Shown one piece after another: positions 1-64,000 of a stretch of 64,000 nucleotides of DNA. The notes below the pieces were generated by a model, which searched no databases, was not told where the DNA came from, and was given only the letters and a program-made list of their open reading frames with translations. The stretch comes from Aureimonas sp. AU20 (GTDB lineage Bacteria > Pseudomonadota > Alphaproteobacteria > Rhizobiales > Rhizobiaceae), in assembly GCF_001442755.1 (NCBI RefSeq), contig NZ_CP006367.1, forward strand, positions 682,001 to 746,000. The letters are read 5' to 3'. The first letter of the stretch is position 1; each line of letters opens with the position of its first letter. Both the position numbers and the translations under genes were made by a program.

Positions 1-1100
<1,100 letters not shown>

Positions 1101-1112
1101 GCGGAAGCGGCG

Positions 1113-1135
1113 GCGGGCGCGGTTTGCGCGCCCGC
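1113..1135 (+). terminator. GC hairpin after thiC
   Basis: A 9-bp perfect stem (GCGGGCGCG with CGCGCCCGC) and a GTTTG loop lie 13 bp after the thiC stop. No clear T-run follows, so this is a possible weak or Rho-assisted terminator. Confidence 0.45.
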
Positions 1136-1167
1136 TCCTGCTTCGATTTGCGCAATGACACCGAGTC

Positions 1168-1204
1168 CTGTACCAATCGGTAAAATCATGACCGATTGGT
1201 ACAG
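1168..1204. promoter_or_regulatory. Perfect inverted-repeat operator, probable TetR-family site
   Basis: Two perfect 14-bp arms (1168-1181 and 1191-1204; core ACCAATCGGT / ACCGATTGGT) flank a 9-bp spacer. The right arm abuts the ribosome-binding site of the DUF1348 gene. The next gene but one encodes a TetR regulator, and arms of this form are typical of TetR operators. Binding by that protein is inferred. Confidence 0.7.
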
Positions 1205-1216
1205 GAAGGCTCGTCC

Positions 1217-1681
1217 ATGTCTCGTCCGCCCCTCCCGCCGTTCGACCTCGAAGCCGCCGTCCAGAAGGCGCGTCTGGCGGAGGACGCCTGGAACAGCCGC
1301 GATCCCGAGCGGGTGTCCCTGGCCTATACCGGGGATAGCCGGTGGCGGAACCGGGCCGAGTTCATCGCGGGGCGGAAGGAGATCGTGTCCTTCCTCACCC
1401 GCAAATGGCGCCGCGAGCTGGACTATCGGCTGATCAAGGAGGTCTGGGCCTATCAGGGCGCGCGCATCGCGGTGCGCTTCGTCTACGAATGGCGCGACGA
1501 CAGCGGCCAATGGTTCCGCTCGCACGGCAACGAGAACTGGCAGTTCGACGAGGCGGGCCTCATGTCCGAGCGCCATGCCTCGATCAACGACGTGCCGATC
1601 GGTGAGAGCGAGCGCAAGTTCCATTGGCCGCTCGGCCGCCGCCCGGACGATCATCCCGGCCTCAGCGAACTCGGCCTCTAG
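1217..1681 (+). CDS. DUF1348 family protein (NTF2-like fold)
   Basis: A protein of 154 residues matching the DUF1348/nuclear transport factor 2-like family: an N-terminal [17 protein letters not shown] segment, then a region rich in aromatic and charged residues ([18 protein letters not shown]). No catalytic role is established for the family. The ATG at 1217 is chosen because AGGAAGG lies about 8 bp upstream; a TTG seven codons earlier overlaps the operator arm. The gene is followed 75 bp later by a TetR regulator on the same strand. The pair probably forms an autoregulated unit controlled from the inverted repeat at 1168-1204. Confidence 0.85.
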
Positions 1682-1756
1682 AGCCCATCCGATGAATAGG
1701 GATTCACCCTTGTCCGAAGGTGAGGCGCATCCGCTTCGCCCGGAAAGGCTTTAGCC

Positions 1757-2326
1757 ATGCCGCGCGTGGTGGCGGAGCGGGCCGACAGTCTGGCGCCCTT
1801 GGCCGAGGTGTTTCGCCGATATGGCTATGAGGGAGCCAGCCTCGCTCTGATCGGAAAGGCGACGGGCCTCGGCAAGGGAAGCCTCTACCACTTCTTTCCC
1901 GGCGGGAAGGACGAGATGCTCTCGGCCGTTCTGGCCGAGATCGAGGTCTGGTTCGAGCGCCATATCTTCGCGCCGCTGGAGAGCGAGGCCGCAGCTGGGC
2001 AGGCGAGCGAGGCCATGTTCGACGCGGTGTGGGACTACTTCCGATCGGGCCGGCGGGTCTGCCTCATGGGCACTTTGGCTTTGGGGGAGGGGCGCGATCG
2101 CTTCGCTCTGGCGATCGCCCGCTATTTCGCGCGGTGGATCGAAGCGCTCGCCAACGCACTGCGGCGAGAGGGCTTGGGCGAGGAGGAGGCCCTACTGCTG
2201 GCCGAGGAAACGGTCGCGGGCATCCAGGGGGCGATCGTCCTCGCCCGCGCCCTGGGTCAGCCCGCCGTCTTCGAGCGGGCTTTGGCGCAGTTACGAGAAC
2301 GGTTGCGACGCATCGATTCCGTTTAG
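1757..2326 (+). CDS. TetR/AcrR-family transcriptional regulator (YxaF/LmrA-like)
   Basis: A protein of 189 residues with an N-terminal TetR helix-turn-helix (about residues 10-55: FRRYGYEGASLALIGKATGLGKGSLYHFF). The all-helical C-terminal ligand domain resembles the YxaF/LmrA group (CLMGTLALGEG). RBS-like GGAAAGG lies upstream of the ATG. It is co-directional with the DUF1348 gene and is the obvious candidate to bind the 14-bp inverted repeat upstream of that gene. The ligand is unknown. Confidence 0.9.
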   Translation: MPRVVAERADSLAPLAEVFRRYGYEGASLALIGKATGLGKGSLYHFFPGGKDEMLSAVLAEIEVWFERHIFAPLESEAAAGQASEAMFDAVWDYFRSGRRVCLMGTLALGEGRDRFALAIARYFARWIEALANALRREGLGEEEALLLAEETVAGIQGAIVLARALGQPAVFERALAQLRERLRRIDSV

Positions 2327-2382
2327 TCGCGCTCATTTTCGGTGGAGAAGAAAGAACGCGCCCGCTCCTCCCGATCCGCCCG

Positions 2383-2574
2383 TCAGATCAGCCCGCCCAG
2401 AAGCGCGGCGCAGAGGAGGAGCGAAGCGGCGAGCAGGGTTGCGTCGAGAACCGCGCGCGGGCGGCGCCAGGCCGCGACGCGCTCGGCTCGGGCGCGCAAG
2501 GTCGGCGCGCGCAAGGCCGGGGCCTCATGCCCCAGGGCGCCCTCGTCGCGGCAGCAGGGGGAGGCGGCCGACAT
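2383..2574 (-). CDS. Small putative membrane protein, translationally coupled to cysN
   Basis: A 63-residue ORF whose ATG overlaps the cysN stop as ATGA (2572-2576). The first half is Arg/Ala-rich; the C-terminal 20 or so residues (LDATLLAASLLLCAALLGGL) form one convincing transmembrane helix. It is the last ORF of the cys operon. No family is recognised. The tight overlap and membrane segment support it, but composition alone cannot exclude a chance ORF. Because CysN itself ends with a membrane helix, a membrane-linked role is conceivable. Confidence 0.5.
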   Translation of the reverse strand: MSAASPCCRDEGALGHEAPALRAPTLRARAERVAAWRRPRAVLDATLLAASLLLCAALLGGLI

Positions 2575-4409
2575 CAGATGCCCTCCCCATCGCGCACGGT
2601 GGAGGGGTCCACTACCGGCACTTCCGTTTCGGCCGGCACCATGAGGCGGCGCAGCAGCGGGCGCAGCGCGAAGTCGAGCGCGCCGAGGATGATCGCCTTC
2701 CACAGGGCAAGGCCGAGGATCAGCGCCAGAAGAGCCACCAGCACCGCCGCCATGGCGCGGAAGATCGTGACGCCGCGCGCCCGCTCGGGCGAGGCGGCGA
2801 GCGCCGGTCCGAGCCATTCGGCCCGGATCGCCTCGAACCGGGTCTTCGGTGCGGCCGGTGCGGCCGGGGCCGCTCCGGGCTTCGAGCCAGGGCGCGAGGC
2901 CGTCGTGGCGGTGGCGGCCGGCGCCTCGCCCTCGCGCGGCAGCGCGGTCACGATGCCGAGCGCCACGGTCTCGTTGGTCAGCGGGTCGATCAGGATGAAG
3001 GCGCCGAGCTCGCGGCTTTCGGAATAAAGCGTCGCGACCGGCGGCTTGTCGAACTGCAGCGTGACGCGGCCGATCTCGTTCATGAGAAGGGCGTTGGCGG
3101 CGCGCGGCTGGTAGGAGTGGATGTCCACCGCCTCGTCCAGCGAGCGCACGTTGACCGGCGTCTGCGCGGTGGAAAGCTTGGCGACGAAGCGCCCGCCCGC
3201 GATCAGCGGCCGGTCCACCATCCAGAGAATTTCGGCATGCAGGATGCGGTGCGCGGCGATGGGGTCGCCGACCTTGACCAGGACGTCGCCGCGCGAGGCG
3301 TCGATCTCGTCGGCGAGCGTCAGCGTGATCGCCTCGCCGTCCTCGGCCGAATGAGTTTCGCCGTTCGGCCCGTAGACCGCCTTGACCGTGGAGCGCTGCC
3401 GGCTCGGCAGCGACAGGATGGCGTCGCCCTTGGCAATGCGCCCGCCCGCCACCGTGCCGCAGAAGCCGCGGAAATCGAGATTGGGGCGGTTCACCCATTG
3501 CACCGGCAGGCGGAAATGCGAAGAGCCCGCCGCGAAGGTCGTGGGCTCCACCACTTCCAGCGTTTCGAGGAGGGTCGGCCCCTTGTACCAGGGCGTGTGG
3601 GCCGAGCGCTCGGCGAGATTGTCGCCGTTCTTGGCCGAAAGCGGGATGTAGCGCACCTCGGTGAAGCCGAGCTGCGGGCGCAGCGCCTCGTAGCCCTTGA
3701 CGATCTCGTCGAAGACGGACTGGTCGAACTCGACGAGATCCATCTTGTTCACCGCCACGATCACCGACTTGATGCCGACCATCGAGGTGATGAAGGAGTG
3801 GCGCCGCGTCTGGGGCAGGATGCCCTTGCGCGCGTCCACCAAAATGATGGCAAGCTCGGCCTGAGAGGCGCCGGTCGCCATGTTGCGGGTGTACTGCTCG
3901 TGCCCCGGCGTGTCGGCGATGATGAAGGCGCGGTTCTTCGTGTTGAAGTAGCGATAGGCGACGTCGATCGTGATGCCCTGTTCGCGCTCGGCCGAAAGAC
4001 CGTCCACCAGCAGCGCGAAGTCGAGATCGCTGCCCGTCGTGCCGAACTTTCGGGAGTCGCGCTGCAGCGCCTCCATCTGATCGTCGAAGACGGAGTTTGT
4101 GTCGAACAGGAGACGGCCGATCAGGGTCGACTTGCCGTCGTCCACCGAGCCGCAGGTGATGAAGCGCAGCAGCGAAGCCTTGGCGCCGGCGGCCGCCACG
4201 GCGGCGGCGTTCTGGCGGAGCGCGCCGAGGCTGGGGTCGAGCGGCGCGTCGCCCGTCGCGTCGGACGCTGCATCGAGCGGCGCCTCGTCGGGGGCGGGGC
4301 CGGCGAAGGCCTGGTCCTCGGCAAGCGCGGACGGATTGGTGCTGCGGTCCAACGCCTCGTCTGCGGTGAGCGAAGCGGGGGAGGCGGAGGAAGGGCGGAC
4401 GACGGACAT
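2574..4409 (-). CDS. cysN: Sulfate adenylyltransferase subunit 1 (CysN) with C-terminal membrane extension
   Basis: The GTPase subunit of ATP sulfurylase, which drives APS formation with CysD. It has 611 residues. An Ala/Pro/Asp-rich N-terminal leader of about 75 residues precedes an EF-Tu-like GTPase: G1 GSVDDGKST at 87-95, DTPGH at 166-170, NKMD at 221-224. The usual beta-barrel domains follow to about residue 490. In many rhizobial homologues a CysC APS-kinase domain comes next. Here an Ala/Pro linker leads instead to a hydrophobic helix at about 552-575 and a basic stretch (PLLRRL). No kinase P-loop is present. The start overlaps the cysD stop (ATGA). Confidence 0.95.
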   Translation of the reverse strand: MSVVRPSSASPASLTADEALDRSTNPSALAEDQAFAGPAPDEAPLDAASDATGDAPLDPSLGALRQNAAAVAAAGAKASLLRFITCGSVDDGKSTLIGRLLFDTNSVFDDQMEALQRDSRKFGTTGSDLDFALLVDGLSAEREQGITIDVAYRYFNTKNRAFIIADTPGHEQYTRNMATGASQAELAIILVDARKGILPQTRRHSFITSMVGIKSVIVAVNKMDLVEFDQSVFDEIVKGYEALRPQLGFTEVRYIPLSAKNGDNLAERSAHTPWYKGPTLLETLEVVEPTTFAAGSSHFRLPVQWVNRPNLDFRGFCGTVAGGRIAKGDAILSLPSRQRSTVKAVYGPNGETHSAEDGEAITLTLADEIDASRGDVLVKVGDPIAAHRILHAEILWMVDRPLIAGGRFVAKLSTAQTPVNVRSLDEAVDIHSYQPRAANALLMNEIGRVTLQFDKPPVATLYSESRELGAFILIDPLTNETVALGIVTALPREGEAPAATATTASRPGSKPGAAPAAPAAPKTRFEAIRAEWLGPALAASPERARGVTIFRAMAAVLVALLALILGLALWKAIILGALDFALRPLLRRLMVPAETEVPVVDPSTVRDGEGI

Positions 4410-5311
4410 CAGAAATAGCCTTCCTGCTTCTTTTCTTCCATGGAGGCGCCGCCGTCGCGGTCGATCACCCGGCCCTCGCGCTCGGAGGAGCGGGACGCGC
4501 GCATCTCGGCGATGATCTCGGGCAGCGTCGTCGCCTCCGAGCGCACCGCGCCGGTCAGCGGGTAGCAGCCGAGCGTGCGAAAACGCACCAGCTCGTCACG
4601 CGTCTCCTCGCCCTCGCTCAGCTTCATGCGCTCGTCGTCGCGCATGATCAGCGTGCCGTCGCGCGAGACGACGGGCCGGTGCTTTGCGAAATAGAGCGGC
4701 ACGACCGGAATGTCCTCCAGCGCGATATAGTCCCAGACGTCGGCCTCGGTCCAATTGGACAGGGGGAACACGCGGAAGCTCTCGCCCTGGCGCTTGCGGG
4801 TGTTGAAGAGGTGCCAGGGCTCGGGCCGCTGGTTCTTGGGCTCCCAGCGATGCTCGGCCGAGCGCAGCGAGAAGACGCGCTCCTTGGCGCGGCTCTTCTC
4901 CTCGTCGCGGCGCGCCCCGCCGAAGGCGGCGTCGAACTTGTACTTGTTCAGCGCCTGCTTCAGCCCTTCGGTCTTCATCACGTCGGTGTGGAGGCGCGAG
5001 CCGGAATCGAACGGGTTGATGCCGGCCTTCAACCCGTCCTCGTTGGTGTGGACGAGAAGGTCGAGGTCCCATTCCCGCGCGATGCGATCGCGGAACTCGA
5101 TCATCTCGCGGAACTTCCAGGTCGTGTCGACATGCAGCAGCGGGAAGGGCAGCTTGCCCGGCGCGAAGGCCTTGCGCGCCAGATGCAGCATGACCATCGA
5201 ATCCTTGCCGATGGAGAAGAGCATCACCGGGTTCTCGGCCGTCGCCGCCACCTCGCGGATGATGTGGATCGACTCCGCCTCGAGGCTCTGGAGATGGGTC
5301 ATGTGCTTCAT
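4409..5311 (-). CDS. cysD: Sulfate adenylyltransferase subunit 2
   Basis: The catalytic subunit of ATP sulfurylase, which adenylylates sulfate to APS. It has 300 residues, the usual length. The N-type ATP-pyrophosphatase PP-loop SIGKDS is at residues 33-38. The family's Arg-rich and EEKSR region is at about 145-155, and the C-terminal [18 protein letters not shown] stretch is present. An alternative start is Met4 (MTHLQSLE). It lies 86 bp after cysH and overlaps cysN by ATGA, so D and N are translationally coupled. Confidence 0.97.
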
Positions 5312-5397
5312 GGCAGGGACCTTTGGCGCCCGAAGGGAAGGGCGCGGCAGAAGACAAGAAAGGGGGGGACGACCGGATCGCCGGGAAAGGCGACCCC

Positions 5398-6210
5398 TCA
5401 GGACGGGATCGTCTCGAAGGCGCTGTCGCCGGGGGCCGGGCGGCCATCCTCAGCGCGCACGGGCTGGCCCTCGCCGTCCACATGCAGGCCGCATTCGCGC
5501 TTGGTTTCCTCTTCCCACCACCAGCGCCCGGCCCGCTCGACCTCGCCGGGGCGGATGGCGCGGGTGCAGGGGGCGCAGCCGATGGAGAGGAAGCCCTGCT
5601 CGTGCAGCGGGTTGACGGGAACCTCGTGGTCGGCGGTGAAGACGCGGATTTCCTCGCGTGTCCAGTCGAACAGCGGATTGGCCTTGATGAGGCCGCGCGC
5701 GCCGTCGAAGGAGACGAAATCCAGCCGCTCGCGATTGGCCGACTGGTCGCGGCGAAGGCCCGTGATCCAGCCCGAGGCGCCGGCCAGCGCCCGGCCGAGC
5801 GGCTCCACCTTGCGCACGCCGCAGCAGGCTTTGCGCATTTCAGGCGCGAAATAGAAGCCGTTGATGCCCTGGTCGTCGATCAGTTCTTCCAGCGCCTCGG
5901 CCTGCGGGTACTTCGCCTTGATGCGGCGGCCGTACTTTTCTTCCGTCGCCTGCCAGAGCGAATAGGTCTCGGGAAACAGGCGGCCGGTGTCGAGCGTCAC
6001 CACGTCGATCCTCAGCTTCTCCCGGAAGATCAGATGGGTGAGCATCTGGTCCTCGATGCCGAGCGAGGTCGTGAACACGATCCGGCCCGGCAGCGCCTCG
6101 GTGAGAAGCCGCAGCCGCCCGACCGGATCGAGCGTGGCGAAGCGCTCGTTCAGCTGGTCGGCCAGTTCCGGCGCCGAGACGTTGGGCTCCGATGCGGCGG
6201 CGGTGCTCAC
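5398..6210 (-). CDS. cysH: Assimilatory adenylylsulfate (APS) reductase, CysH family
   Basis: Reduces activated sulfate to sulfite. It has 270 residues. PP-loop-like FTTSLG is at 46-51 and TLDTGRLF at 72-79. The paired Cys129-Cys130 and Cys212-x2-Cys215 are the four ligands of a [4Fe-4S] cluster, the signature of APS reductases rather than PAPS reductases. The catalytic Cys240 lies in KRECGLH. The start is a GTG at 6210 overlapping the DUF934 stop (GTGA); the long open frame upstream is not CysH. Using APS directly fits the absence of a CysC kinase nearby. Confidence 0.95.
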
Positions 6211-6725
6211 GCGAGGGCTCCGGCGCGGGCGGCGAGGCGCTTCTGCAGGATGCTTTGATCCTCGCCATAGCCGGTCTGGTAATGGTCGTGGACGATGTCC
6301 TTGGCCTTCATCCACTGCTCCAGCGGCTGGCGCTCGGCCATCGCATCGGGCAGCCAGACTTCGTCGAAGCCGCAGGCCAGCGCCTCGGCAAACTGGTCTG
6401 CGATCAGCGGGCCGCTGGCGCGCAGGCGCCCGGCGAAGCCGGCGCGGCGCAGCCGCTTGGCCAGCGAGAAGCCGCGCCCGTCCGAGAAGGAGGGAAAGCG
6501 CACCGCGATCAGCTCGACCTGCCCGAAATAGGGCTCGATGGCGCAGACCGGCGTGTCGCCGGCGACGCTGAGGCCCAGCGGGGCGTTGCGCCGGTCGGCG
6601 ATCGCCTGGTCGATGACCGTGAGCGGCACGAGAACCGCGCCTTCGCTCAGCGACAGGTCGGCGATGTCTTCCACCGGGGTGAACTCGTCGGCGCGCTCGC
6701 CGGCGGGAGAGACGAGAAGGCTCAT
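6207..6725 (-). CDS. DUF934 family protein of the sulfite-reductase operon
   Basis: A protein of 172 residues of the DUF934 family, which almost always sits between the sulfite reductase and cysH genes of proteobacteria. The family core is seen: GVLVPLTVID-like region, VELIAVRFPSFSDGRGFSLA, a central SGPLIADQF and a C-terminal HYQTGYG. Biochemical function is not established; a helper role in sulfite reduction is inferred from gene order. Both ends overlap neighbours by four bases (ATGA with cysI, GTGA with cysH). Confidence 0.9.
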   Translation of the reverse strand: MSLLVSPAGERADEFTPVEDIADLSLSEGAVLVPLTVIDQAIADRRNAPLGLSVAGDTPVCAIEPYFGQVELIAVRFPSFSDGRGFSLAKRLRRAGFAGRLRASGPLIADQFAEALACGFDEVWLPDAMAERQPLEQWMKAKDIVHDHYQTGYGEDQSILQKRLAARAGALA

Positions 6726-8410
6726 GCGTGCGCTCCTTCCGGCGTGGTGCCCGCGACATAGGCGGTGAAGCCCTGCTTGAAGGGCTCCAGGCCCGCGCGC
6801 TTCACCGTGTCGATGAAGGTCTCCGAACCCTGACGCTCGGCCATGTAGACGCCCACCAGCGCCTCGATGGCGCCGGGCACCTGCTCGGCGTCGATGCCGG
6901 GGCCGACGCGCTCGCCCAGCGCGGCCTGCTCCGAGGCGTCGCCGCCGACCGTGATCTGGTAGTTCTCGCGGCCGGACTTCTCGAGTCCGAGAATGCCGAT
7001 ATGGCCGACATGGTGGTGGCCGCAGGCGTTGATGCAGCCGGAGATCTTGATCTGCAGGGGGCCGACCTCCTGCTGACGCGCCTCGTCGGCGAAAAGGTTG
7101 GAAATGTCCTGCGCGATCGGGATCGAGCGCGCCGTGGCGAGCGCGCAATAGTCGAGGCCAGGGCAGGCGATGATGTCCGTCACGAGGCCGGCATTGGCGG
7201 TGGCGAGCCCTGCCGCCTTGAGCGCGGCGTAGACGGCCGGCACGTCGTCCTTCCGCACGTGCGGTAGAACGAGGTTCTGGACGTGCGTGACGCGGAACTC
7301 GTCGAAGGAATAGCGCTCGGCGATGTCGGCGAAGGCGCGCATCTCGGCGTCCGACATGTCGCCCGGCACGCCGCCGATGGGCTTCAGCGACACGGTCAGC
7401 GCGACGTAGCCGGGCTGGCGATGGGCAAAGCCGTTCTGCTCGACGAAACGGTCGAGCTCCGGGTCGGCCGCGCGCGCGGCGTCCAGCGCCGCCGATGTCT
7501 CGGGCAGGGTCTCGTAGGCGGGCGGGGCGAAGTAGCGGGCGATGCGCTCCACCTCTTGCGCCGGCGCGTTGATCGTCGGCCCGTTCAACTCGGCGTATTC
7601 CGCTTCGACGCGGGCCTTGAACTCGTCCGTGCCGATCTCGTGGACGAGGATCTTGACCCGCGCCTTGTACTTGTTGTCGCGCCGGCCTTCGGCGTTGTAG
7701 ACGCGCATCACGGCTTCGAGATAGGCGAGCAGCTCTCCCTTGGGCAGGAAGTCGCGGATCACCTTGCCGACCATCGGCGTGCGGCCGAGGCCGCCGCCCA
7801 CGATCACCTCGTAGCCGATCTCGCCCGTCTCGCCATGTCGCAGGATGCGCAGGCCGATATCGTGGACCTTGATCGCCGCGCGGTCGTGCTCGGCGCCGGT
7901 GACGGCGATCTTGAACTTGCGCGGTAGCCAGGAAAACTCAGGGTGCAGGCTCGACCACTGGCGGATGAGCTCGCCGGTCGGGCGCGGGTCCTCGACCTCG
8001 TCCGCGGCGACGCCGGCGAACTGGTCGGCCGTGACGTTGCGGATGCAATTGCCCGACGTCTGGATGCAGTGCATCTCGACATCGGCCAGAAGGTCCAGAA
8101 TGTCCGGCACGTCGCGCAGCTTGGGCCAGTTGTACTGAAGGTTCTGGCGCGTGGTGAAATGCGCGTAGCCCTTGTCGTACTTCTCGGCGATCAGCGCCAG
8201 CTGGCGCATCTGCTTGGAGTTCATCGTGCCGTAGGGCACAGCGACGCGCAGCATGTAGGCGTGAAGCTGGAGATAGAGGCCGTTCTTCAGACGCAGCGGC
8301 TTGAACTCGTCGTCCGACAGGGAGCCGTCGAGCCGGCGCTCCACCTGATGGCGGAACTGCTGGACCCGTTCGCGCACGAAGCGCTCGTCGAATTCGTCGT
8401 AACGGTACAT
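6722..8410 (-). CDS. cysI: Nitrite/sulfite reductase hemoprotein (siroheme, 4Fe-4S)
   Basis: Six-electron reduction of sulfite to sulfide (nitrite is the alternative substrate in this superfamily). It has 562 residues. The four cluster/siroheme cysteines are Cys416-x5-Cys422 (CPGLDYC) and Cys459-x3-Cys463 (GCINACGHHH). The duplicated ferredoxin-like reductase domains are seen from the N-terminal TRQNLQYNW and C-terminal VTHVQNLVLPHV motifs. No flavin domain is present, so electrons must come from a separate donor. Position in the cys operon makes sulfite the likely substrate. Confidence 0.95.
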   Translation of the reverse strand: MYRYDEFDERFVRERVQQFRHQVERRLDGSLSDDEFKPLRLKNGLYLQLHAYMLRVAVPYGTMNSKQMRQLALIAEKYDKGYAHFTTRQNLQYNWPKLRDVPDILDLLADVEMHCIQTSGNCIRNVTADQFAGVAADEVEDPRPTGELIRQWSSLHPEFSWLPRKFKIAVTGAEHDRAAIKVHDIGLRILRHGETGEIGYEVIVGGGLGRTPMVGKVIRDFLPKGELLAYLEAVMRVYNAEGRRDNKYKARVKILVHEIGTDEFKARVEAEYAELNGPTINAPAQEVERIARYFAPPAYETLPETSAALDAARAADPELDRFVEQNGFAHRQPGYVALTVSLKPIGGVPGDMSDAEMRAFADIAERYSFDEFRVTHVQNLVLPHVRKDDVPAVYAALKAAGLATANAGLVTDIIACPGLDYCALATARSIPIAQDISNLFADEARQQEVGPLQIKISGCINACGHHHVGHIGILGLEKSGRENYQITVGGDASEQAALGERVGPGIDAEQVPGAIEALVGVYMAERQGSETFIDTVKRAGLEPFKQGFTAYVAGTTPEGAHA

Positions 8411-8482
8411 CTGTCGTCCTCGTTCGGGTTCCGGCTCAAGACCGCGAGGGGAGGGCGCGTCCGCCGTCCCCGACCGAAAAGC

Positions 8483-8821
8483 TCAAAATTCCGCCTGCTT
8501 GCCGTATTGGGTCAAAATGCTCGGCCCCTTCTGCCGGATCGCCTCGCGGAAATGCGTGGCGAGCGGCAGGCCGCCTTCGTCCAGCCTGACCTCGACGAGA
8601 TAGGGATCGACGATCCGGTTGGCCTTGAAGCCCTTGGCACCTTCCGCTTCCATGAAGGCGACCGTCTCGGCGTCGTTCGCCACCAGCGCGGCCCTGGGGT
8701 CGAGGCTCCAGCCCTCGCGGGTCAGAAACACCACGTCGCCGTCCAGAAGGTCGTTGGCGCTCATGATGACGGGGAGCTTCGGCCCCTTGGTCTTCGCGCC
8801 CGCCTTCACGTCCGTCGCCAT
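8483..8821 (-). CDS. DUF2849 family protein
   Basis: A protein of 112 residues of the DUF2849 family, which in Rhizobiales lies between siroheme synthase cysG and the sulfite reductase. Recognised by LPVIMSANDLLDGDVVFLT, then the W-D-P segment and a C-terminal ILTQYGKQAEF. Start Met at 8821 is preceded by AAGGA about 8 bp upstream; the open frame continues upstream without homology. Function unknown. It opens the operon here: no cysG precedes it. Confidence 0.85.
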   Translation of the reverse strand: MATDVKAGAKTKGPKLPVIMSANDLLDGDVVFLTREGWSLDPRAALVANDAETVAFMEAEGAKGFKANRIVDPYLVEVRLDEGGLPLATHFREAIRQKGPSILTQYGKQAEF

Positions 8822-8926
8822 GGGGAGTGATCCTTGTTCCCGCACCGTTGCCGACCCTTGGGCGAAGGCCGGACTCGGCCGGACAGCGCAAAGGGCAAGG
8901 CACGGCCTGATGGCCATGCTGCCGGC

Positions 8927-8950
8927 TTGTTACCGTTCTAAATAATCCAT
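8927..8950 (-). promoter_or_regulatory. AT-rich patch, possible promoter of the cys operon
   Basis: A short A/T-rich stretch (on the minus strand ATTATTTAGAACGGTAAC) in an otherwise GC-rich gap, about 110-130 bp upstream of the first operon gene. No clear -35/-10 pair or known operator can be assigned. Read as a promoter only because of base composition and position. Confidence 0.25.
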
Positions 8951-9060
8951 GGCCAGTGCGGTTGCGCCGAAGAGGATTTCCTTCGGCGGCTCGCAAGCGG
9001 ATGTTTTTGCTCTGAAGGCCCCCGACGGCGCAACGAAGCGCACGCGCCGGGCCCTATGGG

Positions 9061-10302
9061 TCAGACCGGCTCGCCGCGCAGGAGGCGGGGCGTGTTGGCG
9101 TTGAGGCCCGAGGCCTGGCCGATGAAGTAGCGCTTGGCGAAGGGCGCGCGGTCCACCAGCGACAGGCCGAAGGAGCGCGCCGCGCGCAGCATCGGATTGT
9201 CGTTGGAGAAGAGCCGGTTCAGGATGTCGGTGGTGACACCCATCTGCACCGTGTCGAACCGGCGCCAGCGCTCGTAGCGCTGCAGCGTGTCGAGCGCGCC
9301 GATGTCGAGCCCGAGGCGCGCGGCCTCCACCACCGTCTCGGCCAGCGCCGCGACATCCTTGAAGCCGAGATTGAGCCCCTGGCCGGCGATCGGATGGATG
9401 CCGTGGGCGGCATCGCCCGCCAGCGCGATGCGCGGTTTCACGAAGTCGCGCGCCAGCGTCAGCCCGAGCGGGAAGGCGCGGGGCTTGCCCTCGACGGTGA
9501 GCGCGCCGAGCTTCAGGCCGAAGCGCTGCTCCAGCTCCAACTCGAACACCATCTCGTCGGCGCGCAGCAAGCGCTCCGCCTCGGCGGTGGATTCGGTCCA
9601 GACCAGCGAGGAGCGGTTGTCCTTCAAGGGCAGGATGGCGAAGGGGCCGGCGGGCAGGAAATGCTCCTCGGCCCGGCCCTCGTGCGGGCGCTCGTGGCGC
9701 ACCGTCGCCACGATGCCGCTCTGCCCGTAGTCGGTGTGGACGGTGCGGATGCCCGCCATGTCGCGGATGGCCGAGCGAACGCCGTCGGCCGCGATCAGAA
9801 GCTTGGCCTCGATCGTGCCGGTCGCGGTTTCCACCGTGACGGAGGCCGGCCCGACCTGAAGGCCCGTCACCGCCGCGCCGGAGCGGATGGCGACGCCAAG
9901 CTCGGCGGCGCGCGCCCGCAGCGCGCCGTTCAGCGCGACGTTTGGCACCATGTGGGCGAAGGGCTCGCCCGGCTCGGCCTCGCCGCCGAAAGTCAGGAAG
10001 ACCGGGCGAACCGGATCGTTGTTACGCGAATCGGTGACGATCATCTCGCGGATCGGCTCGGCCTCGCCCCGGATCGTGTCCCAGACGCCGAGCCGGCCGA
10101 GCATGCGCACGGCGGCGGCGGCGATGGCCGAGGCGCGCCCGTCCTTCTGCCAGACCCCCTCGGGCGCTGCGTCCACCAGCACGACGTCGAGCGTCGGCGC
10201 CGCCTGGCGGATGGCGACGGCGATGCCGAGCCCGACATAGCCCGCGCCGGCCACGACGATGTCGGCCCGCTCGGGCGGGGTCTGCGAGGCGAGGTCGGAC
10301 AT
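9061..10302 (-). CDS. UbiH/UbiF/COQ6-family FAD-dependent ubiquinone biosynthesis hydroxylase
   Basis: A flavin monooxygenase that hydroxylates the ubiquinone ring. It has 413 residues, typical length. The N-terminal dinucleotide-binding motif GAGYVGLG is at about 19-26. There is a central DG-containing segment (LLIAADGVRSAIRD) and the second FAD motif GDAAHGIHPIAGQGLN near residue 290. The ATG is preceded by GGGAG. The ring position (C1, C5 or C6) cannot be read from the sequence; alphaproteobacteria often use one enzyme for more than one step. It stands alone, divergent from the diguanylate cyclase. Confidence 0.9.
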   Translation of the reverse strand: MSDLASQTPPERADIVVAGAGYVGLGIAVAIRQAAPTLDVVLVDAAPEGVWQKDGRASAIAAAAVRMLGRLGVWDTIRGEAEPIREMIVTDSRNNDPVRPVFLTFGGEAEPGEPFAHMVPNVALNGALRARAAELGVAIRSGAAVTGLQVGPASVTVETATGTIEAKLLIAADGVRSAIRDMAGIRTVHTDYGQSGIVATVRHERPHEGRAEEHFLPAGPFAILPLKDNRSSLVWTESTAEAERLLRADEMVFELELEQRFGLKLGALTVEGKPRAFPLGLTLARDFVKPRIALAGDAAHGIHPIAGQGLNLGFKDVAALAETVVEAARLGLDIGALDTLQRYERWRRFDTVQMGVTTDILNRLFSNDNPMLRAARSFGLSLVDRAPFAKRYFIGQASGLNANTPRLLRGEPV

Positions 10303-10838
10303 GGGGCGGCTCCCGTTCGAGATGTGGGACGCGGCCGCTGGTGCGGCCGTTCTCCCTCCGCCTGATCTAGAGGGTGCGAGGGGTTGGGGACAAGGGTGGG
10401 GTCGCCGCGCGCCGCTTCAACCCGCCCGGTCCGGTCTCGGCGTCGCGCGGGGGGCGGGTTGGGGTCCGCGGGCCGACGAGAGAGATCATCAGTAAAACTG
10501 AGAATAATTCTCTGTTGACCACGGCGTGAAGACTTATCAAACGATCTATTCCAGCGGTGGAACGGGATCGCGAGGAAGGAAATGGTACGGGAAGCGCGCG
10601 ACGATTCGGCTGATCACCTTCCATTTTGGCGTGGTTCCTCGACGGAAGGTCGAGGGTCCGTAGCGGAAGTAGGCTTTCCCTCAGCTGATCGACGACGCGG
10701 CAAGGCCGCTTTCCGACCCTCCAAGCCTCGTGTGCGAAGCGGCGCGACCGGACGGCTGCGCGCCGAGCCGTTCCTTTCGAGCCCGGGACGGGTGCCGCTG
10801 GGTTCCGTGTTCGACCGGGCATCGACCGGGAGGCAAGC
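10303..10838. other. 536-bp divergent intergenic region, ubiH to diguanylate cyclase
   Basis: No convincing gene. It holds a 10-bp inverted repeat with a long loop (10418-10427 and 10452-10461, CAACCCGCCC and its complement), an A/T-rich island at about 10485-10555 with the Fur-like palindrome, and a TTGACC hexamer at 10515-10520 without a well-spaced -10. The rest is GC-rich with no structure I can name. An 86-codon open frame (10582-10842) shows no protein-like features. Confidence 0.5.
10499..10513. promoter_or_regulatory. Fur-family-like 7-1-7 palindrome
   Basis: TGAGAAT-A-ATTCTCT matches the 7-1-7 Fur box TGATAAT-n-ATTATCA at 11 of 14 positions, with a perfect GAGAAT/ATTCTC inverted repeat at its core. 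Irr-type boxes have a similar shape. It lies about 200 bp upstream of ubiH and 325 bp upstream of the diguanylate cyclase, so the target gene is unclear. Confidence 0.45.
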
Positions 10839-12002
10839 GTGAACCGCCAGAACCCGAGTGCCGGTCCGAACGCCGAGTCGGAAGGTCTTTACACCACCCT
10901 CGTCGCCGGCCTTGCCCATAGTCTCGTCCCCAGCACGATCATGGGCCTGACATTGGTGACCGTCGGCGCCTTCGCCTATTCCATCTTGGAGTCTCTCGGC
11001 GTCCTGGCGGCCACCTGCATCGGCGGTCTGGCTTCCAGCGCCAAGGTCGCGCTCGTCGCGCTGCATCGCCGGCGGCTGCGCCGTCCCTTCGTCGGGCTGG
11101 AGGAGGCTCGGATCTGGGAGATCGCGCATCTCGTGACGACCTGCGCCGTGGCCTCCTCGGTCGGTGCCCTGGGAAGCGGCCTGTTCGCGCGCTCCGACGA
11201 GTCCCTGCACATGCTCGCGACCGGAGTGGTGTTCGGCTATGGACTGGGCATCGTGGCGCGCATCTTCATCCGGCCCAGAATCGCCATGGCGGCCCTGTTG
11301 ATCGCCGCCTTGCCGACCGCCGCTTCGGCCTTTGCCTTCGGCGCTACGCCCGATCGCATCCTCGCCGTGATCCTCCTGGCCTTCCTCGGCGCGGGTCTCG
11401 AGAGCGTGCGCTATCTCTACAACGTCTCCGCCGCCGAGATCGCGTCGCGCCTCCAGATGGGCCATCTCGCCCGCACCGACGCGCTGACGGGCCTTGCCAA
11501 CCGCTTCGTGCTGCAGGAGGCCGCGCAATGGTTCGACGTACGGCGGGAGGGTTTCACCGCCGTCCACTGTTTCGACCTCGACGCGTTCAAGTCCATCAAC
11601 GACCAGTTCGGCCATGACGCGGGGGACGACCTCCTGCGCGAGGTGGCCTCTCGGCTGCGGACCTTTCTTGCGGAGGGGGACCTCGCCATCCGCACCGGAG
11701 GCGACGAGTTCGTGGTGCTGCAGATGGCGCTGGAGCGCGCGGACGACGCCGATGTCTTCGCCGGCCAGCTCGTGGAGGTCCTCACCCAGCCCTATCCGCT
11801 GAGCGGGCGCTCCGTCCGGGTCGGCGTCAGCCACGGCTATGCCGTCTCGCCGGCCGGCGCGGCCAGTCTCGACGCCCTGATGCGCTCGGCGGACGCCGCG
11901 TCCTACCGTGCCAAGTGGCGCGGCGGCGGCCTGGAACAGGCGGTCTGGTCCGCCGAGCCGGCCGGCGCCCTGAAGGCGGGCCGCTCGCTGAAGAGCAATT
12001 GA
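10839..12002 (+). CDS. Membrane diguanylate cyclase (GGDEF)
   Basis: Makes cyclic di-GMP from two GTP. It has 387 residues. About five or six hydrophobic helices fill residues 20-200 (an unclassified membrane sensor), followed by a GGDEF domain at about 210-370. The active-site motif is intact (GGDEF at 287-291), as is the metal/GTP region FDLDAFKSIND. The inhibitory I-site RxxD that usually sits five residues upstream reads AEGD, so product inhibition is probably lost. No EAL domain. The start is a GTG at 10839 behind GGGAGG. No partner gene adjoins it. Confidence 0.93.
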   Translation: MNRQNPSAGPNAESEGLYTTLVAGLAHSLVPSTIMGLTLVTVGAFAYSILESLGVLAATCIGGLASSAKVALVALHRRRLRRPFVGLEEARIWEIAHLVTTCAVASSVGALGSGLFARSDESLHMLATGVVFGYGLGIVARIFIRPRIAMAALLIAALPTAASAFAFGATPDRILAVILLAFLGAGLESVRYLYNVSAAEIASRLQMGHLARTDALTGLANRFVLQEAAQWFDVRREGFTAVHCFDLDAFKSINDQFGHDAGDDLLREVASRLRTFLAEGDLAIRTGGDEFVVLQMALERADDADVFAGQLVEVLTQPYPLSGRSVRVGVSHGYAVSPAGAASLDALMRSADAASYRAKWRGGGLEQAVWSAEPAGALKAGRSLKSN

Positions 12003-12184
12003 CCGGCTTCTTGTCCCTGCGGCCTGCGGAGGTGTCGCCGGGCTTCGCTCGAAGTCGGCGCGAGGCCTGAGTGTCGCCCCGCCCCGTGCCCTTGCCGCAC
12101 GCCGCCCCATAAAGCATGGAACGCCCGCGCCGCGCCGGCCCTTCGCCGGGGAAGCGTGCTTTGTCCTGAAACGAGGAAAACCGC

Positions 12185-13054
12185 ATGAACGATCTGGTGG
12201 CCAAGCTGGTGGCGACGCTCGATCTGGAAAGGCTGGAGGAAAACCTCTTTCGCGGCACCAGCCCCGATATCGGCTGGCAGCGCATCTTCGGCGGGCAGGT
12301 GATCGCGCAGGCGCTTGTCGCCGCGCAGCGCACAGTGCCGGCCGACCGCCCGGTCCATTCGCTCCATGGCTATTTCATGCGCCCGGGAGATCCGCGCGTG
12401 CCGGTGATCTACGAGGCGAGCCGCCTGCGCGACGGCGGCTCCTTTTCCACGCGCCTCGTCACCGCGATCCAGCACGGGCAGGCGATCTTCACGCTGTCGG
12501 CCTCGTTCCAGCGGCCCGAGGAAGGGCTCGACCATCAGATTGCCATGCCCGCCGTGCCGGGGCCGGACGACCTGCCCTCGGGCGAGAGCCTGGGCGCCGA
12601 CATCCTGCGCCACGCGCCCGAGCCGATCCGGCGCTACTGGATGCGGCCGCGCGCGGTGGAGTTCCGCCCGGTCTCGACCGAGCACTATTTCACGCGCGAC
12701 AAGCTGGCGCCGGAGCAGCGCATCTGGGTGCGCGTGACGGCCGATGTCGGCGAGGACGCCGCGCTCAACGCCGCCGTCATGGCCTATCTCTCCGACATGA
12801 CGCTGCTCGACACCTCGCTCTTCGCCCATGGCCTGTCGGTGTTCGACGAGCGCATCCAGGCCGCCAGCCTCGACCATGCCATGTGGTTTCACCGGCCGCT
12901 GCGCGTCAGCCAGTGGCATCTCTATGCGCAGGACAGCCCCTCCTCCTCCGGCGGGCGCGGGCTGACGCGCGGCTCGCTCTTCTCGATGGACGGAACGCTC
13001 GTCGCCTCGGTCGCACAGGAAGGGCTGATCCGCCCGCGACGCGCGCCGTCCTGA
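12185..13054 (+). CDS. tesB: Acyl-CoA thioesterase II
   Basis: Hydrolyses acyl-CoA to free fatty acid and CoA. It has 289 residues, with the double hot-dog layout of TesB: N-terminal LERLEENLFRGTSPD and GGQVIAQAL, SLHGYFMRPGD near residue 60, and C-terminal DHAMWFHRP with a conserved Asp. The family's GxxFSTR-like segment is present (GGSFSTRLV). The ATG follows AGGAAAACCGC. A single-gene unit between the diguanylate cyclase and glnK. Confidence 0.95.
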   Translation: MNDLVAKLVATLDLERLEENLFRGTSPDIGWQRIFGGQVIAQALVAAQRTVPADRPVHSLHGYFMRPGDPRVPVIYEASRLRDGGSFSTRLVTAIQHGQAIFTLSASFQRPEEGLDHQIAMPAVPGPDDLPSGESLGADILRHAPEPIRRYWMRPRAVEFRPVSTEHYFTRDKLAPEQRIWVRVTADVGEDAALNAAVMAYLSDMTLLDTSLFAHGLSVFDERIQAASLDHAMWFHRPLRVSQWHLYAQDSPSSSGGRGLTRGSLFSMDGTLVASVAQEGLIRPRRAPS

Positions 13055-13079
13055 GGCCATTCCGCTCAAAAGGCAGGCA

Positions 13080-13100
13080 ATTGCCGAAAAACCCGGCAAT
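13080..13100 (+). terminator. Hairpin after tesB
   Basis: Perfect 7-bp arms ATTGCCG (13080-13086) and CGGCAAT (13094-13100), 26 bp after the tesB stop. There is no downstream T-run, so terminator function is only possible. Confidence 0.35.
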
Positions 13101-13194
13101 CGTTACGGGGCCTTCACCGTACCCCTGACCATCGCATCGGCAAAAAGCGCTTTCGCGCCGCACAATTACGGCTGAAATCCGGCCGTCGCTTAAT

Positions 13195-13210
13195 TGGCAC
13201 GCATCTTGAA
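13195..13210 (+). promoter_or_regulatory. Sigma-54 promoter of glnK-amtB
   Basis: TGGCAC-N5-TTGAA matches the -24/-12 consensus TGGCAC-N5-TTGCA with one mismatch, and the GG-to-GA spacing is correct. It lies about 100 bp before the glnK start. RpoN/NtrC control of glnK-amtB is well established in proteobacteria; I could not pick out a clear NtrC enhancer pair upstream. Confidence 0.8.
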
Positions 13211-13311
13211 TAGAGTCGGGATAGTCCCGTCGGCCGCCCGGCCGGCACGGGCCCGTCTCTCGGTCGAACGCTTCGCAGGAAGGGTTCGATCCCTCCAGGT
13301 TCGAGGTGCTC

Positions 13312-13650
13312 ATGAAAATCGTGATGGCGATCATCAAGCCATTCAAGCTGGACGAGGTGCGCGAAGCGCTCACCGCCGTCGGCATCCAGGGTCTGACCGT
13401 CACCGAGGTGAAGGGCTACGGCCGCCAGAAGGGCCACACGGAAATCTATCGCGGCACCGAATATGCCGTCAGCTTCCTGCCCAAGCTGAAGATCGAGCTC
13501 GCGGTTCCCACCGACATGGTGGACCGCGCAGTGGACGTGATCGCCTCGGCCGCCAAGACCGGCCAGATCGGCGACGGCAAGATCTTCGTGTTCGGCATCG
13601 AGCAGGCCGTTCGCATCCGCACCGGCGAAACCGACGCGAACGCGCTTTGA
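13312..13650 (+). CDS. glnK: Nitrogen regulatory protein P-II (GlnK)
   Basis: A trimeric PII signal protein that senses 2-oxoglutarate and ATP/ADP and blocks AmtB when nitrogen is plentiful. It has 112 residues, exactly the family length. The T-loop holds the uridylylation site Tyr51 (RGTEYAV). The C-terminal signature GKIFVFGIEQAVRIRTGE is intact. The ATG at 13312 is chosen over a GTG two codons earlier because MKIVMAIIKPFK is the family start. It is followed 16 bp later by amtB. Confidence 0.97.
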   Translation: MKIVMAIIKPFKLDEVREALTAVGIQGLTVTEVKGYGRQKGHTEIYRGTEYAVSFLPKLKIELAVPTDMVDRAVDVIASAAKTGQIGDGKIFVFGIEQAVRIRTGETDANAL

Positions 13651-13666
13651 GGGGACCGAGAGTCAC

Positions 13667-15055
13667 ATGCGTTTTCTGAAATCCATCGTTCCGGCACTGG
13701 CGGCGGCGAGTCTCGCGCCCTTGGCCGCCTTCGCGCAGGACACCGGCGTCGCGCCGGCGCCCGAGACGGTCGCACCCGCCGTCGCCGCAGCCGCGGCCGA
13801 CGTCATGAACAAGGGCGACGTCGCCTGGATGCTCGTCTCGACGCTGCTCGTCCTGTTCATGATCCTGCCCGGCCTCGGCCTGTTCTACGGCGGCCTGGTG
13901 CGCGCCAAGAACATGCTTTCCGTGCTCATGCAGTGCGTCACCATCACCGCCGTGGTGATGATCGTCTACGTGCTCTACGGTTATTCCTTCGCCTTCGGCG
14001 GCTCCACCAGCGCCTTCTGGGGCGGCACGGGCAAGTTGTTCCTGGCCGGCATCACCAAGGACACGATGGCAGCGACCTTCACCAAGGGCGTCGTCATTCC
14101 CGAATATGTCTTCATCGCCTTCCAGATGACCTTCGCCTGCATCACGCCGGCGCTGATCGTCGGCGCCTTCGCCGAGCGCATCAAGTTCGGCGCCGTGGTG
14201 CTGTTCACCATCCTCTGGGTGACGATCGTCTACTTCCCGATCGCCCACATGGTCTGGGACGCGAACGGCTTCATCTTCCTCGGCCATCATGCGGGCGGCG
14301 TCGCGGCGCTGGACTTCGCGGGCGGCACGGTGGTCCACATCAACGCCGGCATCGCGGCGCTGGTCGGCTCCTTCCTGGTCGGCAAGCGCACGGGCCTCGG
14401 GCGTGACAACATGGCCCCGCACTCCATGACGCTGACCATGGTCGGCGCCTCGATCCTCTGGGTCGGCTGGTTCGGCTTCAACGCCGGCTCCAACCTCGAG
14501 GCCAACGGCGGCGCGGCGCTCGCCATGCTCAACACGTTCACGGCGACGGCCGGCGCGGCGGTGGCCTGGGTGGTCATCGAAGCCATGGCGCGCGGCAAGG
14601 CCTCCATGCTCGGCGCCGTGTCGGGCATCGTCGCCGGCCTCGTGGCCGTGACACCGGCGGCCGGCGCCGTCGGCCCGATCGGCGGCATCGCGCTCGGCGC
14701 CATCGCCTCGGCCGCCTGCTACTTCTTCGTAGCGGTGGTGAAGCCCAAGGTCGGCTACGACGACTCGCTCGACGTGTTCGGCATCCATGGCGTGGGCGGC
14801 ATCATCGGCGCCATCGGCACGGGCGTCTTCGCCTCCACCTCGCTCGGCGGCGGCGGCTATCTCGAAGGCGTCACCATGGGCACGCAGGTCTATTCGCAGA
14901 TCGTCGCCGTGCTCATCACCCTGGTCTACAGCGGCGTCGTCTCGGCGATCCTCTACAAGATCGTCGACGCCGTGATCGGCCTGCGCCCGACCGTGGAAGC
15001 CGAGCGCGAAGGTCTCGACCTCACCTCGCATGGCGAGGCGGCGTACCACGCCTGA
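13667..15055 (+). CDS. amtB: Ammonium transporter AmtB
   Basis: An inner-membrane ammonium channel. It has 462 residues: a cleavable signal-like N-terminus ending at about AAFAQD (residue 25), then 11 predicted helices. Family motifs are present: [12 protein letters not shown], the HMVW and [10 protein letters not shown] segments, and [13 protein letters not shown] containing the second pore histidine. It is co-transcribed with glnK, the usual amt pair. Confidence 0.97.
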
Positions 15056-15094
15056 TCATCATCAGGCCTCCTGATCCATCAGGCCATAGATCGA

Positions 15095-15129
15095 CGGCAG
15101 GCGGAGCGATCCGCCTGCCGTTTTCGTTT
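15095..15129 (+). terminator. Rho-independent terminator of glnK-amtB
   Basis: An 11-bp perfect stem (15095-15105 with 15110-15120), a GCGA tetraloop, then TTTTCGTTT. Confidence 0.9.
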
Positions 15130-15138
15130 GCGCACTCG

Positions 15139-15450
15139 TCAGATGCGGCCGAAGGGCTTCTCCTCGCGCACGGCGAGATCGGCGTAGCGCTCGGGATGGC
15201 GCTCGAAGACGCGCCGGACATAGGAGCAGGCCGGCACCACCGTCATGCCCTTCTCGCGGGCATAGGCGACGGCGCGCTCCAGAAGCGTCTCGGCGATGCC
15301 TTGGCCGCGCAGGTGCTCGGGAACATAGGTGTGGTCGAAGACCAGCGAGTTCTGGAGGCCGGCGGGCGAATAGGTCAGCTCCGCCCGGTCCTCGCCCTCG
15401 CCGGTGGTGAACAGCCCGCCCCGGCCGTGATCCTCGTGCCTGATCTCCAT
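15139..15450 (-). CDS. Small GNAT-type N-acetyltransferase (COG2388-like)
   Basis: A protein of 103 residues of the minimal GNAT group. Strand-turn segments ELTYSPAG and [25 protein letters not shown] carry the acetyl-CoA pyrophosphate loop (RGQGIA). The C-terminal [21 protein letters not shown] motif is typical of this group. Substrate unknown. It converges on the amtB terminator. The start is an ATG with GGAAAGGAG upstream. Confidence 0.85.
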
Positions 15451-16005
15451 GATCGTCTCCTTTCCGGTTCGCAGATGGCTCCCGGCACTATGTCGCAGGG
15501 GGCGGCATCGGTTCCATCACGCTCGCGCCAGCGCCTCCCTTCACAGCCCGGTCCGGCCGCCTGTCAGCAGCCCGCTCGCGACCATGGATGGCAGGTCGGG
15601 CAGGGCTTTTCGGCCCTCCCTGTCGGCCACTTTCCAGCCTTCGCGCCTGCGATGAGCCTTGAGAAGGAGCCGAATTCGCGCCCGCTCTGCGCCTCAAACC
15701 TCGTCGCCTCGAGCGGGCCGAACGAGCCTGGAGGCATCGACGCGTCAGCTTGGTCTCGGCAGGCCCGAAGCGCGTCCCCAGGCAGGAACACCATCCCTGA
15801 TCCGTCCTCGAACCGCTTGATGTCGTTTCGCGGCGGCGAGAGGGTTAAACGCGTCTTAACTAGCTTTCTTTACCTTGCCTGGATCAAGGCCGCGTTCCGC
15901 GCGGGCCGCCGCCTCGCGCCTTCGCGCGCCGGCGCGGCCCGCATCGTTCGGGCGCGGCATCGGGCACATGCGGGTTCGTCCCGCCGGACTTCAGGGCTCA
16001 AGGGC
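15451..16005. other. 555-bp divergent region upstream of ftsK
   Basis: No gene supported, although the ftsK frame happens to stay open here. The only sites I recognise are the CtrA box at 15845-15860 and the A/T-richer stretch just after it (15856-15875), which could hold the ftsK promoter. The rest is GC-rich and unremarkable. Confidence 0.5.
15845..15860. promoter_or_regulatory. CtrA-binding box (TTAA-N7-TTAAC)
   Basis: TTAA at 15845-15848, seven bases, then TTAAC at 15856-15860: an exact match to the alphaproteobacterial CtrA consensus. The outer bases form the palindrome GTTAA...TTAAC. It lies about 145 bp upstream of ftsK, a cell-division gene of the kind CtrA controls. Confidence 0.7.
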
Positions 16006-19000
16006 ATGGCGATGGCATCGATCGACGCAAGGGATGAGGGCACGGGCCGGCTCGGCCGCCCGGCACAGGTGTTGGTGGGCCTGGCGCTGGTCGCCACGTC
16101 GATCTGGCTGGCCGTGTCCTTCGTGAGCTGGACGGTGGACGATCCGTCCTTGAGCTATTCCAACAGCAATCCGGTGCGCAATCTGGCGGGCGCGTCCGGC
16201 GCCATCGTGGCCGATCTCGCCATGCAGCTCTTCGGCCTCGGCGCCGTGCTCCTGCCGCTGCTTCTCACCGCGCGCGGGCTGCTTCTCGTCATGGGCCGGC
16301 GCGTCGGGCGCGCGGGCGCGCGCGCCTGGTGGGCGCTCGCCGGCATGGCGCTGGCCAGCGCGGCGCTCGGCTGCCTCCAGGCGCCGGGCGGCTGGCCGCT
16401 GCCGATCGGCCTCGGCGGCGTCGTCGGCGATCTCGTCCTGAAGATTCCCGCCATCGTCACCGGTTCCTATCCCGAGGGCTCGCTCGGCGTGGTTCTGGCC
16501 GCCTTGTTCTCGCTGCCGGCCGCCTGGTGCGTCCTCAACGGCGCCGGCCTCATCGCCCGCCAAGCCGACGAGTTCGAAGCCCAGGCCGGCGGTCGCCACG
16601 CATCCGGCCGCGACGACGAGTTCGAGCGCGAAGGCCCGCTGCAGCTTCTGGCGGGCGCTGCCGGCCATTGGCTCTATTCCGCCCGTTCCGCGCTGGGCCG
16701 CCGGGTCGGCGACATGGCCGAGGCGCGTCGTCGGCGCGAAGACCCGTTCGCCCACCGCGAGTGGGATCGCGACGCCCCCCTGATGCCGCCCGCCCCGGAG
16801 GCGCGCCTGCGCGATGCGCTGCGCGCCGTGGAAGAAGAGGAGCGCAGCCCCGCCGCCCGCGAGCCGCGCGTCGCCCGCGTCGTGCAGCCGCCCCGGTTCG
16901 AGGAGCCGGTGGAGTTCGGCGAGCCCGTCGAATACGACCCGCACGAGGAAGAGGCGTCCTTCGTGCCGCAGCCGGCCGCGCGCCCAGCGGCCCGCGCGCC
17001 CGCCGCCGGCACCCGCGCGACGCCGGTCGCCCCGCCCGTGGTGCCCGCGCCCGAAACCCCGGCGCGCCGCACGGTGGACACGAGCCGCGCCACGGTTCGC
17101 CACGGCCGCTCGGACTGGAACGGTTCCTACAAGATGGCCCAGCGCGAGGCCGCGCTCGCCGCCGCGGAAGCCGCCCGCACCGCCCAGGCCGCCGAGCCGA
17201 ACGGCACCGCGGCCGACGCCTTCGAGACCGAGGCCGCCTACCAGGAGGCCGCCCGCCAGCTGGACGAGGCGCGGCTGGAGGAAGCGCGCTACGAGGACGA
17301 GGCGGGCTATGACGACGCGCGCTATGCCGACGACGAGGCGCCGTTCGAACTCGAAACCCATCCGACCTTCGGCGACGAGAGCCGGCCGACGCTGGAAGAG
17401 CGCATCGCCCTCGAAGAGGACGAGGACGACTTCGCTGTCGACGCCGACATGCGCCGCCAGCCGGAGCCCGAGCCGGAGGAACAGGGCGGCTGGCGCGGCT
17501 TCATCGCCAACAACATCGTGGCCTTTCCCGGCCTGAAGCGCGGCGGACGGGCCGAGCCCGAGCCGGCGCGCGCCCCCGCGCCCCAGCCCCGCATGACCCC
17601 GCAGGCGCCGGCGGCGGCCCGTCCCAGCGCCATCGACGCCCGCCCGGCCCGCGTGCAGATGCAGCCGGCGGCCGAGATGCTGTCGCGCCAGTCTTCCCGC
17701 GCGCGCCTTGCCGAGCTCGGCAACCCCGAGCTGAACGAGGAGTTCATCCTCCCGCCGATCGAGCTTCTGGCGCCGCCCAAGCCGCGTGGTCGCGACAATT
17801 CGCTGACGCCCGAGATCCTGCAGGAGAACGCGCGGCTGCTCGAAGGCGTGCTGGACGATTTCGGCGTGAAGGGCGAGATCATCGAGGTTCGCCCCGGCCC
17901 GGTCGTGACGCTCTACGAGCTGGAGCCGGCGCCGGGCATCAAGTCGAGCCGCGTCATCGGCCTCGCCGACGACATCGCCCGCTCCATGTCGGCCATCGCC
18001 GCGCGTGTCGCTGTCATTCCCGGCAAGAACGCCATCGGCATCGAGCTGCCGAACCAGCGCCGAGAGACCGTCTATTTCCGCGAGATGATCGGCTCCGACA
18101 CGTTCGCCGGCTCCAAGGCCAAGCTGCCGCTGGCGCTCGGCAAGACGATCGGCGGCGAGGCGGTGATCGCCGATCTCGCCAAGATGCCGCATCTTCTCGT
18201 CGCCGGCACGACCGGCTCGGGCAAGTCGGTCTCGATCAACACGATGATCCTGTCGCTCCTCTACCGGATGACCCCGGCCGAGTGCCGCATGATCATGATC
18301 GATCCCAAGATGCTGGAACTCTCGATCTACGACGGCATCCCGCATCTTCTGGCCCCCGTCGTGACCGATCCGAAGAAGGCCGTGGTGGCGCTGAAGTGGA
18401 CGGTGCGCGAGATGGAGGACCGCTACCGCAAGATGTCGAAGCTCGGCGTGCGCAACATCGACGGCTTCAACGCTCGCGTCGCCACCGCGATCGAGCGCGG
18501 CGAGACGATCTCGCGTACGGTGCAGACCGGCTTCGACCGCGAGACCGGCGAGCCGATCTTCGAGTCCGAGCAGTTCGACCTCGCGCCGCTGCCCTATATC
18601 GTCGTCATCATCGACGAGATGGCCGACCTCATGATGGTGGCCGGCAAGGACATCGAAGGCACGGTCCAGCGCCTCGCGCAGATGGCCCGCGCCGCCGGCA
18701 TCCACGTCATCATGGCGACGCAGCGCCCCTCGGTCGACGTCATCACCGGCACGATCAAGGCCAACTTCCCGACCCGCATCTCCTTTCAGGTGACCTCAAA
18801 GATCGACTCGCGCACCATCCTGCAGGAGCAGGGCGCCGAGCAGCTGCTCGGCATGGGCGACATGCTCTTCATGGCCGGCGGCGGTCGCATCCAGCGCGTC
18901 CACGGCCCCTTCGTCGGCGACGACGAGGTGGAGGAGATCGTCAAGCATCTGAAGACCCAGGGCGTGCCAGAATATCTCGACGCGATCCTGGAAGACGAGG

Positions 19001-19254
19001 ACGAGGAAGGCCCGGCGCCGGCCTCCGGCGGCGGCTCGGCTGGCGGCATGGAGGAAAGCGCCGATCTCTACGACCAGGCGGTGGCGATCGTCCTGCGCGA
19101 CGGCAAGGCCTCGACCTCCTACGTCCAACGCCGCCTCCAGATCGGCTACAACCGCGCCGCCTCGATCATCGAGCGCATGGAGCGCGAAGGCATCGTCGGC
19201 CCGGCCAACCACGCCGGCAAGCGCGAGATCCTGGTGCCGACCGACAACGCCTGA
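16006..19254 (+). CDS. ftsK: DNA translocase FtsK
   Basis: A septum-bound DNA pump that clears chromosome ends and activates dif recombination. It has 1082 residues. Four transmembrane helices lie within about residues 20-190. A long Ala/Pro/Glu/Arg-rich linker covers about 200-590. The RecA-like motor has Walker A GTTGSGKS at 734-741, Walker [13 protein letters not shown] and [13 protein letters not shown]. The gamma winged-helix DNA-reading domain occupies the last 65 residues. The ATG at 16006 gives MAMASID; the ATG at 16012 is equally possible and better spaced from AGGG. The linker is longer than in many homologues. Confidence 0.95.
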
Positions 19255-19303
19255 TCACGACGGCTCGCGCCCGGCAGGGACGCGCGCCTCGGGCGAGCAA
19301 CAT

Positions 19304-19342
19304 AAAGGCGGGCGCGAGCGATCGCGCCCGCCTTTGCGTTTG
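19304..19342 (+). terminator. Rho-independent terminator of ftsK
   Basis: A 14-bp perfect stem (19304-19317 with 19322-19335), a GCGA loop, and TTT inside and GCGTTT after the stem. Confidence 0.88.
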
Positions 19343-19413
19343 GGGCCTGCATGAGCCTTGCGTTGGGAAGATCGCTTCACCTCAACTGGGATTGGCGGGC
19401 GCATGATTGGTGA

Positions 19414-19716
19414 ATGCTCGAATCGCCATTGGATGTGGCCGTCTCACATTGGCTCTCGGTCGGGGAAGCATGTCAAACTGCAGCGATGAATAAGAAGCCG
19501 AGCCATCGTTTCGACGATCAACTTATACAAGAGCTCATGGCCAAGATGAGCGCGCTCCGTATGCGTTTCGATGAGGAGCGCAACGACCGAGCTCCTTTCG
19601 ACATGACGCTGAAATGCACACTTTGTTCGGACGGAGTTGTCACCGGATGGTATCGGGAGCCCCTCTACGGAGGAATGACCTGCAGCACGCCTGGATGCAT
19701 GAAGTTGCACTTCTAG
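19414..19716 (+). CDS. Hypothetical small Cys-rich protein, possible zinc ribbon
   Basis: A 100-residue ORF with no recognised family. The C-terminal half holds two cysteine pairs, CTLC and CSTPGC, separated by about 25 residues, and ends in KLHF. This is compatible with a small zinc-binding fold. A second possible start is Met25 (MNKKPSHRF, base 19486), where the charged, helix-like body begins; neither start has a strong RBS. The coding stretch is visibly richer in A/T than its neighbours and follows the ftsK terminator, which suggests a recent acquisition or lineage-specific gene. Confidence 0.5.
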   Translation: MLESPLDVAVSHWLSVGEACQTAAMNKKPSHRFDDQLIQELMAKMSALRMRFDEERNDRAPFDMTLKCTLCSDGVVTGWYREPLYGGMTCSTPGCMKLHF

Positions 19717-20000
19717 TCCCATGTGCCGGTCCGATCGCGTATATCTTTTGTGGACGAGTTTCATTCGCCGCGTGGGTTGAAAAGGACTGACCCCACCTCG
19801 ATCACATCGGCGGGGGCTCTCGCATTCGGGCTTGGCATCGCTCGCGTGGCGCGCCATCTCGGCTATCAGGAAACGAACGCGGCCATGCCGCATTGCCGCC
19901 AGAGCGACGCGCTAGGCTGAAACGATACGGATCGGCGAAGCGCGCGGGGGAGGGGCCTGTCCCTGCGGCGGCGCCCAAGGCCAAGGACAAGGAAACGGAC

Positions 20001-20669
20001 ATGACGACGAGCTTTCCCCGGACCGCCCCCCGGATCGCCAAAGCGGCGCTTGCCGCCACGCTGCTTCTCGGCGCGGTCCTCGCGCCGGCGCTGACGGCGG
20101 GACCGGCCATGGCGCAGGCGGCCGGGGCGGCGGCGACGGCGCAGCGCGTCGCCGACCATTTCTCCGCCGTGCGCTCGATGAAGGGCAATTTCGTGCAGTT
20201 CGACGCCGCCGGCAACCAGACCGAGGGCACGTTCTTCATGGAGCGCCCGGGCAAGATCCGCTTCGACTACACCGGCTCGCCGGTGCGGGTGATTTCGGAC
20301 GGCTCCCAGGTCGCGGTCAATAACCGCAAGCTCAACACCTGGGACCTCTATCCCCTGTCCAAGACGCCGCTGAAGCTTCTGCTCGACCAGCGCATCGACC
20401 TCTCGTCGGCCAATATCCAGAGCGTGAAGGAAGGGCCGGACCTCACCACGATCGTGATGGGCGACAAGTCGGTCTTCGGCAATTCGCGCATCACCATGAT
20501 GTTCGACCCCAACACCTACGACCTGCGCCAATGGACGATCCGCGACGCGCAGGGCAAGGACACGACCGTCATGGTCTACAATGTCGAGGACGGCGCCTCG
20601 GTGAACAACGACCTCTTCGCCATCCCCTATTCGCAGATCGCCACCGGCCAGACCGGCGGCAAGCGCTGA
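20001..20669 (+). CDS. lolA: Outer-membrane lipoprotein carrier protein LolA
   Basis: A periplasmic chaperone that ferries lipoproteins from LolCDE to the outer membrane. It has 222 residues. The signal peptide ends near AMAQA (about residue 38). The mature part shows the LolA pattern: VADHFSAVRSMKGNFVQ, GTFFMERPGKIRFDY, SDGSQVAVNN and YDLRQWTIRDAQG. ATG at 20001 with AAGGAAAC upstream. It lies apart from ftsK by about 750 bp, although ftsK-lolA adjacency is common; the orphan at 19414 sits between them. Confidence 0.92.
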   Translation: MTTSFPRTAPRIAKAALAATLLLGAVLAPALTAGPAMAQAAGAAATAQRVADHFSAVRSMKGNFVQFDAAGNQTEGTFFMERPGKIRFDYTGSPVRVISDGSQVAVNNRKLNTWDLYPLSKTPLKLLLDQRIDLSSANIQSVKEGPDLTTIVMGDKSVFGNSRITMMFDPNTYDLRQWTIRDAQGKDTTVMVYNVEDGASVNNDLFAIPYSQIATGQTGGKR

Positions 20670-20743
20670 GCCCAGGCGGGCGGGTCGGCCGTGCAACCGC
20701 GCGGCCTCGCCCGTCGTTGGGCGGGAAAACAGGGATGATCCCG

Positions 20744-20995
20744 ATGCGCGCGATCCTTATGCTCCTGCCCGCGCTTGTCATGGCCAGCTGCACCACGGTG
20801 ACGCCCGAGACGCGGCGAGCCGCCGACGAGGCGCGCTGCGCCGACTATGGCTTCCGGCGCGGCACGGACGGGTTCGCCGCCTGCCTCCAGCGGATCGACC
20901 TGTCACGCGAGGGCAACCGCCGCGCCCGCCTTTACGACGACCCGTTCTATGTCGGTGGCGTGGTGCCGGGCGGCGGCTATGGGCGGGTGTGGTGA
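20744..20995 (+). CDS. Small putative lipoprotein
   Basis: A protein of 83 residues. MRAILMLLPALVMASC looks like a lipoprotein signal with the lipid-anchored Cys at residue 16, although Met at the -3 position is unusual. The mature part is short, with Arg-rich segments and a Gly-rich end (VVPGGGYGRVW). ATG 20744 is preferred to ATG 20735 because AGGG lies at a suitable distance. It follows lolA by 75 bp on the same strand. Function unknown. Confidence 0.7.
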   Translation: MRAILMLLPALVMASCTTVTPETRRAADEARCADYGFRRGTDGFAACLQRIDLSREGNRRARLYDDPFYVGGVVPGGGYGRVW

Positions 20996-21005
20996 CACTC
21001 GAAGC

Positions 21006-21626
21006 TTAGGCCGAGCCGACCAATCCCGGCCTCTCCCGCTTGGCGAGGATGCGGTCGATCAGTCCCCATTCCAGCGCCTCCTCGGCCGAAAGGAAGCAGT
21101 CCCGGTCGAGCTTGCGCTCCACCTCCTCGTAGCTGCGCCCGCAATGCTCGGCATAGAGCCGCGTCATGCGATGCTTCACCTTCCGCGTTTCCTCGGCATG
21201 GATCAGGATGTCGGAGGCTTGGCCCTGGAAGCCACCGAGCGGCTGGTGGACATGAATGGAGCTGTTGGGCAGGGCGCAGCGCTCGCCGGCCTGACCCGCC
21301 ATCAGGAGGAAGGAACCCATGGAGCGCGCCGTGCCCATGCAGAGCGTGTGCACCGGGGCCTCGATGAACTGCATCGTGTCGTACATGGCGAGCCCGCTCG
21401 TCACCACACCGCCGGGCGAGTTGATGTAGAGATGGATGGGCTTTTTCGGATTCTCCGCTTCCAGGAGCAGAAGCTGCGCGCAGACCAGCGCCGAGACCTG
21501 GTCGTTCACCTCGCCGTTCAGGAAGATGACGCGCTCGCGCAGGAGCCGGGAGAAAATGTCGAAGGCCCGCTCGCCGCCGCGCGACTGTTCGACGACCATA
21601 GGGACGAGTTGCATCGCTTCGCGCAT
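21006..21626 (-). CDS. ClpP-family serine protease (paralogue type)
   Basis: A proteolytic subunit of a Clp-type chamber protease. It has 206 residues. The catalytic triad can be read: Ser102 in ARSMGS, His127 in HVHQPLGG and Asp176 in DRDCF. The segment around the serine (MGTARSMGS) departs from the usual GQAASMGA of the main ClpP. No clpX, tig or lon gene adjoins it, so this is probably a secondary ClpP, of which Rhizobiales often keep several. Start at 21626 with AAGGA upstream; the longer open frame overlaps the divergent GNAT gene. Confidence 0.9.
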
Positions 21627-21660
21627 CGGCGAATTCCTTGAGAATGGAGGGAAGGGAAAG

Positions 21661-22185
21661 GTGGCAGTGAACCGGAAAGACGATCCCGTGGCCCCCGAGG
21701 AGGTCACGCTATCGACGGTCGATGAGAGCCATTTCGAGCAGCTGCGCGAACTCTATGCCGTCACATGGCGCGCGACTTACGAGGATCTTGTCGGGTCTTC
21801 TGTCGTGTCGGACATGGTGGCGCAGCTTTCGGGGCCAGCCGTCGGTGGCATGGCGCCGGCAGGGGTTCAGGTCTTCGGCGCCTATTTGCCAAACGGCCGG
21901 TTGGTCGGCGCTTCGATCGTGCGTGAAGCGAAAGGCGTCGCTTACCTGTGGGGCATGTATGTTCTGCCGCCCTATCAGAGGTCCGGTGTCGGACGGCGCT
22001 TGATGACGGCCGCTACCGACTCGCTGACCACCGCGAAGGCGGTGGAAGTGCGAGTCCTGAAGAAGAGTCTCGGCGCGAGGTCCTTTTACGAGGCCCTGGG
22101 TTTCGTGGTGATCCGTGAAGAGGATGAGGAGATGTTTGCCGGTGTCGTCGAAAGGCTCCTCGTCATGGCATGCTCTCGAACGTGA
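21661..22185 (+). CDS. GNAT-family N-acetyltransferase
   Basis: A protein of 174 residues with the GNAT fold: N-terminal [19 protein letters not shown], then the acetyl-CoA loop [16 protein letters not shown] and the C-terminal [16 protein letters not shown]. Substrate unknown. GTG at 21661 follows GGAGG at about 10 bp; a GTG two codons later is also possible. Divergent from the clpP paralogue with only 34 bp between the starts. Confidence 0.85.
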
Positions 22186-22255
22186 AGGCCGTGGATCGGG
22201 GACGGGCCTTTCACGCCTTGGGAATAGACGTGACTTGCAGGCGAAAGAGTTGCAG

Positions 22256-22600
22256 CTAGGCCGCGCGGGCGCGCGGCGTCCGGTTGCCGTTGGCCGCCAT
22301 CAGGCAGCGCCCGCCTCCACTGAGTCGATGCAAAATGCGAAGCCGCGTGCCGCCCGAGGGCGTTTCGCAGATGCGGAAGGTCACCGAGCTTTCAAGGAAA
22401 GGCGGCGTGTCCTCGCGCAGGCGATAGCTGATTTCCCGGCCGGGAACGGCGGAGACCGGTTCCGGCTCGGCCAGGGCCGCGTCAGGCAGCCAGGCGTCGC
22501 GGAAGGCGGGGATGCTGAGCGCCCGCCAGAGCTTTTCCGGCGGCTCGTCGAACTCGTAGGCAAGGTCCAGCCCGGGCTCGGTGGTCGCGCTCTCGCTCAT
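22256..22600 (-). CDS. SRPBCC (AHSA1-like) domain protein
   Basis: A protein of 114 residues. The N-terminal segment YEFDEPPEKLWRALSIPAFRDAWLPD is the hallmark of AHSA1/START-like polyketide-cyclase folds that bind small hydrophobic ligands. It is somewhat shorter than the usual 140-160 residues; the C-terminal helix is reduced to a basic tail. ATGA overlap with the ArsR regulator upstream, the standard ArsR-SRPBCC operon. Substrate unknown. Confidence 0.85.
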   Translation of the reverse strand: MSESATTEPGLDLAYEFDEPPEKLWRALSIPAFRDAWLPDAALAEPEPVSAVPGREISYRLREDTPPFLESSVTFRICETPSGGTRLRILHRLSGGGRCLMAANGNRTPRARAA

Positions 22601-22911
22601 TGGTCCATGTCCCGCAGAAGGGTCTTGAGATCGTCCATGCGCGCCGGCCAGACGCGGCGGTACTTCGCCAGCCATTGCGCCACACAGCCAAGGCCCGCCG
22701 GGTCCACCTCGTAGCGCACGAACCGGCCCTCCCGCGTTTCGCTGACGAGGCCCGCCCCTTTCAGCACCGAGAGATGCTGCGACATGGCGGGCTGGCTGAT
22801 GCTCATGCCCTCGCGCAGGGCGCTGGCATGCGTGCCGCCGAGTGCCAGCTTCTCGAAGATCGCGCGGCGCGTCGGGTCGGCCAGGGCCTTGAAGATGTCG
22901 TCTTCCATCAT
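22597..22911 (-). CDS. ArsR-family winged-helix regulator
   Basis: A protein of 104 residues. The winged helix is clear: DPTRRAIFEKLA, SISQPAMSQHLSVLKGAGLV (recognition helix) and REGRFVRYEVDP. No metal-binding CVC box is present, as expected for the subgroup paired with SRPBCC proteins. Starts MM (22911) or M (22908). A perfect 8-bp inverted repeat lies just upstream, so autoregulation is likely. Confidence 0.92.
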   Translation of the reverse strand: MMEDDIFKALADPTRRAIFEKLALGGTHASALREGMSISQPAMSQHLSVLKGAGLVSETREGRFVRYEVDPAGLGCVAQWLAKYRRVWPARMDDLKTLLRDMDQ

Positions 22912-22917
22912 GCCGAT

Positions 22918-22937
22918 ACATAAGCATCGGCTTATGT
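22918..22937. promoter_or_regulatory. Palindromic operator of the ArsR-SRPBCC operon
   Basis: ACATAAGC-ATCG-GCTTATGT, two perfect 8-bp arms, ending 7-10 bp before the ArsR start codon. The A/T-rich form and position suit an ArsR dimer overlapping the promoter. Confidence 0.7.
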
Positions 22938-22988
22938 GATTCGCAAGTGGCGATTTCGCTGGGACTTCGATGGATCGACGGTGACGGG

Positions 22989-23873
22989 TCAGCCCTTGGC
23001 GAAGAAGCGCTCCAGCGCGGCCAGCGTCTCCTCAGGCGCTTCCTCCACCAGGAAATGGCCGGACTCGATGGCCTGACCCTCCACCTCGTCGGCCCAGCTC
23101 CGCCAGATGGCGAGCGGGTCGCCGTTCTTGGCGGGCGTGCCGTCGGTGCCCCAGAGGATCAGCGTCGGGCAGGCGAGGCGCCGGCCGGCCTCGCGGTCGG
23201 CCGCGTCGTCGGCGGGGTCGATCGTCGCGCCGGCGCGGTAGTCCTCGCAGGGGCCGTGCGCGCCGCCGGGCTGCGAGAAGCTCTTGCGGTATTCCGCCAG
23301 CGCTTCCGACGCGAAGGGCGCGGTGGATTTCGACTTGGTCCAGCTCGCCAGCGTGTGATCGAGATAGAAGACGGGGTCGCTGGCGATAAGTCGCTCGGGC
23401 ATCGGATTGGGCTGGGCGAGAAAGGCCCAATGATAGGACGACAGCATGCCACTCGCGTCGATGCGCTCCCACATTTCCAGCGTCGGCAGGATGTCGAGAA
23501 GCGCGAGGCGCCGCACGCGATCGGGATGGTCGAAGGCGAGGCGATAGGCAACGCGCGCGCCCCGGTCGTGGCCGGCGAGGTGAAAGCGCTCGTGCCCGAG
23601 CGCGCGCATCACGGCCACCATGTCGGCGCCCATGCGGCGCTTGGAATAGCCTTCGCCACCGGAGGATTCCGGCGCGCTCGAGCGCCCGTAGCCGCGAAGG
23701 TCTGGCACGATCACGGTGAAGCGCTCGGCCAGCCTTTCGGCGATCGGCGCCCACATGGCGCCGGTCTGGGGATAGCCGTGGAGGAGCAGAAGCGGCTCGC
23801 CCGAACCCTTGATCCGGCAGAAGATCGTCGCGCCCTCGCCGGGCACGTCGCGCGTCTCGAAGCCTTCGAACAT
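22989..23873 (-). CDS. Alpha/beta hydrolase, haloacetate (fluoroacetate) dehalogenase type
   Basis: A protein of 294 residues. The nucleophile is Asp103 in GHDRGAR, the aspartate form used by haloalkanoate dehalogenases and epoxide hydrolases. Features of fluoroacetate dehalogenase line up: carboxylate-binding Arg104 and Arg107, halide-pocket His148-Trp149 (SYHWAFL) and Tyr212 (CEDYRAG), Asp127 and His273 (SGHF) completing the triad. HGYPQT near residue 32 forms the oxyanion hole. Dehalogenation of haloacetate is inferred from these residues; some relatives are epoxide hydrolases. Confidence 0.82.
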   Translation of the reverse strand: MFEGFETRDVPGEGATIFCRIKGSGEPLLLLHGYPQTGAMWAPIAERLAERFTVIVPDLRGYGRSSAPESSGGEGYSKRRMGADMVAVMRALGHERFHLAGHDRGARVAYRLAFDHPDRVRRLALLDILPTLEMWERIDASGMLSSYHWAFLAQPNPMPERLIASDPVFYLDHTLASWTKSKSTAPFASEALAEYRKSFSQPGGAHGPCEDYRAGATIDPADDAADREAGRRLACPTLILWGTDGTPAKNGDPLAIWRSWADEVEGQAIESGHFLVEEAPEETLAALERFFAKG

Positions 23874-23993
23874 GCTTGGCCTTCCCCTCCGCCCACTTGC
23901 CGGGCTTCAACGCGTGAGATCGGCCATCCGTTGCCTTGCGAGCAGACGCCTTCTCCCTTACGCAGCCCTTGCCCCCGAATGCGAAAGCCGCCC

Positions 23994-24797
23994 ATGCCCT
24001 TCACCATCGCCACCTGGAACATCAATTCGGTGCGCCTGCGCCTGCCGATCGTGGAAGACTTCCTGCGCCGCGAGGCGCCGACCGTGCTCTGCCTGCAGGA
24101 GACGAAGTGCCCGAACGAGCTCTTCCCCGAAGAGGCGTTCCGCGCGCTCGGCTACGAGCACATCGCGCTGCATGGGCAGAAGGGCTATCACGGCGTCGCG
24201 ACGCTTTCGCGCCTGCCCTTCGACGACATCCTGCGCCAGGATTTCTGCGCGATCGGCGACGCGCGCCACCTCTCGGTGCGCCTCACGGCGCTGGGCGGCC
24301 CCTTGCGCATCCACAATCTCTACGTGCCGGCCGGCGGCGACGAGCCGGACCCGGCGATCAATCCGAAGTTCCGCCACAAGCTCGACTTCCTGGAAGAGAT
24401 GCGCCTGATGCGGGCCGACAGCGAGCCGGGCGTTGCCTCCATTCTGGTGGGCGATCTCAACATCGCTCCCTACGAGGAGGATGTCTGGAGCCACAAGCAG
24501 CTTCTCAAGGTCGTCTCGCACACGCCGATCGAGACCGAGGGGCTGATCCGCATTCTCGATGAGGGCAACTGGCGCGATCTCGTGCGCCATCACATCCCTC
24601 TGCCGCAGAAGCTCTACACGTGGTGGAGCTACCGCGCCAAGGATTGGGACGGCGCCGACAAGGGCCGCCGGCTCGACCATGTCTGGGGCTCGGACGGCCT
24701 GCCCGCCATGGTGCGGGACGTGCGCGTCCTGCGCGAGGCGCGCGGCTGGGACCGGCCGTCCGACCATGTGCCGGTGATCGTGTCGCTGGAGAAGTGA
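23994..24797 (+). CDS. xthA: Exodeoxyribonuclease III
   Basis: AP endonuclease and 3'-5' exonuclease of base-excision repair. It has 267 residues. Metal and catalytic motifs: TWNINSVRLRL, LQETK (metal Glu), VGDLNIAPYEEDVW, RRLDHVW and the C-terminal PSDHVPV catalytic His. The start at 23994 (MPFTIATWN) fits the family; an in-frame ATG five codons earlier is possible and neither has a good RBS. Confidence 0.96.
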   Translation: MPFTIATWNINSVRLRLPIVEDFLRREAPTVLCLQETKCPNELFPEEAFRALGYEHIALHGQKGYHGVATLSRLPFDDILRQDFCAIGDARHLSVRLTALGGPLRIHNLYVPAGGDEPDPAINPKFRHKLDFLEEMRLMRADSEPGVASILVGDLNIAPYEEDVWSHKQLLKVVSHTPIETEGLIRILDEGNWRDLVRHHIPLPQKLYTWWSYRAKDWDGADKGRRLDHVWGSDGLPAMVRDVRVLREARGWDRPSDHVPVIVSLEK

Positions 24798-24997
24798 TCG
24801 TTCCGCTGAGGGGGGGCGTCCCTTCAGCCTTTGGAACCGCTCCAGAACCTGTGGCCGGGTTGCATCGGCGCCGGCAAAGCTGCGTGCGAAGCCCAGCGTG
24901 GTTTTCCTGTCAGTGACCATGCCAACGCTCATGAACGCCCAGCCGCACCGGGCTTTTGGATGTCGTCCACAGGCCGGGAGCCAGATCGTCATTAAGT

Positions 24998-25012
24998 TGA
25001 CTCATATAGTCA
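24998..25012. promoter_or_regulatory. IRO (RirA-type) iron-responsive box
   Basis: TGACT-CATAT-AGTCA: a perfect inverted repeat that also fits the rhizobial IRO core TGA-N9-TCA. It lies in an A/T-rich patch 66 bp upstream of the siderophore receptor. RirA represses such genes when iron is sufficient in Rhizobium and Agrobacterium; control here is inferred. Confidence 0.7.
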
Positions 25013-25077
25013 TCTTTACATAGCAAGGTGGGGACGACCGGCGCGAGGGGCGCCGGCACAATTCCGGTTCGCCCGCC

Positions 25078-27237
25078 ATGCCTTCCAAGTTCCGTTCCCG
25101 GTTCGCCCGTGCCAGCAGCGCACTGACGCTCCTTCTCCTTATCGGTCCGGCCGGGGCACAGGAGATCCAGCTCGACACGGTGACGGTGGAAGGCTCGGGC
25201 GCCTCCGGCGAGGGGCTGACGGCGAAGGGGGGCGGCGTCGCCGGCGCCTCGGCGGGCGGTTTCCAGACGGAAGGCTATGTCGCCCGGACCACGCGCTCGG
25301 CCACCAAGACCGACACGCCGCTGGTGCGTGTGCCGCAGTCCGTTTCCGTGGTGACGGAAGAGCAGCTGGAGGACCGCAACCCGCAGACGCTGCAGGAGGC
25401 GGTGGGCTATACGCCGGGCGTGCGCATCGGCGCCTATGGGCTGGACCCGCGCTTCGACGCCTTCTTCATTCGGGGCCTGCCGGCCACCTATACCGGCATC
25501 TTCCGCGACGGGCTGCGCGAGTTCAACAACGGCTTCTCGACCTTCGACATCGAGCCCTACGGCCTGGAGGGGCTGTCGATCCTCAAAGGGCCGGCGGCCG
25601 GGCTCTACGGCTCGTCCAATGCCGGCGGCATCGTGGACCTGCGCTCCAAGCGGCCGACCGTGGCGGCGGCGCGCGAGATCGAGGCGCAGATCGGCTCCAA
25701 CAACCGCTACCAGCTGAACGGCGACGCCTCCGGCCCGCTCGGCGGCTCAACCGCCGCCTTCTACCGGATCACCGCGGTCGGGCGCGACGGCGACACCGAC
25801 TATCCCTTCGCCTCCGACGACCGGCTCACCGTTGCCCCGGCCTTCACCTGGACGCCGGACGGCGACACGTCGCTGACGATCCTGGGCGAGCTCCAGCGCT
25901 CGAAATCGGGCGGCACCTTCGCCTATGTCAACGAGAACAACCGCGTCACCGATGTGGCGGCGGGCGATCCGTCCTTCAACTATCTCGACCAGACGCAGGG
26001 GCGTATCGGCTTCGAGCTGGAGCAGAAGCTCGGCGAGGGTGTGACCTTCCGCCAGAAGGCGCGCTACCAGGCGCTCGACGTCTATGGCGAATATGCCTAT
26101 GCGATCGGCGCGCCGGTGGGCGACATCGTGCGGCGCGGCTCGGGCAACGTGAAGCAGACGCTGAAGGGCGCGGTGTCCGACACGCAGCTTCAGGTCGAGG
26201 CCGAGACCGGCCCCTTGAAGCACACGATTCTCGCTGGCGTCGACGCTTCCTACGCGCTCTACACCAATCGCGAAGGCTACGGCTCGGCCTCGTCGCTGCG
26301 CTTCTCCGCCCCGGTCTATGCGAGCCCGATCGCGACGCCCGCCTATTCCGTCGCCGCCGACCAGGAACAGGCGCAGGTCGGCCTCTATCTGCAGGACGAG
26401 ATCCGCTACGACCGGCTGACGCTGACGCTCGGCGGGCGGCACGACTGGGTGTGGACCGACACCGCCTCCGGCACGCCGGAGGCGCTGAGCGACGCGCCCG
26501 AGCAGCGCGACGCCCAATGGTCGGGCCGCGCCGGCCTGTCCTATCTCTTCGACAGCGGCATCGCGCCCTATGTCAGCTATTCCACCGCCTTCACGCCCAA
26601 TATCGGCACCAGCCGCACCGGCGCGGCCTTCGTGCCGACCGAGGCCGAGCAGGTCGAGGCCGGCGTCAAATACGCCATTCCCGGCTGGAGCACGCTCCTC
26701 ACCGCCGCCGTCTTCAACATCGACCAGAAGAACGGCGTGTTCTTCGACGTGAACCCGCTGACCGGCACCAACGAGCAGGTGCAGCGCGGCAAGCTGCGCT
26801 CGCGCGGCGTCGAGCTGGAAGGCACGGCGACGCTGCTCGACGGGCTCAACGTGACGCTCGCCTACGCCTATACCGATCTCGAAATCGTGGAAGGCACGGA
26901 GACCACCACCGGCAAGACGCTTTCCTCCACCCCGCGCCACACCGTCTCGCTCTGGGGCGACTACACCGTGCAGACCGGCGCGCTGCAAGGCCTCGGCTTC
27001 GGCGCCGGGCTTCGCTACCTGTCAAAGAGCTTCGGCGACGACGCCAACAGCTTCACCAACGACGCGCGCGTCTTCATCGACGCCACGGCCCATTACGACG
27101 TGCCCTCGGTCGAAGGCCTGCGGTTGCAGGTGAACGCCACCAATCTCTTCGACGAGGACACGCAGATCTGCTCCTCGGGCTTCTGCTACAAGGAGCCCGA
27201 GCGCAACGTCATCGGCTCCGTGCGCTACCGGTTCTAG
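25078..27237 (+). CDS. TonB-dependent siderophore receptor (FhuA/FoxA-like)
   Basis: An outer-membrane receptor for a ferric siderophore. It has 719 residues. The signal peptide ends near GPAGAQE (about residue 28), followed by a TonB box-like DTVTVEG. The plug domain reads TPLVRVPQSVSVVTEEQLEDRNPQTLQEA, GVRIGAYGLDPRFDAFFIRG, LYGSSNAGGIVDL. The 22-strand barrel ends in Phe (VRYRF). The family covers ferrichrome and hydroxamate receptors; the ligand is not readable. No ABC transporter or ferric reductase gene is adjacent. Preceded by the IRO box and followed by a terminator. Confidence 0.94.
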   Translation: MPSKFRSRFARASSALTLLLLIGPAGAQEIQLDTVTVEGSGASGEGLTAKGGGVAGASAGGFQTEGYVARTTRSATKTDTPLVRVPQSVSVVTEEQLEDRNPQTLQEAVGYTPGVRIGAYGLDPRFDAFFIRGLPATYTGIFRDGLREFNNGFSTFDIEPYGLEGLSILKGPAAGLYGSSNAGGIVDLRSKRPTVAAAREIEAQIGSNNRYQLNGDASGPLGGSTAAFYRITAVGRDGDTDYPFASDDRLTVAPAFTWTPDGDTSLTILGELQRSKSGGTFAYVNENNRVTDVAAGDPSFNYLDQTQGRIGFELEQKLGEGVTFRQKARYQALDVYGEYAYAIGAPVGDIVRRGSGNVKQTLKGAVSDTQLQVEAETGPLKHTILAGVDASYALYTNREGYGSASSLRFSAPVYASPIATPAYSVAADQEQAQVGLYLQDEIRYDRLTLTLGGRHDWVWTDTASGTPEALSDAPEQRDAQWSGRAGLSYLFDSGIAPYVSYSTAFTPNIGTSRTGAAFVPTEAEQVEAGVKYAIPGWSTLLTAAVFNIDQKNGVFFDVNPLTGTNEQVQRGKLRSRGVELEGTATLLDGLNVTLAYAYTDLEIVEGTETTTGKTLSSTPRHTVSLWGDYTVQTGALQGLGFGAGLRYLSKSFGDDANSFTNDARVFIDATAHYDVPSVEGLRLQVNATNLFDEDTQICSSGFCYKEPERNVIGSVRYRF

Positions 27238-27280
27238 CCTCGCCTTTTCCGCCCGGGGCATCTCCAGCCGGGCGGACCTG

Positions 27281-27320
27281 CGAAGGCGCCGGGCCACCCG
27301 CCCGGCGCCTTCGTCGTTTG
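27281..27320 (+). terminator. Terminator after the siderophore receptor
   Basis: A 13-bp perfect stem (27281-27293 with 27301-27313), a 7-base loop, then TCGTTTG. Confidence 0.8.
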
Positions 27321-27409
27321 CCGGGCAAGGCTCGGCTTGGCGGCGGAAAAACGGGTGGCGGCGGCGGGGCGGCGGGTTCAGGATGGCCCTTCGAGAAGGA
27401 AGCCGCGCC

Positions 27410-28303
27410 ATGACCGCACTTGCCCGCATTCCCAGCGCCACGCAGTTTCAGGAACTGGCGCCCCCGGTGGACTATCCCCTGGTGCGCCGGACCATTGAGT
27501 TCATCTCGCAGCATTATCAGGTACAGCCGAGCCTGGGCGAAGTCGCCGAGGGCGTCGGCGCGACCGAGGCCGAGCTGGAGGCGGCGCTGCGGCGCTGGGC
27601 GGGGCTGAGCCCCAAGGCCTTTCTTCAGGCGGTGACGCTGGACCACGCCCGCCGGCTCCTCGCCGAGGGCCTGCCGCTTCTGGACGCGGCGATCGAGGTG
27701 GGCCTCAGCGGCCCCTCGCGGCTGCACGATCTCTTCGTCAAACACGAGGCGGTGAGCCCCGGCACGCACAAGGCGCGTGGCGAGGGGATGAACCTGCAGT
27801 ATGGCTTCGCCGAAGGGCCGTTCGGCCGAACGCTCGCCATGTGGACGGAGCGGGGCCTCGCGGGCCTTGCCTTCAGCGACGAGGACCGGGGCGGCGACGA
27901 CCATGCGCTGGCCGACATGCTGGGCCGCTGGCCGAGGGCGCGCACCGAGCGCGACGACGAGGGAGCGGCGCTTCAAGTGTCGCGCGTCTTCTCGCCCGAG
28001 CGCTGGCGCGCCGACCAGCCCTTGCGCGTCGTTCTGATCGGCACGGATTTCGAGGTGCGGGTTTGGCAGCGGCTTCTCGACATTCCGCTGGGCGCCGCCG
28101 AGACCTATTCGGCGGTGGCGCGCGATATCGGCCAGCCCTCGGCCTCGCGCGCCGTCGGCGCGGCGGTGGGGCGCAACCCCTTGTCCTTCGTGGTGCCCTG
28201 CCACCGCGTCGTGGGCAAGTCCGGCGCGCTTACCGGCTACCATTGGGGCCTGACGCGCAAGCGCGCCATGCTGGGCTGGGAGTTCGGCCTGAAAGGCGCC
28301 TGA
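27410..28303 (+). CDS. AraC-type HTH / methylated-DNA-protein cysteine methyltransferase fusion
   Basis: An Ada-like protein of 297 residues. An AraC-type helix-turn-helix covers about residues 30-120 (SLGEVAEGVGATEAELEAAL, AIEVGLSGPSRLHDLFVKHE). It is fused to an O6-alkylguanine-DNA alkyltransferase domain with acceptor Cys264 in VPCHRVV. It lacks Ada's N-terminal zinc/phosphotriester domain, so the usual methyl-activated switch is missing. ATG 27410 with AAGGA upstream; the open frame reaches further but without homology. A DNA glycosylase gene follows 62 bp later, a plausible repair unit. Confidence 0.92.
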   Translation: MTALARIPSATQFQELAPPVDYPLVRRTIEFISQHYQVQPSLGEVAEGVGATEAELEAALRRWAGLSPKAFLQAVTLDHARRLLAEGLPLLDAAIEVGLSGPSRLHDLFVKHEAVSPGTHKARGEGMNLQYGFAEGPFGRTLAMWTERGLAGLAFSDEDRGGDDHALADMLGRWPRARTERDDEGAALQVSRVFSPERWRADQPLRVVLIGTDFEVRVWQRLLDIPLGAAETYSAVARDIGQPSASRAVGAAVGRNPLSFVVPCHRVVGKSGALTGYHWGLTRKRAMLGWEFGLKGA

Positions 28304-28365
28304 TCGTCGCGGCCGGGAACCCTTGGGCCGGGCTGCCCGTCCTCCCCCAAACGGGAACAGACGGC

Positions 28366-29121
28366 ATGGCGCGAAAGCAGGTGGCGGCGGCAATCGAGGA
28401 AACGGCCGAGGCGCTCGTCGGCGAAGCGCCAACGGTCGAGGCGGACCACGGAACCTTGAGCGCGCCCGAGCGCGCGGAGGCGTTTCGGCGTCTCAGTGCT
28501 CACATGCCGGGTCGCACGAAAGGCGCCAAGGGGCCGAAGGACCAGCCCGACCCATTCCGCTCCGTGGTGTCCTGCCTCCTCTCGGCTCAAAGCCGGGACG
28601 TGAACACCGCTGCCGCCGTCGAGGCGCTGTTCGCCTTGGCCCGGACGCCCGACGAGATGTTGGCCCTCACCGAGGCGGAGATCGCCCGCGCCATCAAGCC
28701 CTGCGGCCTCTACAATATGAAGGCGCGCAGCATCGTCCGGCTCTGCCGCGAGCTGATCGAGCGGCACGACCGCGTGGTGCCGCGCGACCGGGCGGGGCTG
28801 ATGAGCCTGCCCGGCATCGGGCGCAAATGCGCCGACATCGTCATGAGCTTCGCCTTCGACGAGGACGTGATCGCCGTCGACACCCATGTCTTCCGCGTCT
28901 GCAACCGCACCGGTATCACGAACGAGCGCACCGCCGACCGGACAGCCGCCGCACTGGAGCGCGACGTGCCGGACTGGGCCCGCCGCGACGGGCATTTCTG
29001 GCTGATCCAGTTCGGCAAGAGCGTCTGCCTTTCGCGCCGCCCGCGCTGCGAGACCTGCTTTCTCAACGATCTCTGCCGCTTCTTCACGGCGACGGGAGGG
29101 GTGACGCCCGCCTCGCCGTAG
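28366..29121 (+). CDS. Endonuclease III homologue (HhH-GPD DNA glycosylase)
   Basis: A DNA glycosylase/AP lyase, 251 residues. The helix-hairpin-helix LPGIGRKCADIV carries the catalytic Lys. VDTHVFRV carries the catalytic Asp. The C-terminal iron-sulfur loop is C-x6-C-x2-C-x5-C (VCLSRRPRCETCFLNDLC). It is a second, diverged copy beside the canonical nth at 53593. Its N-terminal 40 residues are unrelated to that gene's tail. Probably cotranscribed with the alkyltransferase fusion. Confidence 0.9.
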   Translation: MARKQVAAAIEETAEALVGEAPTVEADHGTLSAPERAEAFRRLSAHMPGRTKGAKGPKDQPDPFRSVVSCLLSAQSRDVNTAAAVEALFALARTPDEMLALTEAEIARAIKPCGLYNMKARSIVRLCRELIERHDRVVPRDRAGLMSLPGIGRKCADIVMSFAFDEDVIAVDTHVFRVCNRTGITNERTADRTAAALERDVPDWARRDGHFWLIQFGKSVCLSRRPRCETCFLNDLCRFFTATGGVTPASP

Positions 29122-29247
29122 CCGATTGGCCGCTCAGGTCCCTCCGCCGGCCTATCCGCCACCGACCCTCTCACCGCGCGCCTCGACAATCCTCACCGCT
29201 GCAGGGCGATCTGAGGTAGGGTCGCTCTTTGCCGGAGGAACGCCATC

Positions 29248-29466
29248 ATGAATTGCCCTGTCTGTGGAGATGCCGCCGCTTCGATCGAGCCCGTCAACGA
29301 AGGCGCCGTGGCGGTGAACTGCCCGACCTGCGGCGAATGGGAAGCCTCGCCGCCGGCCGCCGGGGCGATGCGGGATTTCTCCTCGCATCGGAGAATGCAG
29401 GCGCTGCGCTTCGCGCAAGTCGATTCGCGGGCAGGCCGCCGCCCCTTCATCCACGGGCTGGGCTGA
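29248..29466 (+). CDS. Small zinc-ribbon-like hypothetical protein
   Basis: A protein of 72 residues beginning MNCPVCGD and with CPTCGEW about 20 residues later: two CPxC knuckles, a minimal zinc ribbon. The rest is basic with no further motif. GGAGGAACGCCATC before the ATG is a strong RBS, which supports it as a real gene. Function unknown. Confidence 0.75.
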   Translation: MNCPVCGDAAASIEPVNEGAVAVNCPTCGEWEASPPAAGAMRDFSSHRRMQALRFAQVDSRAGRRPFIHGLG

Positions 29467-29653
29467 CATGAGGTGATCGCGCCCGCCGAGCGCCTCCCGG
29501 ATGGGATCTGGCGTAGGGCGCAAAGCCCGCTCGCCTTGCTGCCGCCGGCCCGCCCTCCCGCCCTCCGTGGAGGCGCGCTCGCCATTCGGCCGCAGGGCGT
29601 GGCCCGGCTGAGGCTGGTCGCCTGTCCGCTCGGTCCAACGCCGCCGAACCGGG

Positions 29654-30550
29654 CTAGGGCAGTGCGGGTTCGGGCACGACGCGGGCGCGGATCGCTGCGC
29701 CGTCGCGGCCGGGCGGGGCGCCGAACAGCCGGCGATAGTCGCGGCTGAACTGCGAGGGGCTCTCGTAGCCCACGGCATAGCCGACGCTCGCCACCTCTTC
29801 GGCCGCCAAGAGGCGCCGCCGCGCCTCCTGCAGCCGGATCTGCTTCTGGAACTGCACCGGCGTCAGCGTCGTCACCGCCTTGAAGTGCCGGTGGAAGCTG
29901 GGAACGCTCATGCCCGCCAGCCGCGCCAGATCGGCGACGCGCAAGGGCTCGGCGTGATGGTTGCGGATAAAGGCGCTGGCGCGGGCGACGCGCGCGGCTT
30001 GGCTGTCCTTGGTGCCGATCTGGCGCAGGAGAGGTCCGAGCGGACCGCCGAGCAGCCGCCACACGATCTCGCGCCGGATCAGCGGTTCCAGAACCGGCCG
30101 GTCGCGCGGCTGGTCGAGAAGCGCAAGAAGCCGCCTGAGAGGATCGTACAAGGCGGGATCGACTCGGCCCGCTCCGAGCGCGGCGAAGGACGCGGGCTCG
30201 GACAAACTGTCGGCCTGTTCGCTGAGCAGCGCCGTCACCTCCGCTGGGGGTAGGGCGAGGCTGAGCGCGAGATAGGGCCGCTCAACGCTGGCTTCGAGGA
30301 TACGTGCCGTCACCGGCAGGTCGAGCGAGGCGAGCAGGCCCTCTCCGGCGCGGTAGCGAAAGGCGTTCTCGCCGATCATCGAAACCTTGGCGCCCTGCAC
30401 CACGAGGCAGAAGGACGGGCGATAAACCGAGCGGATCAGGCCGCTCGGCGCGTCGGCCCGGCTGAGGAGCAGGCCGTCGATCGGTGTTTCCCGCCCGAAG
30501 CGGGCGAACTGCCGTTCGATCAGGGGGGCGAGGTCGGCAAGTGTCGTCAT
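29654..30550 (-). CDS. AraC-family transcriptional regulator (AraC_N type)
   Basis: A protein of 298 residues. The N-terminal AraC_N domain reads YRPSFCLVVQGAKVSMIGENAFRYRAGEGL. A C-terminal pair of helix-turn-helix motifs covers about 195-285 (LRVADLARLAGMSVPSFHRHFK and VGYAVGYESPSQFSRDYRRLFG). This subfamily typically controls an adjacent oxidoreductase; here an aldo/keto reductase is divergently encoded 153 bp away. Confidence 0.93.
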   Translation of the reverse strand: MTTLADLAPLIERQFARFGRETPIDGLLLSRADAPSGLIRSVYRPSFCLVVQGAKVSMIGENAFRYRAGEGLLASLDLPVTARILEASVERPYLALSLALPPAEVTALLSEQADSLSEPASFAALGAGRVDPALYDPLRRLLALLDQPRDRPVLEPLIRREIVWRLLGGPLGPLLRQIGTKDSQAARVARASAFIRNHHAEPLRVADLARLAGMSVPSFHRHFKAVTTLTPVQFQKQIRLQEARRRLLAAEEVASVGYAVGYESPSQFSRDYRRLFGAPPGRDGAAIRARVVPEPALP

Positions 30551-30601
30551 GCCCGCAGTCTAGCCCGCCGCTCGCGCCCTTGCATCCGATCTTTCGCGGC
30601 T

Positions 30602-30635
30602 TTGAGAGGATCGGGCAAGAGCTTGAGAGGATCGG
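30602..30635. promoter_or_regulatory. Direct-repeat pair between AraC regulator and aldo/keto reductase
   Basis: TTGAGAGGATCGG occurs at 30602-30614 and again at 30623-30635, exactly 21 bp apart (two helical turns). This is the arrangement expected for an AraC-family dimer on direct-repeat half-sites. It lies about 50 bp from the regulator's start and 70 bp from the reductase's start. Confidence 0.65.
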
Positions 30636-30703
30636 CGTCGCGCGGTGGGGGCCGGGCGCCCTAGCTTGGGTCCATCGCAACCTCCCATCAGGAGCCAAGA
30701 CCC

Positions 30704-31723
30704 ATGCGGATGCGTCAACTCGGCCGGAGCGGCCTCTTCGTCTCGGAACTGTGCCTGGGCACCATGACCTTCGGCGGCGGCGACGAGGGTATCTGGGGCC
30801 ATATCGGCCGCCTCGACCAGCCGGCCGCCGACGCGCTGGTGCGCACCGCGCTGGATGCGGGCATCAACTTCTTCGACACGGCCAATGTCTATGCCGGCGG
30901 CGAGAGCGAGCGCATTCTCGGCCAGTCGCTGAAGAATCTCGGCGTGGCGCGCGACGATGTCGTGGTGGCGACCAAGGTTCTGGGGCCGATGGGCGCGGGG
31001 CCGAACGCGCGCGGCGCTTCGCGCTCGCACATCCTCTCCCAGGCCAAGCAGAGCCTCGCCCGCCTCGGGCTCGACCATATCGACCTCTACCAGATCCACG
31101 GTTTCGACAAGGCCGTGCCGATCGAGGAAACGCTGGAGGCGCTGGACACGCTCGTCCGCCATGGGCACGTGCGCTATCTCGGCCTGTCCAACTGGGCGGC
31201 CTGGCAGATCATGAAGGCGGTCGGCATCGCGGAGCTTCGCCGCCTCGCGCCGATCCTGTCGCTCCAGGCCTACTACACGCTGGTCGGCCGCGATCTGGAG
31301 CGCGAAATCGCGCCCATGCTCCTGTCGGAGGGCATCGGCCTCATGGTCTGGAGCCCGCTCGCCGGCGGCTATCTCTCCGGCAAATACGACGGCGAGGGGC
31401 AGGCGGCGGATGGGCGGCGCGCCAATTTCGACTTCCCGCCGGTGGACCGCACGCGCGGCGGCGCGGTGATCGAGGCCATGCGTAAGGTGGCCGGCGAGAA
31501 GGGCTGCACGGTGGCGCAAGTGGCGCTCGCCTGGCTCTTGCACCAGGAGGTGGTCACCAGCGTCATCATCGGCGCCAAACGGCCGGAGCAGCTCGCCGAC
31601 AATATCGGCGCGGTGGAGGTGAAGCTGAGCACCGACGACCTCGCCGCGCTCGACGCCGCCTCGCGCCTGCCGGCCGAATATCCCGGCTGGATGCTGGAGC
31701 GCCAAGGCGCCTATCGCAGCTGA
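30704..31723 (+). CDS. Aldo/keto reductase
   Basis: An NADPH-dependent reductase of carbonyl compounds, 339 residues, TIM barrel. The catalytic tetrad is complete: Asp58 (FFDTANVY), Tyr63, Lys91 (VATK) and His132 (YQIHGFD). The C-terminal coenzyme motif SVIIGAKRPEQLADN is present. ATG 30704 follows AGGAGCC. Substrate unknown. Divergent from, and probably controlled by, the AraC regulator. A hairpin terminator follows. Confidence 0.93.
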   Translation: MRMRQLGRSGLFVSELCLGTMTFGGGDEGIWGHIGRLDQPAADALVRTALDAGINFFDTANVYAGGESERILGQSLKNLGVARDDVVVATKVLGPMGAGPNARGASRSHILSQAKQSLARLGLDHIDLYQIHGFDKAVPIEETLEALDTLVRHGHVRYLGLSNWAAWQIMKAVGIAELRRLAPILSLQAYYTLVGRDLEREIAPMLLSEGIGLMVWSPLAGGYLSGKYDGEGQAADGRRANFDFPPVDRTRGGAVIEAMRKVAGEKGCTVAQVALAWLLHQEVVTSVIIGAKRPEQLADNIGAVEVKLSTDDLAALDAASRLPAEYPGWMLERQGAYRS

Positions 31724-31732
31724 GGCTTGGCA

Positions 31733-31757
31733 AAGGGCGGGCCGAGCGGCCCGCCTT
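31733..31757. terminator. Bidirectional hairpin between aldo/keto reductase and DUF4864 gene
   Basis: GGCGGGCC-GAGC-GGCCCGCC with an AA run on the left and a TT on the right, lying between two converging stop codons. Confidence 0.6.
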
Positions 31758-31759
31758 CC

Positions 31760-32197
31760 TCAAGCGCCGATGTCGCTTCCCTTGCGCATCTGGCATCCCG
31801 TGATCTTCAGGCTGCCGTCCGGCTGGCGCTCCAGCGTGTAGCTGGCGATCCAGCTCTGACCGTCCGCGTCCGACAGGAAGACCTCCTGCCGCAGGCCCGC
31901 GCCCTCCGTCCGCAAGGGGCCGAAGGTGACGTTGCTGGAGCGATGGACGGCGGGATAGCCCCTGGCCACCATGGCGAGGAAGATCTCGGGCGAGGGGAAG
32001 AGCCGCTGGATGTTGGGCGCGGCATAGGAATAGGCCCGCGCCCCGTCGTCGGCGCGCAGCGCGTCGAGCTGCCCGCCGATGGCCGTGCGGGCGTCGCCGG
32101 AATCGTCGGCCCAGGCCGGCGGGGCCAGAATCGGCAGCGGCAGAGCCGGCACGGCGAAGGCGGTGAAGGCGAGACAGGCAAGGAGAGCGCGGCGCAT
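31760..32197 (-). CDS. DUF4864 domain exported protein
   Basis: A protein of 145 residues. The signal peptide (hydrophobic 3-25) is cleaved near PPAWADD. The mature part shows the DUF4864 pattern: AIGGQLDALRADDGARAYSYAAPNIQRLFPSPEIFLAMV and GYPAVHRSS. ATG 32197 has GGAGG eight bases upstream; the open frame extends further without support. Function unknown; possibly periplasmic. Confidence 0.85.
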   Translation of the reverse strand: MRRALLACLAFTAFAVPALPLPILAPPAWADDSGDARTAIGGQLDALRADDGARAYSYAAPNIQRLFPSPEIFLAMVARGYPAVHRSSNVTFGPLRTEGAGLRQEVFLSDADGQSWIASYTLERQPDGSLKITGCQMRKGSDIGA

Positions 32198-32270
32198 GCG
32201 ATGCCTCCGTCCAAGGAAGGCACCAGCATCTGCCGCAAAGGGCCCCGGCCGCAAGCGGGATTTTGACGCA

Positions 32271-32343
32271 GGGCCAGCCTGCCTCGCGCGCTTCCCGTGA
32301 TTTTCAGTTCACGGGAAGCGCGCGAGGTCTGAAGGCCTGGCCC
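32271..32343. repeat. Long interrupted palindrome
   Basis: A perfect 19-bp stem (32282-32300 with 32309-32327, arm CCTCGCGCGCTTCCCGTGA) with an 8-base loop TTTTCAGT. Outer arms GGGCCAG (32271-32277) and CTGGCCC (32337-32343) extend it. It lies between the gpmA stop and the DUF4864 start. No T-run follows on the minus strand. Confidence 0.85.
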
Positions 32344-32413
32344 ATCGTCCGGCGGCGGAGCGGACCTGCTTTGCCTGGAAACGCTCCAGACGCCGCAGGC
32401 CCTGGGCTCGATG

Positions 32414-33034
32414 TCAGCCGGCGAGCACGTCCTTCGAGGCGACGGTGGAATCGGCGTTGAGCTTGTAGACGATGGGCACGCCCGTCGCGAGTTCCTGCGC
32501 CACGATCTCCTCGCCGCTCAAGCCGTCCAGCGCCATGATCAGGGCGCGCAGCGAGTTGCCATGGGCGGCGACGATCACCGTGCCGCCGTTCAGCACATGC
32601 GGCTGGATGCGGTGGATGTAATAGGGCCAAACGCGCGCGCCCGTGTCCTTCAGCGACTCGCCGCCCGGAGGGGGAACGTCGTAGGACCGGCGCCAGACAT
32701 GGACCTGATCCTCGCCCCACTTGGCGCGGGCGTCGTCCTTGTTGAGGCCCGACAGGTCGCCATAGTCGCGCTCGTTCAGCGCCTGATCGCGGATCGTCTC
32801 CAGACCCTCCTGGCCGAGCTCGGTCTGGATCAGCTTCAGCGTGCGCTGGGCGCGGGACAGGGCGCTGGTGAAGGCGATGTCGAAATGAAGGCCCGCCGCC
32901 TTGAGGCGCTGGCCGGCGGCCTTGGCCTCTTCCACGCCGAGATCGGTCAGGTCCGGGTCGCGCCAGCCGGTGAAGAGGTTCTTGAGGTTCCAGTCGCTCT
33001 GGCCGTGGCGGACGAGCACGAGGGTGCGGGACAT
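32414..33034 (-). CDS. gpmA: 2,3-bisphosphoglycerate-dependent phosphoglycerate mutase
   Basis: Interconverts 3- and 2-phosphoglycerate in glycolysis. It has 206 residues, the short alphaproteobacterial form. The phosphohistidine is in [10 protein letters not shown]. Substrate motifs [15 protein letters not shown] and [13 protein letters not shown] are present, with the second histidine in [14 protein letters not shown] 33034 with AAGGGAG upstream. The larger open frame overlaps dapB and is not used. Linked to dapB as in other Rhizobiales. Confidence 0.96.
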
Positions 33035-33119
33035 GAAGACGAACTCCCTTTGTGTGGACGAGATGGGGACGGGGTGTGGAAAACCTGTGGAGTGCCCGGA
33101 GAGGGCTCTCGGAAAAGCG

Positions 33120-33935
33120 TCAGAAGCCGAGCACCTGACGCATGGAATAAAGGCCCGGCGCCTGCGCGCGCGCCCAGAGCGCGGCCCGCAGCGCGCCACG
33201 CGCGAAGATGGCGCGGTCCTCCGCCCGGTGGCCAAGTTCGATGCGCTCGCCCTCGCCGGCCAGAATCACCTGATGATCGCCGACCACCGAGCCGCCGCGC
33301 AGTGTGGCAAAGCCGATCGTGCCGGCTTGGCGCGCGCCGGTGTGCCCGTCTCGCACCCGCACGGACTGCTCGTTGAGCGCCACCGCCCGGCCCTCGGCCG
33401 CGGCCTGCCCCAAAAGCAGCGCCGTGCCGGAGGGCGCGTCGACCTTGTGGCGATGGTGCATTTCGAGGATTTCGATGTCGAACGCGTCCGGCCCCAGCGC
33501 CCGCGCCGCCTGTTCGGCGAGAACGGCGAGGAGATTGACGCCAAGGCTCATATTGCCGGACTTCACGATCCGCGCGCCGGCCTCGGCGGCCTGCGCGATC
33601 GCCGCGTCGTCCTCGGCCGAACAGCCGGTCGTGCCGATCACATGGACGAGGCCGCGCCGCGCCGTCTCCCGCGCCACGGCGACGCTGAGCGCGGGGGCGG
33701 TGAAGTCGATCACGCCGTCGGCCGCGTCCAGCGCCTTGGCAAGATCGGAGGTGACGGGAACGCCGAGATGGCCGCTCGCGGCGAGTTCGCCGCAATCGGC
33801 GCCGAGCGCCAGCGAGCCTTCGCGCTCGATCGCGGCGACGACCTTGGCGCCCTCGCTGTCCTTCACGACGCGCACCAGCGTGCGGCCCATGCGGCCGGCC
33901 GCGCCGAGGATCACCAGCTTCATCGCCTCGCTCAT
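33120..33935 (-). CDS. dapB: 4-hydroxy-tetrahydrodipicolinate reductase
   Basis: The NAD(P)H reductase step in lysine and diaminopimelate synthesis. It has 271 residues. N-terminal nucleotide-binding motif [25 protein letters not shown]; and the catalytic signature [16 protein letters not shown]. Start 33935 overlaps the ABC transporter stop (ATGA), with GGGAGA upstream inside that gene, so the two are translationally coupled. Confidence 0.97.
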
Positions 33936-35767
33936 CGCGATTCTCCCATGTCGGCTGTTTCCGCTTCGCCGCTTCCACCCTGGAAGCCGTGGAGCCGGGC
34001 GTAAAGCCCGTTCGACCGTCTCAAGAGGTCCCCATGCGTGCCGCTTTCGGCGATCCGGCCCCGGTCCACGACCAGGATCTGGTCGGCGCCGACGATCGTC
34101 GACAGGCGATGGGCGACCACCACCACGGTGCGGTCGCGCATCGCCGTTTCCAGCGCGCGCTGCACCAGCACTTCGGAGCGCGTGTCGAGCGCCGAGGTCG
34201 CCTCGTCCAGAAGCAGGATCGGCGCGTCGCGCAGAAGCGCGCGGGCGATCGACAGGCGCTGGCGCTGGCCGCCCGAAAGCGTCACGCCGTTTTCGCCCAC
34301 CGGCGTCTCGTAGCCGAGCGGCTGGGCGAGGATGAACTCTTCGGCCTGCGCCTGCCGGGCGGCTTCCTCGACCTCGGCGTCACTCGCCTCCGGCCGGCCG
34401 AAGCGGATGTTGTCGCGGATCGAGCCCTCGAACAGTGTCGGGTTCTGCGGGACATAGGCGATGGCCGAGCGCAGCGAGTGCTTGGTGACGGTGGTAATAT
34501 CGGTGCCGTCGATCAGGATGCGCCCGGCGCCCGCGTCGTAGAAGCGCTCGATCAGGGCGATGATCGTGGACTTGCCGCCGCCCGAGGCGCCAACGAGCGC
34601 CGTGGTGCGCCCGGCCGGAGCCGTGAAGGCGAGGTCGCGCAGCACCGGCTCCTCGGCGTGGTAGCCGAAGGAGACGTTCTCGAAGCGGATCTCGCCGGCC
34701 GAAACGCGCAAGGCCTGAGCACCCGGCGCGTCGGCCTGGCGCGGCGTCTCGTCCAGGATCTCGTAGATCATCTTGGCGTTCACCAGCGCCCGCTCCATCT
34801 GCACCTGCAGCTTGGCGAGGCGCCGGGCCGGGTCGTAGGCGAGCAGCAGCGCCGTGATGAAGGCGAACATCGAGCCCGGCGAATAGCCGTAGACGATGGC
34901 GCGGTAGCCCGACCAAGCAATCACGGCCGCGACGGCCAGACCCGCCACGGTCTCGGTGATCGGCCCCGAGCGCTCGGTGATGACGGCGATGCGGTTGTTG
35001 CGCTCCTCGGCCTTGCTGATCAGCTCCTCGGTGCGGGCGCGCAGCAGGTGCTCCATGGTGAAGGCCTTCACCACCTGGATGCCTTGCGCGGCCTCCTGCA
35101 TGGAGCCGAGCACCCGGCTGTTGAGGTCGATCGACTGGCGCGTCGCCTTGCGCAGCTTGCGCGACAGGCGCGAGATCATGATGGCGATCGGCGGCCCGGC
35201 GGTGAGCGCGATCAAGGACAGGACCCAGTCCTGCCAGATCATGGCGAAGATCAGGAAGATCAGCGTCAGGAGATCGCGCGCCAGCGAGGTGACGGTGAGA
35301 TTCAGCGTGTCGCGAATGCCGGAGACGTTCTGGTTGATGCGCGCGGCGAGCTGGGCCGAGCGCGTCTCGCCGAAGAAGTCCACCGACAGGTCGGTGAGAT
35401 GGGCGAAGAGCCGGCGCTGGTAGCGCGCGACGACGTCGTTGCCGATCCGCGCCAGGATGACGCCCTGCCCATAGGAGGCGATGCCGCGTAGGAAGAATGC
35501 GACGAAGATCGCCACCGGCAGGGTGAAGAGCATGGCGCGGTTGCCGGCGACGAAGATCTCGTCGATCACGTCGCGCATCACCCAGGCCAGGAAGGCCGTG
35601 GTGAGCGCCACCACGACGAGGCAGGCGACCGCCACGGCATAGCCGCCGATATGCTCGCGCCCGTTCTCGGCGATCACGCGGCGCAGGAGCTGCAGCGCCT
35701 CGCCCCGCTGGCGGGGTTCGGACAGGGAAAGACTCGTCTTCTTCACGGGGTCGGCCGGCCGGTTCAT
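33932..35767 (-). CDS. ABC exporter, fused permease and ATPase (MsbA-like)
   Basis: A protein of 611 residues: six-helix ABC transmembrane domain at about 30-330, nucleotide-binding domain at about 360-600. Walker [11 protein letters not shown]-loop [11 protein letters not shown], signature [10 protein letters not shown], Walker [13 protein letters not shown] and the H-loop VVAHRLST are all intact. Half-transporters of this type export lipids or drugs. The flippase role of MsbA is possible but cannot be proved here. Coupled to dapB. Confidence 0.93.
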
Positions 35768-35830
35768 CGTCGGCTCGCTCTATAGCCTTTGCCGCCGCCC
35801 CTGCCTACAGGGCGGCCGAAAGGCAGGTTT

Positions 35831-36853
35831 TCAGCGAGACCAGCGGCGATTGACGGTCTCCAGCCCGTAGAAGCCCGGGGCGCGGGCGAAGGTGGCAAGG
35901 CCCGCCAGCGCCGCCAGTGGCAGGGTGATGGCGTAGAGCGGCACCTCGCGCAAAAGGTCGGAATGGGGCGCCTTGTCCTCGAAGGCGGCGCGCATGGCGG
36001 CCCGGTCCACGTAGGGCGCGATATGGCCGAAAATGCCGCCCGCGATATAGACGCCGCCGCGCGCCATGAAGACCAGCGCCAGATCGCCCGCGACGCGCCC
36101 GAGATAGGTGCCGAACAGGTGGATCGCCTCCAGCGCCGCCTTGTCGCCAGCCCCGGCCGCCACTGTCACGGAAGCGGGCGTGTGGGGCTCGGGCTTTCGC
36201 CCGTCCGCCTGGGCGATGGCGTTGGTAAGATTGACGAGGCCGCGCCCACAGAGAACCTGCTCGGCCGAAACGCGCCCCTCGATGCGCTCCAGATGCGGCC
36301 AAAGGGCGAGGTCGCGATCGGTGCGGGGGCCGAGATCGATATGGCCGCCTTCGCCCGCCACCGGAATCCACATGTTCCGCGCCCGCACCAGGCCCGCGAC
36401 GCCGAGGCCCGTGCCCGGTCCGACCACGACGCGCGCGCCGTCATTGGGGGCGCCGACCGGCCCGATCGCCTCGCGACCGGCTTCGGGCAGGGCGGAGACG
36501 GCGAGCGCCTGCGCCTCGAAATCGTTGACGAGAATGATCTCGTCGAAGCCGAGGTCGGAGATCAGCTTGCGTGGCCGCACCACCCAAGGGCAGTTGGTCA
36601 GCTCGATCTCCTCGCCGCTGATCGGCCCGGCCAGCGCCAGCACCGCCGAGCGCGGCTGGATCGAGGTCTGGTCGAGAACCGTCGCCTGGATCGCGTCGTC
36701 GATATTGGGAAAGTCGGCCGTCTGAACGACCGGAAAGGTCTTGGGGTCTGCAAAGGCGTCCACGAGCAGGGCGAACCGGGCATTGGTGCCTCCGATGTCG
36801 CCGATCAGGATCGGAAACTTCAGGCTTTCGGCGGATTCGTTCGTCGGAGTCAT
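35831..36853 (-). CDS. glk: Glucokinase
   Basis: ATP-dependent phosphorylation of glucose. It has 340 residues, bacterial Glk family. The phosphate motif DIGGTNAR is at 19-26. LVNDFEAQALAVSAL carries the catalytic Asp. GPGTGLGVAG and EGGHIDLGPR are present, with the C-terminal VYIAGGIFGHI. Divergent from bioR. Confidence 0.94.
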   Translation of the reverse strand: MTPTNESAESLKFPILIGDIGGTNARFALLVDAFADPKTFPVVQTADFPNIDDAIQATVLDQTSIQPRSAVLALAGPISGEEIELTNCPWVVRPRKLISDLGFDEIILVNDFEAQALAVSALPEAGREAIGPVGAPNDGARVVVGPGTGLGVAGLVRARNMWIPVAGEGGHIDLGPRTDRDLALWPHLERIEGRVSAEQVLCGRGLVNLTNAIAQADGRKPEPHTPASVTVAAGAGDKAALEAIHLFGTYLGRVAGDLALVFMARGGVYIAGGIFGHIAPYVDRAAMRAAFEDKAPHSDLLREVPLYAITLPLAALAGLATFARAPGFYGLETVNRRWSR

Positions 36854-36997
36854 GCCGGTCCGGTTTCAATCGTGTGAAGACGCAGCGAGCCATAGCACCC
36901 TCGGATGCCGGGAAAAAGCCGGCAGCGGGCGGCCGCGCCGAGGGTTTCAAAAAGCCGGAATAACCCCCAGAAGGCGCCCGGATCGACGGGCCGCGTT

Positions 36998-37007
36998 TCA
37001 TAGATTA
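36998..37007. promoter_or_regulatory. BioR-like box upstream of bioR
   Basis: TCATAGATTA matches the BioR site TTATAGATAA at 8 of 10 bases and ends 10 bp before the regulator's start. Suggests autoregulation. Confidence 0.5.
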
Positions 37008-37017
37008 TTCCGGCTGG

Positions 37018-37677
37018 ATGAAGACGATCCAAGACGACACGCTTGCGGTTCGCATCAGCCGGGCCCTCGCCGAGCGCATCATTTCAGGGGCGATCGAGCC
37101 CGGCGCAAAGCTGCGACAGGACCATGTGGCGGCCGAGTTCAACGCCAGCCATGTTCCCGTGCGCGAGGCCTTCCGCCGGCTGGAGGCGCAGGGCCTCGTG
37201 GTGAGCGAGCCGAGGCGGGGCGTGCGTGTGGCCGGGTTTAGCCCGCAGGAGGTGCGCGAAGTCGCCGAAATGCGCGCCTCGCTGGAGAGTCTGGCGCTGC
37301 GCCACGCCTTTCCGCATCTGACGCCCGCGATCCTCGATGCGGCCGAGGTCATGGTGCGGGCGGGCGATCAGGCGGGCAGCGTCCAGGCCTGGGAGGAGGC
37401 GAACCGCGCCTTTCATCGCACCATTCTCGCCCCTTGCGCCATGCCGCGCCTGCTTGGCGCCATCGACGATCTTCAGGCCGCCAGCGCGCGGTTCCTGTTT
37501 TCAGGCTGGCGGGCGGAGTGGGACGCGCCGACCGATCGCGACCACCGCGCCATTCTCCTGGCGCTCCGCGCGCGAGACGGAGAGAAGGCGGCCACGATCC
37601 TCGCGCGCCACGTTCAGCGGATCGGCCAGTCCGGTCATGCTCCGATGCCGCCGCGTCGTCCCATTGGTGTCAGATAA
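37018..37677 (+). CDS. bioR: GntR-family biotin regulator BioR
   Basis: A FadR/FCD-type GntR protein, 219 residues. The N-terminal winged helix is at about 12-70 (IISGAIEPGAKLRQDHVAAEFNASHVPVREAFRRLE). An all-helical FCD domain follows (EMRASLESLALR, ANRAFHRTILAPC, DHRAILLALRARDGEKA). Named BioR because it sits directly upstream of bioY-bioB and BioR-type boxes flank it, including an exact TTATAGATAA before bioY. In Agrobacterium and Brucella BioR represses biotin synthesis genes. Confidence 0.85.
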   Translation: MKTIQDDTLAVRISRALAERIISGAIEPGAKLRQDHVAAEFNASHVPVREAFRRLEAQGLVVSEPRRGVRVAGFSPQEVREVAEMRASLESLALRHAFPHLTPAILDAAEVMVRAGDQAGSVQAWEEANRAFHRTILAPCAMPRLLGAIDDLQAASARFLFSGWRAEWDAPTDRDHRAILLALRARDGEKAATILARHVQRIGQSGHAPMPPRRPIGVR

Positions 37678-37684
37678 TCTATAA
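37675..37684. promoter_or_regulatory. BioR-like box overlapping the bioR stop
   Basis: TAATCTATAA, on the complementary strand TTATAGATTA: 9 of 10 matches to the BioR site. It lies 72 bp upstream of the exact box; the two could act together on bioY-bioB. Confidence 0.6.
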
Positions 37685-37746
37685 TAATTCGAGATGTTGA
37701 TAGAATCAATCGAACCAGGAAAGATCGGAGGCAATCCTGCAGTAAA

Positions 37747-37756
37747 TTATAGATAA
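37747..37756. promoter_or_regulatory. BioR box upstream of bioY-bioB
   Basis: TTATAGATAA, an exact match to the BioR operator core, 10 bp before the bioY start and next to its RBS (AGAGG). Binding here would block initiation of bioY-bioB. Confidence 0.8.
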
Positions 37757-37766
37757 AGAGGTTCCG

Positions 37767-38339
37767 ATGGCATCGACCATCCTTCCCTCCGACCGGCTCC
37801 GCGACGGGCTAGCCTTTCAGTTCGCATCCATCCCGATCGGCGTTGCCCTGATGACGCTCGCGGCGAAGACGCAGATCCCTTTCTGGCCGGTGCCCATGAC
37901 GCTGCAGACGCTGGCGGTCATGGGCTTTGCCGTTCTCCTTGGCCCGCGCCTCGCCCTCTCGGTCTTCTCCGCCTATCTCGCGGCCGGCGCGGCGGGCCTG
38001 CCCGTCTTTGCCGGAACGCCCGAGCGCGGCATCGGCCTCGCTTACATGATGGGGCCGACGGGCGGCTATCTGCTGGGCTTCCTTCTGGCGACGGGGCTGG
38101 TGGGTTGGCTGGCCGCCGGGCGCGGCTGGCTCGCGCGGTTCGGCGCCATGCTGGGAGGCCTCGCGCTGGTCTATGCCTGCGGCGCTGCCTGGCTCGCGGC
38201 CTTCGTGCCGGTGGACAGGCTCTGGGCGGTCGGCGTCGCGCCTTTCCTTCTCAGCGACGTGGTGAAGATCGCGCTCGTGGCCTTGGCCGGGCATGTGCTC
38301 GCGCGCCGGGGCGCCGCCGGGCGAGGCGAAGCGCAATGA
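37767..38339 (+). CDS. bioY: Biotin transporter BioY (ECF S-component)
   Basis: The biotin-binding membrane subunit of an energy-coupling-factor transporter. It has 190 residues and about six helices. BioY signatures: [38 protein letters not shown] region, and [15 protein letters not shown]. No bioM or bioN is adjacent; BioY can work alone in some bacteria. Its stop overlaps the bioB start (ATGA). Confidence 0.95.
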
Positions 38340-39328
38340 GCGCCGCAGACGGCCTCAAGCGGCACGACTGGTCGGTGGACGAGATCCTGGCGCTCTACGA
38401 GGCGCCGCTGCTCGACCTCGTCGGCCGCGCCAACGCCGTGCACCGCGCGCATCACGACGCATGCGACGTCCAGAAGGCGAGCCTCCTGTCGGTCAAGACC
38501 GGCGGCTGCCCGGAGGATTGCGCCTATTGCCCGCAATCGGCCCACCACCGCGAGGTGGACCTGACGCGCCAAGGCCTCATGGCGCCGGTCGAGGTGCTGG
38601 GGCTGGCGGCGCGCGCAAAGGCGGCGGGCGCGACGCGCTTCTGCATGGGCGCGGCGTGGCGCGAGGTGCGGGACGGGCCTGCCTTCGACGCCGTCCTTGC
38701 CATGGTGGAGGGCGTGCGGGACCTCGGCATGGAAGCCTGCGTGACGCTCGGGATGCTGAAAGCCCATCAGGCCGCGCGTCTGGCCGGGGCCGGGCTCACC
38801 GCCTACAACCACAATCTCGACACCGGGCCGGACTTCTACGGGAGCATCGTCTCGACCCGCACCTACGCGGACCGGCTGGACACGCTGGCGCATGTGCGCG
38901 CGGCGGGAATCGAGCTGTGCTCGGGCGGCATCATCGGCATGGGCGAGACCACGCGCGACCGCGCCGCCATGCTGCAGGTGCTGGCGAGCTTCGATCCCCA
39001 TCCCGAAAGCGTGCCGATCAACGCGCTCGTGCCCGTCGAGGGAACGCCGCTCGCGCGCCGGTCGCGCGTCGATCCGCTCGACCTCGTGCGCATGGTGGCG
39101 ACGGCCCGGCTGGTCATGCCGGAGGCGCGGGTGCGCCTTTCGGCGGGGCGCTCGGGGCTGGGGCGCGAGGCGCAGATCCTCTGCTTCCTGGCCGGGGCGA
39201 ACTCGATCTTCTTCGGCGACACGCTGCTGACGACGCCCAATGCCGGGATCGGCGAGGACGAGGCGCTGTTCGCCGCGATCGGCCCGCTGGCCCGGGCCGC
39301 CTCGAGCGCTGGCGCGTCGCCCGCCTGA
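38336..39328 (+). CDS. bioB: Biotin synthase
   Basis: Radical-SAM enzyme inserting sulfur into dethiobiotin. It has 330 residues. The SAM cluster motif is Cys58-x3-Cys62-x2-Cys65 ([13 protein letters not shown]). The further family motifs [18 protein letters not shown] and the auxiliary-cluster Arg region RLSAGRS are present. The start overlaps bioY. bioF, bioD and bioA are not in this window: the next gene is unrelated and on the other strand. Confidence 0.97.
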
Positions 39329-39359
39329 GCGACGCCGATCTTCCCTTTCCCCCGGCGCT

Positions 39360-40442
39360 TTAGTTCGCCGGGCGGAAGCGGGGCATGGGCAGCGCCTCGG
39401 CGGGCTCCGGCGCATAGGCGGGGGCCGTCGCGGCTGCCGGGGGCGCCGGCAGGCGCGGGGCGGCGGGTGGGATGGGGGCGGCGCCCGTGTCGAAATCGTC
39501 CGACAAGGCGGCGGCTACCGGCTCGCGGCTCTGCGCGGGCGAGGCGGCCATCACGGCGCCGCCCTTGTCCGGCGCGTTCAGAACCGCGTTGCAGGCCTTG
39601 GGCAAGGCCGACATGAAGATCGGAGGCGGCTTCTTGTAGGGCTTGGCGCTCGGCTTGGGCGGGCGCAGCGCCACGTTGAACCAGTAGTCCAGCTTGTCGC
39701 AGCCGTCGCCCGTGCCGGTCGGCTCCTGCGGCTGGCAGTTGGGCGAGCCCGGCTGGCAGACGATGCGCACGTGGAAATGATAGTCGTGCCCGTACATCGG
39801 GCGCACCTTGTTCAGCCAGACGCGGTCGCGCCCCGCCGTCTTGCAGAGCTGCTCCTTGATGCCGGGATGCACGAAGATGCGCTCCACCTCCGGCTCGCGC
39901 GCGGCGGTGCGAATGAGCTTCAGCATCTCGGGGCGCCAGCGCGACAGGTCGATATGGTTGGTGCGCTTGTCGATCACCGAGGGCAGGGGCATCGTGTCGC
40001 GCTCGTGCGGGGACAGTCGGCGCGTCGGCATTTCGGTGAGATAGATGTCGGCGTCGAGGCCGATCTGGTGCGAGGCGTGGCCGTCCTTCATCGGGCCGCC
40101 GCGCGGCTGCGCCATGTCGCCGAACAGGAGCCCGCGCCAGTTCGCCTCGCGCGCCGCGTCGCCCGACAGGCGCTGCAGGAAGCGGATCATCGTGGGATGG
40201 GCGAAGGCGCGGTTGCGCGAGGGCTTCATGACCTGCCAGGTCGGCCCGTCCTTGGGCATTTCCATGCCGCCCGACAGGCAGCCCTTGGAATAGAAGCCGA
40301 TGCTCTGGGGCGGCCCGGCATTGGGCCGCGCCTCCGCCCCGAACAGCTCCTTGGCGGGGGTCTGGGCTTCGGCCGGGGCGGAAAGGGCCGTAAGCAGCCC
40401 GAGCGCGAAGAGCGACAGGCGCGTTCGAGATCCAAGCGTCAT
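39360..40442 (-). CDS. mepA: Penicillin-insensitive murein endopeptidase
   Basis: A periplasmic zinc endopeptidase (LAS family) that cuts peptidoglycan cross-links. It has 360 residues, longer than E. coli MepA because of a Pro/Ala-rich C-terminal tail of about 80 residues. The signal peptide is cleaved near APAEAQT (about 27). Zinc ligands lie in GHASHQIGLDADI (His125, Asp130 region) and GHDYHFHVR. The six-cysteine pattern of MepA is mostly present. Single-gene unit converging on bioB. Confidence 0.93.
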   Translation of the reverse strand: MTLGSRTRLSLFALGLLTALSAPAEAQTPAKELFGAEARPNAGPPQSIGFYSKGCLSGGMEMPKDGPTWQVMKPSRNRAFAHPTMIRFLQRLSGDAAREANWRGLLFGDMAQPRGGPMKDGHASHQIGLDADIYLTEMPTRRLSPHERDTMPLPSVIDKRTNHIDLSRWRPEMLKLIRTAAREPEVERIFVHPGIKEQLCKTAGRDRVWLNKVRPMYGHDYHFHVRIVCQPGSPNCQPQEPTGTGDGCDKLDYWFNVALRPPKPSAKPYKKPPPIFMSALPKACNAVLNAPDKGGAVMAASPAQSREPVAAALSDDFDTGAAPIPPAAPRLPAPPAAATAPAYAPEPAEALPMPRFRPAN

Positions 40443-40894
40443 CTGATCGTTCCTCCGGGCCGGCGTCGGCCACGCCGCCGGCGGCCAGAGCCAAGCCGGA
40501 CGGATCGGCCGAAACTATGGCAGGGGGATGGATCGAAGCTTGCCGAGGCGCGCGAGCGCCAATGGAGAGGGACCCGCGACCTCTAGGCGAAACGCCGCAG
40601 CCGCGCCGGGTGCCAGCCTCGCGGCGGTGAGAACCGGCGACGCGCCGGCAGGCGGGGAGAGACGAAGCGGTCGCCGTCGATGGCAGGGAGCACAGGCTCC
40701 CGCCCGCCAGAGCCCGGCGGTGCCCTGTCTTGAAGCGCCTGACGAAAATCCCGCGGGGTCTGGCTGGCCGACCTTTTGTCGTGGACGTCGTTGCGAATGC
40801 TTGGGCCCGCGCCCTCGCATCACTTACGCTTCGCTGCTCTTCCCCGACGAAAATCTCTCGGCGATGCTCCGCCGAGAGATCCTGTTGAGCGCTC
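40443..40894. other. 452-bp intergenic region, oxidoreductase 3' end to mepA start
   Basis: No gene supported; the open frames here have Arg/Pro/Ala-rich, non-protein-like translations. It holds the terminator of the oxidoreductase gene at the right-hand end. A mepA promoter must lie near 40450-40520 but no clear hexamers are visible. Confidence 0.5.
40846..40880 (-). terminator. Rho-independent terminator of the Gfo/Idh/MocA gene
   Basis: An 11-bp perfect stem (40853-40863 with 40870-40880), a 6-base loop, followed on the minus strand by TTTCGTC; 15 bp after the stop codon. Confidence 0.85.
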
Positions 40895-41884
40895 TCAGAC
40901 CGCGACCGTGCCGCCGCCCGAGGCGTCGGAGCGGTAGAGCGCGTCGATCACGCGCTGGTTGCGAATGGAATCCTCCAGAGGGAAGATGTCGTCTCCGCCG
41001 CCCGCCACCTTGCGCGCGAAGGCTTCGGCCTGCAGCCGGTACTGATCCGCCCCGCCGAAGCGCGCCGTCTCGGCCCGGCCATGCGAGCGGTCGTGCCAGT
41101 GGACGGCGGCCTGGGCGTAGAGCCCGGCGTTGAAGGCGCCATCCACTTCGATGAAACCGTCCGTGCCGTGGAACACCATGGTCTGGCGCGCCGCCATCTG
41201 GGTCGAGACGTAGAAGTTCAGGCGGAACTCGGGAAAGTCCACCGAGCAGTCGGCGAACATGTCCGTACCGAAATTCGGGTCGCGCTCGATCGTGGCGCGT
41301 GCCGAGACGGCTTCCGTTCCGGTAGCGAGGCGCGTCGTGACCACGGGATAAACGCCGATATCGGGCAGCGCGCCGCCGCCGAGCTCGATCTGGTTGCGCA
41401 TGTTGGCGGGGTCGACATTGTAGTAGGAGAAGGCGCCCTGCACATGGCGCAGCCGCCCGATGCGCCCGTCCGCGATCCAATCGCGCACCAAGGCCCATTG
41501 CGGGTGATGGCGCACCATGAAGGCCTCCGCCACCTCGACGCCGGCCCGGTCTCGCGCCGCGATCAGCGGCTCGATGTCGCTGGCCTTCAGCGCCAGCGGC
41601 TTTTCCACCAGGACATGCTTGCCGGCCTCGATCGCGCGGTGCGCCCATTCCACATGCTGACTGGTCGGCAGCGGGATATAGACCGCGTCCACCTCCGGGC
41701 TCTCGAGCAGCGCCTCGTAGGAGCCGAAGGCGTGGCGCGCGCCGAAATGCTCGGCCAGCGCCTGAGCGCGGCCGAGATCGCGGCTGGCGATGGCAGACAG
41801 GACGCAGCCTTCCGCCTTCACGATCCCCGGAATGACCTGCTCGCGGGCAATCTTAGCGCCCGACAGGATGCCCCAACGCAGCAT
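40895..41884 (-). CDS. Gfo/Idh/MocA-family oxidoreductase
   Basis: An NAD(P)-dependent sugar or polyol dehydrogenase-like enzyme, 329 residues. The N-terminal Rossmann fold starts LRWGILSGAKIAREQVIPGI (serine/lysine variant of the usual GxGxxG), and the family EKP motif is in HVLVEKPLAL. The C-terminal substrate domain has GGALPDIGVYPV. ATG 41884 has GGGAG upstream; an in-frame TTG five codons earlier is rejected. Substrate unknown. Confidence 0.9.
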   Translation of the reverse strand: MLRWGILSGAKIAREQVIPGIVKAEGCVLSAIASRDLGRAQALAEHFGARHAFGSYEALLESPEVDAVYIPLPTSQHVEWAHRAIEAGKHVLVEKPLALKASDIEPLIAARDRAGVEVAEAFMVRHHPQWALVRDWIADGRIGRLRHVQGAFSYYNVDPANMRNQIELGGGALPDIGVYPVVTTRLATGTEAVSARATIERDPNFGTDMFADCSVDFPEFRLNFYVSTQMAARQTMVFHGTDGFIEVDGAFNAGLYAQAAVHWHDRSHGRAETARFGGADQYRLQAEAFARKVAGGGDDIFPLEDSIRNQRVIDALYRSDASGGGTVAV

Positions 41885-41901
41885 GGCTTCGTCTCCCAAT
41901 G

Positions 41902-41934
41902 AAAAGGCGAAGGCCCGCGCGGGGCGGGCCTTCG
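41902..41934 (-). terminator. Rho-independent terminator of pheT
   Basis: An 11-bp perfect stem CGAAGGCCCGC (41908-41918) with its complement (41924-41934), a 5-base loop, followed on the minus strand by CCTTTTC. It lies just past the pheT stop. Confidence 0.85.
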
Positions 41935-41942
41935 AAGAGGTG

Positions 41943-44357
41943 TCAGCCGCGCAGCGTGCCGCCGGTGGCTTTCGCGACGGCAGCGACGATCTTGCCCGAC
42001 ACGGCTTCCAGATCCTCGTCGGTCAGCGTGCGCTCGGCCGGCTTCAGCGTCACTTCGATGGCGATGGACTTCCGGCCCTCGCCCAGCGCCGCGCCTTCGA
42101 AAATGTCGAAGACACGCACCTCGCCGACCAGCTTCTTGTCCGCGCCCTCGGCGGCGCGCACCAGCTTGATCGCCTCCACCTCGGAGGGGACGACGAAGGC
42201 GAAGTCGCGCCGCACCGGCTGGAAGTTGGAAAGCTGCAGCACCGGCTTGGTGCGCGTCGGCTTGCGCTTGGGCTCGGGCGCTTCGTCCAGGAAGACCTCG
42301 AAGCCGGCATAGGTGCCCGCGAGGTCGAGGCTCTTCAGGACGCGCGGATGGAACTCGCCGAACTCGGCCAGAACCGTCTTCGGTCCCATCTTGATGCGGC
42401 CCGAGCGGCCGGGATGATACCAGGCGCTGGCCGGCGTCTCGAACTGGAGCCGGTCCGCCGGCACGCCGATCGCCTCCAGTGCGGTGATCGCATCGGCCTT
42501 GGCGTCGAACACGCCGACCGGGGCGGCATGGCCGCTCCAGTCGCGCCCCGCGCCGGCATGGCCCGCAGTGCCGCGCCGGATGCCGCCCGCAACGCGCCGC
42601 TGCCCGTCCGGCTCGACCGAGCGATAGATCGCGCCGACCTCGAACAGGGCCGTGTCGGCAAAACCGCGCTGGGCGTTGCGCTGCGCGGCCTGAAGAAGGT
42701 TCGGCAGGAGCGAGGGCCGCATGTCGGAGAGATCGGCCGCGATCGGATTTTCCAGCTTCAGCGCCGGCTGGCCGCCGCCGAAGGCCTCCGCCGCCGGGGC
42801 GGAAAGGAAGGAATAGGTGACGGCCTCGGCAAGGCCGCGCGCGGCCAGGGTGCGGCGCGCGGCGCGGTCGCGCAACTGCGCCTGGGTGAGGATGCGCGTG
42901 TTGACGCCCGACAGGCGCGGCAGCGGCTGCGGCTCGATATGGTCGACGCCGACGAGGCGCATGACCTCTTCCACGAGATCGGCCTTGCCCTCGATGTCCG
43001 GCCGCCAGGAGGGCGCTGTGACCTCGGCGCCGTCGCCCTGACGCTCGACCTGGAAGCCCAGCGTTTCCAGAATATCGACCTGCCGCTCGGGCGAGACGTC
43101 GAGCCCGGTCAGGCGCTTCACCTCGGTGAAGGGCAGGGCGATGCGCGCCATTTCCACCGGCTGCATGGCCTCCACCACGCGCTGGGAGGGCGTGCCGCCG
43201 CACAGATCGAGGATCATCTTCGTCGCGAGGTCGAGGCCGGCTTCCGTGAAGGCCGGGTCGACGCCGCGCTCGAACCGGTAGCGCGCGTCAGTGATGATGC
43301 CGAGCGTGCGGCCCGTGCGGGCGATCGCCAGCGGCTCCCAGAGTGCCGATTCCAACAACACGTCCGTCGTCGTCTCGTCGCAGCCGGAGTGCTCGCCGCC
43401 CATGATGCCGGCAATCGATTCCGGCCCCTTGTCGTCGGCGATGATGCAGGTGCCGGCGGGCAGCTTGTGCGTGCGCCCGTCGAGGCCGAGGATTTCTTCG
43501 CCCTCGACTGCCGCGCGCACGGTGAGCGCGCCTGCCACCTTCTTGGCGTCGAAGACGTGGAGCGGCCGGCCCCGGTCGAAGGTGACGTAGTTTGTGATGT
43601 CCACCAGCGTGTTGATCGGGCGCAGGCCGATGGCGCGAAGGCGCTTCTGCATCCAGTCCGGCGAAGGGCCGTTGGTGACGCCCGAGACGAGGCGGAGCGC
43701 GAAGCCCCTGCAGACCGGGCTCTCGATCTTGAGCGCCACCGGGCACGCGCCCTCGCCCTCGATGCGGGCGACAGTCGGCGTCTTCAGCGTGCCGAGGCCC
43801 GAGGCGGCGAGATCGCGCGCGATGCCGGCGACGCCTGTCGCGTCCGGCCGGTTCGGCGTCAGGTTGATCTCGATCACGGGGTCGGCGATGCCGGCATAGT
43901 CGGCGAACGCCGTGCCGACCGGCGCGCCCTCGGGCAGCTCGATGATGCCGTTGTGCTCTTCCGACAGTTCCAGCTCGCGCTCCGAGCACATCATGCCGAA
44001 GCTCTCGACGCCGCGAATCTTGCCGACGCCGAGCGTCACGTCGAGGCCCGGCACATAGGCGCCGGGCAGGCCGAGAACGCCAATGAGCCCCGCGCGCGCA
44101 TTGGGCGCGCCGCAGACAACCTGCAGCGGCTTGCCTTCGTTGACGCCGGGGCCGGCATCGACGGTGAGAACCTGCAGCTTGTCGGCGTCGGGGTGGCGCT
44201 TGGCGTCGATGACGCGGGCGATGGTGAAGGGACGCAGCGCCGCCTTGGTGTCGAGGCTTTCCACCTCGAGGCCGATCGAGGTGAGGCGCTCGGCGATCTC
44301 CTCCAGCGTGGCGTCGGTGTCGAGATGGTCCTTCAGCCAGGACAGGGTGAACTTCAT
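41943..44357 (-). CDS. pheT: Phenylalanine--tRNA ligase beta subunit
   Basis: The large subunit of PheRS, 804 residues, the normal size. It begins [14 protein letters not shown]. tRNA-binding OB-fold at about 40-150, B3/B4 editing domain centrally (with [19 protein letters not shown]), B5, the inactive synthetase-like core, and the C-terminal anticodon-binding FDX domain ([17 protein letters not shown]). ATG 44357 is the family start; the open frame continues upstream without homology. Separated from pheS by a membrane protein gene. Confidence 0.97.
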
Positions 44358-44421
44358 GACGGGCCTAACGGAATTGGGAACTGCGGCGGGAAAATGCGGC
44401 GAAGAGGGGGGGTGGCGAAGG

Positions 44422-44838
44422 TCAGGTCCGGTCCGCCGCGTCGGCGGCGGCGCGGCGCACGAGGCCGCTGGCATGCACGAAGCGGTAGACCGACAGGGCG
44501 ACGAGGGCGAAGACGAGTTCCAGCGTCACCAGCGTTCCGAACGTGTCGGTCCGGTCGAAGGCGAAGCGCACGATCACGACCGGCAGCGCGACGCCGACGG
44601 CGAGCGACAGGAGCGTCGCCGGTGTGCCCGGCAGCTTGGCGTAGAACAGCGCGAAGAGCGCCACCGTGACAATGCCGAGGATGTAGAAGCCCGGTGAGGC
44701 GGCGATGGCGGCAAAGCCCACCGACAGGAAGAGCCAGCCGAACAGGGCGGTGGCGAGCGTGCCGATCACGGCGCCGGCGAGGACCGAGATCGTCTCCACC
44801 ACGGCGAAGCGGGCGGTGTCTGCGGCAGTTCCGGCCAT
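44422..44838 (-). CDS. Integral membrane protein of unknown function between pheS and pheT
   Basis: A protein of 138 residues with four clear hydrophobic helices (about 15-40, 48-66, 72-92 and 103-122) and a short charged C-terminus. No family recognised. It lies 64 bp before pheT and 67 bp after pheS on the same strand, so it is inserted into the normally contiguous pheST operon. AGGA near the ATG supports translation. Confidence 0.75.
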
Positions 44839-44905
44839 GGCATCCTGTCCTCGTCGGGTTGAAGCGTCTTCGGGGCGAGTGCGATTGACCCGCCCCCGTC
44901 AGAAC

Positions 44906-45988
44906 TCAGCTGCTGAGCCCGCCGAACAAGGTCGGCAGATCGAGCGGGCGAAAACCGTAATGCTCGATCCAGCGCGAGTCGGCGTCGAAGAAGGCGCGAA
45001 GGTCCGGCATGCCGTATTTCAGCATGGCGATGCGATCGATGCCCATGCCCCAGGCGAAGCCCTGGTACTCGTCGGGGTCCAGCCCGACGCCGCGCAGGAC
45101 GTTGGGGTGGACCATGCCGCAGCCCAGGATCTCCATCCAGTCCGTGCCCTCGCCGAAGCGCACCTCGGAGCCGGAGCGGTCGCACTGGATGTCGACTTCC
45201 ATGGAGGGCTCCGTGAAGGGGAAGAAGCTCGGCCGGAAGCGCATCTTCAGCGAGGGCACCTCGAAGAAGCTCTTGCAGAACTCGGTCAGCACCCACTTCA
45301 TGTTGGCGATATTGGCCGTCTTGTCGATGACCAGCCCTTCCACCTGATGGAACATGGGCGTGTGGGTGGCGTCCGAGTCCTGCCGGTAGGTCTTGCCGGG
45401 AATGACGATGCGGATCGGCGGCTTCTGGTTCTCCATGGTGCGCACCTGCACGGGCGAGGTGTGCGTGCGCAGCAGGCGGCGTTCGCCGCCGTCCGGCGCC
45501 TGGAGAAAGAACGTGTCGTGCATCTCGCGCGCCGGGTGGCCTTCGGGGAAGTTCAGCGCGGTGAAATTGTAGTGGTCGGTCTCGATGTCCGGCCCTTCGG
45601 CAATCGAGAAACCCATGTCGGCGAAGATCGCGGTGATCTCGTCCACGACCTGGCTGATCGGGTGGACGCGGCCGCGCGAGACGGGGCTGGGGCGCACGGG
45701 CAGCGTCACGTCCAGCCGCTCGGCGGCGAGGCGCGCGGAGATCGCGGCGTCGGCCAGCGCTTCGCGCTTTTCCGTCAGCCGCGTCTGGACGCGGTCGCGC
45801 AGGCCGTTCAGCAGCGGGCCCTGGTCGCGGCGCTCCTCGGGGCTCATCTTGCCGAGCCCCTTCAGAAGCTCGGAAATCTCGCCCTTCTTGCCAAGGGCTG
45901 CGAGCCGCACGGCTTCCAGCGCGGCCTCGTCGGAGGCGGCGTCGATGTCCTCGCCGAAGCGCCGTTCGAGCTTGTCGAGATCCGTCAC
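44906..45988 (-). CDS. pheS: Phenylalanine--tRNA ligase alpha subunit
   Basis: The catalytic subunit of PheRS, 360 residues. N-terminal coiled coil (residues 1-85), then the class II core: motif 2 region [25 protein letters not shown] and motif 3 [13 protein letters not shown]. The start is a GTG at 45988 preceded by AAGGAG; the upstream open frame has no homology. Confidence 0.97.
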
Positions 45989-46157
45989 GGCCGGTGAACT
46001 CCTTGAGGCATGAGCCGGGCACTGCTGAAGCGCGCCGGGGCAGGGGATGGCGCCGTAGGGGGCGCGAAGGCGATTTGGAGCCGCCTTCCTAGAGTGTGTC
46101 GGGCGGTGGAAGCAAGCCTTGGCGGCAAAAGCCGCCAGGCGCCTGCCGCAAAACGGC

Positions 46158-46194
46158 AAAAGGCCCGCGCGGAGCGATCCAGCGCGGGCCTTTT
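46158..46194. terminator. Terminator after rplT
   Basis: A 13-bp perfect stem (46158-46170 with 46182-46194) with A/T tracts on both sides; on the minus strand it follows the rplT stop by 28 bp and runs into TTTTGCCGTTTTG. It could work in both directions. Confidence 0.85.
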
Positions 46195-46221
46195 GGGAAG
46201 CTCAGCGAGGCTGGCCTGGAA

Positions 46222-46641
46222 TCAGGCGGCCTGCTTCTCGCCGACGGCCCGCTCGTAGGCGTTCGGGAACTGGCCGTCCTTGATGTAGGCGAGCGCGGTC
46301 TTGGCCTGCTCGACCAGGGCCGTGAAGGCCTCGGGCTCGTGAATGGCGATGTCCGACAGGACCTTGCGGTCGACTTCGATCCCGGCCTTGTTCAGACCGT
46401 CGATGAAGCGCGCGTAGGTCAGGCCGTGCTCGCGCACGCCGGCGTTGATGCGCTGGATCCACAGGGCGCGGAAGTTGCGCTTCTTGGCGCGACGATCGCG
46501 CGTGGCGAACTGCTTGGAACGGTCCACCGCAGCCTTGGCGGCGCGGATCGTGTTCTTGCGACGGCCGTAGAAGCCCTTGGCGGCCTTCAGGACCTTCTTA
46601 TGCTTGGCGTGGGACGTAACGCCCCGCTTGACGCGTGCCAT
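46222..46641 (-). CDS. rplT: 50S ribosomal protein L20
   Basis: Early 50S assembly protein, 139 residues, with an alphaproteobacterial C-terminal extension of about 20 residues over the 118 of E. coli. It begins [19 protein letters not shown] and has [23 protein letters not shown] upstream. Downstream partner of rpmI (40 bp gap). Confidence 0.98.
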
Positions 46642-46681
46642 GATCTATCTCCTTAAAAAATCAGTAAGCCTTGGAAACCGC

Positions 46682-46882
46682 TTAGCGGTTGTAGGGCATG
46701 TAGACTTTGACGATCTTGGCATCCGCTTCGGACAGGATCATCGTCCCGCGAGCGTTGCGGATGAAGTCGTTGGAGCGCTTGATCATGCCATGGCGCTTGC
46801 CGGCGGCACCCGCCTTGACCTTGCCCGAGGCGGTCATGCGGAACCGCTTCTTGGCGGCCGACTTGGTCTTCATCTTGGGCAT
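46682..46882 (-). CDS. rpmI: 50S ribosomal protein L35
   Basis: A small basic ribosomal protein of 66 residues: [20 protein letters not shown] and the C-terminal [12 protein letters not shown] at 46882 with AGGAGAGC upstream; the open frame upstream is not used. infC, often next to rpmI, is not here. Confidence 0.97.
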
Positions 46883-47196
46883 TTTGCTCTCCTGGGTGTA
46901 GGACCGCGAAAAAGCCGGCATCCGGCCCCGGGAAGGGCCGCGCCAGCCACGCATCGAAGGGTTTCGAAGGTCGCGTCAGCATTCGAACAGGCACGGCATG
47001 CCCTGCCGGCCAGTTCATACGAACGGGCGGCTTATAGAGGCTGGCCGCCAACGATGCAACCACCTTTCGTCGGCCCGTCAGCTTCCCCCTTTGCGCCGAG
47101 GCGGGACGTCACCCATGAAAAAATGGCCATGGAGTCTCGCCATCAACCTTTGAGTCTCATAAGCCCACCCGTGCTCGTTGTGTGCCTAAGCGAAAC
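46883..47196. other. 314-bp divergent region upstream of rpmI
   Basis: No gene. The rpmI-rplT promoter must lie in the left part, but no hexamers are convincing and I see no L20-type leader structure. The right part (47110-47196) is A/T-richer and carries GANTC sites at 47132-47136 and 47152-47156, with a third just inside the next gene. Confidence 0.5.
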
Positions 47197-48120
47197 ATGG
47201 AACTTTTCTGCTTTATGAGAGTCAGTACGCCATCACCCATCGAGCAAGAGTTGTGTCTTGAACGCTTGTTCGACGTCGTGAGCCAAGCGTCCTATGATTC
47301 ACGGGCGTGGAGCGGTCTGGTTCAGGCTCTTGCCGACGAATTGACGCCCGGTGGCTGCGAAATTGCATTCCACCCTCGGCACGGCCGCAGCCCTCAGATT
47401 CGGTTGAACGTCCTCAGCGCCGTATCCGGGTCTTCCACGACATCTCAGTCTGGTCGAAATGCGCGCCGCCCGGCCTTGCTGACGTTGGGCGAAGCGCCGA
47501 ACGGCGTCTGGCGCATCGAGCTTTGGTCCAATGCGGAGTCGGACGGGGGCGGGCGCGACAGGGCGAAGGCGCTTCTAAGTCTTCTCGGCGCCTCGCTGTG
47601 TCAGGCCTTTCAGCTTTCGCTGGCCCTGCGGGCGGGCATGCAGCCCGCCAAGGCCATGTTGTGCGACCTGTGGGACCCGCTGCCCTTCGGCGTCATGCTC
47701 GTGGAGCCCTCGCTCCGTCTTCTCTTCGCCAACACGGCGGCGGAGGATTTCCTCCACACGGCCGCCCTGTTCCGTCCCGCCGGGATCGAGGGCTTCGTGC
47801 GGCCGGCGCGGCGCGAGAACTTCGCGGCGCTGACGCAGGCCTGCGAGATGGTGCTGGATGGCGCCGGAGACCGCGCGAGCTTTCCCATGCTGGACTATCG
47901 CGAACGCGGCTTTGGCGACGTCACCGTCTTCGCGCCGCCGTCCGGCCTGTTCGGCTGGTCCGGGCCCCGCGTGCAGGACGTTGCCCCGTCCCGGCTGGTG
48001 GTCACGTTGAGCCCGTTCGAAGCCTGCCCGGCAAGAGCGGATGAGGATGAGGCGAGCGTGACGAGCGGTGCCTCCTCCGCTTCCAAAGACGCTATGAGCG
48101 CGTCCAGCAACGGGGCCTGA
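47197..48120 (+). CDS. PAS-like sensory protein lacking a LuxR HTH
   Basis: A protein of 307 residues. It resembles the sensory half of LuxR-type PAS regulators: an N-terminal helical region (LCLERLFDVVSQASYDSRAWSGLVQALADEL) and a PAS-like core at about 165-215 (DPLPFGVMLVEPSLRLLFANTAAEDFL). Where a LuxR helix-turn-helix would follow, the protein instead ends in a Ser/Ala/Asp-rich tail of about 35 residues. There is no frameshift relict of an HTH in the 95 bp downstream. ATG 47197, GTG 47182 and ATG 47215 are all possible starts with weak RBS. Function unknown. Confidence 0.7.
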   Translation: MELFCFMRVSTPSPIEQELCLERLFDVVSQASYDSRAWSGLVQALADELTPGGCEIAFHPRHGRSPQIRLNVLSAVSGSSTTSQSGRNARRPALLTLGEAPNGVWRIELWSNAESDGGGRDRAKALLSLLGASLCQAFQLSLALRAGMQPAKAMLCDLWDPLPFGVMLVEPSLRLLFANTAAEDFLHTAALFRPAGIEGFVRPARRENFAALTQACEMVLDGAGDRASFPMLDYRERGFGDVTVFAPPSGLFGWSGPRVQDVAPSRLVVTLSPFEACPARADEDEASVTSGASSASKDAMSASSNGA

Positions 48121-48214
48121 GCTCAGGCCGCGCGGCGCTCTTCGAGTATCCAGTTCTTCGATCCGAGCGGATCGGCAAGCCCGGCGCTTTTGGCCGGGCT
48201 CGTTGATCGAAGCT

Positions 48215-50533
48215 TCAACCGGCCGCGGCGCTGCGCGTGATGCGCACGGGCACCGATTTGGCGGCCGGCACATGCGCCGTCTTCTCATGGTGCCAGAGCG
48301 GGATCAGCTTGTTCAACTCGGGATAGTAGCCTCCCACATCGCCCTTCGGCAGCTTGAACGAGTGGACGCGCAAGGCCTCCACGCGCCGCTCCACGCCGTC
48401 GTCGGCATGGGTTTCGAGATCGATCAGGTCCTGGTCCTTCAGGCCGAGGCGCGCCATGTCGTCCTTGTTCATCAGAAGCACCATGCGCGAGCCGGAAATG
48501 CCGCGCAGCCGGTCGTCATAACCGTAAATCGTGGTGTTGAACTGGTCGTTGGAGCGTAGCGTCATCAGCTTGAACACGTCGCGGCCCTCGACGTCGATGT
48601 CGGGATCGGTGTCGAATCCGTCCGGCACGATGAAATTGGCCTTGCCGGTCTTGGTCTTCCAGATGCGCTTGCAGGCCGGCAGGTCGCGGTGGAAGCCGCC
48701 CGGCTGGAGAAAGCGCTCGTTGAAGTTCTTGAAGTCGTTGGGATAGGCGCGTTCGATCTCGTCGCGGACGCGGGAATAGTCGGCCACCCAGTCGTCCCAC
48801 GGGATGGTGGAGCGGCCGGGCACGGTGGCCTTGGCGAGCTCGGCCACGATCTTGGGCTCGGACAGGAGCTCGGGCGAAGCCGGCGGGCGCCAGCCCTTGG
48901 AGCCGTGAATGCAGGCGGTGGAATCCTCGATCGACACGGTCTGGTCGCCGGTCGCCTGCGTGTCGCGCTCGATGCGCCCGAGGCACGGCAGGATATAGGT
49001 GACCGCCCCCGGCAGGAGATGGTTGCGGTTGAGCTTGGTCGACACCTGCACGTGAAGCCGCAGGTTGCGCCAAGCCTTCTCGATCAGACCCGTTTCCGGC
49101 ACGGCGCGCGAGAAATTGCCGCCGAAGCCGATAAAGGCCTTCACCGACCCGTCGATGATGCCCTCGCAGGCCTCCACGGTCGCCTTGCCCTTTTCGCGCG
49201 GCGGCTCGAACCCGTAGAATTCCTTGAACTTGTCGAGCGGGGCGAGTTCCGGCTTTTCGGTGATGCCGACCGTGCGCTGCCCCTGCACGTTGGAATGACC
49301 GCGAATGGGCGAGATGCCGGCGCCCGGCTTGCCGATATTACCGCGCATGAGCAGGAGGTTCACCAGCATCTGCACGTTCTGCACGCCATGCCGATGCTGC
49401 GTCAGGCCCATGCCGTAATGCGCGATCACCGCGTTGGAGCGGGCATAGACGCGCCCGACCTCCTCCAGATCCTCGCGCCCGAGGCCCGAGCAGCGCTCGA
49501 TCTCGCTCCAGTCGGACGCTCTGACATAGGCTTCGAACTCCTCGAACCCATGACCGTGCTCGGCGATGAAGTCCACGTCGAGAACGCGCGGCGCGCCCGT
49601 ATCCTTGGCCGCGTCGTCCAGCGCCAGCACGGCCTTGGCGATGCCGGTCATGGCGGCGATGTCGCCGCCGCAGCGCAGCTGGAAATATTCCGTCGACATC
49701 TTGGTCCCCTCGTCGGGGGACAGCATCTCGCTCGGCGCCTGCGGGTTCTTGAAGCGAACGAGGCCGCGCTCCTCCACGGGGTTGAACGTGTAGACCGGCA
49801 CGCCGCGCTTGCGCGCCTCCTGCAGCGGGTGCAGCAGGCGCGGCGCGTTGGTGCCGGTGTTGTGCCCGAAGAAGAGCATCATGTCGGACTTGGCGAAGTC
49901 CTCGTACTGGATCGTGCCGACCGGCGAGCCGATCGACAGCGGCAGGCCGACCGAGGTCGACTCGTGGCACATGTTCGAGGAATCGGGCAGGTTCTGCGAG
50001 CCGTAGACCCGGGCGAAGAGCTGGTACATGTAGCTCGCCTCGAGCGAGGCGCGGCCGGAGGCGTAGAAGATCACGGATTTGGGATCGAGCCGGTTCAACT
50101 CCGCGCCGATCTCGCGAAAGGCGCTTTCCCAGGTGACGGGCACATATTGATCGAGCGAGGCATCGTAGCGCATGGGCGAGGTCAGACGCCCGTGCTTCTC
50201 CAGGTCGTGGTCCGTCCAGTTCAGGAGTTCGCTGACCCGGTGGCGCGAGAAGAAGTCGCGATCGGTGCGCTTCTTGGTCTGCTCCCAGATCGTCGCCTTG
50301 GCGCCGTTCTCGCAGAATTCGAAAGCGTGGCTGTCGGCGGGCTTGGCCCAGGAGCAGGACACGCACATGAAGCCGTCCGGTTTGTTCTGCTTGAACAGCG
50401 TGTTCCAGATGGTCGAGACCGCGAGCCCCTCTGCCACGCTTTTCTCGGCCAGCGACTTGACCGAGCCCCAGCCCCCCGTCGGGTCGTCATAGGGCTCCAC
50501 CACCGGACGAGGTTGTTGTTCGCTGCGGTCCAT
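48215..50533 (-). CDS. FdhF/YdeP-family molybdopterin oxidoreductase
   Basis: A protein of 772 residues of the bis-MGD superfamily, matching the FdhF/YdeP group. N-terminal Fe-S cysteines at 57, 60 and 74 (MCVSCSW, FEFCENG). A Cys in SNMCHESTSVG is at the molybdenum-ligand position. MPT-binding segments NPVEERG, GNIGKPGAGISPIRGHSNVQG and TLRSNDQFNT follow. No selenocysteine, fdhD or accessory subunit is adjacent. The substrate of this group is uncertain (acid-resistance link in E. coli YdeP), so I do not call it a formate dehydrogenase. Confidence 0.9.
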   Translation of the reverse strand: MDRSEQQPRPVVEPYDDPTGGWGSVKSLAEKSVAEGLAVSTIWNTLFKQNKPDGFMCVSCSWAKPADSHAFEFCENGAKATIWEQTKKRTDRDFFSRHRVSELLNWTDHDLEKHGRLTSPMRYDASLDQYVPVTWESAFREIGAELNRLDPKSVIFYASGRASLEASYMYQLFARVYGSQNLPDSSNMCHESTSVGLPLSIGSPVGTIQYEDFAKSDMMLFFGHNTGTNAPRLLHPLQEARKRGVPVYTFNPVEERGLVRFKNPQAPSEMLSPDEGTKMSTEYFQLRCGGDIAAMTGIAKAVLALDDAAKDTGAPRVLDVDFIAEHGHGFEEFEAYVRASDWSEIERCSGLGREDLEEVGRVYARSNAVIAHYGMGLTQHRHGVQNVQMLVNLLLMRGNIGKPGAGISPIRGHSNVQGQRTVGITEKPELAPLDKFKEFYGFEPPREKGKATVEACEGIIDGSVKAFIGFGGNFSRAVPETGLIEKAWRNLRLHVQVSTKLNRNHLLPGAVTYILPCLGRIERDTQATGDQTVSIEDSTACIHGSKGWRPPASPELLSEPKIVAELAKATVPGRSTIPWDDWVADYSRVRDEIERAYPNDFKNFNERFLQPGGFHRDLPACKRIWKTKTGKANFIVPDGFDTDPDIDVEGRDVFKLMTLRSNDQFNTTIYGYDDRLRGISGSRMVLLMNKDDMARLGLKDQDLIDLETHADDGVERRVEALRVHSFKLPKGDVGGYYPELNKLIPLWHHEKTAHVPAAKSVPVRITRSAAAG

Positions 50534-50558
50534 GGCTCTTCTCCTGACGACGGACTAA

Positions 50559-50718
50559 AGACTGTTCGACAATCCGGCTGCGGAGGACCGTCGGGTGATT
50601 TTTCATGCGTTCGCGAGGCGCCAAACGCAGTCGATGCCGGGGCATCGGCGAGGATTGGCAACGAAGCGACGGCGGAAAAGCACCGACGGGGTGACCCGAT
50701 CGGGTTGTCGAACAGTCT
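50559..50718. repeat. Widely spaced inverted repeat upstream of the FdhF/YdeP gene
   Basis: AGACTGTTCGACAATCCG (50559-50576) and CGGGTTGTCGAACAGTCT (50701-50718) are complementary over 17 of 18 bases, including a 14-bp perfect core. The arms are 124 bp apart and begin 26 bp upstream of the start codon. Each arm contains the near-palindrome TGTTCGACA. It could be a pair of operators, or the ends of a small mobile element. Confidence 0.75.
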
Positions 50719-50761
50719 CTCGACTTAGAAAAGCTCCAAGCCGCGTCCGAGGTTCCCGCCC

Positions 50762-51322
50762 TCAACGTCGCACGATGAGCCGCAGTCCGGTTCTGAGATG
50801 TGGGGCCAGCCGATCGAGATCGCGGCGCGAGAGGGCGACGCAGCCTTCTGTCGGCGCGTAGCCCGGCCGCGCGACATGCAGAAAGATCGCGCTGCCGAGC
50901 CCGCGCCTGCGGTGCCTCACGTTCCAGTCCAGAACCACGACGCCATCGTAAAGCCGGTCGTCCCGGAGCAGCCGCTCGGCGCTGGCGGGAAAGGGCAGGC
51001 GAACGGGCCGATTGTAGCAGCCATGCTCCGGCGCGTCGCACCAGCCGGACCGGCGGCCGGGTGTCCGCGTCGGCAGCGCGAAGCGCGGGGCGCCGCGCCT
51101 GCCCGGCCGGCCGTAGGCCCAGAGCAGCGCCATGCTCGCCAGCGGCGTCGCGCCATCGCCCTCCCGCTTGAAACTGGAGACGCCGCCCTTGCCGAGCGCG
51201 CAGCGAAGGCGCAGCGGCCCGAACTGCAAAACCCCCTTGCGCAGGTCCAAAGCGCTGGCGCGAACGCTGATTTCGGCGGTTTTCGACGCTTTCCTGCGGG
51301 TTTGGACTGGAAAAAACGACAT
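50762..51322 (-). CDS. L,D-transpeptidase (YkuD-type) family protein
   Basis: A protein of 186 residues. The C-terminal active site reads IFLHVARPGYAPTEGCVAL, with His149 and nucleophile Cys161 in the H-x11-C order of YkuD domains. The middle holds the family segments ALGKGGVSSFKREGDGATP and WCDAPEHGCYNRP. No obvious signal peptide. Start chosen at ATG 51322; a TTG at 51343 is in frame. Makes or edits 3-3 peptidoglycan cross-links, or attaches proteins to the wall, by family analogy. Divergent from the CenR-like regulator. Confidence 0.87.
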   Translation of the reverse strand: MSFFPVQTRRKASKTAEISVRASALDLRKGVLQFGPLRLRCALGKGGVSSFKREGDGATPLASMALLWAYGRPGRRGAPRFALPTRTPGRRSGWCDAPEHGCYNRPVRLPFPASAERLLRDDRLYDGVVVLDWNVRHRRRGLGSAIFLHVARPGYAPTEGCVALSRRDLDRLAPHLRTGLRLIVRR

Positions 51323-51401
51323 CGCGCTCACAAATTGTTTCAAACGGAACGTCGCAAACTATGGCAATCCATTCGCATCGTCATCTGCACAGGACCCCTT
51401 C

Positions 51402-52085
51402 ATGAGCGCACGCAGCATTCTGATCGTGGACGACGACGACGATCTCCGCACCACGCTGGTCGACCAGCTATCCCTGCACGAGGAATTCCTCGTTTCGCAG
51501 GAGAACAATGCCACGAAGGGGATCAACGCGGCGCGCGGCGGGCTGACCGATCTCGTCATCATGGACGTGGGCCTGCCCGACATGGACGGGCGCGAGGCCG
51601 TGCGCGTGTTGCGCAAGTCCGGTTTCAAGGCGCCGATCATCATCCTGACCGGGCAGGACGCCGACGCCGACACGATCCTCGGCCTCGAGGCGGGCGCCAA
51701 CGACTACGTCACCAAGCCCTTCCGCTTCGCCGTGCTTCTGGCGCGCATCCGCGCCCAACTTCGCCAGCACGAGCAGTCCGAGGACGCGACCTTCCAGGTC
51801 GGCCCCTATGTCTTCAAGCCGAGCCAGAAGGTTCTGGTGGACGACAAGGGCGGCAAGATCCGCCTGACCGAGAAGGAAACGGCGATCATCCGCTATCTCT
51901 ATCGCGCCGACCGCCGCGTGGTAACGCGCGACGTTCTGCTCGAAGAGGTCTGGGGCTACAATTCCGGCGTCACCACTCACACGCTGGAAACGCATGTCTA
52001 CCGCCTGCGCCAGAAGATCGAGCCCGAACCTTCCAACGCAAGGCTGATCGTCACGGAGTCGGGCGGCTACAAGCTGATGCCCTGA
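51402..52085 (+). CDS. cenR: OmpR-type response regulator, CenR/OtpR-like
   Basis: A protein of 227 residues. Receiver domain 1-120 with phospho-acceptor Asp55 (VIMDVGLPD), Thr83 and Lys105; OmpR winged helix at about 130-227 (EKETAIIRYLYRADRRVVTRDVLLEEVWGYN, THTLETHVYRLRQKIE, GGYKLMP). The N-terminal LSLHEEF segment and the neighbouring genes (a cyclic-nucleotide-binding protein downstream, an L,D-transpeptidase divergent) resemble the Brucella OtpR/Caulobacter CenR locus, linked to envelope control. No histidine kinase is adjacent. AGGA precedes the ATG. Confidence 0.88.
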   Translation: MSARSILIVDDDDDLRTTLVDQLSLHEEFLVSQENNATKGINAARGGLTDLVIMDVGLPDMDGREAVRVLRKSGFKAPIIILTGQDADADTILGLEAGANDYVTKPFRFAVLLARIRAQLRQHEQSEDATFQVGPYVFKPSQKVLVDDKGGKIRLTEKETAIIRYLYRADRRVVTRDVLLEEVWGYNSGVTTHTLETHVYRLRQKIEPEPSNARLIVTESGGYKLMP

Positions 52086-52300
52086 CGCCGGCCTTCGCGC
52101 CGCTATCTGTGGCGTTAAGGAAACGCCGGGCCCGGCTTCGACGCCTGGAGGCCCCGGCCTGCGCGTCGGGGGCTTTCGTCCCGGCCGGTTTCTTGCCATG
52201 TCGGAAGGAGGTGCGACGGGCCCGATGGTCCGTTGCCCATCCATCCCGAAGACCCGCGCGCGCGACACCCGCGCGCCGCAGGAGAAACGAACCGCGTGGC

Positions 52301-52792
52301 ATGAGCCTGGAAAGCGACATGGAGGTTCTCGGCGAGGTGCCCCTGTTTCAGGAGCTCTCGCGCGACCAACTCCGCCTTCTGGCCTTCGGCGCCGAGCACC
52401 GCGCCCTGCGCGCGGGCGAGATTCTGTTTCGCGCCGAAGCGCGGGCCGACGCCGGCTTCGTGGTCGCCTCGGGCGAGGTGCATCTGGTGGAAGGCGAGGG
52501 CGAGGAGCGCCGCATCGCCATGACCGTTGGCCGGGGCACGCTGCTCGGCGAAATGGCGCTCATGGCCGACACGCGCCGCCCCTCCTCGGCGGTCACCGCC
52601 ACCGATTGCGACTTCATCCGCATCTCGCGTCCGCTGTTCCGCCGCATGCTGCAGGAATATCCCGAGATCGCCGTCATCCTGCACCAGCGCATTCGCGACG
52701 ACTTCCTCGCCATGGCCCACCGCATTCTCGAACTCAACGACGTGTTCGACTACGACGAAGACGACGACACGCCGGCTGGTCCGCGCGAGTGA
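52301..52792 (+). CDS. Cyclic-nucleotide-binding domain protein
   Basis: A protein of 163 residues with a CAP-type beta barrel (about 10-130): LFQELSRDQLRLLAFGAEHRALRAGE, VASGEVHLVEGEG and the phosphate-binding cassette GEMALMADTRRPSSAVTA. No helix-turn-helix follows; the C-terminus is an acidic tail. It therefore senses a nucleotide or fatty molecule without binding DNA itself. Lies 215 bp after the CenR-like gene, as in Brucella. ATG 52301 chosen; Met at 52319 is possible. Confidence 0.88.
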   Translation: MSLESDMEVLGEVPLFQELSRDQLRLLAFGAEHRALRAGEILFRAEARADAGFVVASGEVHLVEGEGEERRIAMTVGRGTLLGEMALMADTRRPSSAVTATDCDFIRISRPLFRRMLQEYPEIAVILHQRIRDDFLAMAHRILELNDVFDYDEDDDTPAGPRE

Positions 52793-52794
52793 GG

Positions 52795-53001
52795 GCAGGG
52801 GACGCCGTCCCCTGCACCCTTGCCAGGGGCCGAGGCCCCTGAACCCCCGCCAGGGGCCGAGGCCCCTGAACCCCATTTCCTTTTGAGCCTATGTTCGAAC
52901 TTGGGGAGGGCCCGTGGCCCTCCCCAAGTTCGAAAAGACGTTCCAAAAGAAAGGAAGGGTTCGGGAACTCGTTCCCGAGCGGGGTCCGGGGCGGCAGCCC
53001 C
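52795..53001. repeat. Multi-hairpin convergent-gap element, copy A
   Basis: Fills the gap between the cyclic-nucleotide-binding gene and the converging DUF2244 gene. Order of hairpins: 52795-52815; CAGGGGCC-GA-GGCCCCTG duplicated in tandem at 52824-52841 and 52851-52868 (27-bp unit); a central perfect 19-bp stem 52894-52912/52916-52934 with a CGT loop; 52961-52978; 52988-53001. TTTCCTTTT on the left and AAAAGAAAGGAA on the right make the whole element nearly symmetrical. A related copy lies at 56415-56597. Confidence 0.88.
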
Positions 53002-53008
53002 ACCACCC

Positions 53009-53500
53009 TCAACCTCGCTTGGCGTCCGCCAGCGCGCGGGCGAAGGCCTTGGCGAAGCTGTCGCGATCGTCGGGGTTGAGGAAGGCGCCGAGTTCGGTGG
53101 CGCGGCCTTCGCCGGTGACGCTCATGTGGGTGACGCCGAATTCGGGGTGGCGGCGCACGAGGAAGCGCGCCCAGCCGGGATTGTAATGGGCCTCGCGCAC
53201 GGCGCCGCGCGGCGAGATCTTGCGGATCGAAAGGTCGGTGCGCGAGACGGAGACTTCCTCGCGGGCCTGGGCGGAGCGGAACGAGGCGCGCAGCGCGAAC
53301 CAGAGCAACGCCACGTCGAGGCCGAAGAAGCCGACGATGGGCCAGGCGCCGTTCAAGACGAAGGCGAGGCCGGATACGAGGCTGGCCCCGCCGAAGAGCG
53401 CCATGGTGACGTGGAAGCCGCGCCGCCCGAGCGAGCGATAGGGCGTCAGCAGCGCCTCGAAGAGGGGCGTGTCGGCTGGGCTCCGTTCGGCTGTGCTCAT
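53009..53500 (-). CDS. DUF2244 domain membrane protein
   Basis: A protein of 163 residues. Two adjacent transmembrane helices at about 30-75 (FHVTMALFGGASLVSG and IVGFFGLDVALLWFAL), followed by the DUF2244 soluble part (ISPRGAVREAHYNPGWARFLV, GAFLNPDDRDSFAKAFARAL). ATG 53500 with AAGGGCGG upstream; the larger open frame overlaps nth. Function unknown; often found near an nth-type gene in Rhizobiales, as here. Confidence 0.88.
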   Translation of the reverse strand: MSTAERSPADTPLFEALLTPYRSLGRRGFHVTMALFGGASLVSGLAFVLNGAWPIVGFFGLDVALLWFALRASFRSAQAREEVSVSRTDLSIRKISPRGAVREAHYNPGWARFLVRRHPEFGVTHMSVTGEGRATELGAFLNPDDRDSFAKAFARALADAKRG

Positions 53501-53592
53501 CCGCCCTTGCCTCCCAGGCTGGATTCGTTCCAAGAAAAAGCGATCCGGGCGCTGGGGCTCCCTGTCCGCCCGCCCCGTTCCGAAGGCCGAGC

Positions 53593-54588
53593 ATGGCAGA
53601 CAAAGACGCCTCCCCGAAAGCCCCCGCGCGTAAGTCGAAGGCCACCGCGACGAAACCACGCGCAGCCAAGGCCGCCAAGGATGGCGCGTCGGCCTCGGAG
53701 GGAACGGACCGCAAGCCAGCGGCGCCGAAGGCTGGCAAGGCCCCCAAGGCGTCTGCCCGACCCACTGCCAAGCCGAGTGCCAAGGCTGGCACCAAGGCCG
53801 CTGCCAAGTCCGGGGCGACGGTCGCACGTGCGACGAAGAGGAAGGCCGCGGAGAGCCATCCCGCCATTCCCTATTCGGCCGAGGAGATCGCCGAAATCTT
53901 CCGCCGCTTTGCCGTTCAGCGGCCTCACCCGACCTCGGAACTGGAGCATGTCAACACGTTCACCCTTCTGGTGGCCGTGGTGCTCTCGGCGCAGATGACC
54001 GACGCGGGGGTGAACCGGGCGACGCGCGGCCTCTTCGCTCGGGCCTCGACGCCCGAAGCCATGGCGGCTCTCGGCGAGGACGAGATCCGCGAGGCGATCA
54101 AGACGATCGGCTTCTTCCGCACCAAGGCCAAGAACGTCCAGCGCCTGTCGGAAATGCTGCGCGACGAGCATGGCGGCGAGGTGCCGCGCTCGCGCGAGGC
54201 GCTGGAAGGGCTGCCGGGCGTCGGCCGCAAGACGGCCAACGTCATCATGAACACGGCCTTCGGCGAGGAAACGCTGGCGGTCGACACGCATATCCTACGC
54301 ATCGGCAACCGGCTGAAGATCGCCCCCGGCAAGACGCCCGAGGCGGTGGAGGAAGGCTTCCTCAAGATCATTCCCGAGGGCTTCCTGCGCCATGCCCATC
54401 ACTGGCTGATCCTGCACGGGCGCTTCGTCTGCAAGGCGCGCAAGCCCGACTGCGAGCACTGCGTCATCGCCGATCTCTGCAAGGCCGACGAGAAATGGTG
54501 CGACCAGCCGGCCCCGCTCATCGCGCTGCCGGATGCTCCTCCCGGGCCGCAACCCTTGCCTCCCGGGGCAACGCGCCCAGGCGGGTGA
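53593..54588 (+). CDS. nth: Endonuclease III with histone-H1-like N-terminal tail
   Basis: DNA glycosylase/AP lyase for oxidised pyrimidines, 331 residues against about 211 in E. coli. The catalytic part starts near residue 95: LLVAVVLSAQMTDAGVN, HhH motif LPGVGRKTANVIM with the catalytic Lys, VDTHILRIGNR with the catalytic Asp, and the iron-sulfur loop C-x6-C-x2-C-x5-C. The first 90 residues are a Lys/Ala/Pro/Ser tail (AKPSAKAGTKAAAKSG type) like histone H1 or bacterial H1-like proteins. The last 71 bp overlap the converging membrane-protein gene. Confidence 0.95.
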   Translation: MADKDASPKAPARKSKATATKPRAAKAAKDGASASEGTDRKPAAPKAGKAPKASARPTAKPSAKAGTKAAAKSGATVARATKRKAAESHPAIPYSAEEIAEIFRRFAVQRPHPTSELEHVNTFTLLVAVVLSAQMTDAGVNRATRGLFARASTPEAMAALGEDEIREAIKTIGFFRTKAKNVQRLSEMLRDEHGGEVPRSREALEGLPGVGRKTANVIMNTAFGEETLAVDTHILRIGNRLKIAPGKTPEAVEEGFLKIIPEGFLRHAHHWLILHGRFVCKARKPDCEHCVIADLCKADEKWCDQPAPLIALPDAPPGPQPLPPGATRPGG

Positions 54589-55297
54589 ACTCGGGCGAGG
54601 TTTCCCGCTGCGAGATGCGCTGGTGCAGATGCACCATGGTCGCCGCCGCGAAGAGCGGCGTCAGAAGATTGAGGATCGGGATCGACAGGAAGGCGGCGAG
54701 CACGAGGCCGGCGAGGAAGATCGTCAGCCCGTGCCGGTTGCGCAGCGCTCGCGCTTCCTCCTCCGAGCGATAGCGCAGCGCCGCGAACTCGAAATATTCT
54801 CGCCCGAGCAGATAGCCGTTCACCACGAAGAAGGCGCCGAAATTCACCACCGGCACCAGAAGCAGCGTGAAGGCGAGGAGATTGCCGAGGATCACCACGC
54901 CGAAGAACTTCAGCGACAGGACCACGCTGCGCCCGAGCGGCAGGGCGCGGCCGACCGGCATGCCGGGATATTGATCCCGCTCCACCACCTCGGCCACGTC
55001 GTCCAGAAACAGGCCCGCGATCACCGCGCTCACCGGCGCGATCAGGAACGCGAGCAGCACCGCCAGCAGAAGCCCCGCCGCCCAGCCGGCGAAACTCTCG
55101 GCATTGTCCACCCAGGCCGGCATGTCGGGCGCGAAATGCGCGAAAAAGGGGATCGCCACCGTCTGAAACAGCCAGCGCACGGCGAACCAGAGTGCGACCA
55201 GCACCACGGCCGTCAGCCCGAGGGATTTCCAGAACACGGCGCGAAACGGGGGCGAGAACACGTCCCGGATCGCAAGAAAGGCGGCACGAAGAATCAT
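54518..55297 (-). CDS. EI24/CysZ-like membrane protein
   Basis: A protein of 259 residues with at least five transmembrane segments (about 25-50, 70-95, 130-150, 155-170 and 200-230). The start MILRAAFLAIRDVFSPPFRAVFWKSL and the VVNFGAFFVVNGYLLGREYFEFAALR segment are typical of the EI24/CysZ family. A sulfate-uptake role is known for E. coli CysZ; here it is far from the cys cluster, so the substrate is open. ATG 55297 with GGAG upstream. The 3' end overlaps nth by 71 bp. Confidence 0.87.
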   Translation of the reverse strand: MILRAAFLAIRDVFSPPFRAVFWKSLGLTAVVLVALWFAVRWLFQTVAIPFFAHFAPDMPAWVDNAESFAGWAAGLLLAVLLAFLIAPVSAVIAGLFLDDVAEVVERDQYPGMPVGRALPLGRSVVLSLKFFGVVILGNLLAFTLLLVPVVNFGAFFVVNGYLLGREYFEFAALRYRSEEEARALRNRHGLTIFLAGLVLAAFLSIPILNLLTPLFAAATMVHLHQRISQRETSPEFTRLGALPREARVAAREEHPAAR

Positions 55298-55407
55298 CGA
55301 AAGGCTCCGGCATTGGCGCAGCGTCAAGATGGGATGGCCTCCGCCTCGCGGCAATGCGATAAGGGCGCTCCGCTCTCCTTTCGGCCCCTCCCACGAAGAA
55401 ACCCGCC

Positions 55408-56406
55408 ATGTCCCGTTTCGACCTCCTGACGATCGGCAATGCCATCGTCGACATCCTCTCGCGCACCGACGACGCCTTCCTGCGCGAGGCGGGGATCGAA
55501 AAAGGGGCCATGACTCTGGTCGACACGGCCCGCGCCCTCGACATCTACGGCCGCATGGGCACGGCCATCGAAATGTCGGGCGGCAGCGCCGCCAACACGG
55601 CCGCCGGCCTCGTCTCGCTCGGTGGACGCGGCGCCTATTTCGGCAAGGTCTCGGACGACCAGCTCGGCACGATCTTCGCCCACGACATCCAGGCGCTCGG
55701 CGTCCACTACCAGACCCGGCCGCTCGCCGGCGATCCGCCCACCGCCCGCTGCATGATCCTCGTCACGCCCGACGGCGAGCGTTCCATGAACACCTATCTC
55801 GGCGCCTGCGTCGAGCTCGGGCCCGAGGACATCGAGGAATCCGTCGTCGCCGACAGTCTCGTCACCTATTTCGAAGGCTATCTCTGGGACCCGCCGCGCG
55901 CCAAGGACGCCATTCTCCAAGCCGCCGCCATCGCCCATCGCAACGGACGCGAGATGGCCATGACTTTGTCCGATTCCTTCTGCGTCCATCGCTACCGCGC
56001 CGAGTTCCTCGACCTCATGCGCTCCGGCACGGTCGACATCGTCTTCGCCAACGAGTCCGAAGCCCTCGCGCTCTACGAGACCGAGGATCTCGACGACGCG
56101 CTCGCCCGCATCGGTGCCGACACCAAGCGCCTCGCCATCGTCACCCGCGGGCCGGACGGCTGCGTCGTGATCGAGGGCGGCCAGGCCACGGCCTATCCCG
56201 CCACCGCCGTCGATACGTTGGTCGACACGACCGGCGCCGGCGACCTCTTCGCCAGCGGCTTCCTGCGCGGCTACACCGCCGGCCTCGGCCACGAAAAGAG
56301 CGCCGCCCTCGGTGCCCTCGCCGCCGGCCACATCATCACCCAGATCGGCCCCCGCCCCCAGACGCCCCTGATCGATCTGCCCGGCGCACGGGCGCTGTTG
56401 GGCTGA
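55408..56406 (+). CDS. PfkB-family kinase, adenosine kinase-like
   Basis: A sugar/nucleoside kinase, 332 residues. N-terminal IGNAIVDILSRTDDAFL and EMSGGSAANTAAGLVSLGG, ATP motif DTTGAGDLFASGFLRG with the catalytic Asp (second PfkB signature) and NESEALALY. The pattern is that of the bacterial adenosine kinase-like group; substrate not proven. Ends just before the second hairpin element. Confidence 0.92.
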   Translation: MSRFDLLTIGNAIVDILSRTDDAFLREAGIEKGAMTLVDTARALDIYGRMGTAIEMSGGSAANTAAGLVSLGGRGAYFGKVSDDQLGTIFAHDIQALGVHYQTRPLAGDPPTARCMILVTPDGERSMNTYLGACVELGPEDIEESVVADSLVTYFEGYLWDPPRAKDAILQAAAIAHRNGREMAMTLSDSFCVHRYRAEFLDLMRSGTVDIVFANESEALALYETEDLDDALARIGADTKRLAIVTRGPDGCVVIEGGQATAYPATAVDTLVDTTGAGDLFASGFLRGYTAGLGHEKSAALGALAAGHIITQIGPRPQTPLIDLPGARALLG

Positions 56407-56414
56407 GGGGAGAG

Positions 56415-56597
56415 GCAGGGGACGGCCGTCCCCTGCACCCCTGCCAGGGGCCGAGGCCCCTGGACCCCGTTTCCTTTCGAGCTGATGTCCGACCCCAGGG
56501 AGGGCCGCTGGCCCTCTCTGGGGTCGGAAAAGAGTCCCGAAAGAACGCGGGGGTTCCGGGGCGTCAGGCCCCGGGCGGGGCACGGGGCGGCAGCCCC
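56415..56597. repeat. Multi-hairpin convergent-gap element, copy B
   Basis: Fills the gap between the adenosine-kinase-like gene and the converging comM. Hairpins in the same order as copy A: a perfect 11-bp stem 56415-56436; CCAGGGGCC-GA-GGCCCCTGG at 56444-56463 (one copy only); a central 19-bp stem 56488-56506/56510-56528 with one G-T pair; 56556-56562/56568-56574; 56584-56597. Compared with copy A, five central pairs differ and all are compensated. Confidence 0.88.
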
Positions 56598-56615
56598 GCC
56601 ATTCCCCTCAGCCCA

Positions 56616-58148
56616 TCAAGCCGCCTGCAGGCGCTCGGGCAGGCTGCGATAGGACAGGGCTTCGGCGAGATGGGGGCGGCCGATGGCATCGGCGCCGGCG
56701 AGATCGGCGATGGTGCGGGCGACCTTCAGAACGCGGTGATAGGCGCGGGCGGACAGGCGCATGCGCTCGGCGGCGTCGCGCAAGAGGGCGAGGCCGGCGC
56801 TATCGGGCGCGGCGGCTTGTTCCAGCCGGTCGGCCGGGCAGCGGGCGTTGGTGGTGCCGGGAGCCAGGCCAAGAGCTTCGTAGCGTCGGCTCTGGAGGGC
56901 GCGGGCGGCTTCGACGCGGGCGCGAACCACGGCGGAAGGTTCGGAGGCGCCGGGCTGGATGAGATCCAGCGCGGTGACGGCGGGCACGTCGACGCGCAGG
57001 TCGATCCGATCGAGCAGCGGGCCGGAAAGACGGCCCTGATAGTCGCTGACACAGCGTGGGCCCCGCGCGCAGACATGGCCCGGCTCGCCGGCCATGCCGC
57101 AGCGGCAGGGGTTCATGGCGGCGACGAGTTGGAACGCGGCAGGATAGGTCACGCGGTGGTTGGCGCGGGCGATGACGCACTCGCCGGTCTCGATCGGCTG
57201 GCGCAGCGAGTCGAGCACGGAGGGCGTGAACTCCGGCAACTCGTCCAGAAACAGGACGCCGTGATGGGCCAGCGAGACCTCGCCCGGCCGGGCGCGCTGC
57301 CCGCCGCCCACCATGGCGGCCATTGAGGCGGAATGATGCGGCGCGCGGAACGGCCGGCGGGCGGAGAGGCGCCCTTCCGAAAGCTCCCCGGCGACGGAGG
57401 CGATCATCGAGACGTCGAGCAGTTCGCGCGGGCCGAGAGGCGGCAGAAGCGAGGGCAGACGCTGCGCCAGCATGGACTTGCCCGAGCCGGGCGGCCCCAC
57501 CATCAGAAGGTTATGATTTCCGGCCGCCGCGATCTCCAGCGCGCGCTTGGGGATTGTCTGTCCCTTGATATCCTGAAGGTCGGGAAGCGGATGGGCGCTG
57601 GCGTCCTCGAGCGTCGGCTCGGGCCGGGCGAGGCGCTGCGTGCCGCGAAAATGATTGGCGACCTGGATGAGCGAGCGGGGCGCCAGAATGTCCATCTCGG
57701 GATCGGCCCAGGCCGCCTCTGACCCGCCGCCCTCCGGGCAGATGAGGCCGAGACCGAGCGCGTTGGCGGCCATGGCGGCGGGCAGGACGCCGCTGACCGG
57801 CGTCACCAGCCCGTCCAGCGAGAGCTCGCCCAGCACGACGAAGCGCTGAAGCGCGTCGGCCGGAATGGCGCCGAGCGCGGCCATGAGGCCGAGCGCGATG
57901 GGCAGGTCGTAATGCGAGCCTTCTTTTGGAAGGTCGGCGGGCGCCAGATTGACGGTGACGCGCTTGGGCGGCATGGCGAGGCCCGAAGCGTGCAAGGCGG
58001 CCTGAACGCGCTCGCGGCTTTCCGTCACCGCCTTGTCAGCCAAACCCACGATGCTCATGCCGACCTTGCCGGGCGCCACCAGAACCTGCACATCGACCGG
58101 CACCGCCTCGACGCCCTGAAAGGCGACGGTTCTCACGCGCGATACCAT
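56616..58148 (-). CDS. comM: ComM/YifB-family Mg-chelatase-like AAA+ ATPase
   Basis: A hexameric helicase that promotes branch migration in natural transformation (Vibrio, Haemophilus). It has 510 residues: N-terminal lon-like fold (VDVQVLVAPGKVGMSIVGLADKAV), AAA+ core with Walker A VGPPGSGKSML and Walker B GVLFLDELPEF, zinc-finger cysteines in MNPCRCGMAGEPGHVC, and the C-terminal Mg_chelatase_C domain with LSARAYHRVLKVARTIADL. Intact. No competence genes adjoin it. Confidence 0.95.
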   Translation of the reverse strand: MVSRVRTVAFQGVEAVPVDVQVLVAPGKVGMSIVGLADKAVTESRERVQAALHASGLAMPPKRVTVNLAPADLPKEGSHYDLPIALGLMAALGAIPADALQRFVVLGELSLDGLVTPVSGVLPAAMAANALGLGLICPEGGGSEAAWADPEMDILAPRSLIQVANHFRGTQRLARPEPTLEDASAHPLPDLQDIKGQTIPKRALEIAAAGNHNLLMVGPPGSGKSMLAQRLPSLLPPLGPRELLDVSMIASVAGELSEGRLSARRPFRAPHHSASMAAMVGGGQRARPGEVSLAHHGVLFLDELPEFTPSVLDSLRQPIETGECVIARANHRVTYPAAFQLVAAMNPCRCGMAGEPGHVCARGPRCVSDYQGRLSGPLLDRIDLRVDVPAVTALDLIQPGASEPSAVVRARVEAARALQSRRYEALGLAPGTTNARCPADRLEQAAAPDSAGLALLRDAAERMRLSARAYHRVLKVARTIADLAGADAIGRPHLAEALSYRSLPERLQAA

Positions 58149-58249
58149 GCCCGCCTTTCGATTCCAGTTTCATTCTAGGGGCGAGACTAAGTCGCGCTCG
58201 GCGTGTGCGCAAGGACGCTCGAGAATCGTTTGGCCCGGACGCGCTCTCC

Positions 58250-58780
58250 ATGTTCAATGCCGTGATGATCACGACCGAGAGCCTCCATCTTCGTCCGCTT
58301 TCCGCCGCCGATTTCGAACAGCATCACGAGCTGAACGGGCATCCCGAGGTGTTCCGTTATCTCGGTGGAAAGCCGACTTCGCGGGAGGCGAGCTGGAACC
58401 GCTGCCTGGCCCAGGTGGGCCATTGGGTCAGCTTCGGCTACGGCATGTTCACGATCGAGGAGAAGGTCAGCGGTCGCTTGATCGGACGCGCGGGCCTGTT
58501 TCGATCGGAGCGTGGGCTCGGCCCCGATTTCGATCCGTTTCCCGAATCAGGCTGGATTCTTCATCCGTCCGTCTGGGGCCTGGGCTATGCCCGGGAAGCC
58601 GTTCTAGCCTCCCATGAATGGTTCGACATGGCGCATCGCACGGCGCGGACGGTGTGCATCATCAGCCCGGATAACGCCGCCTCGCTGAAGATCGCGCGAC
58701 AACTCGGCTACGCCGAGACCGGCACTGTTGCGTATCAAGGAGACGATGTCCTGACTCTCACCCGGTTCGTCGCGGCTTAA
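58250..58780 (+). CDS. GNAT-family acetyltransferase (RimJ/RimL-like)
   Basis: A protein of 176 residues, Acetyltransf_3 type: TTESLHLRPLSAADFEQHHEL at the start, GYGMFTIEEKVSGRLIGRAGL, acetyl-CoA loop HPSVWGLGYAREAV, and SPDNAASLKIARQLGYAETG. Start at ATG 58250 (MFNAVM) or 58265. Substrate unknown. Divergent from comM. Confidence 0.9.
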   Translation: MFNAVMITTESLHLRPLSAADFEQHHELNGHPEVFRYLGGKPTSREASWNRCLAQVGHWVSFGYGMFTIEEKVSGRLIGRAGLFRSERGLGPDFDPFPESGWILHPSVWGLGYAREAVLASHEWFDMAHRTARTVCIISPDNAASLKIARQLGYAETGTVAYQGDDVLTLTRFVAA

Positions 58781-58849
58781 GCGAACGAAGTCACGCATTC
58801 CGGACGATCGCAGAGAGTTTTCCCGATCGAGCTCGTCAAAACTCCAGGC

Positions 58850-58889
58850 ACACTCCCAAAAACAAAGGCGGCGCCCTGCGGCGCCGCCT
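58850..58889 (-). terminator. Rho-independent terminator of the SH3-domain gene
   Basis: A 10-bp perfect stem AGGCGGCGCC (58866-58875) with its complement (58880-58889), a CTGC loop, followed on the minus strand by TTGTTTTTGGG. Confidence 0.88.
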
Positions 58890-58897
58890 CGATGCGG

Positions 58898-59527
58898 TCA
58901 GTAATCTTCCCAGCCGGGCGGCGGTGGGGGCGGGGGCGGCGGGCCGTCCTCGAAACGGTCCCGGTCTCGCCGGCCCTCGAACCGGTCGCGGTCCCGCTCG
59001 AAGCGGTCGCGGCGGTCCCGCTCCCAGCCGGGAGGCGGCGGGGGAGGAGGCGGGGGCGGCGCGTCGTAATAGCCGCTGTAGCGCGGGCGCGGCGGCGGGG
59101 GCGGGCCACGGTCGAAGATGCGCGGCCCGTAGATGCCGTCCCAGCGCCTGCGGTCGCGGTAGAAGTCGCGGTCGCGATAGTGGTTGTCCCAGTAGCGGCC
59201 GAAGGAATAGGTGACCGTCGGCGCCCCGATATAGCCGACGACGCGCGGCCCGGTGTAGCGCTGGCCGCCCCGGACATAGGCGAGATAGCTGGAGGAGATC
59301 CAGCCGCGCTGTCCGTAGAAGTCCACGTCGCACCAGGCGCGGTTGGCCAGGCACCCGAAGACATGCACCTCCTCGCCGCCGCGCACGACGTTCACCGGCG
59401 GATAGGCCGTGGACGGGCCGGCGCGCAGGTTGACGTTCGTGGTGGCGATGGCCGAGGCGGCGCTGGCAAGGCCGGGCACGAGAGCGGCGCCAGCCAGGAC
59501 CAGGGAGAAGAGACGAGCTTTCGTCAT
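58898..59527 (-). CDS. Exported SH3-domain protein with poly-proline and Arg/Asp tails
   Basis: A protein of 209 residues. Signal peptide cleaved near ASAASA (about 22-25). A bacterial SH3 (SH3_3) domain covers about 28-90: TTNVNLRAGPSTAYP, VRGGEEVHVFGCLANRAWCDVDFYGQRGWISSSYL. The rest is low complexity: YRDRDFYRDRRRW, a run of ten prolines ending GWERD, an Arg/Asp/Phe repeat (DRFERDRDRFEG), then a second proline run ending GWEDY. Likely periplasmic, binding cell wall or protein partners. Confidence 0.85.
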   Translation of the reverse strand: MTKARLFSLVLAGAALVPGLASAASAIATTNVNLRAGPSTAYPPVNVVRGGEEVHVFGCLANRAWCDVDFYGQRGWISSSYLAYVRGGQRYTGPRVVGYIGAPTVTYSFGRYWDNHYRDRDFYRDRRRWDGIYGPRIFDRGPPPPPRPRYSGYYDAPPPPPPPPPPGWERDRRDRFERDRDRFEGRRDRDRFEDGPPPPPPPPPGWEDY

Positions 59528-59668
59528 GATGGAACCATCCGGATGGAGGCGCGAGTTCGATGATGCCAATCTAATGCGGCCAAGCCGAACGGGGTCCGAA
59601 CGCCCCGTTCAGCCCGCGTTCAGAAATGCGCGGAGGCTCCGCCGGTTGCGCGAGGCCGCGCGAACCGC

Positions 59669-60607
59669 TCAGCGCTTGGCCTCGACCGCATCCCAGAACA
59701 GGGCGGCGATGTCGGCGCCGCCGAAGCGCTTCACCTCGCGGATGCCTGTCGGGGAGGTGACGTTGATCTCGGTGAGATAGTCGCCGATCACGTCGATGCC
59801 CACGAACACCTGACCGCGTTCCTTCAGCTTGGGGCCGATGCGCTCGCAGATTTCACGCTCGCGCGCGGTGAGCTCGGTCGGCTCGGCTCGCCCGCCCACA
59901 TGCATGTTGGAGCGCGCGTCGGTCTCGGAAGGCACGCGGTTGATCGCGCCCACCGGCTCGCCGTCGATCAGGATGACGCGCTTGTCGCCCTTGCGCACGT
60001 CCTTGAGATAGCGCTGCGCGATGAAGGGCTCGCGGAACAGGAGCGCGAAGGTCTCCAGGAACGAGGAGAGGTTGCGGTCGTCCTTGGTCAGGTGGAAGAC
60101 GCCGGCGCCGCCGTTGCCATAGAGCGGCTTCAGGACGATCTCGCCGAACTCGGCGCGGAAGGCCGCGATCTCGGCCGGGTCCTTGGTGATGATCGTCTCC
60201 GGCATGAGATCGGCGAACTCGGTGACGAAGATCTTCTCCGGCATGTTGCGGACCCAGGCCGGGTCGTTGACCACCAGCGTCTTGGGATGGATGCGCTCCA
60301 AGATATGGGTGGAGGTGATGTAGTTCATGTCGAAGGGCGGGTCCTGGCGCAGAAGCACCACGTCCATGGTCGAGAGATCGACCTTGTGCGGCTCGCCCAG
60401 CGTGAAATGCTTGCCCTGCTCCTCGACGAGGTTCAGCGTCTCCACCCGCGCGGTGGCGACGCCGTCGCGCAGCGACAAACGGTCCGGCGTGTAGTGGAAG
60501 AGCTGGTGCCCGCGCCGCTCGGCTTCGAGGCAGAGGGCGAAGGTGGAATCGCCCTTGATGGTGATGCCCGACACATGGTCCATCTGGACCGCGACCTTGA
60601 GCGACAT
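59669..60607 (-). CDS. gshB: Glutathione synthetase
   Basis: ATP-dependent joining of gamma-glutamylcysteine and glycine. It has 312 residues, prokaryotic ATP-grasp type. It starts [65 protein letters not shown] (ATP loop) and the C-terminal [21 protein letters not shown] are all present. ATG 60607; the longer open frame is not used. gshA is not in the window. Confidence 0.97.
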
Positions 60608-60823
60608 GCGGTGTGTTCCCCGAACGGTTCCGTCCCCGCCGAGGTAGAGGGGAACGGGGCCTCTGTCCACGGGGCGGGGCGGATCGTGACCCGCCGGCCA
60701 CAGGCGCGCCCAAGCGCGAAAGGTCTCACGCCATGGTGATGGCGGGCGCCGCCGCCCCCGTTGCGGCTGAGGGAGGAGGCGCTAAAGCCGACGCTCCATC
60801 TCCCCAGCAGAAATCGGTTTCCC

Positions 60824-61432
60824 ATGGTTTTCAGGTTGCTCGCGGCGCTCGCCTTCGCCGCGTTTCTGTCCGGCTGCGCCAGGCCCGTGGTCGAGACGAC
60901 CGGCCCGCTCGCCGTGCGCGAGGTGAGCGTCAGCGCCATCGAATCGCTGAAACCCGAGACCGACATTCTCTCGCTGGTTCGCCAGACCGTTCCCTCGCAG
61001 ATCATCGGCATCAGCGAAGGCAAGGCGACGAAGGTGGAGGTGACGCTGGTTCTCCTCGCCTACAAGAACCCGCTCATGTCGCTTCTGGCGGGAGACGCCA
61101 ACAAGCTGGGCGCCACCGTGGTGCTGCGCGACACGGCCGGCACGGAGCTTTCGCGCTTCAACGTCCTGTCGCTCGACCAGACCCTGGTGAATGGCATTGC
61201 CGGGGCCATGCTGTCCATCGCGCAGGACCGGGCGCGGGTGGATCGCGCCCTGGCGCGCGATCTCGCCAGCACCATCGAAAAGCGCATCTACGGCCAGACC
61301 AGCCGTCCGGTCATGGTGCCGGAACTCGCCGCGCCCTTTTCAAGGGGGCAGGCCGCTTCGCCCGTCGCGCCCTCGATGCCGCCGGAGCCCCATGACCCTC
61401 GCCCCGCCAGCAGCCCCGGCGCGGGCGTCTGA
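60824..61432 (+). CDS. Hypothetical lipoprotein
   Basis: A protein of 202 residues. Textbook lipoprotein signal: MVFRLLAALAFAAFLSGC with lipobox LSGC and anchored Cys18. The mature part (about 19-165) has mixed alpha/beta character (TKVEVTLVLLAYKNPLMSLLAGDANKLGATVVLRD) and a Pro/Ala/Ser-rich C-terminus. No family is recognised with confidence. Divergent from gshB. Confidence 0.8.
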   Translation: MVFRLLAALAFAAFLSGCARPVVETTGPLAVREVSVSAIESLKPETDILSLVRQTVPSQIIGISEGKATKVEVTLVLLAYKNPLMSLLAGDANKLGATVVLRDTAGTELSRFNVLSLDQTLVNGIAGAMLSIAQDRARVDRALARDLASTIEKRIYGQTSRPVMVPELAAPFSRGQAASPVAPSMPPEPHDPRPASSPGAGV

Positions 61433-61453
61433 GGGTTCGGCTGGAGAGCGTCT

Positions 61454-61852
61454 CTAAAGCGTCCCCCGCCACGCGTCCTTCACATGAACCGGCCAGCGGC
61501 GAGGGAGGACGGCGACGATGTCGAAGCGCATGGAGAGGCCGGCAGTGCGCTTCTGGCGGGACAGCCAGAGATCGGCGGCGCGCTCGATGCGCGCCTGGGC
61601 GGCGGGCGTCACGGCGTTCATGGCCGCTTCCAGCGTCGGGCGCGCCTTCACCTCGACGATGGCGACCAGCGCGCCGCGCCGGGCGACGAGATCGATTTCG
61701 CCGGACGGGGTGCGATAGCGCACGGCGAGAATGCGGTAGCCCTTGAGGCGCAGCGCCCAGGCCGCCAGCATCTCGGCCCGGTGGCCCTTGCGGAAGAAGG
61801 CGCGCTTGCGCTGGAGGCCGGGCTTCGCGCCATCGCCGCCGGCCCGGCTCAT
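61454..61852 (-). CDS. yraN: YraN (UPF0102) family endonuclease-like protein
   Basis: A protein of 132 residues with a PD-(D/E)xK nuclease-like core: [39 protein letters not shown], then the C-terminal [20 protein letters not shown]. Cellular role uncertain. Its start overlaps the rsmI stop (ATGA), the standard rsmI-yraN order. Confidence 0.93.
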
Positions 61853-62805
61853 TCGCCCTTCAACTCCAGCGCGCGGGCGTAGAGGTCGCGGCGGGAAAGG
61901 CCGGTGAGCTTCACCGCCTCCTGCGCGGCCTTTGCCGGCTTCATCTCGGCGAGAAGCCCGCGCAGGATCGTGTCGACATCGCCGCTGGTCGCGGCCGCGT
62001 CCTCGCCGGGCGGGCCGACGCAGACGACGATCTCGCCGCGAACCCGCTCTTGCGCGGCAAACAGGTGGCTCAGTTCGGGCAGCGTGCCGCGATAGATCGT
62101 CTCGTAGGCCTTGGTCAGCTCTCGGCAGACGGCGGCTGGGCGCGCGCCCAGCACCTCAGCCATGGCGGCGAGGCTCTCAGCGATCCGGTGCGGCGCCTCG
62201 AAGAAGAGAAGCGTGCCGGGAATGCGGGCGAGCGTTTCCAGCTTGGTGACGCGCGCGCCGTCCTTCACGGGCAGGAAGCCGGCAAAGAAGAAGCTGTCGG
62301 ACGGCAGGCCGGACGCGAGAAGAGCGGCCAGCGGCGCCGATGCGCCGGGAATGGGAATGACGGGAAGGCCGCGCTTGATCGCCTCCTCGCCCAGCCGGAA
62401 GCCGGGGTCGGACACGAGCGGCGTGCCGGCGTCGGACACGAGCGCGACCGAGCGGCCGGCTTCCAGCTCGGCCAGGAGCCCCGCGCCCGCCTCGGCGGCG
62501 TTGTGGTCGTGATAGGCGACGAGGCGGCGGCGGATGCCGTAGCGGGCGAGAAGCTTCTGCGTGACGCGCGTGTCCTCGCAGGCGAGCCAGTCCGCCCCGG
62601 CGATGACGTCCAGCGCCCGCAGCGTGATGTCGGAAAGATTGCCGATCGGCGTCGCCACGAGATAGAGCGCCGGCTCGGGTTTTTGCGCGCGCAGCGTCGC
62701 GCCGCGCACGAGAAAGCTCGCGCCGGACTCCGTGCCGTGATCCTCCACCACCACATCGTCCGGCAGCGTATCGTCGTTCTGGTGGTCGTCGGCCATGTCG
62801 CTCAT
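61849..62805 (-). CDS. rsmI: 16S rRNA (cytidine-1402-2'-O)-methyltransferase
   Basis: Methylates C1402 in the ribosomal P-site decoding region. It has 318 residues, tetrapyrrole-methylase fold: [73 protein letters not shown]-terminal extension of about 40 residues. Overlaps ynfA and yraN by ATGA at both ends. Confidence 0.96.
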
Positions 62806-63143
62806 GCGGCGCCCCGGGGTGCGAAGAGGATGAGGCTCGCGCCGCCGAGACAGAGCGCGGCGCCGGCGAGATCGAACCGGTCGGGCCGCACGCCCTCGAC
62901 GGCCCAGAGCCAGACGAGCGAGACCAGGATGTAGACCCCGCCATAGGCGGCATAGGCACGACCGGCAAAGGCGGCGTCGACCCGGGTCAGAAGAACAGCG
63001 AAAAGAACGAGGCAGGCAAGGCCCGGTGCGAGCCAGAGCGCAGAGCGCCCGAGCCGCACCACCGCCCAGAAGGCAAAGCAGCCCGCGATCTCAGCGAGCG
63101 CCGCCAGGGCGTAGAGCGCCAGCGTGGCGGCCGGGCCGCTCAA
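62802..63143 (-). CDS. ynfA: YnfA-family (UPF0060) inner-membrane protein
   Basis: A protein of 113 residues with four transmembrane helices of the small-multidrug-resistance-like YnfA group: [63 protein letters not shown]. No ATG is available; a TTG at 63143 with GGAAAG upstream gives the family length, and a CTG five codons earlier is possible. Stop overlaps the rsmI start. Confidence 0.9.
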
Positions 63144-63510
63144 GGCCGGGCTTTCCAGGCCAGCGCGGCAGCGCGGAGACGACGCGCCGATACGGAACTG
63201 CCGGAGCGCGGCAGGACAATTTGCGGTGTCGACTCGTCTCGCAATGTTCGGAGGGCGGGCCGGAGCGTCGTCACACCCGCTGCGCTGCCGTGCGCGCCAG
63301 CCGGCGACGATCCCTCGACTAGGTTCCGCCCGGCGGTTCGTTCCGCGCGCCCGAATGTCGGCAAGATGCTGCGCCTCGGACAGGCCGGCGAGGCGAGGTC
63401 GGAGCCAAGGCGCGGAGACTTGGCCCCCGTCGCATCGGAGAGGCAGCGCCTGCCCCGGAGCGACTTCGATGCGTCGCCCAACCGGCGCGCGCCACTTGCC
63501 ACCGCGCCTC
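63144..63510. other. 367-bp region between hemW and ynfA
   Basis: No gene supported in any frame; open frames give Arg-rich translations. I see no strong hairpin or operator. It must contain the promoter of ynfA-rsmI-yraN unless these are read through from hemW. Confidence 0.4.
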
Positions 63511-64000
63511 TCACGCCAGATCGGCGACGACCGCATCCAGCACCAGCATGCCGGCGGGCGTGGCGCGCAGCCGATCGGGGCCGATGCGCTCGATCATGCC
63601 GTGGCGCGTCAGCTCGGCCTCGACCTCGGCGTCGATGTCGCGCCCGGCCAGCTTGCGCCAGCGCTTGAGGTCGATGCCTTCCACGAGGCGCAGGCCCATG
63701 AGCATCAGCTCGTCGGCCTGCTCGTGCGAGGCCAACGCCTCGTCCTCGACCTCGCCCGAATCCCAGTCCTCGACCATTTTCAGCCAGGTCTCGGGATGCT
63801 TCTCGTTGGCCACGGCATGGCGCGCGCCGTCCTTGCCCGGCAGGCGGGCATGGGCGCCGGGGCCGACGCCGGCATAAAGGCCGTAACGCCAATAGGTGAG
63901 ATTGTGGCGCGATTCCGCGCCGGGCGCGGCGTGGTTGGAAATCTCGTAGGCCGGCAGGCCGTGGAACAGCGTCAGCTGCTGCGTCGCCTCGTAGAGATCG
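63511..64000 (-). CDS. hemW: Radical-SAM heme chaperone HemW, C-terminal part
   Basis: The last 162 codons; the 5' part lies beyond the window end. The HemW middle and C-terminal domains are clear: [65 protein letters not shown]. HemW (formerly HemN-like) inserts heme into respiratory enzymes. The radical-SAM cysteine motif is outside the window. Confidence 0.93.

Follow-up and report, generated by a model that had tools for sequence, protein, structure and literature searches.

A composite palindromic repeat of Aureimonas that stays at orthologous intergenic sites and changes orientation there

A hairpin-rich element present twice in a 64,000-nucleotide stretch of the Aureimonas sp. AU20 genome (NZ_CP006367.1, positions 682,001 to 746,000; the window) belongs to a family of intergenic repeats that keep their genomic sites across the genus while their orientation at those sites changes. 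Each element is a composite palindrome of about 190 bp, in which two units of "hairpin + ACCCC" face two inverted units across a spacer formed by a 19-bp hairpin. We read the family as a RAYT-less, site-bound, REPIN-like element that is remodelled by DNA recombination and probably acts on transcript ends, and put the probability of this reading at roughly 0.6.

Copy A spans the entire 216-bp gap at 52793..53008 (plus strand, as for all features below) between two convergent genes, one for a cyclic-nucleotide-binding protein, with its stop codon at 52790-52792, the other for a DUF2244 protein, whose stop codon lies at 53009-53011. It consists of hairpin H1 (52795..52815), H2 as two tandem units (52823..52841 and 52850..52868, the second aligning with the other copies), a left linker (52876..52883) predicted to pair as helix P2 with a right linker (52950..52956), the central hairpin H3 (52894..52934; 19 bp, 3-nt loop), H4 (52961..52978) and H5 (52987..53001). 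Copy B occupies the gap between a pfkB-family kinase gene, which by our reading is adenosine-kinase-like ("adoK"), and a Mg-chelatase/ComM-like gene. Its element (56412..56602) comprises H1 (56415..56436), H2 (56444..56462), the left linker (56470..56477) with its predicted P2 partner (56539..56545), H3 (56488..56528; 19 bp, 3-nt loop, one G.T pair), H4 (56556..56574) and H5 (56583..56597), and it is enclosed by two complementary outer arms, GCTGAGGGGA (56402..56411), which crosses the kinase stop codon, and TCCCCTCAGC (56603..56612).

The plan shared by both copies is H1-ACCCC-H2-ACCCC-linker-H3-linker'-H4-GCGGGG-H5, the right half repeating the grammar of the left in inverted form; copy A departs from it by a first run of ACCCT and by the doubled H2. 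Linkers and inter-hairpin runs can also pair across the element (P1 and P2), and the predicted consensus fold is nested and branched. Both copies fold far more stably than their shuffled versions (z of -9.46 for A and -9.39 for B, with 0 of 200 shuffles as stable in each case). The initial annotation had described the two central stems as equal in length, with left-arm positions 2, 6, 8, 9 and 10 differing between the copies and the partner base changing each time, and with position 12 passing from G-C in A to G.T in B; a check of the sequence bears out every one of these details. Its statement that the copies share order and spacing of five hairpins holds for the order, whereas A has six hairpins owing to the tandem H2, and the spacing on the left differs by 27 nt. 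Other long perfect hairpins in the window, at 1166-1206 and 32282-32327 (stems of 16 and 19 bp), are unrelated in sequence.

Further copies were found by BLAST and a covariance model. In the 5.2-Mb genome of AU20 itself, BLAST returned 13 matching pieces including A, which amount to 8 full copies plus a half copy, and the covariance model matched 14 of 21 Aureimonas genomes, leaving 7 without a match. Beyond the genus it matched a single genome among 40 of the same family and order. From the matches listed, 120 copies of 14 genomes were re-scored and form our copy set; the total is at least 120, weaker copies lying outside the set. Among the matches listed there are about 5-14 copies per genome, but 4 in G006. 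One full and one half copy (L007, 1454-1675; L010, G000:C1 at about 315.6 kb) of the AU20 genome carry an extra hairpin inserted inside H4, so the modules can nest.

A 19-bp H3 with a 3-nt loop and at least 15 Watson-Crick pairs was found in 112 of the 120 listed copies, 58 of them perfect and 40 with one departure; the 8 copies omitted from these counts lack such a 19-3-19 stem; in several of them the stem has 18 bp or the loop 4 nt. All four Watson-Crick pairs occur at positions 2 to 10. The length of H3 is near-constant despite turnover of its sequence. In these 112 copies, H1 was not located in 7, H2 in 1, H4 in 10 and H5 in 4. Across the 8 full copies of AU20, 16 pairs have changed on both sides, compared with 8.6 in shuffles (0/500) and 2-6 in slid versions; the number of further pair types, one of five covariation measures, was unexceptional in the same copies (26 vs 23.5 in shuffles, 81/500). 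With compensated differences in additional copies and folds far below those of shuffled sequences, the proposal of a real composite structured element whose fold is kept under sequence drift is upheld.

To group copies by site, up to 900 bp of flank on each side were compared, and both flanks were required to be orthologous. On this basis 112 of the 120 listed copies fall in 25 orthologous intergenic sites, five stand alone and three lie at rearranged sites. The largest site is occupied in all 14 genomes that carry the family, another one in 11. Within the sites, orientation differs in 138 of 335 pairs of orthologs, and these relations are free of contradiction; 14 of the 335 pairs fit slightly better in the orientation opposite to the one assigned. 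Orientation is polymorphic at 13 of the 25 sites. The flank tree requires at least 26 inversions, a number also reached when labels are shuffled (mean 25.4). The flips are especially clear in the close pair G015 and G010: at site 2 their flanks are 97% and 96% identical, and the element reaches 77% as placed and 94% once reverse-complemented, while at site 8 the corresponding values are 94% and 96% for the flanks and 72% and 94% for the element. The element at site 4, where copy B resides, is forward in four genomes (G000, G016, G008, G015) and reversed in three (G004, G002, G010).

No flip was seen at the other 12 sites, nine of which have just two members (out of 12 two-member sites in all). 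The sole unflipped sites among the 13 with at least three members are sites 1, 10 and 11, represented in 11, 3 and 3 genomes. All three lie between the gene of a solute-binding protein and that of a permease in ABC-transporter operons, and H1 invariably adjoins the binding-protein gene. The REPs between malE and malF of E. coli have been proposed to favour the mRNA of the binding protein over that of the permease. By analogy, and more tentatively than the recombination part of our reading, the constant orientation in the three operons could mean that the element favours binding-protein over permease mRNA in a malE-malF-like manner. Site 1, with its 11 genomes, supplies most of this constancy; it has no flanking palindrome, and may therefore lack the means to flip.

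Sites also exchange their occupants. The closest relative of a listed copy is at the same site for 34 of 120, at a different site in its own genome for 34 and elsewhere for 52, that is, at another site for 86 of 120. Over the 12 variable stem positions, copies at one site have a mean identity of 0.53, copies in one genome 0.54 and all others 0.45. In G018 one identical central stem is common to four copies, and the stem of a fifth is longer by one base pair. The same genome contains one element that combines the left flank of site 4 with the right flank of site 8 and a second that forms the reciprocal join; they lie on G018:C1 at 76.0 kb (L129) and 85.0 kb (L131). The reciprocal swap of flanks together with these coordinates identifies an inversion of about 9 kb that broke at the two elements, each of them marking one breakpoint.

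The palindrome, moreover, extends beyond the element, and co-evolution is seen in the unique DNA adjoining it. Comparing the 24 outer bases on each side, the left flank matched the reverse complement of the right with a score of 7.62, compared with 6.04 (sd 0.14) for shuffled pairings, none of 200 reaching the observed value. Within sites, a left flank matched its own right flank better (7.82, n=88) than the right flank of another species (6.76, n=646; 0/500), based on the 88 copies from the 13 sites with at least three members. This flank palindromy decays to nil by 80 bp outside the element; at copy B it takes in GCTGAGGGGA/TCCCCTCAGC and runs through the kinase stop codon. Flank scores are at background level at sites 9, 12, 18 and 19, all of which have flipped, and hence a flank palindrome is unnecessary for flipping. 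We suggest that the elements are remodelled by DNA recombination, namely by ectopic gene conversion between copies and, between the symmetric arms, by inversion or strand switching. Since two palindromes can be aligned in either direction, recombination of this type would account jointly for flips, exchange and palindromy.

Units of like build are not restricted to Aureimonas. As the initial annotation had thought possible for other alphaproteobacteria, similar hairpins followed by ACCCC-like runs occur in other bacteria: of 398 genomes sampled across the phylum, 37 contain the unit CAGGGG-N6-12-CCCCTGNACCCC, with 243 exact matches in one of them, and the reversed control pattern gave 0 in every row. 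In some distant Pseudomonadota genomes (e.g., L214, L217 and L220) the units are very numerous and often arrayed in tandem, and their stems are perfect palindromes that differ in sequence. The same end grammar with another centre was found in Desulfovibrio (L053, L055), in an alphaproteobacterial MAG (L059) and in a genome (L037, G047) from another family of the order; it was seen also in Streptomyces sp. B-S-A6 (L060-L062), again with a differing centre. The exact 26-mer CGAGCGGGGTNCGGGGCGGCAGCCCC is present in L053, L055, L059 and L060-L062, not in L037.

There is also a bolder version of our reading, which we regard as possible, if doubtful. Here a folded palindrome would be needed at each site for the lifetime of the genus, and a RAYT-independent process recognising hairpin-ACCCC would invert, swap and re-copy the occupants, extend their palindromy into unique DNA and stop codons, and act on units of this type in other proteobacteria and beyond, with selection holding the orientation where transcription in one direction matters, as in the transporter operons.

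It is rather unlikely, in our view, that the elements are functionless old palindromes that owe their upkeep solely to gene conversion and to strand switching in replication, and that are slowly lost. Strand switching yields flank palindromy and strand-neutral perfect stems, and loss does occur: at the B site of G006 only about 11 bp separate the stop codons, as read from the printed sequence, a near-empty gap that represents a clean loss, and the seven congeners without a match point the same way. Against this stand the sites occupied in 14 of 14 and in 11 genomes, a stem length fixed at 19 bp despite sequence turnover, and the unchanging orientation in three operons.

A mobile REPIN- or MITE-like element served by a transposase in trans appears improbable. 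Its attractions are the REPIN-like architecture, the four G018 copies with an identical stem and a fifth that is one base pair longer, and the five copies outside any orthologous group. Yet a search for Y1_Tnp (RAYT), the one transposase family looked for, found it neither in AU20 nor in any of 21 Aureimonas genomes, with 5 of 14 control genomes positive; 112 of the 120 listed copies reside at shared old sites; and the shared stems are found at sites that other species fill as well, so exchange fits them equally. Dispersal to new sites, as in REPINs, is doubtful here: most copies occupy shared sites, five stand alone and three are at rearranged sites, and some stems are common to several sites of one genome. 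A REP driven by a RAYT was rejected on the absence of Y1_Tnp from all 21 genomes. Among 12 distant genomes with many hairpin-ACCCC units, 9 do have Y1_Tnp; none of the units lay near Y1 at the 8 Y1 loci examined there, and we claim no link.

The surroundings of the elements suggest an effect at gene ends. Each site was assigned one context class, using a gene finder that, between 51.4 and 58.8 kb of the window, recovered the main genes except that of endonuclease III (53593-54588). The 25 sites comprise 7 convergent, 4 divergent and 14 same-direction gaps, so that convergent gaps are in excess over the background (20 of 245 gaps; Fisher p 0.006); the count per site was used, since the count per copy (37 of 111) is inflated by orthologs. 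The median distance to gene 3' ends is 14 bp, vs 61 bp to 5' ends (111 copies). Neighbours could be named by Pfam at 18 of the 25 sites, the unnamed ones (8, 9, 17 and 21-24) being convergent or divergent. We propose, with less confidence than for recombination, that the folded form would block 3' ends in either orientation and stabilise transcripts from either side, so that the site is retained.

Both the convergent excess and the proximity to 3' ends would likewise suit bidirectional intrinsic transcription terminators, an explanation that we find decidedly improbable. T-rich runs (at least 5 of 10) are essentially absent, with 1 of 120 after H5, 1 of 120 after H1, and 0 and 1 of 112 after H3, a criterion that is blind to U-less termination, and four of the 25 sites are divergent. 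Among the latter is the site occupied in every one of the 14 genomes, between a proteasome-family/HslV-like gene and an imidazoleglycerol-phosphate dehydratase gene. This site does not fit a role at 3' ends; it needs DNA topology, protein binding or neutrality instead.

The initial annotation had nominated A and B as an undescribed structured RNA or DNA element. A structured element outside Rfam it is: the window contains no family at gathering score, and at E up to 1 returned solely eukaryotic microRNA models with scores far under their cut-offs. The part of the proposal that found no support is an RNA acting from one strand, such as an sRNA or a riboswitch-like leader, with selection on its RNA fold. 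Strong two-sided covariation and the elaborate branched predicted fold speak for it. Folded RNA, however, tolerates G·U and not A·C, and when all hairpins of the 112 copies were checked for a one-strand surplus of G.U relative to A.C, none was found: G.T and A.C mismatches number 32:25 in H3, 15:22 in the other hairpins and 47:47 overall. As a control, the RNase P RNAs of these 14 genomes give a ratio of 40:4, taken over 109 pairs of a predicted consensus structure, each at least 60% Watson-Crick. The fold is therefore kept equally for both strands, which means a process or constraint at the DNA level, or the use of both transcripts. Free flipping, flank palindromy and sites in every gene arrangement add to the case against a one-strand RNA, which we hold to be very improbable, and the balance of the data lies with a palindromic repeat at the DNA level, REPIN/BIME-like in its build. 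Single hairpins show a mismatch asymmetry, with A.C over G.T at 20:5 in H1/H2 and G.T over A.C at 10:2 in H4, the mismatches being common to orthologous copies; strand-wise mutation bias or shared ancestry are possible reasons. A phase-variation switch, in which a dedicated recombinase inverts the element and alters the expression of its neighbours, would account for many in-place inversions, but is hardly credible with neighbours that are unrelated and largely housekeeping and a fold that is much alike in both orientations; each assembly shows a single orientation.

Compensated changes in a stem are commonly taken as proof of a functional RNA. The Aureimonas family offers a clean test case for telling selection on RNA from the upkeep of a DNA palindrome, because its covariation is strand-balanced, is joined with in-place inversion and spreads into unique flanks. 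It is also a REPIN-like element without RAYT whose residence, orientation and exchange can be traced site by site across a genus, and the flipping sites and the orientation-constant transporter operons provide a natural contrast. Among the matches listed in open-licence literature, we found no account of this element or of in-place flipping in such repeats.

BIMEs bind gyrase, IHF or Pol I. In enterobacteria they are mosaics of palindromic units in alternating orientation, as defined in PMC2817692. The Aureimonas element resembles them in its alternating palindromic units, its intergenic position near gene 3' ends and its occurrence also between binding-protein and permease genes; it differs as a single composite with a fixed plan from their variable clusters, a comparison made by description and not by sequence. 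REPs tagged GTAG or CGTC and untagged palindromic repeats are dispersed palindromes, some without a transposase, according to the consulted sections of PMC3733652, which name no family with our foot for this group. Instead of a GTAG or CGTC tag, the foot of the Aureimonas palindrome is ACCCC/GGGGT, as judged by eye in the alignment of 8 copies. REPINs, as the consulted sections of PMC3116915 portray them, are extragenic REP doublets that form hairpins and are predicted to fold as a single hairpin; they have conserved inverted end units and a spacer that is conserved in length and in the ability to form a hairpin but not in sequence, and compensatory changes are common. Inverted conserved units, a hairpin spacer of kept length and compensatory changes are all found in the Aureimonas element, too. 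Unlike REPINs, it comes without a Y1 transposase in the 21 genomes searched and in about 5-14 listed copies per genome (4 in G006), sits at fixed orthologous sites, has two hairpin units per side, is palindromic into unique flanks and flips in place, a behaviour that we found no mention of in those sections. The family is thus a RAYT-less variant that works like REPIN/BIME and is filed outside the members of the REP-RAYT system.
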